Source: Acidimicrobiales bacterium (GTDB taxonomy: Bacteria; Actinomycetota; Acidimicrobiia; Acidimicrobiales; RAAP-2). Taken from it: 64,000 bases of DNA. Position numbers and translations under genes: made by a program. Under the pieces are notes generated by a model. It was not told the origin of the DNA. It did not search any database and saw only the letters and a list, made by a program, of their open reading frames with translations. Below are positions 1-64,000 of this stretch, in pieces (position 1 is the first letter of the stretch; each line of letters opens with the position of its first letter). The DNA lies in assembly GCA_017883135.1 (NCBI GenBank), contig JADGOE010000001.1, positions 1 to 64,000 of the forward strand, written 5' to 3'.

Positions 1-4
1 GGCG

Positions 5-77
5 AGCCCCCTGTCGGAATCGAACCGACGACACCAGCCTTACCATGGCTGTGCTCTGCCGACTGAGCTAAGGGGGC
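5..77 (-). tRNA. tRNA-Thr (anticodon GGT)
   Basis: Reverse strand GCCCCCTTAGCTCAGTCGGCAGAGCA...CAGCC-ATGGTAA-GGCTG...GGTTCGATTCC...GGGGGC; cloverleaf with loop ATGGTAA (GGT). CCA not encoded. Confidence 0.93.
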
Positions 78-165
78 AGTGCGGCTCGAGCGAGCAGCAA
101 AGAAGAGAGCATAGCCAAAGCTGGAGCGAGTCGAGAAGCGGGGCCTGCCTGGCTACCATCAGCAG

Positions 166-651
166 ATGCACATTCGCCTGGCAGGACCGTCGGACGCCGA
201 ACCGATCCGGTCGCTGTACAACGCAGAGGTGGTCGGCTCGACGGCCACCTTCGACCTGGTGCCGCGCACCGCCGAGGAGCAGGCCGTCTGGCTCGCCGGC
301 CATCAGGGCCCGTACCCGGCCGTCGTAGCGGTCGACAACGACCTCGTCCTCGGATTCGGCTCGCTGTCGGCTTACCGGGACCGCCCTTCGTACGCCACCA
401 CCGTCGAGAACTCCGTGTACGTGGATGCTTCCCACCGAGGGTCCGGGGTCGGCCGATCCCTCCTCGAGGAGCTGATCACCTTGGCCGACCAGCACGGGTT
501 CCACTCCATGATCGCCCGGATAGGAGGGGACAACGTGGCTTCGATCGGGCTCCATGCGGCCTGTGGGTTCGAGCTGGTCGGGGTCGAACGGGAGATCGGC
601 CGCAAATTCAACCGCTGGCTGGACGTCTCCGTCCTCCAGCGGATGCTCTGA
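166..651 (+). CDS. GNAT family N-acetyltransferase (phosphinothricin acetyltransferase-like)
   Basis: 161 aa ORF; motifs SVYVDASHRGSGVGRSLLEELI and N..SIGLHAACGFE typical of Pat/YncA-like GNATs. Confidence 0.85.
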   Translation: MHIRLAGPSDAEPIRSLYNAEVVGSTATFDLVPRTAEEQAVWLAGHQGPYPAVVAVDNDLVLGFGSLSAYRDRPSYATTVENSVYVDASHRGSGVGRSLLEELITLADQHGFHSMIARIGGDNVASIGLHAACGFELVGVEREIGRKFNRWLDVSVLQRML

Positions 652-720
652 ACAGGGGTTCCCGGCGGTGCCACCCCGCCTGGCGGACCGGTCCGGGTCC
701 TCGGAGGTGAGGATCCGTCA

Positions 721-2391
721 CTAGGCGGTGTTCGCCGTGGCGACCGCCACCCGGCCCACCCGTTCCGATGATGCAGACGGCGGGTCGGCGCGCTCCCACG
801 CCGCCAGAGGGACTGTCAGGACCACCAGGATCCACAACAGTGTCAACACGATCAGCAGGGGGTCCCCGTGGAGCAGGCTGCTCAACAACTGGGTGCCGCC
901 GGGCAGCTCGATGAACGCTGTCACCATGGCGAGCCCGACGATGAGCGAGCGGAGCCGGCCAAGGGCCACAGGTGCAAGAAGGATCAGGCCCCACGACAGG
1001 TACCAGGGCTGGACCACGGGTCCCAGCACGACGAACAGCAACAAGGTGATCCCCAGGGCCTTCAACGTGCCGATCCGGTCGCTGTTGAACAGCAGCCACA
1101 CCCCCGCGATCCCTGCGGCCAGCAGCCCGAAGAAACGGGTGACCGACAGCACACCACCGAGTCCGACCCCGATGTGGACGAAGTGGGCGATGCCTGTGAT
1201 GACCAGCGTCAAGGACATCGTCGGCGCCGTCCACGACCGGACCACTCCGGGTGAGCCCAGGATGCTGACCCACCCCCACCCGAGGCCGCTGACGTAGGAG
1301 AAGAAGCCGAGGATGCCCACGCCAATGAGGCCGGCGGTGACCACTGGCCTGATCCTGTCGCGGACAGAGGCCTGGGACCCGAGCCAACTCCATCCCACAT
1401 AGAGGATCCCCAGCGCCGCCGGGGCCTTGATCGCCGTGGCCAGGCCACACAGCACGATTCCGACGATCGGCCGCTTCTCCTTGGCCGCCGTCAGCCCGGC
1501 AACCAGGAGACCCAGCATCAGTGCGTCGTTGTGGACTCCGCCGATCAGGTGGAAGATGGTCACCGGGTTCAACACCATGAGGGTGAACAGCTCGGCCCCG
1601 TCACGGTGGTACAGGCGGGCCAGCCGGGGCACACAGGCGGCGATCAGCAGCACGCCGGCAAGGGCGAGGAGCCGGAGCAGGACGATGGTGGCCAGCTCGT
1701 TGTGGAAGGTGATCCGAGCGACCACGCCGTCGAGCTGGAGGAAGAGCGGGCCGTAGGGCGCCGGCGCATTGCCCCACAAGCTGTCCACCGGTGCGGTGTA
1801 CGCGTTGTTGCCCAACTCGAACGGGCCGTACAGGTAGGGGTTCATGTGATGGCTGACCATCTCGCCCTGGGCGGCATAGGAGTATGCGTCGCGGCTGAAC
1901 AACGGTGCGATGACCAGCATCGGGAGGGACCAGAGGGCGAAGACCCACATCATCTTCTTGAAGGGGACCCCCGGGCATCGCGAGTAGAGCCGGGTCATCC
2001 CCCACCAGACCCGCATGAACAGCAACAGGCCCCCATAGACGGCGGCGAGCACGAAGTAGACGCCCCAACGACTCGCTCCGCCCGTTGACGGCACGCCGAA
2101 GAACCACACCCCGGGCATCTCCAGCTTGAACGGGGAGCTGGGCAACGACGCCCCGATGCTGACTGCCAGCATGGCCACGAACCCGAGGAGGGCCGGTCGG
2201 AGCACCAGCCCACGCGGCTGGGCGTCCTCGGAGGTCTTCGGTGGCCGACTGCCGACAAGGCCCGCCGAATGCTTCACGCGCTGCATCGCCGACTCGAGAA
2301 GCTCCGCGGCAACCCTGAACGCGGCGCTAGCCCCCGAGACTCGACGCTGCTCACCTTCGAGCGCCTCGACCGCCGTCGCTTCGGATGACAT
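721..2391 (-). CDS. Polytopic membrane glycosyltransferase, MptB-like (polyprenol-phosphate-mannose-dependent alpha-mannosyltransferase family)
   Basis: 556 aa, many TM segments, SRDAYSYAAQGEM and NPYLYGPFELGNNAYTAPVDSLWGNAPAPYGPLFL motif. Confidence 0.75.
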   Translation of the reverse strand: MSSEATAVEALEGEQRRVSGASAAFRVAAELLESAMQRVKHSAGLVGSRPPKTSEDAQPRGLVLRPALLGFVAMLAVSIGASLPSSPFKLEMPGVWFFGVPSTGGASRWGVYFVLAAVYGGLLLFMRVWWGMTRLYSRCPGVPFKKMMWVFALWSLPMLVIAPLFSRDAYSYAAQGEMVSHHMNPYLYGPFELGNNAYTAPVDSLWGNAPAPYGPLFLQLDGVVARITFHNELATIVLLRLLALAGVLLIAACVPRLARLYHRDGAELFTLMVLNPVTIFHLIGGVHNDALMLGLLVAGLTAAKEKRPIVGIVLCGLATAIKAPAALGILYVGWSWLGSQASVRDRIRPVVTAGLIGVGILGFFSYVSGLGWGWVSILGSPGVVRSWTAPTMSLTLVITGIAHFVHIGVGLGGVLSVTRFFGLLAAGIAGVWLLFNSDRIGTLKALGITLLLFVVLGPVVQPWYLSWGLILLAPVALGRLRSLIVGLAMVTAFIELPGGTQLLSSLLHGDPLLIVLTLLWILVVLTVPLAAWERADPPSASSERVGRVAVATANTA

Positions 2392-2739
2392 GAGGTTGGG
2401 GGTCTCTCCTCGGTCGGACTCCTGAGGGGTTCAGGCCGTCCCATCTGGCAACGGCTCGGGACAACCCCTCGCCGGCGGTGTCGAACTGCGCGCCCCCGAC
2501 CGGTTCCGCCGAATATCGGTGAAACCGTGACCGCAATCAATCCGTAACTTCATTGTAACCATTCAGCGGGGGTGTTCAAGTGCCATCACACGGGTCGATC
2601 TGGCAAGCGATGGAGCCCCGAGGTTGCGCCGCAGACGAGACCGGACCACGCCAGGCGGCCGTTGCCGGCATGGCCCGGGCCAGCGGCCGGAGGAAGCCCA
2701 GGACTCTCGGTCCAGGCCACCTCCGGCCGGCTCATGCGG

Positions 2740-2820
<81 letters not shown>

Positions 2821-2864
2821 GCAGGCCGGAAGGATATCGCCTGGTGCGGCGCTACTGTTTCGCT

Positions 2865-3353
2865 ATGCCCACCTTCGACGCCGTTTCCGAAGTCGACATG
2901 CAGGAAGTCCGCAATGCGGTGGATCAGGCAAACCGAGAGGCCTCGACCCGATTCGACTTCAAGGGGACTGATTCCGCCATCGAGATCACGGACACCGAGC
3001 TGGTCCTCTCGTCGTCCACCGAGGATCGAATCCGCGCCCTCTACCAGGTGCTCCAAGAGAAGTTGGTCAGGCGCGAGGTCTCCCTCAAGTCGTTCGACGT
3101 GGGCAAGATCGAAGAGGCCTCCCGCGGGGCTGCACGCCAGCGATTGACCATCAGAGCCGGCATCTCCTCCGATCACGCGAAGAAGATCAACAAGTTCATC
3201 AAGGACCTCGCCTTGAAGGGAGTCAGCTCCCAGACCCAAGGTGATCAGCTCCGGGTGACCGGCAAGAAGCGCGACGACCTGCAGGCGGTCATCGCCGCAT
3301 GCAAGGCCGAGGACTTCGGGATCCCGCTGCAGTTCAACAACTTCCGGGACTGA
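2865..3353 (+). CDS. YajQ family nucleotide-binding protein
   Basis: MPTFDAVSEVDMQEVRNAVDQANREASTRFDFKGTDS...; start placed after the tRNA-Tyr rather than at the ORF-track start 2580. Confidence 0.93.
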   Translation: MPTFDAVSEVDMQEVRNAVDQANREASTRFDFKGTDSAIEITDTELVLSSSTEDRIRALYQVLQEKLVRREVSLKSFDVGKIEEASRGAARQRLTIRAGISSDHAKKINKFIKDLALKGVSSQTQGDQLRVTGKKRDDLQAVIAACKAEDFGIPLQFNNFRD

Positions 3354-3396
3354 CCACCGGTTCTGGCTACCCCCACACGCTCGGGGTCTGCGCCGA

Positions 3397-3654
3397 TCAC
3401 GAGGGTCGGTTGCGACTCGCCTTCCACACCGAAGCACCGAGCAGCCCGGCCACCAGCACGGGCAGGAGCACTGCGGACAGAGTCCGCAGTGAGTGGTCCA
3501 GGCAGAGAAGCGCGACCGTACCCACCACCACGAGGACCCCGACGAACAGTTCGGGTGTGTCCCCGATCAGGAACTCCCACCAGAAGTGGCCGAATGCCAC
3601 GATCATGCGGGTCGGCAGCGTGCGGGCTGCCCTCGGGGCTCCTTCCTCAGCCAT
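3397..3654 (-). CDS. Small hydrophobic membrane protein, coupled to the upstream permease-like gene
   Basis: MAEEGAPRAARTLPTRMIVAFGHFWWEFLIGDTPELFVGVLVVVG...; ATG at 3654 overlaps the stop of the upstream gene (3647). Confidence 0.65.
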   Translation of the reverse strand: MAEEGAPRAARTLPTRMIVAFGHFWWEFLIGDTPELFVGVLVVVGTVALLCLDHSLRTLSAVLLPVLVAGLLGASVWKASRNRPS

Positions 3655-4435
3655 TGGGGACCCTTCCGGCCGCCACGGTGCCCTGCGCCCGCTGAGCGGC
3701 AGCCCGGTCGAGCAAGACCACCAATCCAAAGGCCACGGCGCCGTAGACGACGGCGAGCACCGGAATGGCCAGGTCGGAGCCCGGCCAGTGCACACCGACG
3801 CCTTCGCCGGTCCAGAAGGTCCCGAAACTGACCAGCATCAGCCCCACCCCCATCTTCATGGCGTTTTCGGGGACCGAGGACAGTTGGCGGGCGACGAGGA
3901 GACCGGCGATCAGCACCACGACCACGGCGGCACCGGCAGCGGTGGCCGCCAGGCCGAGTTTGTGCGAGGTCGTCCCCAGCGTCAGTACGACGACCACCAC
4001 TTCGAGCCCTTCGAGGAAGACGCCTTTGAAGGCGACCGCGAACCCGGTCGCATCGCGACCGTTGGACGATGGCGCGGCGGTCAGCTCGGCGACCTGTTCG
4101 GCGAAGATCGCGTCTTCGTTATGCTTGGCCCTGAGGCCTGATGCCCGAAGGACGGCCTTGCGCAACCACTGGAGCCCGAAGATCAACAAGAGCCCGCCCA
4201 CCGCCAACCTCAGCGTCGACAAGGGCACGAAATGCACCAGGGCCGGACCGAAGACCACCACCAGCGCCGCCAGGACGAACAGGGCCGCAACCACCCCTTC
4301 GATGGCCGAGCGCCAACCCTTGGTGACGCCGACGGCGAGCACGATGGTCAGCGCTTCGACCATCTCCACCGCGCTGGCCAAAAAGACGGCCACGACGAGC
4401 ACCAGCGATCCGCTGCCAGTTACGGTCCCCGTCAT
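3647..4435 (-). CDS. COG4280-like predicted membrane protein (permease-like)
   Basis: 262 aa, about 7 TM; ASAVEMVEALTIVLAVGVTKGWRSA and FKGVFLEGLEVVVVVLTLG repeats. Confidence 0.65.
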   Translation of the reverse strand: MTGTVTGSGSLVLVVAVFLASAVEMVEALTIVLAVGVTKGWRSAIEGVVAALFVLAALVVVFGPALVHFVPLSTLRLAVGGLLLIFGLQWLRKAVLRASGLRAKHNEDAIFAEQVAELTAAPSSNGRDATGFAVAFKGVFLEGLEVVVVVLTLGTTSHKLGLAATAAGAAVVVVLIAGLLVARQLSSVPENAMKMGVGLMLVSFGTFWTGEGVGVHWPGSDLAIPVLAVVYGAVAFGLVVLLDRAAAQRAQGTVAAGRVPNG

Positions 4436-4584
4436 CGACCCTCCTCCGGCGCCGGGGCGCCACTCGACTCACAACGTATAGCAGCGGGAGGGTGGAGCAG
4501 GGCTCGCCCCCCAGGGGTCCATCCTCTTCGTCGATCCTTCGACCGCACGTCTATCGTTCGACATCGTGGCTGAGAAGTGACCAG

Positions 4585-4680
4585 ATGAACAGTGACAAGC
4601 TGAAGTCGATGCAGGCCCCCATCAAGGAGGGCTACCGGAACCAACCAGAGACTGCCGTGGTGACCCGGAACGCCGCCCGT
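4585..4680 (+). pseudogene. OsmC-family protein, N-terminal fragment
   Basis: MNSDKLKSMQAPIKEGYRNQPETAVVT resembles the N-terminus of OsmC-family proteins; similarity ends abruptly at ~4675 and the remainder of the fold is found at 5615-6030. Confidence 0.6.
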
Positions 4681-4786
4681 TTCCCACCAGTCGAGGTCCG
4701 ACGCGATCCGTGATTGGAGCCGAGTGGGAATCCGGGATTTCTTCGGTCTCCCTCGCCGCCCAGACCGACGTGGCCGGAGTGTCGGC

Positions 4787-5479
4787 CTACTGGTTGGATC
4801 CGCAGTAAAGGTTGGGGCTCTTGGCTGCCGCAGACGTCAACAAGCCCTCGATCTGGCTGGCATCGTTGCTCGCGACGGCCGCACGAGCCGCGGACACGAG
4901 TGACTCGGCGTCGGTCTTCACGGCACTCGGAATATGGGCGGCAAGGTCGTCGAGCTTGGCCTGGTTGGCCTTTAGAAACGCAATCGCGTCGGCAGAATTG
5001 GCTGCCGAAGTGAGGCCGGTGTTGAGGGCGGCCAAGTCTGCACAGAATGCAGTCCCCTTCCCTGCGGCAAAATCGGCCGGAAGGGGAGTCCCGTTAGTCT
5101 GGACGCCACAGTACGTGTCGACGCTGAGTGCGGCCTTGTCGAGGGAGGGACCACCCAAAGCACTGGCGCTGTTCGAGGTGATCGCAGAACTGTAGGCATC
5201 GGCAATCGCTTGTGCATCAGGGCGGATGTTGTCGTTCGGTATGTTCTTGGCGAGAGCGACGATGGCAGCGCTGTTCGCCTTCAGGGCAGTCAAGAAGTCG
5301 GCCGCGGAGGTTACGTTCGACCCCGCCTTGACCAGCTGGGTGTTGTAACCACAGAAGGCCGCTTTGGAGCTGTAGGTGTTGGAAGTCGAAGCAGTACCCG
5401 AAGTGCCTCCACAAGCTCCGGCCGCTACCGCCACCACGAACAGCAGGATCGAAATAGGGACCAGATGCAACTTCGACAT
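4787..5479 (-). CDS. Putative lipoprotein with two tandem homologous domains
   Basis: MSKLHLVPISILLFVVAVAAGACGG lipobox; two repeats AFC...ADFLTALKAN...LAKNIPN...YCG / AFC...AIAFLKAN...LAAHIPS...YCG. Confidence 0.75.
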   Translation of the reverse strand: MSKLHLVPISILLFVVAVAAGACGGTSGTASTSNTYSSKAAFCGYNTQLVKAGSNVTSAADFLTALKANSAAIVALAKNIPNDNIRPDAQAIADAYSSAITSNSASALGGPSLDKAALSVDTYCGVQTNGTPLPADFAAGKGTAFCADLAALNTGLTSAANSADAIAFLKANQAKLDDLAAHIPSAVKTDAESLVSAARAAVASNDASQIEGLLTSAAAKSPNLYCGSNQ

Positions 5480-5614
5480 TGGAACTCCCTTGCCGCCAGA
5501 TTGGGAATCATTGTCACTCGTACCCATCCTTCTCACTAGGGCCAAAGGTCCTTTCGGCACGATCCGAGGCCGAGCCAGTGCGGGGTCAGGGTAGGAGCCG
5601 TCCAGAGGTCGGCC

Positions 5615-6109
5615 CTCAGCGCAGAGGGTCGACCCGGTGACGATCTTTCGTGCTCCGTGCAGACCGGCCGTGCCCTGGTCGAAGCCGGGCTCCATCCAGC
5701 CACAGGGCGCGATGGTCTACATGCATGTTCCGGCGCCATGCTGCTCCAGGCGCTCGCCGCTTGCGCGGGGGTGACCATGCGGTCAGTTGCCACTGCACTC
5801 GGGATCACTGCAGCCGGGATCACTGCAGCCGGGACGGTGAGGGCCGAGGGAGACCTGGACTTTCGCGGGACGCTCGGCGTGGACAAGTCCGCACCTGTCG
5901 GGTTCTCCGACATTCGTCTGTCATTCGACCTGGTGAGTGACGCATCGGAGGAACAACTTGCAACCTTGCTCCGCCTCACGGATCGGTACTGCGTCGTTCT
6001 CCAGGCGCTTGTGAACAGCCCCAGGCTGTCAACCTGGCACTGGTCTGCCCAGTGGTCGGTGATCGACGACATCTCGTCCCCGCCTCGTAACCGGTGTGGC
6101 CTCAACTGA
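5615..6109 (+). pseudogene. OsmC-family protein, C-terminal fragment
   Basis: EGRPGDDLSCSVQTGRALVEAGLHPATGRDGLHACSGAMLLQALAACAGVTMRSVATALG...EGDLDFRGTLGVDKSAPVGF...LLRLTDRYCVVLQALVNSPRL; no N-terminal start in frame, different frame from the 4585 fragment. Confidence 0.75.
5801..5830. repeat. 15-bp tandem duplication gggatcactgcagcc x2
   Basis: Read directly from the sequence; gives GITAAGITAAG in the OsmC fragment. Confidence 0.95.
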
Positions 6110-7322
6110 TCAACGCAACACCTGACTGATTGGCGAACATTGCATTCGTCTATCAGGAGGTGTGGGAATGGCACGGTTCTCTGAAGAGGACAGGGCAACG
6201 ATCTGGGACCTGCGGGAAGCCGGAGTGCCGGTCAAACGGATCGCCAAGCACCTCGATCGGCAGAATTCGTCGCTTCGGATGTTCATCGCCGACCATGGCG
6301 GCAGACGGCCGACACCACGGCAGCGCTCGGAGTTGCGCCTCTCCCTGGAAGAGCGTGAGGAGATCTCCCGGGGCCTGGCGGGAGGCCTCTCGATCCGGGC
6401 GATTGCCGACGGACTGAATCGCTCGCCGTCGACAGTCTGTCGGGAGGTGAACGCCAACGGAGGTCGGACCAAGTACCGAGCCCTCCAGGCCGACCGAGGT
6501 GCCCAGAAGCGGGCGCTTCGACCCAAGCGGGCCAAGCTCGCCCAGTGCCGGCGGCTCCGTTCCACCGTTGAGCGCAAGCTCGAGGCCCTGTGGTCACCGC
6601 AGCAGATCTCGGCGTGGTTGGCTGAGACCTACCCCGATGACCCGGAGATGCAGGTGTCCCACGAGACGATCTACCAGTCGCTCTTCGTCCAGAGCCGTGG
6701 TGCGCTGAAGAGAGAGCTGCACAGCTGCCTGCGCACCGGTCGGGCAATGCGGCGGGCCAAGGCCTACACGAAGGGCGGTGTCGGCCAGGGCCAGCTTTCG
6801 AACATGGTGATGATCTCCGAGCGACCGGCCGAGGTGGCCGACCGGGCCGTCCCGGGCCATTGGGAAGGCGACCTCATCTTCGGCCGCAAGATGACCGCCA
6901 TCGGCACCCTGGTCGAGCGCCACAGCCGCTACGTGATCCTGTTGAAACTGCCCAACGGACACGGAGCCGAGTCGGTCAGGAAGGCCATGACCAAGCGCAT
7001 CCTGACCCTGCCGGCCCAGCTCCGGAAGTCGATCACGTGGGACCAGGCAAAGAGATGGCCCAGCACGTCCAGTTCACCGCCGACACCGGTGTGCAGATCT
7101 ACTTCTGTGACCCGAAGAGCCCCTGGCAGCGCGGAAGCAACGAGAACACCAACGGACTGCTCCGTCAGTACTTGCCGAAGTCGGCGGACCTCTCCCAGTG
7201 CACCCAGCGCGAGCTCGATGCGATCGCACGGTCGCTCAACACGCGTCCTCGACAGACCCTCGGTTGGATGACACCATCAAAGGCGTTCGCCGAGGCCGTT
7301 GCGATGACCGATTGAGGACACA
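6095..7322 (+). mobile_element. IS30-family insertion sequence with ~25-bp terminal inverted repeats
   Basis: Left TGTGGCCTCAACTGATCAACGCAAC (6095-6119) versus reverse complement of right GTTGCGATGACCGATTGAGGACACA (7298-7322): imperfect inverted repeat flanking an IS30-type transposase. Confidence 0.75.
6168..7315 (+). pseudogene. IS30 family transposase, frameshifted
   Basis: MARFSEEDRATIWDLREAG...[12 protein letters not shown]...ITWDQ | frameshift near 7046 | [47 protein letters not shown] residues split over two frames. Confidence 0.88.
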
Positions 7323-7386
7323 GGTGGTAGGGGGCAGGCACTCGGATCTGACCCGCCAGATCGGTGTGCAGATCCCCAAGAGGGAA

Positions 7387-7845
7387 TCAGTCCTCGAGGG
7401 ATGAGGCGAGGCGCTCCAACGTCAGGCTCATCGTCGCACGGTTTCGCCCCGTGCGATCTTCGATGCCCGAGGTCTGTTTGCTGAACTCCAAGACGGACTC
7501 GGGCCGGAGGTCATCGCTCCACTCGGTGACCCGGCACCCCGATTCGGTCGGCTCGAACCGGTACCCCCAGGTGGAGAAGTGGAACTCCATCATGGAGCAC
7601 TCGAAGGCGAACGCCCGCCCCGGGTTGGCCTCGATGACGTTGCCCTGCGTGGTCCACTCATGTTCTCCGTTGCGGTTGTGGCCGTCGAAGGTGGCACCGA
7701 CGACCGGGCCGTCGAACCCTTCGTGCCACTCGCAAGCATGACACTCCTCCGACCACTCCCCCATGCGGGTCACGTCGGCAATGGCGGCATACGCCAGATC
7801 GGCCGAAATGGCGATGTCGCGAGAGATCTCGATCCTCTTGGTCAT
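7387..7845 (-). CDS. SRPBCC family (polyketide cyclase/dehydrase-like) protein
   Basis: MTKRIEISRDIAISADLAYAAIADVTRMGEWSEECHACEW... Confidence 0.8.
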   Translation of the reverse strand: MTKRIEISRDIAISADLAYAAIADVTRMGEWSEECHACEWHEGFDGPVVGATFDGHNRNGEHEWTTQGNVIEANPGRAFAFECSMMEFHFSTWGYRFEPTESGCRVTEWSDDLRPESVLEFSKQTSGIEDRTGRNRATMSLTLERLASSLED

Positions 7846-7944
7846 GATCCGAAGTTCACTACACCTCACCGAGGGCTGTCGAGCAGGGCAACGTGACTCA
7901 GTCCCGGCGACCGGAGGCAGGGTCTGGCCGAGGATTATCGGTTC

Positions 7945-8157
7945 TCAGTTCCGCTTCCACCATCGCAGGTGATAACGCCTGTCGTGCTCGCTTCGCTGCT
8001 CGTGGATGTCCTGAAGATTGCCCCGGCTAGCGACCCACACCTTTATCAGTGCGTCACCCTGTTTCAACTTCACACCGCAATACGCACAACACAAGATGAC
8101 GCTGTCGCCAATCTCATAGACACGTGCGTAATGAGGCTGCGGCCGGTCTTTGGCCAT
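7945..8157 (-). CDS. Small hypothetical protein with CxxC motif
   Basis: 70 aa MAKDRPQPHYARVYEIGDSVILCCAYCGVKLKQGDALIKVWVASRGNL...; CCAYC element. Confidence 0.5.
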   Translation of the reverse strand: MAKDRPQPHYARVYEIGDSVILCCAYCGVKLKQGDALIKVWVASRGNLQDIHEQRSEHDRRYHLRWWKRN

Positions 8158-8347
8158 AGCCTCATTGTCGGTCCCCGGAGCGAATCGTTCGTCTGCCCCC
8201 AACGTGCCTGATTGAGACTGTCGGCAGACGCAAAGGGGACCGACCAACGACTTGCGGGCAACCTCAATCGGGTGAGACCGGGTCGCAGGGTGGGGCCGCC
8301 CGCTCGGGATCGGGCGATCGTCACCGACCATGTGCCATGCTGTGCCC

Positions 8348-8899
8348 GTGAACGCAGATCGTCCAATCGCACTGTTCGCCGGACTCGCGTTCGCTTGCTC
8401 GATCGCTGCCTGCGGGTCATCCACGACATCGGCAACGACTGCTCCATCGCCGAGCACGTCGGTGTCCACCACGACGTCAACGAACCTCGCGACTTCGTCG
8501 ACGACAAGCAGTTCGGCCGCAACTTCCACGCCACAGAACCTTGCGGCAACCGCTGCCGACAAGTCCGACCTGACCGCCGCGTATGTTGCCCACAACCGCT
8601 TTCCGGCCCAAGACATCACGGGTACAGAACCCGGAACCGTGTACTACGCCTACGTGGCTTCCACTGGCACGTATTGGGCACTCGCTTCGTTCCTTGCCAC
8701 GTCGACGGCAAGCGAACAGACACTCATAGGACTTCAGGACGGCGGTGGCACCGGAATCTTCCACAAACAGTCCGGCGGAACCTGGATCATGATTGGAATC
8801 AGCGCTGTGCCGTTCTGTCCTTCGAAGACTGCAATCCCTCCCGCCGTCAGGTCCGTCTGGGGTCTGGTTGACCCGGGAGCCTGTTCGACACAGGGCTAG
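8348..8899 (+). CDS. Putative lipoprotein with Ser/Thr-rich linker
   Basis: Signal ...ALFAGLAFACSIAACGSSTTSATTAPSPST...; GTG start at 8348 preferred, start uncertain. Confidence 0.65.
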   Translation: MNADRPIALFAGLAFACSIAACGSSTTSATTAPSPSTSVSTTTSTNLATSSTTSSSAATSTPQNLAATAADKSDLTAAYVAHNRFPAQDITGTEPGTVYYAYVASTGTYWALASFLATSTASEQTLIGLQDGGGTGIFHKQSGGTWIMIGISAVPFCPSKTAIPPAVRSVWGLVDPGACSTQG

Positions 8900-8921
8900 G
8901 TCCGACGCCCTGTCCCAGAAG

Positions 8922-8949
8922 CATCGGGTGGGACGGTTGCCACCCGATG
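8922..8949. terminator. Stem-loop, likely shared terminator of convergent genes
   Basis: CATCGGGTGG-gacggttg-CCACCCGATG perfect 10-bp stem between genes ending at 8899 (+) and 9011 (-). Confidence 0.6.
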
Positions 8950-9010
8950 AACACTCCACTGCGGCCGGGGCCGGTCGGGCTCTCATCGAGCCCACCCGGG
9001 GCCGGTTGAC

Positions 9011-9532
9011 TCAGGCAGCTTCGACGAGCTCGTCGAGCTCCTCCAGAGGGTGCACATGGAACAGGCGGTTGAACAGCATGAACTTGAGTACCCAGAAGAC
9101 CCCGAAGGATGCGACGTTGGCGACCAGCACCAATGCCGTCTGCTCGATATGGGTCAGGTGGTGCTCGATGCTGATGTGGCGGGCGATGGCGGCGCCACCC
9201 ATCGAGACGACGATGCCGATGGCCGCCATGCCCCAGAAGGGGATGATCTCCTTCACCAGATGTGATCGGCCGCCCTTCCCCCAGACCCACTTCCGATTGA
9301 GATAGTAGGAGGGCACCGTGGCCACGACGTTGGCGAACACGGTGCTACCGATCTGCCCCCACAGGTGGAGCACGCCGAAGACGAGGGCCAGCACCCCGAA
9401 GGAGACCACGGTCGAGACCACCGACACCATGGTGTAGCGGAACAGCTGCTTGGCCTCGGGGGTGTCCCGTTTCTCCCACAGGTGCACCACTCGCAAGGAG
9501 ATACCGTTCATCAGGGCAACCATAGCCGTCAC
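9011..9532 (-). CDS. GtrA family membrane protein
   Basis: FRYTMVSVVSTVVSFGVLALVFGV...YYLNRKWVWGKGG, 4 TM. Confidence 0.85.
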   Translation of the reverse strand: MTAMVALMNGISLRVVHLWEKRDTPEAKQLFRYTMVSVVSTVVSFGVLALVFGVLHLWGQIGSTVFANVVATVPSYYLNRKWVWGKGGRSHLVKEIIPFWGMAAIGIVVSMGGAAIARHISIEHHLTHIEQTALVLVANVASFGVFWVLKFMLFNRLFHVHPLEELDELVEAA

Positions 9533-9649
9533 CCTTCCGTAACATTCGTCCCCCGGTGGACCCGGCTCTGCGTCGGGCAGGTCAGGTAGAGGCCTTCTCT
9601 CCCCGGGCGGCGCTGGGCGCCGGACCCTGATCCGGCGATCGGCCCGGTG

Positions 9650-10822
9650 TCAAAGGGCGTTGGCCCGCACGATGCCTCCGAGCCAGGAGGCGCTGGGCTT
9701 CGGGCGGCGCTCGAAGGTCTGACGGTCCACGGCCACCAGGCCGAAGGTGGGGCCGTAGCCGAGCACCCACTCGAAGTTGTCCAGGAGGCTCCAACAGAAG
9801 TACCCGCGCACATCGATCCCGTCGTCGATACAGCGCTTCACACCGGTCAGCGCCCGCGTCACGTACTCGATGCGCTGCTCGTCGTCGTCGGTCCCGATGC
9901 CGTTCTCCGTGACTTGCACCGGAAGGCCGCCCGTCTTGTCCCATGCCCGACGGATGGTGGCTTCGAGGGCCTCGGGCCAGACCTCGTAGCCCATCTGGGT
10001 CGTGGGCACGCCTTCCTCTCCGCCGATGAACCCCTCGGGACCGACCCGCATACGGGTGTAGGTCTGGACCCCGATGTAGTCATCACCCTCGGTGGCCTCG
10101 AGGAAGACGTCCTCAGAGGGACGGCGCAGGCGCTCGAGCCACTCCTCGCCTCCGGGCTGCAGCTGGTAGTCGGTCATCGACAGGGTCAGGCCCACCGGAA
10201 AGTCACCGGGGCCCGAACGGATCGCATCCGCGGCCTTGCGGTGGGCCACCACCAGGGCATCGTTGACGAGATCTCGACGCCCCCGGTCCCGCACCCGGGG
10301 AGGGAAGATTCCGTGCCGCCACCCCATGGTCGCCACCACATTGGGCTCATTGATGGTGCATGCCATCCCGATCAGGTCGCCGATATGGCCAGTGGCCTTC
10401 TCACAGAAGCGGGCGAACCGGTCCGGCGCATGCAGCGCCTCCCAGGTGCCCGCGGCCGCCAGCCAACGGGGATGGGTGAAGTGGTGGAACGTGACCACCG
10501 GCAGGATGCCGTGCTCGTGACACGTGGCGGCCATCCTGCGGTAGTGGTCGAGCGCCACCAGCGAGAACTCACCTTCCTCCGGTTCGATACGGCTCCACTC
10601 GAGTGAGAAGCGGTACGAGGAGAACCCGAGCTCGGCCACCAGGGCGATGTCCTCGGGGTAGCGGTTGAAGGAGTCGCAGGCATCGCCGCTCACGTCGGCG
10701 CACCCCGAGCTGGGGTCGTGCTCCATCGCCCACCAGTCGTTGTTGACGTTGCCCCCCTCGATCTGATGGGCGGCGGTGGCGGCTCCCCACAAGAAGTGGT
10801 CCGGAAAGGTGATCGTAGGCAC
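9650..10822 (-). CDS. Glycoside hydrolase family 1 (beta-glucosidase-like)
   Basis: TFPDHFLWGAATAAHQIEGGNVNNDWW...TINEPN...VTENGIGTDD; GTG start inferred at 10822. Confidence 0.9.
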   Translation of the reverse strand: MPTITFPDHFLWGAATAAHQIEGGNVNNDWWAMEHDPSSGCADVSGDACDSFNRYPEDIALVAELGFSSYRFSLEWSRIEPEEGEFSLVALDHYRRMAATCHEHGILPVVTFHHFTHPRWLAAAGTWEALHAPDRFARFCEKATGHIGDLIGMACTINEPNVVATMGWRHGIFPPRVRDRGRRDLVNDALVVAHRKAADAIRSGPGDFPVGLTLSMTDYQLQPGGEEWLERLRRPSEDVFLEATEGDDYIGVQTYTRMRVGPEGFIGGEEGVPTTQMGYEVWPEALEATIRRAWDKTGGLPVQVTENGIGTDDDEQRIEYVTRALTGVKRCIDDGIDVRGYFCWSLLDNFEWVLGYGPTFGLVAVDRQTFERRPKPSASWLGGIVRANAL

Positions 10823-10876
10823 GGTCGGTAACCGTAGCGGGGCATCGTCCCCGTCATCACCTGACAGGATGGGGAG

Positions 10877-11737
10877 GTGAGCCAAGCCCTCGAACTCCTG
10901 GTCGACCTGCTCGATCTCGAGCCCATCGAAGTCAACATCTTCCGTGGGGTCAACCCCAACGAAGACCGCCAACGCGTGTTCGGAGGTCAGGTGGCCGCCC
11001 AGTCCCTGATGGCGGCCGGCCGCACGGTGGCCGCCGGACGTCCGCACTCGCTGCACGCCTACTTCCTCCGGCCCGGCGATCCGAGCATCCCCATCCTCTA
11101 CGAGGTGGACCGCATCCGCGACGGCCGCTCGTTCACCACCCGCCGGGTGGTGGCCATCCAGCACGGGCGCGCGATCTTCAACATGTCGGCCTCATTCCAC
11201 GCGGACGAGGTCGGGTTGTCCCACCAGTTCCCCATGCCCGAAGTGCCCGATCCCGAAACCCTCGAAACCCTGGCGGTGAGGCTCGCTCCGCACCGGGAGA
11301 GCCTCGGGGACTGGTTCGCCCGACCCCATCCGATCGACCAGCGCCACATCGGGGCGCTTCCCTTCATGCCCGGCGCCGGAAAGGAACCCAGCCAACGGCT
11401 GTGGATCCGGGCCGACGGCACGCTGCCCGACGATCCGCTGTTGCACGCCTGTATCGCCGCCTACGCCTCGGACATGTCCCTGTTCGACACCATGTTGGCC
11501 CCACACGACCTGGGCTGGGACGATCCCGATTTCATGGGGGCGAGCCTCGACCACTGCATGTGGTTCCACCGGCCCGTCCGGGCAGACGAGTGGCTCCTCT
11601 ACGACATGGACAGCCAGAGCGCATTCGGCGCCCGCGGCCTGGCCCGCGGCTTCATGTTCGCCCAGACCGGAGAGCTGGTGGTCTCCATGGTCCAAGAAGG
11701 CCTGATGCGGAAGTCACCCGGGCCCGCCGGCTCCTGA
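10877..11737 (+). CDS. tesB: Acyl-CoA thioesterase II
   Basis: LLDLEPIEVNIFRGVNPNEDRQRVFGGQVAAQSLMAAGRTV... Confidence 0.9.
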   Translation: MSQALELLVDLLDLEPIEVNIFRGVNPNEDRQRVFGGQVAAQSLMAAGRTVAAGRPHSLHAYFLRPGDPSIPILYEVDRIRDGRSFTTRRVVAIQHGRAIFNMSASFHADEVGLSHQFPMPEVPDPETLETLAVRLAPHRESLGDWFARPHPIDQRHIGALPFMPGAGKEPSQRLWIRADGTLPDDPLLHACIAAYASDMSLFDTMLAPHDLGWDDPDFMGASLDHCMWFHRPVRADEWLLYDMDSQSAFGARGLARGFMFAQTGELVVSMVQEGLMRKSPGPAGS

Positions 11738-11791
11738 ACCGACAGGGACTCGGCACCCGAAATCAGTCGGGGTCGGCCAGTTCCGCTGCGG

Positions 11792-13087
11792 TCAGCGAGC
11801 GCCGATGGGCACGTAGTCGCGGGCGTCGTCTCCGATGTAGAGCTGTCGCGGGCGGGCGATCTTCGAGTCCTGATCGAGCATCTCCTGCCAGTGGGCGAGC
11901 CAGCCCGCCGTCCGGGGGATGGCGAAGAGCACGGGGAACATCTCGAGCGGGAACCCCATGGCCTGGTAGATGAGGCCCGAGTAGAAGTCGACGTTGGGAT
12001 AGAGCTTGCGGGAGGTGAAGTACTCGTCGGACAGGGCGATCTCCTCGAGCTTGAGGGCGATGTCCAGCAACGGGTTCTTGCCGGTGATCTCGAAGACGTC
12101 GTCGGCGGTCTTCTTGATGATCTGCGCACGCGGGTCATAGCTCTTGTAGACCCGATGGCCGAATCCCTGCAGCCTTCCGCCCGAGCCTTCCTTGACTGAG
12201 GCGATGAACGGCTCAACGTTGTCGAGCGAGCCGATGTCGGTGAGCATCCGGATGACCGCCTCATTGGCTCCCCCGTGACGCGGGCCGTACAGAGCGGCAG
12301 CGGCAGCGGCAGTGGCCGAGTACGGGTCCGCGTGCGACGAGCCAACGACCCTCATGGCGGTGGTCGAGCAGTTCTGCTCGTGGTCGGCATGCAGGATGAA
12401 CAGGACGTCGAGGGCACGAGCCAGGGCCGGATTGGCGTCGAACCGGGGTTCGGCGGTCTTCCACATCATGGAGAGGAAGTTGGAGGTGAACTTCAGTGAG
12501 TTGTCCGGGTAGACGAAGGGCATGCCCACACTGAATCGATGCGCAGCGGCCGCCAAGGTGGGCATCTTGGCGATGAGGCGGATGATCTGCTTGTTCCGTG
12601 ACTCGATGTCGAAGATGTCCTTGGCGTCGAGGTAGAAGGTGGAGAGTGCGGCCACCGCCGAAACCAGCATCCCCATGGGATGGGCGTCGTAGTGGAACCC
12701 TTCGAGGAAGCGCTTGCGCACGTTCTCGTGGATGAACGTGTGATGGGTGACCTCGTGCTGCCAGACGTCGTACTCGGCCGGCGTGGGGAGATCGCCGTTC
12801 AAAAGGAGGTAGGCGACTTCGAGATACGTGGACTGCTCGGCCAATTGCTCGATCGGATAGCCCCGATAGCGAAGGATCCCCTCGTCGCCGTCAAGGTAGG
12901 TGATCGAACTCTCGCAGGCTGCCGTCGACACGAGCCCGGGGTCGTAGAACCAGACACCGGGGAGGAGCTTCCCCCACTGGGCAGCCGAAATCCCCCCGTT
13001 CTCAAAGGGGATCTCGAGGGACTCACCGGTTCGGTTGTCGGTGATCGTGATGCTGTCGGCCACTCGCCTCAGAACCTTCCGTTGCAC
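11792..13087 (-). CDS. gltA: Citrate synthase
   Basis: ITYLDGDEGILRYRGYPIEQLAE...HADHEQNCSTTAMRVVGSS...GFGHRVYKSYDPRA. Confidence 0.96.
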   Translation of the reverse strand: MQRKVLRRVADSITITDNRTGESLEIPFENGGISAAQWGKLLPGVWFYDPGLVSTAACESSITYLDGDEGILRYRGYPIEQLAEQSTYLEVAYLLLNGDLPTPAEYDVWQHEVTHHTFIHENVRKRFLEGFHYDAHPMGMLVSAVAALSTFYLDAKDIFDIESRNKQIIRLIAKMPTLAAAAHRFSVGMPFVYPDNSLKFTSNFLSMMWKTAEPRFDANPALARALDVLFILHADHEQNCSTTAMRVVGSSHADPYSATAAAAAALYGPRHGGANEAVIRMLTDIGSLDNVEPFIASVKEGSGGRLQGFGHRVYKSYDPRAQIIKKTADDVFEITGKNPLLDIALKLEEIALSDEYFTSRKLYPNVDFYSGLIYQAMGFPLEMFPVLFAIPRTAGWLAHWQEMLDQDSKIARPRQLYIGDDARDYVPIGAR

Positions 13088-13171
13088 TCGTTGCTCCTTG
13101 CTGTGTCCAATCCTAGATCGTCACTCCGCGACCTCGACCAATAACGAGCGACAGATCACCTGGCCACCATG

Positions 13172-14362
13172 TCACCCGGTGATCTCGAGGAGGAACTGCT
13201 GGGTGGACCCTGTCGGATCGGCCTGACCGGCAGGGATGGCGATCGACACGGTCAGCGTGTAGCGATGGCCGCTGCTGACCGCCTGGTCGGCCGTCGTCAA
13301 CGCCTCGGAGGCACCTGACCGCAAGGAGGTGGTGGCCCGCGATCCGCCGGTGGAGCTCGCCGGTGGCGGTGCGGATCCGGTGGGATCAGCGACGGCCAGG
13401 ACACTGGTGACCACCACCCCCGATTCGGGCACCGTGCCGCAGTTGGTCACGGTGACGACGGCGCTGACCGAGGTGGTCGGGGGTAGGACGGTGGGCGACG
13501 CTCCCGGGACGAGTGACTGAGGATCGCTGCACGAGTCGGCCACGATGCCGGCGCCGCCGGTGGCCACCGCAGGAGGCCGCAGGCCGACCGCGGTGATCAC
13601 CAGCCGGTGGAAGGGAATCAAGGCCACCGATGCCGACAGCGCCGAGGCGGTCGCACCTAGCTGGACGGCGCCGAGCGCCGCCGTGTCGACCGGCGCACCC
13701 ACCCAGGACGACTTCGGCAGGTGAACAGGGATCCGATGCAGCCGGAGGTAGGCCAGAAGTTCCCGGTAGCCGTCATCTGCCCCTTGGAGGAGGAGCCCCT
13801 CTGCCGTCATGGCACTTGCCGCCTGGCTGATCGAGATCAGGGGTGCCGAGCTGACCGCCACCGAGGTGGCCGGCGCGCCGCTCACCGGTAGGGGGACCAT
13901 GCCCAGCAGTTGGTCGATGGTGGACCGCAGGCCCGACACGGCAGAGGCCCGGTCGTCCATCACCCGGTCGAGCCGGCTGCTCACATCGCCGGTGGGCACC
14001 GGAGGCACGCTGTGGGCCGCCTGGTATGCCTGCTGCGCCGTGGCGAGGACCGCCTGGTCGAGGCCTTGCTGCACCTCTGCCCGCGCCGTATGGGGCACCT
14101 GCTGGTTGGGCAACTGGGCGGCCGTGCCCATCAGCGCCGCCAACTCGGCTCCGGTCCGGTTCGAGGCCTCGACCACACCAGACACCAACGCGCCGTACCC
14201 GGTGTCCGTCGAGGTCCGGTAACCACTGGACTGGGTGTGGATCTCGATGAGCGATCCGAAGATCACCAGCAAGGTGAACGCGGCAGCGAGGCCGACCAGG
14301 ATCGGCCTCCCCCATCCGCGCTGTCCGGCAGAACGGCGGCGTCTGCGGCGGGCCCTCGGCAT
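13172..14362 (-). CDS. Hypothetical membrane-anchored protein
   Basis: 391+ aa, basic N-terminus followed by one TM (ILVGLAAAFTLLVIFGSLI). Confidence 0.6.
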   Translation of the reverse strand: MPRARRRRRRSAGQRGWGRPILVGLAAAFTLLVIFGSLIEIHTQSSGYRTSTDTGYGALVSGVVEASNRTGAELAALMGTAAQLPNQQVPHTARAEVQQGLDQAVLATAQQAYQAAHSVPPVPTGDVSSRLDRVMDDRASAVSGLRSTIDQLLGMVPLPVSGAPATSVAVSSAPLISISQAASAMTAEGLLLQGADDGYRELLAYLRLHRIPVHLPKSSWVGAPVDTAALGAVQLGATASALSASVALIPFHRLVITAVGLRPPAVATGGAGIVADSCSDPQSLVPGASPTVLPPTTSVSAVVTVTNCGTVPESGVVVTSVLAVADPTGSAPPPASSTGGSRATTSLRSGASEALTTADQAVSSGHRYTLTVSIAIPAGQADPTGSTQQFLLEITG

Positions 14363-14469
14363 TCGGACGACGATAGTGCTGCCGGTCGGGCCCGGGCCCT
14401 GCGCCCCTCCGGTGCGGCGAAGCCTACCCTTGCAGCCGACACGGCGCAGAGGCGCGCCCTACTGATCAG

Positions 14470-15822
<1,353 letters not shown>

Positions 15823-15910
15823 TCAGATCGTCACACTCCTCACAATTGACCAGGGCGGCCGATGGCCACGGGGGGCGACGACCACGGCGGCCGATGTCGG
15901 GGTACGCCGG

Positions 15911-17374
15911 TCAGTCACGATCGTCTGCGGTACTCGCGCCGACCGACTGGTCGACCGCCGGCACCGGGCCGCCGAGGAGCGGAAGGTCCGGAGCCGGTGG
16001 GCTCAATTCGAGTGACTGGAGCGCCCTGGTGGTGGCATCGACCGACGGGGGGTGGGGCAGCTCCTTCTCCCCTGCCGGGACCACGCCCATCTCGACGAAT
16101 CGGCGGGCGGTGACCAGCACACGCCCTTCGAGCGATCCAACCGCCTTGTTGTAGGCGGCCACCGCGCTGTTCAGCCCCTTGCCCACGCCCGAGACGTGAT
16201 CCCCCAATACCGACAGGCGCTGGTAGAGCTCCGCTCCCAGCAGCTGCACCTCGCGGGCGTTTTCGGCCAGCGCGTCCTGCTGCCACCCGTAGGCCACCGC
16301 CCGCAGCAGCGCGATGAGCGAAGTGGGCGTAGCCAGCAGGACGTGATTGGCCACCGCGTGCTCCATCAGCCCCGGCTCGTGCTCCAGCGCCGCGGTCAGC
16401 AGCGGGTCGCCGGGGATGAACGCCACAACGAACTCGGGTGAGGGGTCGACCCGCTTCCAGTACTCCTTCTTTGCGAGAGCGTCGACGTGTGCCTTCATCT
16501 GGCGGCCGTGGCTCGCCAGATGGGTGCGGCGGACGGATTCGTCGTCGGCCTCGTTGGCCTCGAGGAAGGCCTGCATGGGGACCTTGGCGTCGACCGCCAC
16601 GTTCTTCCCTCCTGGGAGGTGCACCACCATGTCGGGGCGCATGCGGCCACCGTCGGCGTCCGACGTGACCTGCTCGTCGAAGTCGCAGTGCTCGAGCATG
16701 CCGGCCATCTCGACCACTCGGCGCAACTGCAGCTCCCCCCAGCGGCCGCGGGTCTGGGGTGATCGGAGGGCGGTGACCAGGTTCCGGGTCTCCTTGTGCA
16801 GCTGGTCGTGCGAGTTCGAGAGGTGCTTCATCTGCTCAGTGAGGGTCGTATAGGCCCGCTGGCGCTCGACCTCGAGCCGCTGCATCCCCGCCTCGTACTT
16901 GCCCAACTGTTCGCCGATCGGCTTCAACAGCTGCTCGATGGCCAGGTGGCGCTTGGCCAGCTCCCCCTCGGCGGCTTGGCGGGTCTCACCGAGCTTGGTG
17001 TCGGCCAGCTGGAGGAACTGTTCATTGTTCTGCTGAAGCGCCGCGCTGGAGAGGCGGGCGAACTCCCCCAGCAGTTGGTCACGGACCTCGTCGAATGCGG
17101 CGGCTCGTTGCGTCGCCGCCTCCCGTTCATAGTTGAGCTCCGTGACCAGCCGGGACACCTCGGACCGGTGGAACACCACCTGCTGCTGCTCGGTGGCCAT
17201 GAGGGCTCGCAGGCTCTGGAGCTCCTCGGTCAGGAGCCGACCCCGGTCGAGGGCATCGGCGAGGCGGGCCTCGGCGGTCCGCGCCGCTGTCACCTGGTTG
17301 GCACGGACCAACAGGCCCACCACGAGACCAAGGGCGGCGCCGGCGACGAGGCCGAGTATCAGTCCGGTGATCAT
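15911..17374 (-). CDS. rmuC: DNA recombination protein RmuC
   Basis: N-terminal TM, coiled coil, LRSPQTRGRWGELQLRRVVEMAGML...RPDMVVHLPGGKNVAVDAKVP. Confidence 0.93.
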   Translation of the reverse strand: MITGLILGLVAGAALGLVVGLLVRANQVTAARTAEARLADALDRGRLLTEELQSLRALMATEQQQVVFHRSEVSRLVTELNYEREAATQRAAAFDEVRDQLLGEFARLSSAALQQNNEQFLQLADTKLGETRQAAEGELAKRHLAIEQLLKPIGEQLGKYEAGMQRLEVERQRAYTTLTEQMKHLSNSHDQLHKETRNLVTALRSPQTRGRWGELQLRRVVEMAGMLEHCDFDEQVTSDADGGRMRPDMVVHLPGGKNVAVDAKVPMQAFLEANEADDESVRRTHLASHGRQMKAHVDALAKKEYWKRVDPSPEFVVAFIPGDPLLTAALEHEPGLMEHAVANHVLLATPTSLIALLRAVAYGWQQDALAENAREVQLLGAELYQRLSVLGDHVSGVGKGLNSAVAAYNKAVGSLEGRVLVTARRFVEMGVVPAGEKELPHPPSVDATTRALQSLELSPPAPDLPLLGGPVPAVDQSVGASTADDRD

Positions 17375-17508
17375 GGTGAGTCCTCCTCGGGGCCCCGAGG
17401 ACCCTCGGGGCCAAGCGTACCGAGTGGGTGCGACAACCCGAGAGAGCACCGGATGCAGCCGGGCAGCCGGGCACCTCCGACAAAAGGGCCGTGTGCCACC
17501 ATGGGCTC

Positions 17509-18807
17509 ATGCATCGCGTCGTCATCGTGGGCGCAGGATTCGGCGGGCTGTCAGCGGCCAGGGCACTGATCGGCAAGCCCGTCGAGGTGACGATCGTCGA
17601 CCAGCGCAACTTCCACACGTTCCAGCCACTGCTCTACGAGGTGGCAACCGCCGGCCTCGACTCGGGCGACGTCGCCTACCCGATCAGGATGATCTTTGGT
17701 CGTGCCGGCAACGTCACCTTCCGATTCGCCTCGGTCACCGGTGTCGACTGGGTCCGCCGAGAGGTCACCCTTGCGGGCACCAGCCCCCTGCCCTTCGACT
17801 CGGTCATCGTCGCCAGTGGCGCCACCGCCAAGTTCTTCGGGATACCCGGAGCATCGGAGCACAGCCACCCCCTGTACACCCTGACCGACGCACGCAGCCT
17901 CCGGGACCACGTGCTCCGCAGGCTCGAGGATGTCGATGCCCATCCCGATTCGGTCGCGGACGGTGCCCTCACGTTCGTCGTCGTCGGGGGCGGACCCACT
18001 GGGGTCGAGGTGGCCGGGGCCCTTGCGGAGTTGCTCGATGTGGCCGTGCGCCACGACGGCTTCCGATTCGACCGCACCTCCGGTCGGATCATCGTGGTCG
18101 ACGGGCTAGACAGGCTGCTCGTCCCCTTCAAAGAGTCGGCGGCCTCCTACGCCGCGCTCACCCTCGAGGGCCGTGGGGTGGAGCTCGAGCTCGGCCACAT
18201 GGTGAGGTCGGTCTCTGCCTCCGGGGTGGAGCTCGACGACGGCACCCGGATTCCGACACGGACCGTCGTATGGGCCGGAGGGGTGACCGTCGAAGGCACC
18301 GTCGCCTCGCGTCTGGCCGCCGCCGTCGGCCCGAACGGCCGCCTGCTGGTGAACCCGGACCTCTCGCTCACCGAGCACGAAGGGGCCTATGCCGTCGGTG
18401 ATGCGGCAGCCGTTCCGTGGAGGGACGGACCGTCCGAGGCCGATCGGATCTGCCCCCAAGTGGCCCAGGTGGCCATCCAGTCGGGCGGACACGCAGCCCG
18501 CCAGATCCTCAATCAGGTCGAGGATCGGCCGACCGCGCCGTTCCACTATCGGGACAAGGGGATCATGGCGACCATCGGGCGCCGGGCGGCCATCGCCCAG
18601 TTCCCCAACGGCACGGTGGTGCGGGGCACCCTCGGGTGGCTGGCCTGGCTCGGCCTCCACCTGCTCTACCTGGTCGGGTACCGCAACAAGGCCGTCGTGC
18701 TCGTGAACTGGTCGTGGAGGTACCTCTCGTGGGGATCGGGGCCGCGGGTCATCGTCGGGGAGGAGTCCGACGGGGCCGACCTCCTCAGCGACCGACCTCG
18801 TCGGTGA
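17509..18807 (+). CDS. ndh: Type II NADH dehydrogenase / NAD(P)/FAD-dependent oxidoreductase
   Basis: MHRVVIVGAGFGGLSAARAL...NFHTFQPLLYEVATAGL...VVVGGGPTGVEVAGALAEL. Confidence 0.88.
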   Translation: MHRVVIVGAGFGGLSAARALIGKPVEVTIVDQRNFHTFQPLLYEVATAGLDSGDVAYPIRMIFGRAGNVTFRFASVTGVDWVRREVTLAGTSPLPFDSVIVASGATAKFFGIPGASEHSHPLYTLTDARSLRDHVLRRLEDVDAHPDSVADGALTFVVVGGGPTGVEVAGALAELLDVAVRHDGFRFDRTSGRIIVVDGLDRLLVPFKESAASYAALTLEGRGVELELGHMVRSVSASGVELDDGTRIPTRTVVWAGGVTVEGTVASRLAAAVGPNGRLLVNPDLSLTEHEGAYAVGDAAAVPWRDGPSEADRICPQVAQVAIQSGGHAARQILNQVEDRPTAPFHYRDKGIMATIGRRAAIAQFPNGTVVRGTLGWLAWLGLHLLYLVGYRNKAVVLVNWSWRYLSWGSGPRVIVGEESDGADLLSDRPRR

Positions 18808-18887
18808 CGGCCCGGCCACGGGCGACGGGCCACAGGAGCGGCGACCACCCTCGGCACCGGCAGGGCCCGCTCCCCGTAGCGGATACG

Positions 18888-19526
18888 GTGAACCACGTGG
18901 ACAGCCCCCTCGAGCGAATTGACCGGATGGTCCTCCAGCTGTTCGCGCTGGTCGGCGAATCCGTGTCCGGGGCTACCGACGCACTCCTTTCGGGGGACCG
19001 CGAAGCGGCAAAGGCCCTCGCCGATCGGGACGAGGTGGTCGACGTCATCTACCACGACATCGAGCAGCTCACCCTCCAGCAGCTCACCGTGGCCGGCATC
19101 ACCTCTCCCAGCGACCTGCGGTTTCTGGTCACGGTGATCAGGATGCTGCCCGACCTCGAGCGGAACGGGGATCTGGCCGAGCACGTGGCCCGGCGGGCCG
19201 CCCGCGGCCTGGGCGGCGAACTGTCAGCCCGGAGCAGGGGCCTGGTCGAACGCATGGGTGAAGTGGCAATCCACATGTGGCGAGCAACGACCGACGCCTA
19301 TGCGGAGCGGATGCCCATGGCGGCCTCGGTGGTGGACACCCTCGACGACGAGATGGACGATCTCCATGTCAGCCTGACGATGGAGGTGGTGGCCGGAACC
19401 ATGCCCCTGCCGGTGGCGGTGGAGCTGGCCATGGTGGCCCGATTCTACGAACGCTTCGGGGACCACGCCGTGAATCTGGCCAAGCGGGTCGCCGTCCTGG
19501 CACCGTCCACCGGCCAGGTGCTGTAG
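18888..19526 (+). CDS. PhoU family protein
   Basis: LERIDRMVLQLFALVGESVSGATDALLSGDREAAKALADRDEVVD...VARFYERFGDHAVNLAKRV; GTG start inferred. Confidence 0.85.
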   Translation: MNHVDSPLERIDRMVLQLFALVGESVSGATDALLSGDREAAKALADRDEVVDVIYHDIEQLTLQQLTVAGITSPSDLRFLVTVIRMLPDLERNGDLAEHVARRAARGLGGELSARSRGLVERMGEVAIHMWRATTDAYAERMPMAASVVDTLDDEMDDLHVSLTMEVVAGTMPLPVAVELAMVARFYERFGDHAVNLAKRVAVLAPSTGQVL

Positions 19527-19527
19527 A

Positions 19528-19551
19528 CCCGCGCTCCAGCTGGAACGCGGG
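19528..19551. terminator. Stem-loop between convergent phoU-like and asd genes
   Basis: CCCGCG-c-TCC-agct-GGA-a-CGCGGG. Confidence 0.55.
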
Positions 19552-19565
19552 CCTCGCGGTCAGGG

Positions 19566-21880
<2,315 letters not shown>

Positions 21881-21975
21881 GGTGGTCAAGGCTACAGGGA
21901 GCAGTCCGGGGCTCCCGGTGACGACGGGGCGGGCGACGCCGGCGACCCGGTGGGGAGCGACTACCCTGATCCCCC

Positions 21976-22818
21976 GTGGCCACCGAGAAACGTCAACGCC
22001 AGAAGGCCGGCCGGCAAGCCCGACTGGCCGCCGAGCAGAAGGTCCAGAAGCGCAAGCAGACCCTTCGGCGCACCATCACCATCGTGGTGGTGGCCGCCAT
22101 CGTGGTCGGCATCTCCTATCTGATCTTCAAACCCGGGAAGAAGTCGACCGCCACCACCACCTCCACCTCGACCACCTCTCGCTCCTCGACCACCACTAGG
22201 CCGTCGCCGCCCGGAGGGTCGGGCAACAAGGCGCCGAGCGCCATCACCACATCGGCCGGCTGCCCGGCCAACTTCACCGCCACCCTCAACAAGCCCTCCT
22301 ACCCGTCGTACCCGCCGATAACCGTCGACGCGTCGAAGACCTACACGGCGACCGTCACCACCGACGTCGGCCCGTTCACCATCCAGCTCAACCCCAAGGC
22401 AGCACCGAAGGCGGTCAACAGCTTCGTGTTTCTGGCAAACCAGCACTTCTACGACTGCATCGTCTTCCAGCGGGTCATCCAGACCTTCATGAACCAGACA
22501 GGCGACCCCACCGGCACCGGGAGTGGCGGGCCCGGCTACCAGTTCGCCGATGAGCTACCCAAAGCGGCCACCCCGCAGTACCCGCTGGGCTCGGTGGCGA
22601 TGGCCAACTCGGGGCCGAGCACCAACGGCAGCCAGTTCTTCATCGTGGCCGGCGCGCAAGGGGAGAGCCTGGCGCCGAGCTACACCCTGTTCGGAAAGGT
22701 GACCTCGGGCATGGATGTGGTCAACAAGATCAATGCGGCCGGATCAGCTCCCACCAGCAGCACCGGAACACCGGCCACCCTCCACCGAATGGTGTCGGTG
22801 ACGGTCGCCGCGTCCTGA
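21976..22818 (+). CDS. Membrane-anchored cyclophilin-type peptidylprolyl isomerase
   Basis: N-terminal TM and KFxx..TTSTSTTSR linker; [36 protein letters not shown]. Confidence 0.9.
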
Positions 22819-22910
22819 CCGGGTCCTCACCGCCACCGGCCCCAACCGGCCCGCCATCGAATTCCGCCACACGACCCATCCCGCCGCACACGACACGAGG
22901 AGTAGGTGCC

Positions 22911-23465
22911 ATGGCCCCAGAGATCCCGGCTGCAGACGGCTCGAGCCCGAAGACCCAGCGCTTCGACGGACCGCCACCGATGGTCGTCGACCCGGAGAAG
23001 CGCCTCACCGCAGAGGTGGTGACCACCAAAGGCACCATGACCATCGCGCTGGATCCGATCGCCGCGCCCAAGACGGTCAACAACTTCGTGTTCCTGGCCC
23101 GGTGGCACTACTACGACGGGATCGGCTTCCACCGGATCATCCCGGGCTTCATGCTGCAGGGCGGCGACCCCGAAGGATCGGGGCGGGGCGGCCCCGGCTA
23201 CAAGTTCGACGACGAATTGCCCGCCCCCGGCCGCTACGAGATCGGCTCGTTGGCCATGGCCAACGCCGGCCCCAACACCAACGGAAGCCAGTTCTTCATC
23301 GTGAGCGGGCCCGATGGCGCCGCCCTCCCGCCGAGCTACTCGCTGTTCGGCAAGGTGGTGAAGGGGCTCGAGGTGGTCAAGGCCATCGAGTCGGCGGGCA
23401 GCAGGTCAGGCACTCCCTCGGAGAAGGTGGTCATCGACTCGGTGACCATCACCGAGTCTGACTGA
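22911..23465 (+). CDS. Cyclophilin-type peptidylprolyl isomerase
   Basis: [44 protein letters not shown]. Confidence 0.93.
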   Translation: MAPEIPAADGSSPKTQRFDGPPPMVVDPEKRLTAEVVTTKGTMTIALDPIAAPKTVNNFVFLARWHYYDGIGFHRIIPGFMLQGGDPEGSGRGGPGYKFDDELPAPGRYEIGSLAMANAGPNTNGSQFFIVSGPDGAALPPSYSLFGKVVKGLEVVKAIESAGSRSGTPSEKVVIDSVTITESD

Positions 23466-23496
23466 GCCCGACCCGGTTGGGCACGCCGAAAGGTGC

Positions 23497-24189
23497 TCAA
23501 GAGGGCAGCGCGCCCAGCCCGGCCTCTGCCCGGGCGCCGTCCACGTAGATGGCCACCGATCCGACACCGGCGGACCTCCACTGCCCGCTTGGGTCGCGGA
23601 TCAGTGCGGTCCGCTCGGGAATGCCGGCTACCGGCGTGCCGGCCGGCGCCAGCAGCACGGAACGGTGCAGCTTTTCGCCGTGCTCGTCCTCATGGGTATC
23701 GCCGAAGTGGGGCACCACCGCCAGGCCGCTGAGCAGCCCCAGCCCGATGGTGAGGCCCCCGCCTCGGGCGTCGACCATCGGATCGGTAAGGGCCATCGCA
23801 GCGCCCGACGAGCCCACCACCGCCGCGCCGCCCTTCCATGCCTCGACCAACGCCGCCCACACCTTGGAGTTCTTCAACACGCTCCGCAGGTGCATGGGCG
23901 AGCTGCCACTCAGGTAGATGAAGCGGGCATTCCGCATCACCGATGCAGCGCCGTCGTCCTCGGCGTCCGCGCGGGACAGGACCATCAATCCCTCGACCCG
24001 TCCCCCCATCGGCCTGAACCACTCGCCGGCCGCGACCACCAGACGTTCGGGGTGCTCGTAGGCAGCTGCCGTCGGCAACACCACCACCTCGTCGGATCCT
24101 GAAGCCGCCAGAAACTCCGCGTCGAACGAGCAACCCTCCTGCCACTCACCGCCGCCGACCAGTGCGAGCATTCCGGGAGCCGGTTCCAT
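23497..24189 (-). CDS. Peptidase S51 / cyanophycinase-like protein
   Basis: MLALVGGGEWQEGC...VVVLPTAAAYEHPE...VVGSSGAAMAL. Confidence 0.75.
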   Translation of the reverse strand: MEPAPGMLALVGGGEWQEGCSFDAEFLAASGSDEVVVLPTAAAYEHPERLVVAAGEWFRPMGGRVEGLMVLSRADAEDDGAASVMRNARFIYLSGSSPMHLRSVLKNSKVWAALVEAWKGGAAVVGSSGAAMALTDPMVDARGGGLTIGLGLLSGLAVVPHFGDTHEDEHGEKLHRSVLLAPAGTPVAGIPERTALIRDPSGQWRSAGVGSVAIYVDGARAEAGLGALPS

Positions 24190-24280
24190 GACGCAACTGT
24201 AGAGGTCAACCTGTGGGCCGGGAGCGGGCCGGCCGGCGATGCACTCGACCGGCTGAGCTCCGGACCCGGTGGTGGTGGGA

Positions 24281-25735
24281 TCAGGCCGACTGGTCGACGG
24301 CCACCGATCGGCGCATCAGGCGACCCATCGCATCACACACCTCGGTGGCCAGGGCCAACGAATCGGTCAGCAGTCCCATGCCGAAGAATCCGTGGACCTG
24401 GTCGTCGTAGCACCGGTACTCGACCTCGACGCCGGCCTTCGCCAACGCTTCGGCGTAGTTGACCCCATCATCCCGCAGCGGGTCGAACCCGGCGGTCACG
24501 ATCAGGGCAGGTGCCAGGCCATGGTGGTCATCGGCCAACAAGGGGGAAGCCCTGGGCGTCTCCCAATCGGCGCGTTCGGGAAGGTAGGTCTGGCGGAAGT
24601 ACTCCATTCCCTCGAAGGTGAGGAAGAAGCCTTCGGACATGGTCCGCATCGACGCGGTATCGAGTCGCGCATCGACAGCCGGGTAGATCAGCCCCTGGGC
24701 GACAGGGGGCGGCACCCCAGGGCCGGCGGACCCGACTCCACTGCGGGTCTCCAGTGCCACCACGGCAGCAAGGTTCCCCCCGGCGCTGTCACCCATGACA
24801 CCGACCTGGCCGGCGGCGCACCCCAACTCGGCGCTGTGCCGGTGGACCCACACATACGCGGCCAGAGCGTCATCGACGGCGGCGGGAAACGGATCCTCGG
24901 GTGCCAGCCGATAGCCGATGGCCACGACGATGCACCCACTCACTGCGGCCAGTAGGCGGCACGAGCCATCGTGGGAGTCGAGGTCGCCGGTCACCCACCC
25001 TCCACCGTGGAAGTAGACGATGGCAGGAGGACGACCGTGTCGTCCTGAGGCGGGCCCGATGCCGGCGCCGTAGCGGCGGTAGACCCTGATCGGTATCGGC
25101 GGAGCGCCGGCCGGCCCCGGGATGATCCGACCGGCCACATGGACATCGGTGCGGATGGGCATGGCGGCGCGCGCCATGCGGGTGAGCTGCGCGCGGAGGA
25201 CAGCCGGGTCCGGGGCAGGCTGCGCATTCCCCGGCCCGTCGGACAGCCCTTCGAGGCGATTGGTCACCTCGAGCAGTGCCTGGATGCTCCGATTTAGCAC
25301 CCTCCCATCGCGCTCCACCGGCGGGCGCTTGCCCACCAGGCCGAGCACCAGGTCCGGACGGGACAGCAGGGCGGCGCCGAGCCGCGTCACCAGCGGCCAC
25401 CGCTCGTGCACGCGTTGGATCCGACGGTTGTAGAGCGCCCTGGTGCCCCTGCCCCGCATGGGCCAGGGGCGGTCCGGCGACCACTGGGGGCCGCCGGCCG
25501 CGAAGGCCGGTGCGGGTGGGTCGAGCGGGGCTGTCGTGGGGGTCGATCCACGTCGGCGGGCCTGCGACGGTTTGGCCGCGGCCTTGGGGACGGCGCGCTT
25601 ACGCGCACCGGACACCCGCGAAGGTCGCGAGCCGACCGCATCCGGCGTGCCCGCGGCTGCGATGCTCTCTGGTGCCTTGCGGGGCTCCCTGCTTCCCGCT
25701 GACGGCAGATCGGTGGGGTCGGGTGAATTGCTCAT
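24281..25735 (-). CDS. Alpha/beta hydrolase (hormone-sensitive-lipase type)
   Basis: YFHGGGWVTGDLDSHD, GDSAGGNLAA motifs; Ala/Pro/Lys-rich N-terminal extension. Confidence 0.88.
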   Translation of the reverse strand: MSNSPDPTDLPSAGSREPRKAPESIAAAGTPDAVGSRPSRVSGARKRAVPKAAAKPSQARRRGSTPTTAPLDPPAPAFAAGGPQWSPDRPWPMRGRGTRALYNRRIQRVHERWPLVTRLGAALLSRPDLVLGLVGKRPPVERDGRVLNRSIQALLEVTNRLEGLSDGPGNAQPAPDPAVLRAQLTRMARAAMPIRTDVHVAGRIIPGPAGAPPIPIRVYRRYGAGIGPASGRHGRPPAIVYFHGGGWVTGDLDSHDGSCRLLAAVSGCIVVAIGYRLAPEDPFPAAVDDALAAYVWVHRHSAELGCAAGQVGVMGDSAGGNLAAVVALETRSGVGSAGPGVPPPVAQGLIYPAVDARLDTASMRTMSEGFFLTFEGMEYFRQTYLPERADWETPRASPLLADDHHGLAPALIVTAGFDPLRDDGVNYAEALAKAGVEVEYRCYDDQVHGFFGMGLLTDSLALATEVCDAMGRLMRRSVAVDQSA

Positions 25736-25879
25736 TGCCACCATCGTGTCGGTAGGGTCGGGTAAAGGCAAGCGCATGCAACAGGGAGAGGACGGCACCG
25801 GCCTGGTCCGTTGGGCCCACAGGGGGGGTGTCGGGCGTCCGAGCCGGCTGTACCGAGAGTGGACGGGGAGTGGAGAGCC

Positions 25880-26761
25880 ATGGGGAGATCGAGCGACAAG
25901 GCCGCCATGCAGCGGGCGCACTTCGACGGGGCAGCCGCCATCGTGACCGGTGCGGCCTCCGGCATCGGGAAAGCCCTGGCCACGGAGCTGGTCCGCCGCG
26001 GTGCCACCGTGCTGGTGGCCGATATCGACAGCGAAGGCGCCCAGGCGGTGGCAGCTGATCTGCGGCGCCACGGTGGCTCAGGCGGGCAGAGCCAGGGCGG
26101 TGCACTCGCGGCGACACTCGACGTGACCGATGCGGACGCTGTGGCCGAATCGGTCGGCATCTTTGCGACCGAGCACGGCGGGCTGGACTTCATGTTCAAC
26201 AACGCCGGGATCCCGGTCGGGGGTGAGGTCAGTGACCTTTCGGTCGCCCACTGGCAACGGGCTCTCGACGTCAATGTCATGAGTGTCGTCCACGGTGTCG
26301 CCGCCGCCTACCCCCGCATGATCGAACGGGGACGGGGCCACATCGTGAACACCGCCTCGCTCGCGGGCCTCGTTCCCAGCCCCTTGTTGGTGCCGTACTC
26401 GACCACCAAGCACGCGGTGGTCGGCCTCAGCGTCGGGCTGAGGATGGAGGCCGCCAAGCACGGCGTGCGAGTGAGCGTGGTCTGCCCCGGGGTCATCGAG
26501 ACCCCCCTGCTGGACAAGGGCAATCCGGCGGACCTGCCCCCGGCAACGTCGACGCCGGACATCCGGGCCTTGTTGACCGAACTGATCGGCAAGCCCTATC
26601 CGGCCGCGTCCCTGGCCCGGGACGTGCTCGACAACGTCGCCCTCAACCGGCCGATCATCGTGGCGCCGCGCCGCGCCAAGGCGGTGTGGGCCGCGTACCG
26701 GTTCTCCCCGAGGCTTCTCGTCGACCGGAGCCCCAAGCGGGTCCGGTCGATCAGCCGCTGA
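25880..26761 (+). CDS. SDR family oxidoreductase
   Basis: AAIVTGAASGIGKALATEL...NNAGI...YSTTKHAVVGLS. Confidence 0.9.
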   Translation: MGRSSDKAAMQRAHFDGAAAIVTGAASGIGKALATELVRRGATVLVADIDSEGAQAVAADLRRHGGSGGQSQGGALAATLDVTDADAVAESVGIFATEHGGLDFMFNNAGIPVGGEVSDLSVAHWQRALDVNVMSVVHGVAAAYPRMIERGRGHIVNTASLAGLVPSPLLVPYSTTKHAVVGLSVGLRMEAAKHGVRVSVVCPGVIETPLLDKGNPADLPPATSTPDIRALLTELIGKPYPAASLARDVLDNVALNRPIIVAPRRAKAVWAAYRFSPRLLVDRSPKRVRSISR

Positions 26762-26849
26762 GCCCCCGAGCCGCTGAGCCAGCCGTCGCACCCTGTCGTC
26801 CCGCGCTGCCTTCGGCGTCGCCCCCGGCCCCCCGCTAGCATCACTCTTC

Positions 26850-27704
26850 ATGTCAATCGCACGCGTGGGAATTGTCGGGTCGGGGATCATGGGCTCGGGC
26901 ATCGCCGAGACGGCGGCCGTCCATGGCTTCGAAGTGGTGCTCAGGTCGCGCAGCCAGTCGACTGCTGACGCCACCATTGCCGCCCTCGAGAAGTCACTGA
27001 ACCGACAGGTCGAGAAAGGCAAGAAGACCGAAGAGGAGCGGGACAACGCCCTGTCGCTGGTCACCGGCACGTCCGACCTCGGCGCCCTCAAAGGCGTCGA
27101 TCTGGTCATCGAATCGGTCGTCGAGGACCTCGCGGTCAAGAAGGAGCTCTTCAACGAGCTCGATCGGATCACCGACGATCACGCGATTCTGGCCACCAAC
27201 ACCTCGACCCTGCCCGTCGTCGAGTTGGCCATGCAGACCGGCCGGCCGGACAAGGTGTGCGGTGTTCACTTCTTCAATCCCGCCCCGGTGATGTCCCTGG
27301 TGGAACTGGTGCGGCCACTCACCGCCTCCGACGAGACCCTGGCAGCCGCCCGCCAGTTCGCCGAGGCCTGCGGCAAGACGCCGGTCGAAGTCAAGGACCA
27401 GGCCGGTTTCATCGTGAACGCACTGCTGTTCCCCTACCTGAACAACGCGATCCGGCTCTACGAGCAGGGCGTGGCGTCGATCGCCGACATCGACACGGCT
27501 ATGAAAGGTGGGTGCGGCTTTCCGATGGGGCCGTTCGCCCTGCTCGACCTGGTCGGTCTCGACACCTCACTCGCCATCCTCGATGCCCTCTACGAGGAGT
27601 TCCGCGACCCGAACTACGCGGCAGTGCCGCTGTTGCGCCGGATGGTGACGGGCGAGCAGCTCGGCCGGAAGTCTGGACACGGCTTCCTCGACTACCGGAA
27701 GTAG
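26850..27704 (+). CDS. 3-hydroxyacyl-CoA (3-hydroxybutyryl-CoA) dehydrogenase
   Basis: VGIVGSGIMGSGIAETAAVHGFEVVLRSRS...GVHFFNPAPVMSLVELV. Confidence 0.93.
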   Translation: MSIARVGIVGSGIMGSGIAETAAVHGFEVVLRSRSQSTADATIAALEKSLNRQVEKGKKTEEERDNALSLVTGTSDLGALKGVDLVIESVVEDLAVKKELFNELDRITDDHAILATNTSTLPVVELAMQTGRPDKVCGVHFFNPAPVMSLVELVRPLTASDETLAAARQFAEACGKTPVEVKDQAGFIVNALLFPYLNNAIRLYEQGVASIADIDTAMKGGCGFPMGPFALLDLVGLDTSLAILDALYEEFRDPNYAAVPLLRRMVTGEQLGRKSGHGFLDYRK

Positions 27705-27807
27705 CCGCCGGACCCTTCGACCCACCTGGCGCCCGGGTCGCCCATCGGGGGCAGGCGACTGGAGCAGCGCGGTTTCCCGAGCGCTCGAGCGGGGCCACAA
27801 TGGAGGA

Positions 27808-29856
27808 ATGAGCGACGTGGATCACGCACAAGACCCCCGAATGCCGGCCGAGCAGGCAGGGCGCCCGGCCCCGGTGCGGGACAAGCCGTGGGTGATGCGC
27901 ACCTACTCGGGCCACTCGACTGCAACGGCGTCGAACGAGCTCTACCGGACCAACCTGGCCAAGGGCCAGACCGGGCTGTCGATCGCCTTCGACCTGCCCA
28001 CCCAGATCGGCTACGACCCGGATGCACCCGAGGCGGCCGGAGAGGTGGGCAAAGTGGGCGTACCCGTCGTCCACCTCGGCCACATGTCCCAGTTGCTCGA
28101 TCGGATTCCGGTCGAGTCGATGAACACGTCGATGACCATCAACGCCACCGCCGCCTGGCTCCTCGGCCTCTACATCGCCAACGCCCAGGACCACGGCGTC
28201 GATCCCGCGGTGCTGTCCGGCACCACCCAGAACGACATCGTCAAGGAGTACCTGTCGCGGGGAACCTTCATCTTCCCCCCGATCCCCAGCCGGCGGCTGA
28301 CCGTGGACACCATCGCCTACACCGTGCGCCACGTCCCCAAGTGGAACCCGATCAACGTGTGCAGCTACCACTTGCAAGAGGCAGGGGCCACTCCCTCCCA
28401 GGAGGTCGCCTTCGCCCTGGCTACGGCCATCGGAGTCCTCGATGCGGTACGCGAGTCGGGGCAGATCCCCGAGGAGGAGTTCCCCTCGGTGGTCGGCCGG
28501 ATCTCGTTCTTCGTCAACGCCGGCGTGCGCTTCGTGGAGGAGACCTGCAAGATGCGGGCCTTCACCGCGCTGTGGGAACGCGTGTGCGCCGAGCGCTACG
28601 GAGTGACCGATCCGAAACTCCGCAGGTTCCGCTATGGCGTGCAGGTCAACTCGCTCGGCCTCACCGAGGCACAACCGGAGAACAACGTCCCGAGGATCGT
28701 CCTCGAGACCCTCGGGGTCACACTGTCCAAGCGAGCGAGGGCACGGGCGCTCCAGCTCCCGGCGTGGAACGAGGCGCTCGGACTTCCCCGGCCGTGGGAC
28801 CAGCAGTGGTCGCTGCGTATCCAGCAGATACTGGCCTTCGAGTCCGACCTCCTCGAGTACGGGGACATCTTCGACGGCTCGGTGGTCATCGAGGCGAAGA
28901 CGGCCGAGGTGGCCGAGGTGTCTTGGGCCGAGCTCGAGGACGTCCTGGCGCTGGGCGGTGCCTTCGAGGCGATCGATGAGCTCAAGGCCCGCCTGGTGGG
29001 CAGCCAGGCCGAGCGGGTGCGGCGCATCGAGACCGGCGATCTCCAGGTGGTCGGGGTCAACTGCTTCACCGAGACCGCGGAGTCGCCCCTGGCCCCCCAG
29101 GGCACCGACGGCATGGCCTCCGGTGGTTCCATCCTGAGGGTGGACCCGGCTGTCGAGTCCGAGCTGCGCGCCGACGTCGAGGCGTGGCGATCGGCCCGGG
29201 ACACCGATGCGGTCCAGCGGGCGCTCGACGACCTCCGCCGGGCGGCAGAGGGAGGGGACAACGTCATGCCAGCCACCATCGCCCTGGCCCATGCCGGGGG
29301 GACCACCGGCGAATGGGCAGGCACCCTTCGTGAGGTGTTCGGTGAGTACCGGGCCCCCACCGGGGTGCGCGGCGGCGTCGGCCATCGGGGCAACGAGTTC
29401 CGGGCCGTGCTGAGCCGCTCCAAGGCCCTGGCCCAGCACTCGGGTGGGCCACCGAAGCTGCTGGTGGCCAAACCAGGTCTCGACGGACACTCCAACGGGG
29501 CCGAGCAGATCGCGGTGGCGGCCCGCGATGCCGGATTCGAGGTCGTCTACCAGGGCATCCGCCTGTCGCCGGCGGAGATCGCCGCCGCCGCCCGGGACGA
29601 GGATGTGGATGTGGTCGGCATCTCCATCCTGTCGGGCAGCCATCTCGAACTGGTTCCCGAGGTGGTCGACCGGTTGCGGGCGGCCGGGGTCGATGTCCCG
29701 GTGGTTGTCGGCGGGATCATCCCCCCCGAGGACGCAGAGATCCTGCTCGGCAAAGGCGTGGCTCGCGTCTACACCCCCAAGGACTTCGAGATCGGCCTCA
29801 TCATGGACGACCTGGTGGGACTGGTGGAGGAGCGCCGGGCCGCACAAGTGGGCTGA
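27808..29856 (+). CDS. meaA: MeaA-type B12-dependent acyl-CoA mutase (ethylmalonyl-CoA mutase family)
   Basis: PWVMRTYSGHSTATASNELYRTNLAKGQTGLSIAFDLPTQIGYDPD...; C-terminal B12 domain KPGLDGHSNGAEQIAVAARDAGFEVVYQGIR. Confidence 0.88.
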   Translation: MSDVDHAQDPRMPAEQAGRPAPVRDKPWVMRTYSGHSTATASNELYRTNLAKGQTGLSIAFDLPTQIGYDPDAPEAAGEVGKVGVPVVHLGHMSQLLDRIPVESMNTSMTINATAAWLLGLYIANAQDHGVDPAVLSGTTQNDIVKEYLSRGTFIFPPIPSRRLTVDTIAYTVRHVPKWNPINVCSYHLQEAGATPSQEVAFALATAIGVLDAVRESGQIPEEEFPSVVGRISFFVNAGVRFVEETCKMRAFTALWERVCAERYGVTDPKLRRFRYGVQVNSLGLTEAQPENNVPRIVLETLGVTLSKRARARALQLPAWNEALGLPRPWDQQWSLRIQQILAFESDLLEYGDIFDGSVVIEAKTAEVAEVSWAELEDVLALGGAFEAIDELKARLVGSQAERVRRIETGDLQVVGVNCFTETAESPLAPQGTDGMASGGSILRVDPAVESELRADVEAWRSARDTDAVQRALDDLRRAAEGGDNVMPATIALAHAGGTTGEWAGTLREVFGEYRAPTGVRGGVGHRGNEFRAVLSRSKALAQHSGGPPKLLVAKPGLDGHSNGAEQIAVAARDAGFEVVYQGIRLSPAEIAAAARDEDVDVVGISILSGSHLELVPEVVDRLRAAGVDVPVVVGGIIPPEDAEILLGKGVARVYTPKDFEIGLIMDDLVGLVEERRAAQVG

Positions 29857-29947
29857 GAACGTGCGCGGCACGAGACGCGAGCCGGCGGCGGGATCAACCG
29901 GGCGTGACCTCCACCCCCTGACCTCCGGCGGCGGATAGGTTCCCGAC

Positions 29948-30800
29948 GTGTCCGCTCGCCGCAACACCATGGCCGGCATCCTCTCCGGCCCGATCGACGC
30001 CTCACCCGAGGACAGGCTGGCCAAGGTCTACCCCACCGTCCCGGCATCGGCCGGACTGGCCCTCTCCCACCGGGCGAGCGGGTTCAGCGGCACCCTGGTG
30101 CGGGTCGAGGGTGGTGGCGTCGAGATCCGGGGCCGGACCGGGCTGGACCGGGTCTTCCGCCTGGCGCCGGGGGCGTTCACGGTCGAGGGGAAAGCGGTCA
30201 GCCTCGTCCGGCCGGCGCCCCTCGCAGGTGGCCGGGCCAAGTGAAGCATGCCGTCCGGCATCACCGCCTCGGGATCGGTGGCCGTGTCCGACGCCCCCGT
30301 GCGCGTCGCCCGGGCCGGGCGGCTGTGGGTGGAGGGGGTGCACGACGCCGAACTGGTCGAGCGGGTGTGGGAGCGACGACCTCCGCATCGAGGGTGTTGT
30401 GGTGGAGCGGTTGGACGGCATCGACAACCTCGGCGGCGCCATCGGGCAGTTCCGGCCCGGTCCCGCCCGTCGGCTCGGCGTGCTGGTCGACCACCTCGTC
30501 GAGGGGAGCAAGGAGGCGCGGATCGCCGCCGGCCTCCGCCAACGAGACGTGCTGATCACCGGCACTCCCTTCGTGGACGTCTGGCAAGCCGTCAGGCCCA
30601 CGGCGCTCGGCATCCGGGAGTGGCCGCACATCCCCAGGGGCGTCGACTGGAAGACGGGCGTGTGCGAGGTGCTGGGGTTCGGCGACCCGCCGACCACCTG
30701 GCGCCGGATACTTTCGTCCGTACGGACCTATGCCGACCTGGAGCCGGCGCTGGTGGGGGCGGTCGAACGGCTCATCGACCACGTCACCGACGCCACCTGA
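29948..30800 (+). pseudogene. DUF3097-like protein, disrupted by in-frame TGA and a +1 frameshift
   Basis: Frame 2: ...LSHRASGFSGTLVRVEGGG...GGRAK*SMPSGITASGSVAVSDAPVRVARAGRLWVEGVHDAELVERVW then shifts to frame of DDLRIEGVVVERLDGIDNL...LGVLVDHLVEGSKEARIAAGL...GVDWKTGVCEVLGF. Confidence 0.75.
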
Positions 30801-30814
30801 ACGGTCCGGTGGGC

Positions 30815-31003
30815 TCAGCCCCTTGCTTGTGGGCGATCGCGGCGGGTGGCGACCGGCCTCGACCACCATCGACCGCTGAACCTCCACGCCGGGGGCCTGC
30901 CCGCCTGGTCGGGCGACGCCACCGGCGGCCGCGGCCACACCTGATCGGCGGCGGCGGCCAGCACCGCGATCACCTCGGCGTCGACCTCACCACGGGGCGT
31001 CAC
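30815..31003 (-). CDS. Acyl-CoA carboxylase epsilon-like small subunit
   Basis: 62 aa [50 protein letters not shown]...; GTG start overlaps the pccB stop (GTGA). Confidence 0.6.
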
Positions 31004-32556
31004 AGCGGCATGTTCCCGTGCTTGCGCTTGGGCAGGTCCTCCCGCTTGGACACCAGGAGGTCGAGGCTCCGGACCAGAACCCTCCGGGTCTCCGCCGGGT
31101 CGATCACATCGTCGACGTAGCCACGCTCGGCGGCGGCATACGGATTGGCATAGCGTTCGGTGTACTCCTCGACCAGCTCCTTCCGACGACCCACGGGGTC
31201 TGCCGCCTCGGCCAGGTCGCGTCGGTACACGATCTCGACGGCTCCTTCGGGGCCCATCACCGCCAACTCGGCCGACGGCCACGCGTAGGCCAGGTCGGCG
31301 CCGATCGACTTGGAGTTCATCACCACATAGGCACCGCCGTAGGCCTTACGTGTGATGATCTGCACCCGGGGAACGGTGGACTCGCAGTAGGCGTAGAGCA
31401 ACTTGGCACCGTGGCGGATGATGCCGCCGTACTCCTGATCGGTGCCTGGCATGAAGCCGGGCACGTCCACGAAGGTGATCAACGGGATGTTGAAGGCGTC
31501 GCAGGTGCGGACGAAACGTGCACCCTTCTCCGAGGCATCGATGTTGAGCACCCCGGCCAGCATCTGGGGCTGGTTGCCGACGATGCCCACCGACCTGCCG
31601 TCGATGCGGGCGAAGCCGCAGACCAGGTTCATCGCCCAGTGGTGGTTGACCTCGAAGAACTCACCGTCGTCGACGACGGCCTCGACGACCTTCTTCATGT
31701 CGTAGGGCTGATTGGGAGACGCCGGCATGAGCTCGGTCAGCTCGGGTGTGAGCCGCTCGGGGTCGTCACCGGACACCACCAGTGGGGCCTCCTCCATGTT
31801 GTTGGAGGGCAGGAAGCTCAAGAGGTAGCGGACGTCGTCCAGGCAAGTCTTCTCGTCCGGAGAGACGAATGCCGCCACCCCGGACTTGGTGGCGTGGCTC
31901 ATGGCCCCGCCCAGCTCTTCGAGGGTGACGTCCTCGCCGGTCACCGTCTTGACCACATCGGGTCCGGTGATGAACATGTGACTGGTGCCCTGCACCATGA
32001 AGATGAAGTCGGTCATCGCCGGGCTGTAGACGGCGCCGCCGGCGCAGGGACCGAGAATCACGCTGATCTGGGGGATGACCCCCGATGCCTGTGCATTGCG
32101 ATGGAAGATGCCCCCGTAGGAGTGCAACGAGACGACGCCCTCTTGGATGCGGGCGCCAGCCCCGTCGTTGAGCCCGATCATCGGCACCCCGATCGACAAG
32201 GCAAGGTCCATAACCTTGTGGATCTTTTCGGCGAAGACCTCTCCCAACGCCCCGCCGAAGACGGTGAAATCCTGACTGAACACGCAGACCCGGCGGCCGT
32301 CGATGGTCCCGAACCCGGTGATCACGCCGTCGGTGTACGGGCGATTCTCCTCGAGCCCCATGCCGTGCGCCCGGTGGCGGGCCAGCATGTCCAGCTCTTG
32401 GAAGGAACCGTCATCGAGCAGGTACTCGATGCGCTCGCGAGCGGTCAGCTTGCCCTTGGCATGCTGCTTCGCCACCGCCCGGGGCGAGCCCGCGTTGCGA
32501 GCCAGCTCGCGGCGTTCTGCCAGTTCTTCGAGTCGTTGGGTCATCGGGTGATCCAT
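31000..32556 (-). CDS. pccB: Acyl-CoA (propionyl-CoA) carboxylase beta subunit
   Basis: [72 protein letters not shown]... Confidence 0.94.
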
Positions 32557-32653
32557 GGTCCCTGAGGCTACCGGACCTGTCGATGGGGGTCGGCTCCGGT
32601 ACCGGACGGCGTACGCGCCCCTGTCGGTTCCCTGCCCCGGCCGGCGCCGGGGC

Positions 32654-33775
32654 TCAGTGGGCCGTGTTCACCCAGTGGGGTCCGCACCAGACGTAGGTGA
32701 CCGGGCTCTGCGAACCGGCTCCCCAGTGCGCGGCGACGCTCTTGCCCGCGTAGCGGCGCTCCAACTCGGCGTCACGCGTTCCCACGAATGAGTGGCGATC
32801 GGCCGGGCGCCCCGCCCCGTGGGACGTGTCGGCGGTCCCCCCGGAGCCGCCGGTCGGCTCCCACCTTTGGATCCGGTAGACGGCGGCGACCAGATCACCC
32901 ACGACGATGACCGCCCACCGTGGCGAACGTGGTGAGTCGAGGTCGGTCCACCGTCGTCCGATGCGCCACCCGTGCCGGGCCGGCTCGTACGAAGGATCGC
33001 CGCCGGATCCCCCTGCTCGCAACAGCACCACCTGGTGCCCTCGTTTGAATTTGGCCCGTTTGGCCAACAGTGAGCTCGTGTCGGTGGTCGGGTGGCGCTG
33101 GCTGCCCAGCTCCGGATCGATCTCCAGCCCCAGGGCCTCGCCCGCGGCGGCCTCGACCAGCAAGGCCTCGGCCGCGCTCAATCCGTGACGCAGGATGTCG
33201 ATCCGCACCGACCGGCCATCGGACTCGACTTCCCGGATCCGTTCCAGCATCGGGTACTTCGGGCGTTGGCCGGCCTCGGCGGCGCGGTCGGAGGTGAGTC
33301 GCGCCGCCCTGACGTGGCGGAAGCAGCGGTCGCCCCGGCCCCGGCCCACGCAGAAGGCTCGGCCGGTACGGGGGTCGAGCAAGAGGTAGACGTAGGAGCG
33401 CAGCTTTGCCGCGACTCCTGGGGCGAACCCCTTGTCATAGCCGCCCGGTCCTTCGGCAACCGGCAGCTGTTCGGGCACTTCGGACCCGTCGGTTGCCGGT
33501 GGGGCGTGCTCGGCGGCAGTTCGGCCAGTGCCCGCGTTCACTGCGAAGACCCGTTTCGGCGGGGGCGGCGCGTCCGCGTCGGCCGAGGGGTCAGCGGGGA
33601 CGGAGATGGCCGGGACGGGACGTGCCGACGTGGCGACGACCGGAGCACCTGGGGTCTGGTTCGCGCGGTTGACCTGGGTCGACACGGGGTGCGAGATCGG
33701 AACGGGGTGTTCGTGGAGTTCGTCACCCTCGGGTGCTGCCGGAGTTGCCCCACGTGCCGAGGTGACGGTGTCCAT
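32654..33775 (-). CDS. Hypothetical protein with GIY-YIG (LEM3-like) domain and disordered N-terminus
   Basis: [37 protein letters not shown] resembles YVYLLxDPxxGxxFYVGKGxGxRxxxH. Confidence 0.6.
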
Positions 33776-33795
33776 CGAGGTGACCTCCTACCCTT

Positions 33796-34206
33796 CTACT
33801 CTTCGACGAGTTCGATCAACGTGCCGAACGCACCTCGTGGGTGAACGAACGCCACGGTCGTCCCCCGCGACCCTCGGCGTGGGACCACATCGATCACCTG
33901 ACCACCGTGATCCTTCACCGACTGGAGCGCTGCGGCGCAATCATCCACCCGGTACCCGACGTGATGGATGCCTTCCCCCTTCTTCTCGAGGTACTTGGCC
34001 ACCGGCGAATCCTCGTCGGTGGGGGTCAACAGCTGGATGTAGCTGTCCGCCACCTTCAAGAGCGCCTCCTCGACGCCGTCGGAATCGATGCGCTCGCGGT
34101 GGGCCACCGTGGCCCCGAACGTCTCTCCGTAGTAGGCGATCGCCGAGTCGAGGTCCTGAACGGCGATCGCGACATGATCGATTTCGGTCAGCAACGGCGC
34201 CGTCAT
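33796..34206 (-). CDS. mce: Methylmalonyl-CoA epimerase
   Basis: LTEIDHVAIAVQDLDSAIAYYGETFGATVAHRERIDSDGVEEALLKVADSYIQLL...KKGEGIHHVGYRVDD; ATGA overlap with upstream ccr. Confidence 0.93.
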   Translation of the reverse strand: MTAPLLTEIDHVAIAVQDLDSAIAYYGETFGATVAHRERIDSDGVEEALLKVADSYIQLLTPTDEDSPVAKYLEKKGEGIHHVGYRVDDCAAALQSVKDHGGQVIDVVPRRGSRGTTVAFVHPRGAFGTLIELVEE

Positions 34207-35543
34207 GCCCCGTGCCTCCGGAACAGCGTGATCCGATCCTCGCCCACTTCGGAGCGGAACCCGGGGTCGTCGATCCCGAGACCCTCCTCCGGAGCGAGGC
34301 ACAGCACGCCGATCTTGCCTTCGTGGAGGTTCTGGTGGACCTGGTAGGCGGCATCACCCACGTCCTCCAAGGAGTAGACCGCTGAGAGCGCCGGCAGGAT
34401 CTTCCCCTCGCAGACCAGTTGGTTTGCGTCCCATGCCTCGCGGTAGTTGGCGAAGTGAGAACCTTTGATGGTCTTGAGCTTCATCCACAGATGCCGGTTG
34501 TCGTACTCGATCATGTAGCCCGAGGTGGCGGCGCAGGTCATGATGGTGCCGCCCCGCTTGGCCGCGAACACCGACGCTCCCATGGTCTGGCGCCCGGGGT
34601 GCTCGAACACGATGTCGACGTCGTCACCGACCAGGCCCCGGATCTCCTTGCCCAGCCGGCGCCACTCGGACTCGTCCTGGGTGTGCTCGTCTTTCCAGAA
34701 GCGGTAGTTGGAGGCCTTGCGATCGATGACCGCTTCGACCCCCAGTTCGTGGAGCAACCCGACCTTTTCCGGCGAGGACACCACGCCGACCGGGGTGCCG
34801 CCGCCGTTGAGGACGTACTGGACGGCGTAGGCCCCCAACCCGCCCGACGCGCCCCACACCAGGACCTTGTCTCCTTGCTGCATATGAGCACCGTTGTCGG
34901 AGACGAGCATCCGGTAGGAGGTGGAGTTGCACAGCGCATTGGCGGCCGCCTCCTCCCACGTCAGGTGTCTGGGTTTGGGCATCAGCTGGTTGGCCTTGAC
35001 GACGGCAAGGTCGGCCAGGCCGCCGAAGTTGGTCTCGAATCCCCAGATGCGCTGGTTGTCGGCCAGGATCGAGTCATCGTGCGCGCTGGGACTCTGGTCG
35101 TCGACGTAGTTGCAGTGGACGGTGACCTTGTCGCCGGGCTTCCAGTTGCGAACCGCCGACCCGGTACGCAGCACGACGCCCGCTGCGTCCGAGCCGACCA
35201 CGTGGTAGTCGAGCGCGTGACGAGCGCCCCAGCTGCTCTCCTTGCCCAGCCGGTCGAGGAAGCCGAAAGTGGGCAGCGGCTCGAAGATCGAGGTCCAGAC
35301 CGTGTTGAAGTTGATGGCGCTGGCCATCACCGCTACATACGCCTCGTCGGGGGCCAACTCGGGCACCGCGATGTCACCCACATGGAGCGACTTTCTCGGG
35401 TCCTTGTCCGACGATTCGAGACCATCGAACATCGCGATCTCGTCACGACGCACGTAGGCGGCCCGATAGGTATCGGGCAGTGGGAGTGCCGCGATCTCCT
35501 CGCCGGCAGCGTCGGACCGGATGGCTGAGAGGAACTCCTGCAT
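34203..35543 (-). CDS. ccr: Crotonyl-CoA carboxylase/reductase
   Basis: VMASAINFNTVWTSIFEPLPTFGFLDRLGKESSWGARHALDYHVVGSDAAGVVLRTGSAVRNWKPGDKVTVHCNYVDDQSP... Confidence 0.93.
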   Translation of the reverse strand: MQEFLSAIRSDAAGEEIAALPLPDTYRAAYVRRDEIAMFDGLESSDKDPRKSLHVGDIAVPELAPDEAYVAVMASAINFNTVWTSIFEPLPTFGFLDRLGKESSWGARHALDYHVVGSDAAGVVLRTGSAVRNWKPGDKVTVHCNYVDDQSPSAHDDSILADNQRIWGFETNFGGLADLAVVKANQLMPKPRHLTWEEAAANALCNSTSYRMLVSDNGAHMQQGDKVLVWGASGGLGAYAVQYVLNGGGTPVGVVSSPEKVGLLHELGVEAVIDRKASNYRFWKDEHTQDESEWRRLGKEIRGLVGDDVDIVFEHPGRQTMGASVFAAKRGGTIMTCAATSGYMIEYDNRHLWMKLKTIKGSHFANYREAWDANQLVCEGKILPALSAVYSLEDVGDAAYQVHQNLHEGKIGVLCLAPEEGLGIDDPGFRSEVGEDRITLFRRHGA

Positions 35544-35803
35544 GGGATGGGAGGATAGCCCGCGCGCCGCGGGCGGAGCCTGGCCGATGGGTGATGGGCG
35601 GGGGCCACCTCGTGCCGGGCTCCGGGCGAGTCCGAAACCGCCCCGCCGGGGTGGCCCGGAGCCAGGTCGCATGCTCGCCCTGGCGGACGAACCCCGCCGT
35701 GTGGTCGGACCTCCGGGCGAGGTCGTATCATGGTGGCCTGTCATCGTGGCGGGCCCTTGGGGGGAACGCCGCCTTAGTTGGCCAGCAGGCCTCGGAGGTC
35801 GTC

Positions 35804-36985
35804 ATGCCCGGAACCGTCATCGTCGCAGGAGCCCGCACCCCGATCGGCAAGCTCTCCGGGGCCCTCGGTTCCTTTTCGGCCACGGATCTGGGCGGCTTCG
35901 CCATCGCAGGCGCCCTCGCGCGGGCCGGTATCAAGCCCGAGCAGGTCGACTACGTGTTCATGGGCCAGGTGCTGCAGGCAGGCGCCGGACAGATCACCGC
36001 CCGCCAGGCCGCGGTCAAGGGGGGGATCCCGATGGACGTGGCCGCCACCACGGTCAACAAGGTGTGCCTGTCCGGTCTCAACGCCATCTACCTGGCCGAC
36101 TTGATGATCAACGCCGGTGAGGCCGACATCGTGGTCGCCGGGGGCATGGAGTCGATGTCCCAGGCCCCCTACCTTCTGCCGGGAGCGCGGACCGGTTACC
36201 GGATCGGGGACGGCGCACTGGTCGACTCGATGATGTACGACGGCCTGTTCTGTTCGTTCGACGACTGCGCCATGGGGCTCGGGACCGAGCGCTACAACGG
36301 CGCCGACGGCGTGTCCCGCGAACGACAGGATGCCTTCAGCGCACTCTCCCACGAGCGTGCCGCCGCGGCCATCAAGGACGGCAAGTTCGCCGAGGAGATC
36401 GTCGCGGTCAGCATGCCCCAGCGCAAGGGCGACCCTCTGGTGGTCGACACCGACGAGGGTGTCCGCCCCGAGACGACCGCCGAGTCACTGGGCAAACTGC
36501 GCTCGGCCTTCGACAAGGGCGGCACCATCACAGCCGGCAACGCCTCCCAGATCTCCGACGGCGGAGCGGCGGTCGTCGTCATGTCCAAAGCCAAGGCCGA
36601 GGAGTTGGGGCTCGCACCTCTCGGTGAGCTGATCAGCTATGGCCAGGTGGCCGGCCCGAGCCCGTCCCTTCTCCACCAGCCCTCACACGCCATATCGGTG
36701 GCCCTGGCCAAGGCCGGCCTCGTCACCGGCGACATCGACGTCTTCGAGATCAACGAGGCCTTTGCCGCGGTGGGCCTGGCCTCCGCCGAGGACCTGGGGA
36801 TCGGCGAGGACGTGGTCAACGTCAACGGCGGCGCCATCGCCCTCGGCCATCCGGTGGGCATGTCAGGCACCCGAGTGGCACTGACCTCACTCCTCGAGTT
36901 GAAGCGCCGGGGCGGCGGCACGGCTGCGGTGAGCCTGTGCGGTGGCGGCGGTCAGGGCGACGCGGCCATCCTGCGCACTCTTTGA
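35804..36985 (+). CDS. Acetyl-CoA C-acetyltransferase (thiolase)
   Basis: [34 protein letters not shown]...[11 protein letters not shown]...[16 protein letters not shown]...CGGGGQGDA. Confidence 0.94.
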
Positions 36986-37025
36986 CCACGATCGCGATAC
37001 CCGTCCACACCGCAGGCACCGGGGA

Positions 37026-38258
37026 GTGACCTCCTTGCCATCCTCGACCGGCCCCGGCACTCCGAGCGGGGTGCCGTTGGTCGTCGTGCTCGGCATGCAC
37101 CGGAGCGGGACCTCCGCACTCGCCGGCGCCGTCGCCGGACTGGGCCTGTCCCTTCCGCCGCAGCACGACCTGATGGCCAGTACGGCGGGCAATCCGGCCC
37201 ACTTCGAGAGCACGGAGCTCACGGCGCTCAACGACTCCGTGCTCGAGGTGCTGGGCGGGACGTGGCGTGCACCCCCTGATCTGGCCGCGGGATGGGAGTC
37301 GCAGGCGCGGGCCGCCGGCTGCGACCAGGACGCCCGGGCGTCGCTGGCCCGGATCTTCGCCGGGGCCGGGCCGAACGTCTGGAAGGACCCCCGCAACTGC
37401 CTCCTCCTCCCGTACTGGCGGCGGCTGTTCACTGAACCCCTTGTCGCCGCACTCATCTGGCGCTCGCCGATGGCCGTCGCGCGCTCGCTGCACGAGCGCG
37501 ACGGGCTCAGCATCGTCCATGGCCTCGCGCTGTGGGAACACTACAACCGCGAAGCGCTCGAGGGGATGGAGGGACTTCCGGTGTACATCACCAGCAATGA
37601 GGCCCTCCTCCGAGAGCCTCGCGGCATCTGCAAGGAGCTAGCGGCCTGGCTCGAGGAGACCGGCGTCGTCCTCGCCGATGGGTGGGACGTGGACGCTGCA
37701 TCCTCTGCCGTCGAGCCGGAGCTCTCGCATTTCGGGGACGACGACGGTGACCAGTACCTGCAGCCAGGCCAGCTCGAGCTGGCGGCCCGGCTCAGGTCCC
37801 TCGAGGGTCCCCATCCGAAGCTCGGCCCTGTCGAACTCGGCCAGATGTCCCGCAGGTCGGTCGGCGTCCTGGACGTGCAGCGCGATCTCGCCGAAAGAGA
37901 CTTCCGCCTGGCCGCCGTGGCCCGGACCCACGCCGAGCTGGCGGCCGAGCATCAGGGCCTGATCACGAGCCATCACGAGCTGATCGACGCCCATCGTCAC
38001 CTCATCGAGGTCTGCGACGATCGGCTCGCCCACATCCATCGATTGGATGACGACGCGACCAGGCTCAACGCCGCGCTGGCATCGATGCAGGAACAGTATG
38101 ACGGTGTGCGCGAGGAACGTGACGTGTGGCAGCAGCGCTCCGACCGGCTCATGGACGAGATCGAAAGGATCTGGTCGTCGGGAAGCTGGCGGATCACCGC
38201 GCCGTTCCGTTCCCTGACCGGTGCCCTGCACCAACGCGACGATCGCGGCGCGGACTGA
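37026..38258 (+). CDS. Sulfotransferase family protein with C-terminal coiled coil
   Basis: LVVVLGMHRSGTSALAGAVAGLG P-loop-like motif; heptad-rich C-terminus ending SGSWRITAPFRSL. Confidence 0.8.
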   Translation: MTSLPSSTGPGTPSGVPLVVVLGMHRSGTSALAGAVAGLGLSLPPQHDLMASTAGNPAHFESTELTALNDSVLEVLGGTWRAPPDLAAGWESQARAAGCDQDARASLARIFAGAGPNVWKDPRNCLLLPYWRRLFTEPLVAALIWRSPMAVARSLHERDGLSIVHGLALWEHYNREALEGMEGLPVYITSNEALLREPRGICKELAAWLEETGVVLADGWDVDAASSAVEPELSHFGDDDGDQYLQPGQLELAARLRSLEGPHPKLGPVELGQMSRRSVGVLDVQRDLAERDFRLAAVARTHAELAAEHQGLITSHHELIDAHRHLIEVCDDRLAHIHRLDDDATRLNAALASMQEQYDGVREERDVWQQRSDRLMDEIERIWSSGSWRITAPFRSLTGALHQRDDRGAD

Positions 38259-38288
38259 TCCGGCCGGTCACCGACCCAGTTGGCCGGC

Positions 38289-38876
38289 TCAGTACGGAGG
38301 CTTGAACAGCCCGACCAGCCTGGCGCGCCCGCGGGCGACGTCCTCCCACGCGCCGACGTCCACAGCCAGCACGGCAAGCGAGCAGGTGGGGAATCCGTGA
38401 GCCTCGAGGGCGGCACGACCATCCGGCCCGGACCCATCTCCGGCATCGTCGACGGGTCCGCCGATCAGCTCCCAGACCAGTCGAAAGATGGTGGGGTTGT
38501 GCCCCACTACCAGGGCTCCCTTCACTCCCTCGTCGATCTCCCGCACATACTGGAGTACGAGGTCGGTGTCCGCCTGGTAGAGCGACTGGTACGAGTCGAG
38601 CGGGAGCCTGTTGCCCATCGCGGCGATCAACAGGTCGGCCGTCTGGCGTGTCCGGACGGCGGCCGAGCAGATGGCCAGGTCGGGCTTGCGGAGGCCCTCC
38701 ATGCCGAGGATCGGCTCGCCGGCGACGATGCGCTTCCCGAGTGCAGTGGCGTCACGCCGCCCCCTGGCCGTCAGCGGTCGCTCGCGGTCGCCCCCTCCCC
38801 ACGGGGCATCGGATGCAGCTTTGCCATGACGCAGGAGCCACAAGTGCCGAACAGGAGGTGTGATCGGGTTCGACAT
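38289..38876 (-). CDS. Histidine phosphatase family (SixA-like) protein
   Basis: LWLLRHGKAASDAPWGGGDRERPLTARGRRDATALG. Confidence 0.9.
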   Translation of the reverse strand: MSNPITPPVRHLWLLRHGKAASDAPWGGGDRERPLTARGRRDATALGKRIVAGEPILGMEGLRKPDLAICSAAVRTRQTADLLIAAMGNRLPLDSYQSLYQADTDLVLQYVREIDEGVKGALVVGHNPTIFRLVWELIGGPVDDAGDGSGPDGRAALEAHGFPTCSLAVLAVDVGAWEDVARGRARLVGLFKPPY

Positions 38877-38940
38877 CCCTTCATGCTGCCCCAACCGAGC
38901 CGGCCGGTGCATGGGCAGGCGACCGGGTCGGTCGGCCTGG

Positions 38941-39546
38941 CTACCCGTCCACCTCGCGCCGACCCTCCAACGCCCGGCCGAGGGTCAGCTCGTCCGCGTA
39001 CTCGAGGTCGCCGCCCACCGGCAGTCCGCTGGCAATCCGGGTGACGGTGAGCCCCATCGGCTTCAACAGCCGGGCCAGGTACATGGCCGTGGCCTCACCC
39101 TCGAGGTTGGGATTGGTGCACAGGATCACTTCCTTGATGCCCTCCTCCTCCACCCTGACCAACAGCTCGCGCACTCTCAATTGGTCGGGCCCGATCCCCT
39201 CGATCGGGTTGAGCGCGCCCTGCAGGACGTGGTACCTGCCCGAGTACTCCCCCGTCTTCTCCACCGAGACGATGTCGCGGGGATCCTCCACCACGCAGAC
39301 CGAGGTCGCGTCGCGTCGGTCGTCGAGACAGATGGCGCACAGGCCGCCTTCGGCGACGTTGAAGCACAGGGTGCACAGGGTGATCCGCTCCTTCACCGCG
39401 ATGATCGCCTCTGCGAGCCGCAGTGCGTCCTCTGGGGCCACCTTCAGTAGGTGAAAGGTGATCCGCTGCGCCGACTTGGGCCCGATGCCCGGCAGGCGGC
39501 CCAGTTCGTCGATGAGCGACTGCAGCGGCCCGGAGAAGATGGCCAC
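38941..39546 (-). CDS. recR: Recombination mediator RecR
   Basis: [28 protein letters not shown]...[16 protein letters not shown]...Toprim VVEDPRDI. Confidence 0.96.
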
Positions 39547-41562
39547 CTAGCCGACCTCTTCGGCGCCGGGGAAGGCCTGTAGGACACGGGCCTCTGCCGA
39601 GTTGTCCACCTCGGCGATCTCCAACTCGGACTCGTCGAACCCTGCGAGTTCCTCCAGGTGGTCCGGATCCGAACCACCATGGTGGACAGGGGCAGCAGTG
39701 GCAGGTTCCGAGGTCGGACCAGCGCCGGGCGCTGACCGCCCGGATGCCCTGGTGGCCGAATCGGCAGCGGCCGCGCTAACAGCGCTGACCGGTCGAACGC
39801 CTCGGGAACCGCCCGGCTCGGGGTCGGGAAAGGGACCGGCTCCGGGCTCGACCACCAGCGTCAGGCCCACCGGGCGTCCGAAGTGACCGGACAACGCCCC
39901 TTCGATCTCGGGTCGCATCTCTTCGCACCGATTGCGGTGGATCTCATTGGGCAGGCCGAACACCGCGGAGTCACCCTCGACACCCACGAACCGACCCGCT
40001 TGGAACAAGGCCTTTGCCTTCGGCCGGAGGCCCACGATGATGTGATCGCCCCAGGCCTGCACCAGCTGGTCACGGGTCGGGAAGGGGACCGGAACCGATG
40101 AGGCACCCGAAGCAGGCGTCTGTGGCTCGACCGCGACCGGTGCAGGTGCAGGTGCAGACCTTTCGGGAGGGGTCGTGGCCGTAGGCGGTGCCGCCACTCC
40201 TTCGGCCAGAGCCGACCGTCGCCGAAACGCTCCGACCGTCTTGCGGGTCGATCCGGGGAGGGACGCCGGGCTGTCCTCGACACCTGAGCCAGCAGGAGCC
40301 GTCTGCCGAGGATCATCTGCCTCGGCGCCCGGAGCGTCGGAGGGGTCGGGCCCGGCAGGGGTCGGGCGTTGGCTGACCGGCGCCGGCATGGGACTCGCAG
40401 CTCCCGTCGGGGCCGAGGATGCAGAGGGATTGCCGGGCGAGTCGCGGCCGGCGGCCTCCAGTTGCTCGATGCGGGCCAGGATGGCCTGCGGAGAGTCGTC
40501 GGCCTCGGGGTGGGCCAACCGCACGAGGGCCACCTCCAGGTTGACCCGCGGATCGGGCGCGTCCCGCATCGTGACCTGGGCGCGACCCAGTACCTCCATC
40601 GCCCGGACCAACGCCGCCAGCCCGACCCGGTCGGCTTGCGACGCGAGCGAGTCCCGCTCGGCCCCTGACACCGTCACCAGCTCGGGTGCGACCAGGGCCA
40701 GGAACCCCTGGCGGAGGTGGTCGACCAGATCGCCGGTCAACTGCTGTGGACTGAACCCGGCGGATGTCAGATGGGCCACCGCCACCAGGGCGCGACCGAT
40801 GTCCCGTTCGGCCAGTGCCTCGACGACCTCGTCCAGCTCGGGCAGGTCGTCGTCGACGGCATCGGACGCCACCACCTGGTCGAGCACCGAGAGTGCATCC
40901 CGTGCCGAACCCCGGCCGCGCCGCACGGCCAGGTCCAATGCCTCGTCGGGAACCTCGAGGTTCGCGTCCTTGCGTACCTGGGCCAGTAACTCACCCAGGG
41001 TTTCCGGACCGAGCAGACGGAATTCGAAATGCTGGGTGCGGCTGCGGATGGTGGGCAGCACCTTTTGGGGATCGGTGGTGGCCAGCACGAAGATGACATG
41101 AGGGGGAGGCTCCTCGAGCGTCTTCAGCAAAGCGTTGGAGGCTGCCGTCGAGAGCATGTGGACCTCGTCGACGATGTAGACCTTCTGGCGGCCCGGCGAA
41201 CCAAGTGCAGCCCGGGACACCAGGTCTCGCATGGCCTCCACCCCGTTGTTCGACGCCGCGTCGAGCTCGTGCACGTCGAGCGAGGTGCCCTTGGTGATCT
41301 CCACACAGGAGGCGCACAGGCCACACGGTTCACCGCTTCTCAGGTCGGTGCAGTTGAGGGCCTTGGCCAATATCCGTGCCGTGGAGGTCTTGCCGGTCCC
41401 CCGAGGTCCGCTGAACAGATAGGCGTGGGCCACCCGCCCGTCTCTGACCGCGTTGCGGAGGGCGAGGATGACGTGGTCTTGTCCACGGACCTCGCCGAAG
41501 GTCGACGGTCGGAAACGCCGGTAGAGCGACTGATAGGGAACGTCCTCGGGTGCGTCGGCCAC
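39547..41562 (-). CDS. dnaX: DNA polymerase III subunit gamma/tau
   Basis: QSLYRRFRPSTFGEVRGQDHVILALRNAV...HAYLFSGPRGTGKTSTARILAKALNC; zinc-binding cysteines. Confidence 0.96.
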   Translation of the reverse strand: MADAPEDVPYQSLYRRFRPSTFGEVRGQDHVILALRNAVRDGRVAHAYLFSGPRGTGKTSTARILAKALNCTDLRSGEPCGLCASCVEITKGTSLDVHELDAASNNGVEAMRDLVSRAALGSPGRQKVYIVDEVHMLSTAASNALLKTLEEPPPHVIFVLATTDPQKVLPTIRSRTQHFEFRLLGPETLGELLAQVRKDANLEVPDEALDLAVRRGRGSARDALSVLDQVVASDAVDDDLPELDEVVEALAERDIGRALVAVAHLTSAGFSPQQLTGDLVDHLRQGFLALVAPELVTVSGAERDSLASQADRVGLAALVRAMEVLGRAQVTMRDAPDPRVNLEVALVRLAHPEADDSPQAILARIEQLEAAGRDSPGNPSASSAPTGAASPMPAPVSQRPTPAGPDPSDAPGAEADDPRQTAPAGSGVEDSPASLPGSTRKTVGAFRRRSALAEGVAAPPTATTPPERSAPAPAPVAVEPQTPASGASSVPVPFPTRDQLVQAWGDHIIVGLRPKAKALFQAGRFVGVEGDSAVFGLPNEIHRNRCEEMRPEIEGALSGHFGRPVGLTLVVEPGAGPFPDPEPGGSRGVRPVSAVSAAAADSATRASGRSAPGAGPTSEPATAAPVHHGGSDPDHLEELAGFDESELEIAEVDNSAEARVLQAFPGAEEVG

Positions 41563-41662
41563 GTCGGGGGAGCCTACCGGCCACCGGGACGGTCCTCACC
41601 CGGGAAATCGAGCCCCGCCCCGGGGGAACCGTCCATGCCCGAGAGGGCCCGTGCGACGGCCC

Positions 41663-41790
41663 CGGTGCTCGGTGCGACGGCCAGATTGACTGCGGCACAC
41701 GGCCTGACCCGCTGAGAGCTGCTGCCTTCCGGCCCTGACCCGATTCACGGGAGGACGTTGCGCAGGACCCAGCCGTCGCACCCAGCACCG
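41663..41790 (-). ncRNA. ffs: Bacterial SRP RNA (4.5S-type)
   Basis: Reverse strand GGTCAGGGCCGGAAGGCAGCAGCTC core with GGAA tetraloop; ends GGTGCTGGGTGCGACGGC / GCCGTCGCACCGAGCACC pair with one mismatch; located upstream of dnaX. Confidence 0.88.
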
Positions 41791-41999
41791 GGGAGGCAAC
41801 GATGCTACCCCCGGAAGGTGGCCCGTAGAGGGCAGCCGGTGGCGACCCGGCCTGTCGAGCCGCCGCCGGGCCCGTCGAGCGGGCCCGGGCCCAGGGCCAC
41901 ACAGCGACTCGCCGAGTCGTCAGATGGATGGAAGGAGGCGGAGTAGCCTGTCGGGGCCGCGGGCGCCCCGGAGTGAACTTCTGGTGGGCTCGGGCAGAT

Positions 42000-42087
42000 G
42001 GAGGCGTGCGAGAGCGGCCGAATCGGCACGACTGGAAATCGTGTGTGGGGAAACTCACCGTGGGTTCAAATCCCACCGCCTCCGCCA
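42000..42087 (+). tRNA. tRNA-Ser (anticodon GGA), CCA encoded
   Basis: GGAGGCGTGCGAGAGCGGCCGAATCGGCACGACTGGAAATCGTG...GGTTCAAATCCCACCGCCTCCGCCA. Confidence 0.94.
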
Positions 42088-42602
42088 TGGGAACTGATGC
42101 GACCTCTTGGCAGACTGCGACTGCTGCACGTACCGTCGGCACGGAACCGCTCACCGACGAGGCGGCGATGGGGATCGCCCTCGACGCGGCGGCGGAGGCC
42201 CTAACCCACGGCGACGTGCCGGTGGGGGCAGTTGCCCTGCATGCCGGTCGGGTGATCGCCGCTCGCCACAACGAGCGGGAGCGCCGCAGCGATCCGACCG
42301 CCCACGCGGAGATGCTGGCGCTCTCCGATGCCGCAACCGCCCTGGGCACCTGGCGGCTGACCTCGGTGACCCTGGTGGTGACCCTGGAACCCTGTCCGAT
42401 GTGCGCCGGTGCTCTGGTTGCCGCCCGCCTGGGTCGCCTGGTCTACGGCGCGGCTGACCTCAAGGCGGGAGCGTGCGGCTCCCTCTACAACCTCTGTGCC
42501 GATCCTCGACTGAACCACGAGGTTCCGCTGACCACCGGGGTTCGGGCAAGCGAGGCGTCCACCCTCCTCTCCGGGTTCTTCGCATCCCGGCGCCGCGACT
42601 AG
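42087..42602 (+). CDS. tadA: tRNA adenosine deaminase TadA
   Basis: ALTHGDVPVGAVALHAGRVIAARHNERERRSDPTAHAEMLAL...TLEPCPMCAGAL; ATG at 42087. Confidence 0.93.
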   Translation: MGTDATSWQTATAARTVGTEPLTDEAAMGIALDAAAEALTHGDVPVGAVALHAGRVIAARHNERERRSDPTAHAEMLALSDAATALGTWRLTSVTLVVTLEPCPMCAGALVAARLGRLVYGAADLKAGACGSLYNLCADPRLNHEVPLTTGVRASEASTLLSGFFASRRRD

Positions 42603-42612
42603 CCTTTCCGCC

Positions 42613-42700
42613 GGAGGGATGCGAGAGCGGCCGAATCGGACGGTCTCGAAAACCGTTGTGTCGCAAGGCACCGTGGGTTCGAATCCCACTCCCTCCGCCA
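42613..42700 (+). tRNA. tRNA-Ser (anticodon CGA), CCA encoded
   Basis: GGAGGGATGCGAGAGCGGCCGAATCGGACGGTCTCGAAAACCGT...GGTTCGAATCCCACTCCCTCCGCCA. Confidence 0.94.
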
Positions 42701-42744
42701 ATAGTTGCTCATTCAAACCCACCCGACGTGGGTGGCTCAGGCCC

Positions 42745-42776
42745 GTTCGAGGGCCCGATCGCTCGGGCCCTCGAAC
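42745..42776. terminator. Perfect 14-bp stem-loop
   Basis: GTTCGAGGGCCCGA-tcgc-TCGGGCCCTCGAAC downstream of tRNA-Ser(CGA); no T-tract. Confidence 0.6.
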
Positions 42777-42985
42777 CCTGAGGCTCTCGGCGCCTTGACC
42801 GGGGCCGTTCCCCTGAGTCACTGTTGCCTGCCGGCACAGGAGCAACTCGCTTCGGTACGACACTCTTGGGCATGACGGGGGACCCGCGCCTGCACGCTCG
42901 TGATGACTGCGGGTCGCGAATCAGGAATCAGGTCGTTCAGGCCATTCGAACCGATCACCCCATGGTTCCAGATTGGAGAGGGCAG

Positions 42986-43825
42986 ATGGCGAAACCCGGT
43001 GGACTTCGGAACTATGGCTCACGTGCCAGACAGAAGCTGGCACAAGAGGCATCTGGTGCTCCGGCCTCAGACTCTACGGAAGCTTGGCGTGAGCTGCGAA
43101 CCTTTCCGGCCGAACAGACGATTCCGATGCCGGACGTCACGTTGCAGGGCCGAGTAGGACCGGCCCCCGCCTTTCACGACGTCGCTCTCACGACCATGGG
43201 GCGGATGAACATGGCCGGCTTGCGCCCCGAACACGACGTCCTGGACATAGGTTGCGGTGTGGGACGCACTGCTCGCTACCTTTGTGACTACCTCGACTCG
43301 ACCGCTCACTACGAGGGATTCGACATCATGGACGAGATGGTGGCGTGGTGCCAGTCCGAGATCACGCCGTTGTTTCCCAACTTCCACTTCCGGTTGACCC
43401 CTCTGTTCAACACGGCCTACAAGCCTGACCCGAGCCTTCCGTCAGCATCGACCTTCAGATTCCCCTATCCCGACGAATCCTTTGACTTTGCATTTGCCCA
43501 CTCGGTATTCACTCACCTCCCCCCTGAAGCAACCGGTAACTACTTGAGCGAGATCAACCGCGTGCTGCGACCGGGGGGGATCAGTTACTCGACGTGGTTC
43601 CTTTTCGAGGACGAGCCGTCCTCGAGCCCGAAGACCATAGTTACAGAGATGAAGCTCGATGCTTCTGGCATGTTCGCCGTTCACAATCCTGATGTCCCTG
43701 ACAATGCGGTTGCCTACCGCGAGAGCTTCATCCTCCAGGAGTACTCCACACGAGGGCTCACTGTCGTCGGTCCCATCCACCACGGATTCAAACGCCTTCA
43801 GGACGCCGTCGTGGCTGTCAAGTAG
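42986..43825 (+). CDS. Class I SAM-dependent methyltransferase
   Basis: VLDIGCGVGRTARYLCDYLDSTAHYEGFDI; start MAKPGGLRNYG after GGAGAGG. Confidence 0.85.
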   Translation: MAKPGGLRNYGSRARQKLAQEASGAPASDSTEAWRELRTFPAEQTIPMPDVTLQGRVGPAPAFHDVALTTMGRMNMAGLRPEHDVLDIGCGVGRTARYLCDYLDSTAHYEGFDIMDEMVAWCQSEITPLFPNFHFRLTPLFNTAYKPDPSLPSASTFRFPYPDESFDFAFAHSVFTHLPPEATGNYLSEINRVLRPGGISYSTWFLFEDEPSSSPKTIVTEMKLDASGMFAVHNPDVPDNAVAYRESFILQEYSTRGLTVVGPIHHGFKRLQDAVVAVK

Positions 43826-45239
43826 TCATCGGCTCGAAGGCCGGTGAGCTTCGAGACTCCCTGACCCACGCCTGAGCACCAGCCTGGAGTGCGTCCCAGG
43901 GGCTTCCGAGCGGCGGGGTGTACGAGAGGTCGAGGTAGCTCATCTCGTCGACCGTCATCCCATTGAAGATGGCTGTCGCTGCGATGTCGATTCGCTTGGC
44001 GACCTCAGCATGGCGATGGCCGTAGAGCTGCACTCCGAGGAGACGACCGACCTTGCGGTCGCCCGTGTAGCGCATCCGGATCCGATGGCTGCCCGGGTAG
44101 TAGGCCTTGTGATCGTCGGCCTCGAACTCGATGGTCAGTGGATCGAAACCGGCGGCCACCGCCTCGCGGTCCCGAAGCCCGTTGCGCGCAGCGACCATGT
44201 CGAAGATCTTCACGACCTGGGTCCCGAGGCTGCCGGCATACGCCCGGCTGCCCCCGATGGCGTTCTCGCCGGCGACCCGGCCCTGCTTGTGGGCGGTGGT
44301 CCCGAGGGGCAGGTAGGTCAAACCCATGAGGCGGTGGTGGGTGACGACGCAGTCGCCTGCGGCGAACACGCCGTCGAGGTTGGTCCGCATCCCTCGATCC
44401 ACATCAATCGCCCCGCCGGCACCGAGCTTCGCCCCGGCCGCTACAGCCAGAGTGGTTTCTGGGCGCACTCCGACGACCACCAGAACCATGTCGGCGTATG
44501 CGGTGATCGGTGAACCTGACGCCTCGACGGCATCGATCCGAAGGCGGCCGGAGGACCCTGCAGGCGCCCGTGCGATCTGCCTGACCGCGGTGCTTGTCTT
44601 CACGTCGACGCCGTGGGAGGCCAGTTCGGCGGCAACCAGTGCGCCAAGGCTCGGGTCCACGGTGGGGAGGACCTCAGGGATTTGCTCGAACTGGGTCACC
44701 GAAAGGCCGCGCGAGCAAAGACCCTCTGCCATCTCGATGCCGATGTAGCCCGCGCCGACGATCACCGCGCTGGCCGGCTGGGCTACCTCCAGCGTGCGCA
44801 TCAACTCGAAAGTGTCACCCATCGAGTGGAGTAGGTGGACACCGTGCTCCGGGCCCAGAGCATCGCTGCCGAAGAGGCCCTCGATCGGTGGTCGTGCAGG
44901 AATCGCACCGGTCCCCACGACGAGCTGGTCGTATGCAAGCAACTCATCATTACCCGAATCGTCGACTACATGGAGTTTGCGACTCTTGACGTCGATCTTC
45001 GTCGCCAGCGTGTTCAGCCGGACCTGCATCCCCGTCGCCTTCAGGTCGTCGATCGTGCGGTGTGCAAGGTCGCGCCAGTGGGGGACCTCGCCCGATACGT
45101 AGTAGGGAATGCCGCAGATCGAATAGTTCGGATAGGCGTCACCGACCACCACGGTCACCTCGGTGCCGGGATCCAGCTCACGCGCTCGCAGGGCGGCGCT
45201 GATTCCGGCATCGCTACCACCAATCGTCACGAGGTGCAT
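43818..45239 (-). CDS. FAD-dependent pyridine nucleotide-disulfide oxidoreductase (CoA-disulfide-reductase-like)
   Basis: MHLVTIGGSDAGISAALRARELDPGTEVTVVVGDAYPNYSICGIPYYVSGEV...; single active-site-type Cys in SICGIPY. Confidence 0.85.
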   Translation of the reverse strand: MHLVTIGGSDAGISAALRARELDPGTEVTVVVGDAYPNYSICGIPYYVSGEVPHWRDLAHRTIDDLKATGMQVRLNTLATKIDVKSRKLHVVDDSGNDELLAYDQLVVGTGAIPARPPIEGLFGSDALGPEHGVHLLHSMGDTFELMRTLEVAQPASAVIVGAGYIGIEMAEGLCSRGLSVTQFEQIPEVLPTVDPSLGALVAAELASHGVDVKTSTAVRQIARAPAGSSGRLRIDAVEASGSPITAYADMVLVVVGVRPETTLAVAAGAKLGAGGAIDVDRGMRTNLDGVFAAGDCVVTHHRLMGLTYLPLGTTAHKQGRVAGENAIGGSRAYAGSLGTQVVKIFDMVAARNGLRDREAVAAGFDPLTIEFEADDHKAYYPGSHRIRMRYTGDRKVGRLLGVQLYGHRHAEVAKRIDIAATAIFNGMTVDEMSYLDLSYTPPLGSPWDALQAGAQAWVRESRSSPAFEPMTT

Positions 45240-45290
45240 TCAGATCTCCTTGTCGAATTCGCCGAGTCGGATGAAGCGGCCGAGTGGGCC

Positions 45291-46091
45291 TCAGGAATGC
45301 GCGGTCGGGACATCGCGCTGTTCGATCGGCAACGAGTGGGCCGGTGCGCCGCCAGCGACCACACTGGTTTGGATCTGGTCGTCCTGATGGTGGGGAACGA
45401 TGATGTCGGACGCCTCGGCCGAAGTGATGTCGGGATAGAGCACCTTGATCACAACCAGGGCCACCAACCCTCCCACGACCTGTGCCGCGACGAAACTGGG
45501 AACAGAGGAGGGTGCGATGCCGGCAAAGGTGTTGGAGAACATCCGGCCTGCGGTGATCGCAGGATTGGCGAAGCTGGTCGAGCTGGTGAAGAAGTAGGCG
45601 GCCCCGATGTAGGCGCCGACCGCGGCGGGTGCACTGCGGGAACGGCCACTCCGTGCAAGCGAGAAGATCACGAGGATCAGCCCGACGGTTGCCACGATCT
45701 CGGACAGGAAGTGCGCCGGCGTGGCGCGATGGTGGGTCGAGATGCTGATCGCCGTCTTCGAGAACATGAGATTGGCGACGACGGCTCCACTGATGCATCC
45801 GGCCACCTGAGCGGGCAGATACGCAGTCGCGGATCGCCAACTCAGCCCACCGAACGCTGCATCAACGAAGGAGACGACCGGGTTGAAGTGAGCGCCGGAA
45901 ACCGGACCGAACATCAAGATGATGGCGTACAGTCCAGCCGCGGTCGCCGCAGCGTTCTGGAGCAGTTCGAGGCCGACGTTGCCAGGGGAGAGCTGCTGTG
46001 CAGCGATCCCCGATCCGATGACGATTGCGGCCAGAAACGCACTTCCGAGGAACTCGGCAAGCAACCGGCGCCAGAGTGGGTGCTCGTTCAT
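45291..46091 (-). CDS. MIP/aquaporin family channel
   Basis: LLAEFLGSAFLAAIVIGSGIAAQ...SGAHFNPVVSFVDA...SFANPAITAGRMFS (NPV/NPA signature pair). Confidence 0.88.
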   Translation of the reverse strand: MNEHPLWRRLLAEFLGSAFLAAIVIGSGIAAQQLSPGNVGLELLQNAAATAAGLYAIILMFGPVSGAHFNPVVSFVDAAFGGLSWRSATAYLPAQVAGCISGAVVANLMFSKTAISISTHHRATPAHFLSEIVATVGLILVIFSLARSGRSRSAPAAVGAYIGAAYFFTSSTSFANPAITAGRMFSNTFAGIAPSSVPSFVAAQVVGGLVALVVIKVLYPDITSAEASDIIVPHHQDDQIQTSVVAGGAPAHSLPIEQRDVPTAHS

Positions 46092-46122
46092 GGTCGCGCT
46101 CGCACCCCTGTCAGCTGTGCGA

Positions 46123-46611
46123 TCAGCAACACGATCCAGAGGCTGGCCCATCCGTGGTGGCCCCTATGCCCACCTTCTGATTCGCACTCGGGATGCAGCC
46201 CTCGGTCGAGCAGCCGAGCCCCGACTCACCAGGTGCATCTGCGAGCACGGTGTAGACCTCCCAGGGCGCTCCATCGGGGTCATTGACCCACGCCTTGTCC
46301 TGTACCGCGTAGCAACAGGTGGTCGATTCCTGCACTTCGGGGTCAAGGCCTTCGGCTGCCAGCCGAAGTGAGGCCTCGCGGACCTCCTCGGGTGTGTCCA
46401 CCTCGACACCCAGATGGTTCAGCGCACCGTTCACACCGCTCGTGCGCGCATCGGCAGTTTCGATCAGCACCAGCTTGAGTGGCGGCGACGAGATGGCGAA
46501 GTTGGCATAGCCGGGACGCCGTTTGGTCGGTTCGGCGTCGAACAGCCTGGAGTAGAAGTCCACTGCTGCATCGATGTCTGCCACATTCAGGGCGAGGTGG
46601 ACTCTGGACAT
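46123..46611 (-). CDS. arsI: ArsI/CadI family metalloenzyme (VOC fold)
   Basis: MSRVHLALNVADIDAAVDFYSRLFDAEPTKRRPGYANFAISSPPLKLVLIE...GLDPEVQESTTCCYAVQDKAWVNDPDGAPWEVYTVL. Confidence 0.88.
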   Translation of the reverse strand: MSRVHLALNVADIDAAVDFYSRLFDAEPTKRRPGYANFAISSPPLKLVLIETADARTSGVNGALNHLGVEVDTPEEVREASLRLAAEGLDPEVQESTTCCYAVQDKAWVNDPDGAPWEVYTVLADAPGESGLGCSTEGCIPSANQKVGIGATTDGPASGSCC

Positions 46612-46646
46612 CCGGCACCTCCGCTTTCATCCACCATTGTCGATTG

Positions 46647-46662
46647 ATCGATTATGATCGAT
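46647..46662. promoter_or_regulatory. Candidate ArsR-type operator
   Basis: ATCGAT-TATG-ATCGAT inverted repeat in the divergent arsI/arsR intergenic region. Confidence 0.5.
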
Positions 46663-46694
46663 ACATTCACATTCGTCAATACGAGGTTCAATCG

Positions 46695-47045
46695 ATGAAG
46701 AAGCCGGCCTCCGACACCGAATCCGGGGACGCAGGGCAGTGCTGCCCGTCAGTGCTGGCCGCACCGCTTGACTCCTCGGAGGCTACCGAGTTGGCCGGTT
46801 GGTTCCAGGCACTAGCAGACCCGGTGCGGCTGAAGGTACTGAGCATCCTTGCTGCGGCACCCGGTGGCGAAGTGTGCGTCTGCGACTTCGTCGAACCGCT
46901 CGGCAAAAGCCAGCCCACGATTTCGCACCACTTGAAGATCTTGGGCGAAGCGGGCTTGGTGCAGGGGGATCGGCGTGGCCGCTGGGTCTGGTACTCCCTC
47001 AATCGGGAGCGCCTTGCAAGCCTCCGAGCGGCCATCGACTCTTGA
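46695..47045 (+). CDS. arsR: ArsR/SmtB family transcriptional regulator
   Basis: FQALADPVRLKVLSILAAAPGGEVCVCDFVEPLGKSQPTISHHLKILGEAGLV. Confidence 0.92.
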   Translation: MKKPASDTESGDAGQCCPSVLAAPLDSSEATELAGWFQALADPVRLKVLSILAAAPGGEVCVCDFVEPLGKSQPTISHHLKILGEAGLVQGDRRGRWVWYSLNRERLASLRAAIDS

Positions 47046-47169
47046 GCGGCGCTCGCCACTCGATTGGCCCGCAGTACGGATGGGCCTGGATCTTGCAGGT
47101 GGTCGACGGCGTGATCTTCGAACACGACGATGACCGCGTGGCGGAGAGCATCTCCGATGAACGGCGAGC

Positions 47170-48696
47170 TCAGTCGGTGGGCTCCGGACGCATCATCGGG
47201 AAGAGAATGACGTCCCGGATGGCCTCCACCTCGGCCAACAGCATGATCAGTCGGTCAACTCCCAGTCCGATCCCCGAGGTGGGAGGGAGTCCGTATTCGA
47301 GGGCTCTGACGAAGGCAAGGTCGGCCGGGTGCGCCTCGAGGTCTCCTTTGGCTGCGGCGACCGTCATCGCATCGAATCGCTCCTCTTGCTCCTCGGGGAT
47401 GTTCAGTTCGCTGTAGCCGTTGGCGAACTCCTTGCCATCGATGCACAACTCGAATCGGTCGGCCATGGTCGGATCACTGCTCGTGTGTCGGGCCAGCGGC
47501 GATACCTCGACGGGAAACCCGCACACGAACAGCGGGTCGGTGATGGTGGGCAGCAAGAGCGCGTCGTAGAGCTCGAAGATCAGCTTCCCCGAGCCCCACT
47601 CCGGCAAGATGTCCAACCCGCGGTCTCGACAGACCGCCCGGACATCTTCGACGGGGTCGGTGGGATGGAGTCGGTGACCGACTGCCGCCTCGAGCAAGTC
47701 GAGGAGCTGCCTACGGGGCCAGGGCGGCGTCAGGTCGATGGCTCTCTCGCCGACGGCGAACGTCATCCGTCCGACTGCGGATTCCGCCGCCTTGACGACA
47801 AGCTGTTCGCTGAGTTCCATCCCTTCCGTCACATCGCCGAAGGCCCTGTACGCCTCGAGTGCTGTGAATTCGGGGCTGTGCCGAGTGGAGACACCTTCGT
47901 TGCGAAAGTTCCGGGCGATCTCGAAGACCCGCTCGTAGCCGCCGACCACCAACCGCTTGAGATAGAGCTCAGGAGCGATCCGCAGGCTGAGGTCGATGTC
48001 GAGAGCGTTGGAGTGGGTGAAGAACGGTCGGGCAAGTGCGCCGCCGGCCTGGGGCTGAAGGATCGGTGTCTCCACCTCGATGAACTCCTCCGACACCATG
48101 TGGCGGCGCATGGCGGCGATCGCGCGGAATCGGATGTCGAACACCCGGCGACTCTCGGGATTGGCCAGAAGGTCCACCTCCCGTTGGCGGTAGCGGGTGT
48201 CGGTTTCGGTCAGCCCGTGCCACTTGTCAGGAAGCGGACGGAGGGCCTTGGAGAGCAGCCACAGCTCCTTGACGTCGACCGAGAGCTCTTCGCGGCGGCT
48301 GGTGATGGCCTCGCCTTCGGCTCCCACCCAATCGCCGAGGTCGAACGCGGCCAGCACTGCACCCGCCTGTTCCGACAGATTTGCCTCTTGCATGAGCAGC
48401 TGCACCGAGCCGGTCACATCGTTGAGCGTGGCGAACGACAGCCGCCCGTGGCCTCGGATACTGGTCAACCGTCCCGCCATGCGGACCGTCTCCCCCGTCC
48501 TCACGTCGGCTTCGAGTCCACCATGGCGTGCGTGCAGTTCTTCCGCGGTGGCCGTGCGATCGAACCGCGACGGATAGGGATCGATACCCTGTTCGGAGAG
48601 GATCTCCCGCTTCTTGCGGCGCTCCGAACTCAGCGCATCGAAGTAGTGAGTCGGTGATTCATCACCATCCGAGTCTGAGTCAATTGTCACGCTCAC
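47170..48696 (-). CDS. lysS: Lysyl-tRNA synthetase (class II)
   Basis: VFDIRFRAIAAMRRHM...FIEVETPILQPQAGGALARPFFTHSNALDIDLSLRIAPELYLKRLVVGGYERVFEIARNFRNEG. Confidence 0.96.
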   Translation of the reverse strand: MSVTIDSDSDGDESPTHYFDALSSERRKKREILSEQGIDPYPSRFDRTATAEELHARHGGLEADVRTGETVRMAGRLTSIRGHGRLSFATLNDVTGSVQLLMQEANLSEQAGAVLAAFDLGDWVGAEGEAITSRREELSVDVKELWLLSKALRPLPDKWHGLTETDTRYRQREVDLLANPESRRVFDIRFRAIAAMRRHMVSEEFIEVETPILQPQAGGALARPFFTHSNALDIDLSLRIAPELYLKRLVVGGYERVFEIARNFRNEGVSTRHSPEFTALEAYRAFGDVTEGMELSEQLVVKAAESAVGRMTFAVGERAIDLTPPWPRRQLLDLLEAAVGHRLHPTDPVEDVRAVCRDRGLDILPEWGSGKLIFELYDALLLPTITDPLFVCGFPVEVSPLARHTSSDPTMADRFELCIDGKEFANGYSELNIPEEQEERFDAMTVAAAKGDLEAHPADLAFVRALEYGLPPTSGIGLGVDRLIMLLAEVEAIRDVILFPMMRPEPTD

Positions 48697-48839
48697 GTCC
48701 TCTTCCTCGGGATTCCCGTTGCTCGACTAGTGGTCCGAGTCGCTGAGTCGCCATCTTAGGCAGACCGAATTCACGACCTTCTGCGGTGAGACCGGTCCTC
48801 CAGGTGCACCACCGCTGGATCAGGCCGTATGCTGAACAC

Positions 48840-48912
48840 GCGCCCTTAGCTCAACGGTAGAGCAGCGGATTCTTAATCCGCAGGTTGGGTGGTTCGAGTC
48901 CCCCGGGGCGCA
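48840..48912 (+). tRNA. tRNA-Lys (anticodon CTT)
   Basis: GCGCCCTTAGCTCAACGGTAGAGCAGCGGATTCTTAATCCGC...GGTTCGAGTCCCCCGGGGCGC. Confidence 0.93.
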
Positions 48913-48923
48913 CGCCGAGGTCA

Positions 48924-49955
48924 TCAGGCACTCGCTGTCGAAGAGTCGCCCTTTGAATCACGGATCGACAGCCACCGCTGGAGACCGGCCGCGTTGGAGT
49001 GAACGCCGTTCATCACTTCGAGCTTCTGACGATGCTCCGCGGGAACGCCGTCCAGGTCCGATTCGAACTCGGTGGCCAGGGCTGCGGCGATGTCCTCGCC
49101 GCTCCGGTAGGCCGACTCGGCCACATCCGCCCAACGTCGGAGTGTCCCTTCCGCCTCGTCGAGGATGTCGTGGGGGTCGGCCAGCACGCCGTAGTGGGCG
49201 AGGGCGAGGGCGCTCGGGCGGCGGACTGCGAACCGCTGCAACGAGTGGAGCGCCGAAGTGAGGTCGAAGTCGGGGGGAGGTGTCGACGGTCGCAGTACGC
49301 CTCCATCCGGCAGTTTTACGCCGACGGCGTCGCCCGCGAACAGCACGCCGCTCAACGAGTCGTGCAACGCCATGTGATGCTTGGCATGGCCGGGTGAGTC
49401 GACGGCGACAAGGGTTCTGGACCCACTGACCCGGATCGCCTCCCCGTCCTCCAGAACGCGGATACGTTCCGACGGCGTTGCCTCCAGCCGGCCGTAGAGC
49501 GAGTCGAGGAGCGGGCCGTAGACCCGCGCTGCCGAGTCGACCAGCTTGGTCGGGTCGGCCAGGTGGCGGGCACCCTTCGGGTGCACATAGACCGTCGCCT
49601 TGGGGAATGCCCGGGCGACATCGCCGACCCCCCCGGCATGATCGAGGTGGATGTGGGTGACCACCACTCCGGCAAGATCGTGCGCGCCAAGCCCTAGGCG
49701 GTCCAGCTGTGCCAGCAGTGCCGGGACCGAGCTCTGGCTTCCCGTCTCGACCAACACGGGGGCATCACCCTCGATCAGATAGCCGGCGGTAACCCGCTCC
49801 CAACCGCCGAGCATCGTATCGACTTCGATGACACCCTCGGCCACTGTCACCCCGGCCCTCGGGGTCGCGGGATCGTCCGGGTCGAAGGGGTGGGCGTTTC
49901 GATGGCCGGCAGCCGGCTGCGCTGGACCAAGGCCATGGTGATGGTTACCGCTCAT
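48924..49955 (-). CDS. MBL fold metallo-hydrolase
   Basis: VVVTHIHLDHAGGVGDVARAFP. Confidence 0.9.
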   Translation of the reverse strand: MSGNHHHGLGPAQPAAGHRNAHPFDPDDPATPRAGVTVAEGVIEVDTMLGGWERVTAGYLIEGDAPVLVETGSQSSVPALLAQLDRLGLGAHDLAGVVVTHIHLDHAGGVGDVARAFPKATVYVHPKGARHLADPTKLVDSAARVYGPLLDSLYGRLEATPSERIRVLEDGEAIRVSGSRTLVAVDSPGHAKHHMALHDSLSGVLFAGDAVGVKLPDGGVLRPSTPPPDFDLTSALHSLQRFAVRRPSALALAHYGVLADPHDILDEAEGTLRRWADVAESAYRSGEDIAAALATEFESDLDGVPAEHRQKLEVMNGVHSNAAGLQRWLSIRDSKGDSSTASA

Positions 49956-50069
49956 CCCCCAGTCGCCCCCCGGATCAGGAACGCTCCTCGCCTCATCGCC
50001 TCATCGCCTCCTCGCCTCATTCACCGCTGTCCGCACGCCCCTTACCGGACATCCCCCAGGCCCACCCGG

Positions 50070-52328
50070 TCACCCGCGCGTCGGCTTGGAGGTACGGGGA
50101 GCAGAAGTGCGTTGCAAGCGTGCTCCTCCTGCAGTGGCTCTGGCCCTCTTCGCTGCGGCCTTCGGTGGCGCGACCTTCTTCGCCGCAGCCTTCCTCGCCG
50201 CGGACTTCGGTGCCGCCGCCTTCGTCGCCGGGGCCTCTTTCAACGCCGCCTTCTTCGCCGGGGCCTTCCTTGCTGGAGCCTTCGCGACCAACTTTCCTGC
50301 GGGCCCTGCCGTCGGCCGGCTCGTCGGCTTCCCTCGCTTCTTGACGGGCCTCCCATGTCGGTCACGGGGCACCGCAGCAGCAGCAGCTTTGATCACACGC
50401 GACGCGCTTCCCGCGGAACCACCGTCCACGCTCTCGGCCAGCTTGGCCAGCATGGTGCGGGCGGTGAAGCCGCCCATGTGGTGGGATGCACCGCTCCCGG
50501 CCCGGCCCCGGCCATAGGCCTGCCGGGCCAACCCGATCGCAACATGCTCCGAGGTGGGCTTCTCGTGGCCAGCGATCTTCGATGCCGAATTGACCAAGGA
50601 GACATGCGAGAACGCCTGGGGAAAGTTGCCGACAAGGCGGCCGGCGACCGGATCGTACTCCTCGGAAAGCAGACCGAGGTCGTTGCGCAGGCCCACCAGC
50701 CGGTCGAGGAGCTGGCGGGCATCGTGGTCGCGACCCAACAGTGACAAGCAGTCTGCCAACCAGAACGAGCAGGCCAGAAAGGCTCCCTCGCGACCGGTCA
50801 GCCCGTCGACATCCCCCGTGTCGGCCGTTCGGTAGCGGAGGACGAACCCACCCTCCACCAGTTCGCGCTCGACCGCCTCGATGGTCCCTCGCACCCGGGG
50901 ATCGTGCGCCGGCAGAAATCCCATCAGCGGGATCATCAACAGACTGGCATCGAGCTCGTCAGACCCGTAGTACTGGGTGAAGGACCCCTTTGCGGCGTTG
51001 AAGCCCTGATCGCAGACCTGCTCGTGAATCTCGCTTCGGATCGCCTTCCAGCGGTCGATCGGCCCCTCCATGCCGTACTCCTCGATGGTCTTGATGGCAC
51101 GGTCGATCGCAACCCAGGCCATCACCTTCGAATGGGTGAAGTGGCGGCGAGGCCCGCGGACCTCCCAGATGCCGTCATCGGGTTCGCGCCAGCCCGCCTC
51201 CAGGAACTCCATCAAGGAGAGTTGCAACTCCCATGCCGGGCTGTCGCCCGAGGTCTCCTGTTGTGCCGATTCGTACAGTGCGGACATCACCTCGCCGTAG
51301 ACGTCGAGCTGGAACTGGCCCGCCGCAGCGTTCCCGATTCGCACCGGGCTCGATTCCTCGTACCCGGGCAGCCAGTCGACCTCCCATTCGTCGAGGCGGC
51401 GCTCGCCGGCCGCACCGTACATGATCTGCATCTGTGACGGATCGCCTGCTGTAGCACGCAACAGCCAACCGCGCCACGCCATGGCCTCCTCGTAGAACCC
51501 GCCTCGCATCAGGGACTCGAGGGTCAGCGTGGCATCTCGGAGCCAACAGAAGCGATAGTCCCAGTTGCGGCTTCCGCCAAGCGTCTCGGGCAACGACGTC
51601 GTCGGAGCAGCGACAATGCCGCCAGTGGGCTGATAGGTCAGCGCCTTGAGGGTGATGAGGGAACGGACCACCGCCTCCCGGTACTCACCCTGATAGGTGC
51701 ACTGGGCAGCCCATTCGTTCCACCACATCTCGGTGTCCTGAATGGCGTACGCCGCATCGACGGGGCGCGGAGGAGCCTCGCTGGCCGGATACCACGACAG
51801 GGAGAACGGTATCTGCTGACCCTCCGACACCGTGAACTCGGCGACCGTGGACATGTCCATGCCGCTGACGGGCACGGGCGTCCACAGTGACAGACCGTCA
51901 GGACCGGCGATGGCGGTGAGTGTGCCGTCGATCTTCCGCACCCAGGGGACGACCTGGCCGTACCCGAACCTGATGGTCAGGCTCATCTCCATGGTGACCT
52001 TTCCCCGGACACCCTCGACCAGGCGCACTACCTCGGGGTGCCGCTCGCGGATCGGCATGCAGTCGACCACCCGGACCGTCCCTTGGTCGGTGACGAATTC
52101 CGACTCGAGCACCAGGGTGTCGCCTCGGTAGTGACGGCGAGTCGCACCCTGGGAGTCCTTCGGGGCGAGCTTCCACGAGCCGTGGTCCTCGTCCCCCAGC
52201 AGCTTGGCAAAGCATGCAGCCGAGTCGAACCGGGGAAGGCAGAGCCAGTCGATCGACCCGTCGCGTCCTACCAGGGCGACCGTGTGGAGGTCGCCGATGA
52301 TCCCGTAATCCTCAATGGGGAGCGCCAT
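50070..52328 (-). CDS. Glycoside hydrolase family 15 protein with Lys/Ala/Pro-rich C-terminal tail
   Basis: IEDYGIIGDLHTVALVGRDGSIDWLCLPRFDSAACFAKLLGDE...GSRNWDYRFCWLRDATLTL; tail KAPARKAPAKKAALKEAPATKAAAPKSAARKAAAKKV. Confidence 0.92.
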   Translation of the reverse strand: MALPIEDYGIIGDLHTVALVGRDGSIDWLCLPRFDSAACFAKLLGDEDHGSWKLAPKDSQGATRRHYRGDTLVLESEFVTDQGTVRVVDCMPIRERHPEVVRLVEGVRGKVTMEMSLTIRFGYGQVVPWVRKIDGTLTAIAGPDGLSLWTPVPVSGMDMSTVAEFTVSEGQQIPFSLSWYPASEAPPRPVDAAYAIQDTEMWWNEWAAQCTYQGEYREAVVRSLITLKALTYQPTGGIVAAPTTSLPETLGGSRNWDYRFCWLRDATLTLESLMRGGFYEEAMAWRGWLLRATAGDPSQMQIMYGAAGERRLDEWEVDWLPGYEESSPVRIGNAAAGQFQLDVYGEVMSALYESAQQETSGDSPAWELQLSLMEFLEAGWREPDDGIWEVRGPRRHFTHSKVMAWVAIDRAIKTIEEYGMEGPIDRWKAIRSEIHEQVCDQGFNAAKGSFTQYYGSDELDASLLMIPLMGFLPAHDPRVRGTIEAVERELVEGGFVLRYRTADTGDVDGLTGREGAFLACSFWLADCLSLLGRDHDARQLLDRLVGLRNDLGLLSEEYDPVAGRLVGNFPQAFSHVSLVNSASKIAGHEKPTSEHVAIGLARQAYGRGRAGSGASHHMGGFTARTMLAKLAESVDGGSAGSASRVIKAAAAAVPRDRHGRPVKKRGKPTSRPTAGPAGKLVAKAPARKAPAKKAALKEAPATKAAAPKSAARKAAAKKVAPPKAAAKRARATAGGARLQRTSAPRTSKPTRG

Positions 52329-52364
52329 GCACCATGTCTAGTCCGCGAGGCGTGGACGTGCGGC

Positions 52365-53639
52365 TCAGCCGGGGGTGCAGGATCCGGTTCCCACCGCGCC
52401 CGACACTGCGGAGGCCCGGAGCACCCGTGCGAGCACCCCCGGCGACGTCAGGGCGTATCCGATGTCGCTGTTGGTAGTGGATCGAGAGAACACAACCCCG
52501 ATTACCTGGCCGTCGGGCTGCACCAGTGGTCCCCCCGAATTGCCGGGGCGCACCAACGCCTGAATCTCGTAGACGTCGCGAACAGTCAGCCCGAGCCCAT
52601 AGATGTCCCGGCCCTCTGCCTTGAACTCGGCCATCACGCCCGCCGCATTCGCGGTGAACAAGCCACCACCCGGATAGCCGAGGACTGCGGCTTCGGCTCC
52701 GCGAGAAACCTGCGTGGGAGCGAGCGGCAAAGGCGGCTCGGTCAGGCCGTTCACCCGCAACACGGCCAGGTCGTAGGAGGGGTCGAATGACAAGACGGTG
52801 GTGCTGTGGAAGCCGTTCGCATCACCCACCGTCGGGTGGGCGATGCCGGCGACGACGTGGGCGTTGGTGACCACCAATCCGGGAGCGACCACGAACCCGG
52901 AGCCCTCTTGGATCTGCCCGCAACCGTCACCGACGATCTTGACGGTCGATGCTCCAGAACGGTTGACCGCCTCTTGCAACTGGGCCTGGCCGGGCAACGC
53001 CACAGGTCCGGCGGAGGCGGGGGCGAGTTGGGCGAAGACCGGCGGGAACCCCTCGGACGACAAGAAGCTCTGCACCCGTGAGAAGACCGACGGTGGCGCC
53101 GGGAGCACCCCGTCGAGCGACCTCATGATCCGGGACTCCGCGATCGAAGCGTTGAGCGCCAGCGACGAGCTGTTGACCAGGGTACTGGCCAACAACCAGA
53201 CCGCCAGAAGCGAAGCGACGACCGCCACCAGCATTCCGAAGGCGGAGTCGATCGACCCGAACACGCCATGGTGGACCCGCGTGAAGGCATGGTTGCCCAC
53301 GATGCGCCCGACCACACCGCAGAGGACGGCCACCCCCAGCATGGTCGCCAGGGCCAGTGCGGTGCGCGCCGACTGGGCATGCACCCATCGAACGGTGACC
53401 GAGGCCAGAAGAGCGCCCAGGCAGAGCCCGATCCAGAAGCCGCCGAAGGACAGCACCTGGACGACTGCCCCCAACCGAAGCCCTTGGATCGCCGCCAGCG
53501 CCACCAGAACCAGCACGACCAAGTCGACGAGGTTCACGTGGAGGACCGAGAACAGGCCCGCGATCGGGAGCTGACGGAGGGGAGAACGAACGACACCACG
53601 GTGTACGGTAGACGTACCTCGTCCCGGTCGAATCGTCAT
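52365..53639 (-). CDS. MarP-like membrane serine protease (CvpA-type TM region plus trypsin-like domain)
   Basis: N-terminal TM bundle; GSGFVVAPGLVVTNAHVVAGI, SFDPSYDLAVLRV, RPGNSGGPLV catalytic motifs. Confidence 0.88.
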   Translation of the reverse strand: MTIRPGRGTSTVHRGVVRSPLRQLPIAGLFSVLHVNLVDLVVLVLVALAAIQGLRLGAVVQVLSFGGFWIGLCLGALLASVTVRWVHAQSARTALALATMLGVAVLCGVVGRIVGNHAFTRVHHGVFGSIDSAFGMLVAVVASLLAVWLLASTLVNSSSLALNASIAESRIMRSLDGVLPAPPSVFSRVQSFLSSEGFPPVFAQLAPASAGPVALPGQAQLQEAVNRSGASTVKIVGDGCGQIQEGSGFVVAPGLVVTNAHVVAGIAHPTVGDANGFHSTTVLSFDPSYDLAVLRVNGLTEPPLPLAPTQVSRGAEAAVLGYPGGGLFTANAAGVMAEFKAEGRDIYGLGLTVRDVYEIQALVRPGNSGGPLVQPDGQVIGVVFSRSTTNSDIGYALTSPGVLARVLRASAVSGAVGTGSCTPG

Positions 53640-53661
53640 CACCCGTTCGACGCCTGCCCAC

Positions 53662-55110
53662 GTGGCAAGATCTGCTGTGACTTCGGAAAGTATCCGCCGG
53701 CGGGGCGGCGAAGACGGGCGCCACCCAGGCCCGGTGGCTGCACCGGTCGCTGGGAGGTCTCCTGCAGTCGAGGTCCCCGACGCGTCCTCCACATGCCCTC
53801 TTGCCCCTCGTTCATCGTGGCGGCGCCCACCGCCGGCGAGCTCCGGCCGCCGGAGACGCCGCACGGTCCACAACTCCGGCATCGTGGCATCGGTCGCAGT
53901 TGTCGCACTGCTGGCCGGGGCCTGTGGCACGGGAGCCACCTCGACTGGGTCATCGTCAGTGGCCACCATCGCTCCGGAGTCCCCGTGGCTCGGGGCCTTT
54001 GCCGCCGCCGCCCTGCCCCCTCCGGTCAACTCGCTGCGATCGCTCGACTGCGTGAACGCCTCCTCGTGCTGGGCGGTCGGTTCCACCGTCGGCGGTGCCG
54101 GAGCGCCGAACGGAGCGGCGGTGATCACCACTACCAACGGGGGGGCTGAGTGGTCGAGCCAGGTGATCCCTGCCACCGCCGGCTATCTCTCCGGCATCGC
54201 CTGCAGCGATGTCCGCCACTGCACGGCGGTCGGTCAGTCCAGCCAGAGCTCCGATGGACAGGGTGCGATCATCGTCACCTCCAATGGCGGGACAACCTGG
54301 AAGGCACAGCCGATCCCCGCCGACATATCGGACGTCACCGCGGTGGCGTGCCTCGCCGACTACCACTGCACAGCGGTCGGCACCGTGCCCGGCGGCGCCG
54401 CAGTCTTGACCTCGCGGGGATCAGGTGCTCCGTGGACGCAGGCAGGCCCCGTGCCCCCAACCGTGTCGGGAGCCACGTCCATCTCCTGTCCCGACGACCA
54501 GCACTGTTGGGTCACCGCTCACACCACCATCGACGTGGGCCACGTGGCCGGTGTGGTCGACGTCACCGTCAACGGCGGCACCACGTGGACGGCACAGGTG
54601 GTCCCGCCGGGCATCGGCTACCTCAACGGTGTCTTCTGTCTCGATGGGCCGAGTGCCGTCCCGTTCACCTCGTCGGCGGCCACCTCGCGGAGCACCGGCG
54701 CTGGAACCTCGACCACCAGTGGGACCGCGGCTCTTGGCGGGGTGACGGGAGTCGACTGCGCCGCGGTCGGGACCACCAACGGCGGCCTGAACGGCGTTCG
54801 CACCGGCCACGGGGTCATCCTGACCACTTCCGACGGCGGGGCCAAATGGACGACTCGACAGGTGAGCAAGCTGTCTGCCGCCCTCATGGGCATCGCCTGC
54901 ACGGCACCTGGCTCGTGCGTGGCCGTGGGCAGCACGGGCGCCGCATGGCCCCAGGGGGGAGTTGCCATTATGACCGGCCCGGTGGCGGAAGCCTGGCGGA
55001 AAGCGGCAGTGGTCGGCTCGCCCCAACCCCTGACGGCAGTGAGCTGCGTGTCGACTTCACGCTGCGTCGTGGTCGGAGAATCGATCAGCGAGCACCTGAC
55101 AGGGGGCTGA
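53662..55110 (+). CDS. Secreted/lipoprotein YCF48/BNR-type beta-propeller protein
   Basis: Lipobox LLAGACG; repeated blades LDCVNASSCWAVGS, IACSDVRHCTAVGQ, VACLADYHCTAVGT, IACTAPGSCVAVGS; start uncertain. Confidence 0.7.
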   Translation: MARSAVTSESIRRRGGEDGRHPGPVAAPVAGRSPAVEVPDASSTCPLAPRSSWRRPPPASSGRRRRRTVHNSGIVASVAVVALLAGACGTGATSTGSSSVATIAPESPWLGAFAAAALPPPVNSLRSLDCVNASSCWAVGSTVGGAGAPNGAAVITTTNGGAEWSSQVIPATAGYLSGIACSDVRHCTAVGQSSQSSDGQGAIIVTSNGGTTWKAQPIPADISDVTAVACLADYHCTAVGTVPGGAAVLTSRGSGAPWTQAGPVPPTVSGATSISCPDDQHCWVTAHTTIDVGHVAGVVDVTVNGGTTWTAQVVPPGIGYLNGVFCLDGPSAVPFTSSAATSRSTGAGTSTTSGTAALGGVTGVDCAAVGTTNGGLNGVRTGHGVILTTSDGGAKWTTRQVSKLSAALMGIACTAPGSCVAVGSTGAAWPQGGVAIMTGPVAEAWRKAAVVGSPQPLTAVSCVSTSRCVVVGESISEHLTGG

Positions 55111-55275
55111 ATCGATGCCCCGGCAGCCATCCGTAGGAAGGGCGTAGCCCGCCGGTAGCCTCCAAGCCAGGGTAAGGACCTCCGATGTCACACAGGTTTC
55201 CTATGATCCACCATGTGTCCAGGCCGATCTCGCACAGGTTCTCCTCCTCGTCGATCCCCCGATGATCGGGCGGCG

Positions 55276-56772
55276 ATGAGCAACGTGGAGCCGATCCGGT
55301 CGCCCCCGCGGCGACGCCCGACAATCACTTCGGCGTTCGGCGTCGGACGTCGGGAGGCCCACGATGCCTCGTCGTTCTATGCGCGCTTCAGCCCACCGCT
55401 GGTCTCCGACGACAGCCGTGTGGCCCCCCCCGCTGCACGCGACGAGATCTGGATCGGCGATGCCCGGGAGATGGACCGCTACGGGAAGGTCGCCGATAAC
55501 TCGGTGGCTCTGGTGATCACATCGCCGCCGTACTTCGCCGGCAAGGAGTACGAGGCCGCACTCGGAGTAGGGCACGTGCCAGCCAACTACGCCGCCTACC
55601 TCAGCATGCTTCACGACGTCTTCGCCCAGTGCTTCGCCAAACTCGAACCAGGCGGGAGAATTGCAGTGAACGTGGCCAACCTGGGCCGCAAGCCGTACCG
55701 ATCACTCTCCCGCGACGTGATCGACCTGCTCGAACGCCTCGGTTTCCTCCTGCGGGGAGAGATCATCTGGCAGAAGAGCCACGCAGCCGGCGGCTCGTGT
55801 GCCTGGGGCACCTATCAACGTCCCGGCAATCCGGTGCTCCGTGACGTATCCGAACGGATCGTCGTCGCCTCCAAAGGCCGATTCGACCGGGCCCTCGCTC
55901 CCGACGAACGCTCGGCCCGGGGTCTGCCCAACGAGGGGACGATGACCATGGACGAGTTCGTCGATGCGACCATCGACCTCTGGGACATCCCCACCGAATC
56001 GGCCACTCGGGTCGGCCACCCGGCGCCCTTCCCTGTGGAGCTGCCCAGGCGCCTGATCGAGCTCTACACCTACCGGGGGGACCTAGTGATGGACCCGTTC
56101 ATGGGGTCGGGTTCGACTGCAGTCGCGTCGATCCGGACCGAACGCCACTACGTCGGGTTCGACACCGACGAGGGCTACGCCGCCTTGGCCGAACGCCGGA
56201 TCGCCGAGGAACGTGCCCTTCCGGCCGGCACGGCAGGGACCACCTCGCGGCGGGTCACCGTCCCACCGGGTCGGTCATCGCCACCGTCAACGGAGGGAAC
56301 TCCGGAGGGGCGTGCCGTCAGCTTGGGCCAGAAGGCACGCGATCTGGCGCACCAGGCCCTGGTGGCAAGTGGGTTCGAGCACATCGAGCGCAACGTTGCC
56401 TACCGTGACCTGGGTATGAGCGTCGACTTCCGAGCCAGGGACGCGGCAGGTGGACTGTGGCTGTTCGAGCTCTCGGGCGCCTTTTCGACCACACGCCCCG
56501 GTCTCCGCCGGGCGGACGTCATGTGGAAGGAGCTAGGCAGGGCAAGCGTCCTCCACGAGGCGAAGAGACGGGATGGGTCCCGCGACGACCTGGGCCCGCT
56601 GATCCTGCTTTCGACAGATGTCCCGGCCGCCAAGAGCGCAGGGGGCAAGGCCCTGCGAGCCGTGGTGGCAGACGATCGCGGCGGTCCCATCTGCGACATC
56701 CTCGAACTGCTCGACCCCGAGTGCATGGAGCGGCTTCGAGCCTACGGGAAGGGTGACCGAACCCACGGATGA
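55276..56772 (+). CDS. Site-specific DNA methyltransferase (TSPPY class) with C-terminal extension
   Basis: VALVITSPPYFAGKEYE motif IV and LVMDPFMGSGSTAVASIRTERHYVGFDTD motif I; ~140-aa extra C-terminal domain. Confidence 0.88.
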   Translation: MSNVEPIRSPPRRRPTITSAFGVGRREAHDASSFYARFSPPLVSDDSRVAPPAARDEIWIGDAREMDRYGKVADNSVALVITSPPYFAGKEYEAALGVGHVPANYAAYLSMLHDVFAQCFAKLEPGGRIAVNVANLGRKPYRSLSRDVIDLLERLGFLLRGEIIWQKSHAAGGSCAWGTYQRPGNPVLRDVSERIVVASKGRFDRALAPDERSARGLPNEGTMTMDEFVDATIDLWDIPTESATRVGHPAPFPVELPRRLIELYTYRGDLVMDPFMGSGSTAVASIRTERHYVGFDTDEGYAALAERRIAEERALPAGTAGTTSRRVTVPPGRSSPPSTEGTPEGRAVSLGQKARDLAHQALVASGFEHIERNVAYRDLGMSVDFRARDAAGGLWLFELSGAFSTTRPGLRRADVMWKELGRASVLHEAKRRDGSRDDLGPLILLSTDVPAAKSAGGKALRAVVADDRGGPICDILELLDPECMERLRAYGKGDRTHG

Positions 56773-56784
56773 CCGAACAGGACG

Positions 56785-57852
56785 GTGGCCGACGACATGC
56801 CCGATGATCGGACCACGATCACAGAGCTCGGCACCGCGCTCGGCACACTCCCCTTCCCCGATCCGCTCGCCGCGCTGGCCCGACGGCCACCGGAGCTGCA
56901 GATAACCGAGCAAGTCTGGGAGCTCCTCGAGTCGATCGCACACTCCGGCCGGTTTGCCATAGAGCTGGCCGGTGCGTTTGCCAATGGACGCTCCTTCCTC
57001 GAGGCGACAGACGGCCTGCGGGGCCGGTCTCCCCTCGCCATCGAGTGGACCGGGGGGCGGCGGGCCCCCGGCGATGAGGTGGCGCCCATCGATCTCCGCA
57101 TCGACCACGTCTATCTGATCAGCTGCAAGTACGAGTCGGACATCCTGGCCAACTCCTCTCCGGCGCGCCTGTTCGACGGCCTGCTGGCCACCACGGGGAC
57201 CTGGGAGCGGAGCGACTGGTACGAGGCGACCGCACCCGAGGAGTTCTCCGTGCTCTACCGGGCGTGCCTGGCGGCCACCGGACTCACCGGGTTTCCCGAT
57301 TCGCCCGCCGCATGCACCCGAGCCCAACTCGGGTCCTTGCGCACCTCCCTGGTCGGACGGTCGTATCCCGACAGACCAAGCCGGTCGGCCTATGCCCAAC
57401 TGTGCCGCGCCGTCAGCCACGCCTCGGCCCAACGGTGGAACATGCAGCTGGGGGCGACGGGCATTGCCCCAGAGACGATGCTGTGGCGACTGCTGCGGAT
57501 CGGCAGTGCCCCCTACTTCGTGCTCGGCAACGACCGTCACACCGGTGCCCCGGCCAGGTTCCGGATTGCCGGGCCGTGGGACTGGCGGGCCCAGTTCGAA
57601 CTGGAGGGGTTCACGGTTGCGGCCGCGACGGCCGGGCAACCCAGGGTCGATTGGATGTGTGCCTACCGGACCCGGAAGGACAACGTGACCCGGACCGTGG
57701 CCGGTCATGTCGAGATCCGATGGAGTCATGGTCGGTTCGCCCAGCCCCCCGAGGCAAAGGTGTATCTGGACACCCCGATGGCTCAGCTGCCCGGCTACCA
57801 CCCACTGCTCTCCGTCGAGGAGCCCCAGTTGACGCTCTGGCCCCTCACCTGA
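56785..57852 (+). CDS. Putative nuclease-like partner of the DNA methyltransferase (hypothetical)
   Basis: GTG start 12 bp after MTase stop; LAIEWTGGRRAPGDEVAPIDLRIDHVYLISCKYESDILANSSPARLFD resembles a PD-(D/E)xK-type core. Confidence 0.5.
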   Translation: MADDMPDDRTTITELGTALGTLPFPDPLAALARRPPELQITEQVWELLESIAHSGRFAIELAGAFANGRSFLEATDGLRGRSPLAIEWTGGRRAPGDEVAPIDLRIDHVYLISCKYESDILANSSPARLFDGLLATTGTWERSDWYEATAPEEFSVLYRACLAATGLTGFPDSPAACTRAQLGSLRTSLVGRSYPDRPSRSAYAQLCRAVSHASAQRWNMQLGATGIAPETMLWRLLRIGSAPYFVLGNDRHTGAPARFRIAGPWDWRAQFELEGFTVAAATAGQPRVDWMCAYRTRKDNVTRTVAGHVEIRWSHGRFAQPPEAKVYLDTPMAQLPGYHPLLSVEEPQLTLWPLT

Positions 57853-57937
57853 TGGCCCACCCGGTCAGAACCCGGGCCAGGAGCTCGCCACCACGCCGAT
57901 CCCGCGGGCGAGGTCGTGCCTGTGTGAGGGTCCCCTC

Positions 57938-58510
57938 GTGAACTGGGACGGCGACAAGTACCAACGGCGCTTCGATTCGCTGGCCGCGTCCGGGGTCGAC
58001 GTCCACGGCGAGGCCGAGTTGATCGAGCGGTTGCATCCGACTTCGGTCCTCGATGCCGGGTGCGGGACCGGGCGGGTGGCCATCGAGCTCGCCCGGCGGG
58101 GCATCGAGGTGGTCGGTGTGGATGTCGACCCGTCGATGATCGCCACCGCTCGCCGGTTGGCACCCGATCTTCGCTGGGTGATCGACGACCTCACCCGATT
58201 TGACCTCGGCCGACAGTTCGACGTCGTGGTGATGGCCGGAAACGTGCCCCTCTTCACGCCCCGAGGAACCCAGGCCGCCCTCTTCGCGACTTGCGCACGG
58301 CACCTTGGTCCAGACGGGAACCTCGTCACCGGGTTCCAACTCAACCGGGGCTATGAGCTGGACAGTTTGGACGCGCACTGCCGCCTGGTCGGCCTCGAGT
58401 GCACGGGGCGATGGTCGACCTGGTCGGGGGCGCCCTTCACCGCCGATGCGAACTATGCGGTGTCCGTCCATCGAGCATCAGCCGTCCATCACGCCACCAC
58501 CACAACCTGA
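57938..58510 (+). CDS. Class I SAM-dependent methyltransferase
   Basis: VLDAGCGTGRVAIELARRGIEVVGVDVDPSMIATAR; GTG start inferred. Confidence 0.87.
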   Translation: MNWDGDKYQRRFDSLAASGVDVHGEAELIERLHPTSVLDAGCGTGRVAIELARRGIEVVGVDVDPSMIATARRLAPDLRWVIDDLTRFDLGRQFDVVVMAGNVPLFTPRGTQAALFATCARHLGPDGNLVTGFQLNRGYELDSLDAHCRLVGLECTGRWSTWSGAPFTADANYAVSVHRASAVHHATTTT

Positions 58511-58612
58511 TCGACAGGCCACTGCGCGCCACCTCGTTCGGGCAGTTCCTCGGACCGAACGGGTGGGCCCGCATCTCTGCGATCATGGTGCGTGCCTGAG
58601 GAGGGAGCCGAC

Positions 58613-59977
58613 ATGCGCAACCCCATGTTCGTCTACGACGAGCAGCTCACCGACCTGATCTTCGACTACTGCAGGTGGCGCCTCGCCCTCCATCCCGTCC
58701 CCCTCGACTTCGGCGGAGCCCAGGCCTCGTCCTTGGATGCCAGCCTCAAGGGGCTCATCAATCCCGATGGGACCGACCCACGTCGCATCATGGAGATCTT
58801 CGACAACGAGCTGGCCACGGCAGTGGTCTCGTGCGACAGTCCTCGCTTCCTCTCGTTCATCCCCGCCGCGCCCACCAAGGCCGCACTGCTGTTCGACATG
58901 ATCGTGGCGTGCTCATCGCTCCAGGGGACTTCGTGGATGGAGGCCGCCGGCGCGGTCGCTGCCGAAAACCAGGCCCTGGCCGTGCTGGCCGATCTGGCCG
59001 GTCTGCCCGCCGGAGCGGGAGGGTGCTTCGTTGCCGGGGGATCCGCTGGCAACCTGTCCGCCCTGATGGTGGCCCGGGATACGGCTTCCCACCGGATGGG
59101 CGACCGAGCGCCCCACCGACCGCTCGTCGCCATCAGCGAGGAGGCCCACTCCTCGGTTGGCAAAGCGCTGCGCGTTCTCGCCGTCGAAGCCCTCCTCGTT
59201 CCCTGTGAGGACCATCGGCTGACTGGAGCCGGTCTTCGGGCGACATTGGAGAGCCACCCGAGGGGTGACGATGCCATCGGCGTGGTGGCAACCGGGGGAA
59301 CCACCAATGCGGGGATCATCGACGATCTGGCCGGCGTGGGCCGGGTGGCCCGGGAGCGGTCACTGTGGTTCCACGTCGACGGGGCCTACGGGTGTGCCGC
59401 GCTCTTCGCCCCCTCGGTCCGCGACCGCTTCGATGGCATCGAGTTGGTCGACTCCTTCGTCGTCGACCCGCACAAGTGGCTGTTCGCTCCCTTCGACTGC
59501 GCAGCCCTCATCTACCGGGAGCCCCACCTGGCCAAGGCCGTTCACACCCAGGACGCGTCGTATCTCGACGTACTCCACAGCGATGCTGCCGAGGAGTGGA
59601 ATCCCAGCGACTACGCCTACCACCTGACTCGGCGCGCCCGCGGGCTCCCGCTCTGGTTCTCGCTTGCCGTCCACGGGACCGATGCCTACCGCGCCGCCGT
59701 GGAGACCGTGCTGGCCGTCACCCGAGAGACAGCCGATCTCATCGAACGCACGCCCTACCTCGAACTCGTGCGCCGACCCGATCTGTCAGTCGTGCTGTTC
59801 CGTCGGACCGGGTGGGACCGGGCGGAGTACGAGCGGTGGTCATCCCAGTTGCTCCACGACCAGATCGGCTTCGTCATGCCCACGACCTGGGAGGACGAAC
59901 CGGTGGCGCGTCTGGCGCTCCTGCACCCCGACACGACCATCGGCATCATCGAGGAGATCATCGCCACCATGGCCTGA
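58613..59977 (+). CDS. PLP-dependent group II amino acid decarboxylase
   Basis: FVAGGSAGNLSALMVARD...FHVDGAYGCAALF...FVVDPHKWLFAPFDCAALIYR (PLP lysine). Confidence 0.9.
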   Translation: MRNPMFVYDEQLTDLIFDYCRWRLALHPVPLDFGGAQASSLDASLKGLINPDGTDPRRIMEIFDNELATAVVSCDSPRFLSFIPAAPTKAALLFDMIVACSSLQGTSWMEAAGAVAAENQALAVLADLAGLPAGAGGCFVAGGSAGNLSALMVARDTASHRMGDRAPHRPLVAISEEAHSSVGKALRVLAVEALLVPCEDHRLTGAGLRATLESHPRGDDAIGVVATGGTTNAGIIDDLAGVGRVARERSLWFHVDGAYGCAALFAPSVRDRFDGIELVDSFVVDPHKWLFAPFDCAALIYREPHLAKAVHTQDASYLDVLHSDAAEEWNPSDYAYHLTRRARGLPLWFSLAVHGTDAYRAAVETVLAVTRETADLIERTPYLELVRRPDLSVVLFRRTGWDRAEYERWSSQLLHDQIGFVMPTTWEDEPVARLALLHPDTTIGIIEEIIATMA

Positions 59978-60182
59978 CCAAAGGTCGGCGGACGACCTGC
60001 CGCCCGGTGATGGCGCACCTGGCATGCCCGCCTGACGAGGGAAGCACCGGTGACGTCACGAACGCATAGGGCGATAGGGTGGGAACCGGTCGCCGGCCGC
60101 GGCAATTTCCGGTCGGAGGGGACATCATCGGGTCCACTCCTCGGGGCGTTCCGGATCACCCTGAGAGATCGAGGAGGACAGC

Positions 60183-60458
60183 GTGACAGAGGGCATCAAG
60201 CTCGACGGGCACCACCGGGTCACAGTGGAGAAGATCTTCCAGCACCCGGTCGGCCACAACATCCAGTGGCACGATGTCTTGTCACTACTGGAGAGCGTGG
60301 CCACCGTCACCGAGGTCAGCGAGGGTCGGTACAGGGTCACCTTGGCGGCGGAGACCGAGACGTTCAGTGCCCCGCGCAGGCACGACATCGACGAGCAGAT
60401 GGTCATCGACCTCCGTCGCATGCTCAAGGGTGCAGGAATCTCGCCGACGACCACTTGA
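60183..60458 (+). CDS. Small hypothetical protein, HicA-like
   Basis: 91 aa LDGHHRVTVEKIFQHPVGHNIQWHDVLSLLESVATVTEVSEGRYRVTLAAETETFSAPRRHDIDEQMVIDLRRMLKGAGI. Confidence 0.6.
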   Translation: MTEGIKLDGHHRVTVEKIFQHPVGHNIQWHDVLSLLESVATVTEVSEGRYRVTLAAETETFSAPRRHDIDEQMVIDLRRMLKGAGISPTTT

Positions 60459-60470
60459 GCGCCACCCGGT

Positions 60471-60501
60471 AACTGGCGGGAACCGACGGTACCCGCCAGT
60501 T
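60471..60501. terminator. Strong stem-loop between convergent genes
   Basis: AACTGGCGGG-(aaccgacggta)-CCCGCCAGTT. Confidence 0.65.
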
Positions 60502-61277
60502 CACTGCTGCGATGAGCCCCGTTCGATGATCCGTTCCTTGCTGACCTCGAACGAGGCGGCGTCGAACTGCTCCTTCATCCAGCGTCGAGACCACCGCGCC
60601 TCTTCGAGGTAGGCCTGGTCGTCGGCGCGATGACCGAGCGAGTCATACATCATGCGCAGTTCGCGTATGGCCGCCGGCTCCGCCTCGCTTACCGCCAATG
60701 CCAGTTCTGTCGCTCGCTCCAGCAGCAGTTCATGAGGCACGACCTCGTTGACCAGCCCCCACTCGCAGGCAGTGCCGGCGTCGACGAAGTTGCCGGTCAG
60801 CGACATCTGTCTGGCTCGATTGACTCCGACGAGCTGCGGAAGCCTGATGGTCATGCCGCCGCCCGGCATCACGCCCACACGGGCGTGGGTATCGGCGAAG
60901 GTGGCTCGAACCGAGGCGATCAAGAAGTCACAGCCGAGCGCGAGCTCGAGTCCCCCCGTCACCGCCGCACCATTGACGGCCCCGATAATCGGTGACGTCG
61001 AACCGGGAAGCAGGCCGCGCCGAGTCGTCGAGCGTCCGGGCCGGGCATTGGTGATCTCGTCGTAGGACCGGGCGAGATCGTTGAGATCGAGTCCGGCGCA
61101 AAAGGCGGGATCACGCCCGGTGAGGATCACGACCCGAATGTCGGGATCGGAGTCACAACCGGCAAACGCATCGCCCAGTTCAGCGATCATGGCTCCGGTC
61201 AGAGCGTTCCGGGCCTCTGGACGGTCGAGGGTGATGATCGCCATCGGACCGTTCTGCTCTGTCGTGATCACGACCAC
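60501..61277 (-). CDS. Enoyl-CoA hydratase/isomerase family protein
   Basis: MAIITLDRPEARNALTGAMIAELGDAF...VNGAAVTGGLELALGCDFLIAS. Confidence 0.92.
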   Translation of the reverse strand: MVVITTEQNGPMAIITLDRPEARNALTGAMIAELGDAFAGCDSDPDIRVVILTGRDPAFCAGLDLNDLARSYDEITNARPGRSTTRRGLLPGSTSPIIGAVNGAAVTGGLELALGCDFLIASVRATFADTHARVGVMPGGGMTIRLPQLVGVNRARQMSLTGNFVDAGTACEWGLVNEVVPHELLLERATELALAVSEAEPAAIRELRMMYDSLGHRADDQAYLEEARWSRRWMKEQFDAASFEVSKERIIERGSSQQ

Positions 61278-61429
61278 GTCTATAGCACCGGGCGCACCGT
61301 GTTGCGCCCGGGTCCTCGAACGGATTGCTGGTGGACCCGTCGAGTACGGACCGCCAGGCTCGATCCCGGCCAGTCCTGGTACGGGTCCGCAACGGTCATA
61401 ATACGTCAGTGCGTGACAAACGCTGGTGG

Positions 61430-61458
61430 TTGACACATTATGGCAACTCCACTAAATA
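61430..61458 (+). promoter_or_regulatory. Consensus-like sigma70 promoter
   Basis: TTGACA-17 nt-TAAATA upstream of the secreted-protein gene at 61534, in a local AT-rich island. Confidence 0.5.
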
Positions 61459-61533
61459 ATTTGGCCACGGAGCGGTGCCGGGCGAGCAGTCGAACCCGGA
61501 GCCGCGTGCACAAAAGCAGCGAACGGGGGATCC

Positions 61534-62880
61534 ATGGCCAGGTGGGCAAAGAGCTCAGCGTTGGTAGCGGTGACGGCCGTTGCCGCCCTTGTCGGAACCG
61601 TGGCGGGTCTGAGGCCGGCGGAAGCCAGCGCTCCCTCCCCACTGGTGCAGTCCTCGAACCAGGCATCGTCGGTTCCGCCGTCGAACTGCTTCTGGCGTGG
61701 TCCGGCCCACAGCCAAGGGAAGTACAACGCTGCGTTCCCCGACACGGCTGCGGTCTACTGGACTGCGATGTTCTCGCTTCCCGCTGGCTCACGACTCACC
61801 CTGGCAGGCAGTTATCCCCATGCCCGCTACACGTCGTTCAACACGTACGACGCCAGTGGGGTTGCAAGCGACAGCATCAACGACGTCGGGATCACCCCTG
61901 CGGCGGGTTCGACGAACCCATTTCAGCCCGGGGCATCCCGCACGGATCCGCAGCGCAGCTACAGCATGTCCGTGCTCGACCAGTCGCCGCCTGTCACCCG
62001 GGCAGCCAACACCCTCTACGCGGGCATCAGCGGTCAGACCACCGAAGTCCTCATCTACCGAGTCTACGTCCCCGACCAGGGCTCGGACCTGACCGGTGGG
62101 GTCGGGCTTCCGCAGGTGTCGGTCACATCAGCGGACAACAGCGTGCTTGCCGGAGGGAAGATGTGCACGGCGATCAGTGCCAGCAAGAGTCTTCCGCCCT
62201 CGCAATCGTTCCCACTCTCCGTCTACCAGGCGCCGCGCAAGCAACCCGGCCAGCCGCCGACGTTTCCGGCCCAGAACCCGCCGACGTTCTGGCGGAGCTT
62301 CAACCTGGGCGCCCTGGTGGGGTGCATCTACCACGCGTCCTGTGGTGGCGCGCCGGCCCTGGCACCAGGGCAGTACTCGAACCTGGGCAACGCGTACGCC
62401 GTCGCAATGGTCAACCGCGGGTTCGGTTCCGTGCTGGTCCTGCACGGCAAGATGCCCGTCACCCCCCCGACCTACCTGCAGAATCAGGTGGCGGCTTCGA
62501 GAACCCAGGTGCGCTACTGGTCTCTGTGCCAGAACGAGTCACTCGCCACCACAAAGGTGTCGGGATGCCTCTACGACGAGCAGGTACCCGCGGATGCCAA
62601 TGGGTACTACACCATCGTCACCAGCTTCTCGAAGGATCGACCGAGCAACGCGACTGCGGCCTGCGGCGTGAGTTGGATCCCGTGGCCCAAGAAGGGAGAC
62701 GGGACGGGCCACCTCGATGACGGCATGCTGATCCTGCGCAACATGTTGTCCTCCCCGAACTTCACCTCCGCCATTCACGACGTCACCCATCCCGGAACGG
62801 AATCCGCTGTCATGGGTGACTATCTGCCGACCGGCCAGTACACGACCAAGGCTGCGTTCCAGGGACTCGGTTGCCTCTAG
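61534..62880 (+). CDS. Secreted protein of unknown function
   Basis: Signal peptide MARWAKSSALVAVTAVAALVGTVAGLRPAEASA; 448 aa with multiple cysteines. Confidence 0.7.
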   Translation: MARWAKSSALVAVTAVAALVGTVAGLRPAEASAPSPLVQSSNQASSVPPSNCFWRGPAHSQGKYNAAFPDTAAVYWTAMFSLPAGSRLTLAGSYPHARYTSFNTYDASGVASDSINDVGITPAAGSTNPFQPGASRTDPQRSYSMSVLDQSPPVTRAANTLYAGISGQTTEVLIYRVYVPDQGSDLTGGVGLPQVSVTSADNSVLAGGKMCTAISASKSLPPSQSFPLSVYQAPRKQPGQPPTFPAQNPPTFWRSFNLGALVGCIYHASCGGAPALAPGQYSNLGNAYAVAMVNRGFGSVLVLHGKMPVTPPTYLQNQVAASRTQVRYWSLCQNESLATTKVSGCLYDEQVPADANGYYTIVTSFSKDRPSNATAACGVSWIPWPKKGDGTGHLDDGMLILRNMLSSPNFTSAIHDVTHPGTESAVMGDYLPTGQYTTKAAFQGLGCL

Positions 62881-63061
62881 AACCTCGGCCGCGTAGCTGA
62901 CACATCCGGTCGGCAACTCGGGTTGTCCTTGGCGACAACCCTGCCTGCTCCCGGGCTCCGGACCTACCGGAGAGAGCCCGCGAGCACTGGTGCCGCGAAG
63001 CCGACCGGCATGTCGACGAGCGCAGCCGGCAGCGCGATCGGAACGCTTATGCTGCTCTCTG

Positions 63062-63724
63062 ATGACCGACGCAACCGTGGGCCGCCGGGACCGCAAGCGC
63101 CTCGCCACCCGAAATGCCATACGGACAGCAGCCCTGAGACTCTTCATGGACCGGGGCTTCGACGCCGTATCGGTGGAGGAGGTCGCCGAAACCGTTGACC
63201 TCTCCGTCCGCACCGTTTACCGGTACTTCCCCACCAAAGAGGACCTTGTCCTCGCAGACCTCGCTGACCGCCTGGCCGAGCTCCTCGATGTCATCGACCG
63301 GCAACCCGGCGGCACCACTATCGGCGAGATGCTCAAGGTGGCAACTGTCGAGTGGGCGAGCAACTCCCGCGAGCAGCTGTTGCTTCGGTCCGAAGCGGCA
63401 CTCATCGTCGCAACGCCCGCCCTGCTCGCTCGGCTCCTCCAGATGATGGCCCAATTCGAACAGCCCGTCTGCGCCCGCTTCGCCGAGCGCAGCGGCCATC
63501 CGACCACCGACCTCGACCTATGCCAACTGGCGGCCCTGTACTGCGCCACCATCCGCATCGTCGTCCGAGAATGGGCAGCCGGCAACGTCACCAACGACAT
63601 CATCGACTTCGGCCTGACCGCGGTCGAGGCACTCGAGCTCCTGCCGGCCGCAAACCTGCCGGCCGCAAACCTGCCGGCCGCAAGCCTGCCAACAGAGCGG
63701 ACCAAGTCGGGTCCCGCTGACTGA
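63062..63724 (+). CDS. TetR family transcriptional regulator
   Basis: TRNAIRTAALRLFMDRGFDAVSVEEVAETVDLSVRTVYRYFPTKEDLV. Confidence 0.93.
   Translation: MTDATVGRRDRKRLATRNAIRTAALRLFMDRGFDAVSVEEVAETVDLSVRTVYRYFPTKEDLVLADLADRLAELLDVIDRQPGGTTIGEMLKVATVEWASNSREQLLLRSEAALIVATPALLARLLQMMAQFEQPVCARFAERSGHPTTDLDLCQLAALYCATIRIVVREWAAGNVTNDIIDFGLTAVEALELLPAANLPAANLPAASLPTERTKSGPAD
63641..63685. repeat. 15-bp tandem repeat, three copies (ctgccggccgcaaac)
   Basis: Read directly; encodes LPAAN/LPAAN/LPAAS near the TetR C-terminus. Confidence 0.93.
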
Positions 63725-63802
63725 CGACTGGCCCACTTGCAACCCGGGCCGATCGAATCGGGTGGGCCCGGCCTGTTCCATCGGTGTGCTCTGATCTTCT
63801 GC

Positions 63803-64000
63803 ATGGACTATCGCCCGCTGCCCCAAGCACCAGAGTGGTTTCTGCGTGCGTTGACCGTCGATCAGAGCGATATCGAAGTCAGAGTGGATGGCTGCACCAT
63901 CCATGCACTTGGGTGTGGGAAGCCAGGCGCACGTGGACTCGTCTTCGTCCACGGCGGAGGTGCCCACGCCCACTGGTGGACGCACGTTGCCGCCACCTTC
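63803..64000 (+). CDS. Alpha/beta hydrolase, truncated by window end
   Basis: MDYRPLPQAPEWFLRALTV...GARGLVFVHGGGAHAHWWTHVAATF. Confidence 0.75.
   Translation, partial: MDYRPLPQAPEWFLRALTVDQSDIEVRVDGCTIHALGCGKPGARGLVFVHGGGAHAHWWTHVAATF

Follow-up and report, generated by a model that had tools for sequence, protein, structure and literature searches.

Gene arrangement at the locus

The stretch of DNA analysed here, 64,000 nucleotides long and called the window below, comes from a genome of Acidimicrobiia type and carries two plus-strand genes separated by an intergenic gap of 12 bp. The upstream gene (55276..56772, 498 aa) encodes M, a beta-class amino-DNA methyltransferase with a fused C-terminal domain (CTD), as judged from the ORF, Pfam PF01555, the PADLOC MTase_II model and PDB 2zie. 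The downstream gene (56785..57852) encodes the partner, a candidate restriction endonuclease (R) of 355 aa from a GTG codon, or of 351 aa from the ATG at 56797, which agrees better with the relatives. Residue numbers of the partner refer to the 355-aa ORF from GTG, and those based on the ATG are smaller by 4. In the preliminary description of this DNA, both ORFs had been placed correctly, as had the TSPPY and DPFMGSGST motifs, the 12-bp gap and the other quoted peptides, and its remark that the second ORF has no recognisable function agrees with the zero matches of the partner in Pfam and NCBIfam. In most relatives, the two genes lie next to or very near each other; in some they are unlinked. 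The pair is surrounded by housekeeping genes and not by a defence island. At window positions 53662-54176, long ORFs on opposite strands, encoding a serine protease with a colicin V domain and a BNR-like protein, overlap as called, and the start codon of one or both is probably set too early.

The methyltransferase and its C-terminal domain

The catalytic part of M (55306..56214, plus strand) belongs to a subfamily with members in 236 of the 296 class genomes. PF01555 (N6_N4_Mtase) matches residues 77-306 (2.1e-34; 119.8 bits against a Pfam cut-off of 26.7), PADLOC MTase_II PDLC03350 matches residues 12-311 (6.5e-82), and PDB 2zie is matched at 7e-31. TSPPY lies N-terminal to DPFMGSGST. M is assigned to the beta-class amino DNA methyltransferases because PF01555 exceeds its gathering score and the SPPY motif precedes the FxGxG motif. 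The TSPPY sequence suggests N4-cytosine as the base modified by M.

A second domain of ~150 residues, at about residues 345-495 of M and common to 36 aligned relatives, constitutes the CTD, mapped to 56251..56769 on the plus strand from the alignment of 36, AlphaFold2, Foldseek and column counts. Its AlphaFold2 model (pLDDT 85.8) has the order helix-strand-strand-strand-helix-strand, as in the PD-(D/E)xK fold, and the top Foldseek matches are NucS/EndoMS, BsoBI and SfsA with probabilities of 0.97-0.99, at an E-value of only about 0.01. The domain carries the motif G(V)xx(N/D)F...W.F(D/E)(V/L)(S/T)G, with FELSG or FDVSG at the site of the lost lysine; in the window, D384 lies at 56425-56427 and E398-L-S400 at 56467-56475 (plus strand). 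According to the column counts, 0 of 36 relatives have lysine where the catalytic one is expected; Ser, Thr, Ala, Cys or Gly stands there instead. Since the lysine is missing from all 36, the CTD is probably not a nuclease on its own. The preliminary description had put its emphasis on the partner as a PD-(D/E)xK protein and had overlooked that the clear fold of this kind, devoid of its lysine, is at the C-terminus of M. In genome G420, the CTD is encoded by a separate gene of 305 aa (L054:6479-7393, minus strand), which adjoins a methyltransferase gene lacking the CTD and has an extra C-terminal part with weak similarity to DUF3574.

The partner protein

The 36 relatives of the partner can be aligned from end to end, down to 37% identity, and the nearest of them are from Acidimicrobiaceae or Acidimicrobiales MAGs. 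As an intact frame is kept in dozens of relatives down to this identity, the ORF is more than a product of chance. A candidate catalytic motif, E87...PID103xxxD107...SCK115 (57043..57129, plus strand), emerges from the column counts: E87, D103 and K115 are invariant in 36/36, and D107 and S113 are present in 35/36. Near the C-terminus, a motif resembling a Type II REase model, E310xRWSHG(R/K)F...PE323AK325 (57712..57759, plus strand), has E310, R312, S314, H315, G316, E323 and K325 invariant in the alignment. The partner may thus have two candidate active sites, PxD...SxK, with serine in place of an acid, and E...PEAK. SxK variants of the PD-(D/E)xK motif are known in Cfr10I, Bse634I and NgoMIV.

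The AlphaFold model of the partner is confident (pLDDT 91.8, pTM 0.87). A Foldseek search of this model against the PDB gave no match with E<0.001 (best E 0.016, probability 0.20), and its listed hits include no convincing nuclease; a profile search of the PDB gave chance matches only, and profile-profile comparison of the partner with the CTD found no homology. The predicted fold is shared, at a Foldseek probability of 1.00, by the BFVD models A0A8D9C8Y9 and A0A1J0F9H5 of two large unannotated viral proteins. As to the initial proposal of a PD-(D/E)xK nuclease, the acidic and lysine residues are indeed conserved, D103 and K115 being found in 36/36 relatives, but the partner is only a candidate for such an enzyme, given the confident model without a PDB match and the second acid of the D...(D/E)xK motif, which is serine in 35/36.

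PADLOC REase_II PDLC03456 matches the C-terminus of 32 of the 36 relatives weakly (E 7e-5 to 0.07), mostly over about 23-38 of its 387 positions; these matches are short, confined to the C-terminus with none of full length, below any safe threshold for membership, and not independent of one another owing to the kinship of the relatives. Where some 23 residues are covered, E is 0.0005-0.07. These matches are the only lead to a family for the partner, and no proof. GajA-type PADLOC matches obtained with the consensus sequence were dismissed as composition noise. A controller (C-protein) was also considered and ruled out by the size of 355 aa and the lack of any match to an HTH family.

Distribution and dependence of the partner on M

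The class sample consists of 296 Acidimicrobiia genomes, mostly MAGs, so that some absences are assembly gaps; the 126 contigs of genome G000 add up to 2.96 Mb. Of the 296 genomes, 236 have the catalytic M subfamily, 122 the CTD and 49 the partner. The subfamily extends to streamlined genomes of ~1 Mb, where it is more divergent, and its presence in ~80% of the sampled genomes makes it a candidate core solitary methyltransferase of Acidimicrobiia. Among the 49 partner genomes, 48 have M at E<1e-80 and the 49th has a fragment of it at a contig edge, compared with 188/247 of the others (Fisher p=8e-5); M with the CTD is found in 44/49 compared with 78/247 (Fisher p=1.4e-14). Both tests ignore shared ancestry and hence overstate independence. 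The partner is absent from 78 of the 122 CTD-bearing genomes, and M-CTD stands alone in most of those inspected. Dependence is therefore one-sided: M exists without R, and R never without M, even when they are unlinked. The co-occurrence in relatives on which the preliminary description had staked its module is thus borne out, the M family being present in 49/49 partner genomes (one with the fragment).

Presence of the partner switches repeatedly on the M tree: starred branches account for at least 9 changes, and parsimony gives 16, which indicates recurrent loss or gain of R alongside a persistent M. The tree groups several families and mixes others, so that horizontal transfer is likely. In a wider sample of the phylum, the only occurrences of the partner outside the class are in two genomes from a single further family, and close relatives of M occur in a few families only. 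No relatives of the partner were found in phages, plasmids or viral contigs, and no papers describing the M/partner pair were found among those on Acidimicrobiia methyltransferases or restriction-modification (RM).

States of one locus

The locus is framed by a BNR-like gene on one side and by SAM-methyltransferase and decarboxylase genes on the other. At the orthologous locus, M and the partner are both present in the window, L002, L004, L007 and L009, with flanks complete in some and partial in L007. The partner is present without M in L003, L006 and L010, with which L005 agrees on a short contig that retains the left flank only, and M is present without the partner in G231 of the same genus. 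In the genomes lacking M at the locus, M-CTD is found elsewhere in the genome. Genomes with the two genes apart and M elsewhere are G655-G658, G190, G087 and G252; in the single closed contig of G190 they are about 440 kb from each other. In G237, a CTD remnant (L135:5024-5310, minus strand) lies beside the partner and an intact M-CTD lies 2.8 kb off, perhaps a replacement of M caught in progress. This series of M-loss and R-loss at one locus is a natural record of the way in which RM can decay into a solitary methyltransferase.

A small protein and free CTD paralogues in the operon slot

A protein of ~107 aa without a family match is encoded directly 3' of M-CTD in 27 genomes, and was found there only (e.g. 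L050:8200-8520, minus strand, and L051:3590-3922, plus strand); the genome of the window does not have it. It is a possible third subunit or regulator. Among these 27 genomes, 22 have the partner, which comes after the small protein wherever coordinates were compared, four have a free CTD paralogue next, and one has neither. Three of the four free paralogues in this slot are intact, with GVEID...FEYKGS, and one is a remnant. In all, free paralogues with an intact D...ExK (GVEID...FEYKGS) are found in G068, G084, G100, G191 and G279, and a remnant only in G072; the small protein is missing from G068 and G279. Those adjoining M are L129:6448-6870, L130:6143-6562, L133:3977-4414 (minus strand), L121:286-801 (minus strand) and L132:1469-1888 (minus strand). 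These paralogues form a small PD-(D/E)xK nuclease family with neither a Pfam nor an NCBIfam entry. The partner is present in 0/6 of the free-paralogue genomes, a number too small for significance, since chance alone would give this result among CTD genomes with a probability of about 0.07. In many families and contexts the partner follows M-CTD, whether the small protein is present or not.

Avoidance of palindromes

Comparison of three partner-carrying genomes with three others, limited to palindromic targets, detected no motif that is specifically avoided. CTAG is strongly depleted whether or not the partner is present, with observed/expected ratios of 0.13-0.34 in the window sample, G190, G110, G002 and G014; G003, at 0.97, is the one exception among these genomes.

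Interpretation of the pair

The best explanation, with a probability of roughly 0.7, is that M and the partner make up a Type II-like RM module in which the partner is R. The partner is assigned to this role mainly because the same operon slot holds an intact nuclease motif in sister cassettes. We infer that M would mark a short target in host DNA by amino methylation, that the partner would cut DNA without the mark and would thus be dangerous in the absence of M, and that the CTD, a nuclease-fold domain minus its catalytic lysine, would probably serve for binding of DNA or R. The domains, their conservation, the dependence of R on M and the replacement of R in the slot by an intact PD-(D/E)xK nuclease were computed here directly. 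Support for the module comes from the dependence on M, the presence of M elsewhere when it is unlinked, the one-locus series, the slot exchange, and the invariant E/D/K residues together with the weak REase_II match. Counting against it are the partner fold without a PDB match, the lack of an avoided palindrome, the occasional unlinking of R and M, the housekeeping surroundings and the lack of plasmid or phage relatives. The modification/restriction type of pair suggested initially is supported, as is the pairing kept across relatives. A more elaborate form of the module is proposed tentatively: the widespread M, through its dead nuclease domain, would be a docking platform for an exchangeable R, sometimes joined by a small third subunit, and the dead domain would control or complete R, for example by forming the inactive half of a heterodimer. 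The part of the exchangeable R may then be taken either by the active paralogue of the CTD or by the partner with its new fold.

M might instead be mainly a host regulator, as are solitary methyltransferases of the CcrM or Dam type, and the partner a methylation reader or accessory factor rather than a nuclease. The breadth of the M family (236/296 class genomes, those of ~1 Mb included), the 78/122 CTD genomes without the partner, with M-CTD mostly alone where inspected, a partner fold unlike any solved nuclease and the lack of restriction avoidance would all suit such a role. It is nevertheless unlikely, since sister cassettes have an intact PD-(D/E)xK nuclease in the operon slot of the partner, a dependence so strictly one-sided is what R typically shows towards M, and the E/D/K residues of the partner are invariant. 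Dependence on M would equally be expected if the partner needs the mark, that is, if it is a modification-dependent nuclease or an abortive effector acting on the mark of M or on its loss from host DNA, in which case the CTD could sense or hold the mark. Such a nuclease would, however, cut the host if it always had its own active M as a neighbour, and there is no sign of control by infection, which makes this alternative highly improbable. Hardly any weight can be given to the idea that chance has brought an orphan methyltransferase next to a conserved gene unrelated to it: at the shared locus, L003, L005, L006 and L010 do keep the partner with no M beside it, but these very genomes retain M elsewhere, the partner follows M-CTD in many families and contexts, and the co-occurrence contradicts chance.

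Comparison with known systems

In common with Type II RM systems composed of a beta-class M and a separate R, the genes for M and the R candidate are adjacent in one orientation, the R candidate never occurs without M, and the PADLOC MTase_II model is matched over nearly its full length by the catalytic part of M. The linkage and the dependence characteristic of Type II RM are thus observed, and cleavage is predicted. In contrast to these systems, the R candidate belongs to an unnamed family, M carries a nuclease-fold domain without lysine, and R, its cleavage being a prediction, is exchangeable and sometimes unlinked from M, which is unusual for Type II. What links the partner to PADLOC REase_II PDLC03456 is a short match in the C-terminal part of 32/36 relatives, about equally far from the end in each, although mostly only about 23-38 of 387 positions are covered. 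The CTD shares the order alpha-beta-beta-beta-alpha-beta with NucS/EndoMS, BsoBI, SfsA and other PD-(D/E)xK folds (Foldseek probability 0.97-0.99), but differs from them in lacking the catalytic lysine (36/36) and in being fused to a methyltransferase.

Conserved orphan methyltransferases and patchy RM genes have been described in Halobacteria (PMC6471742). M is similarly widespread and often alone, and R is patchy; unlike the Halobacteria case, a single M family here includes both the solitary and the R-paired forms, and R types replace each other in one slot. The class that hosts M, in about 80% of the sampled genomes, is mostly uncultured and its methylomes are almost unknown; in one study, neither a motif nor a methyltransferase was detected for an Acidimicrobiia draft genome (PMC6329791). 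If R cuts, it would represent a restriction enzyme family that is named in no library searched here, has a predicted fold without a counterpart in the PDB and may have a new specificity. The unnamed R family, the fusion of M to a dead nuclease domain and the exchangeable R set the system apart from Type II RM, and its overall behaviour is most likely Type II-like.
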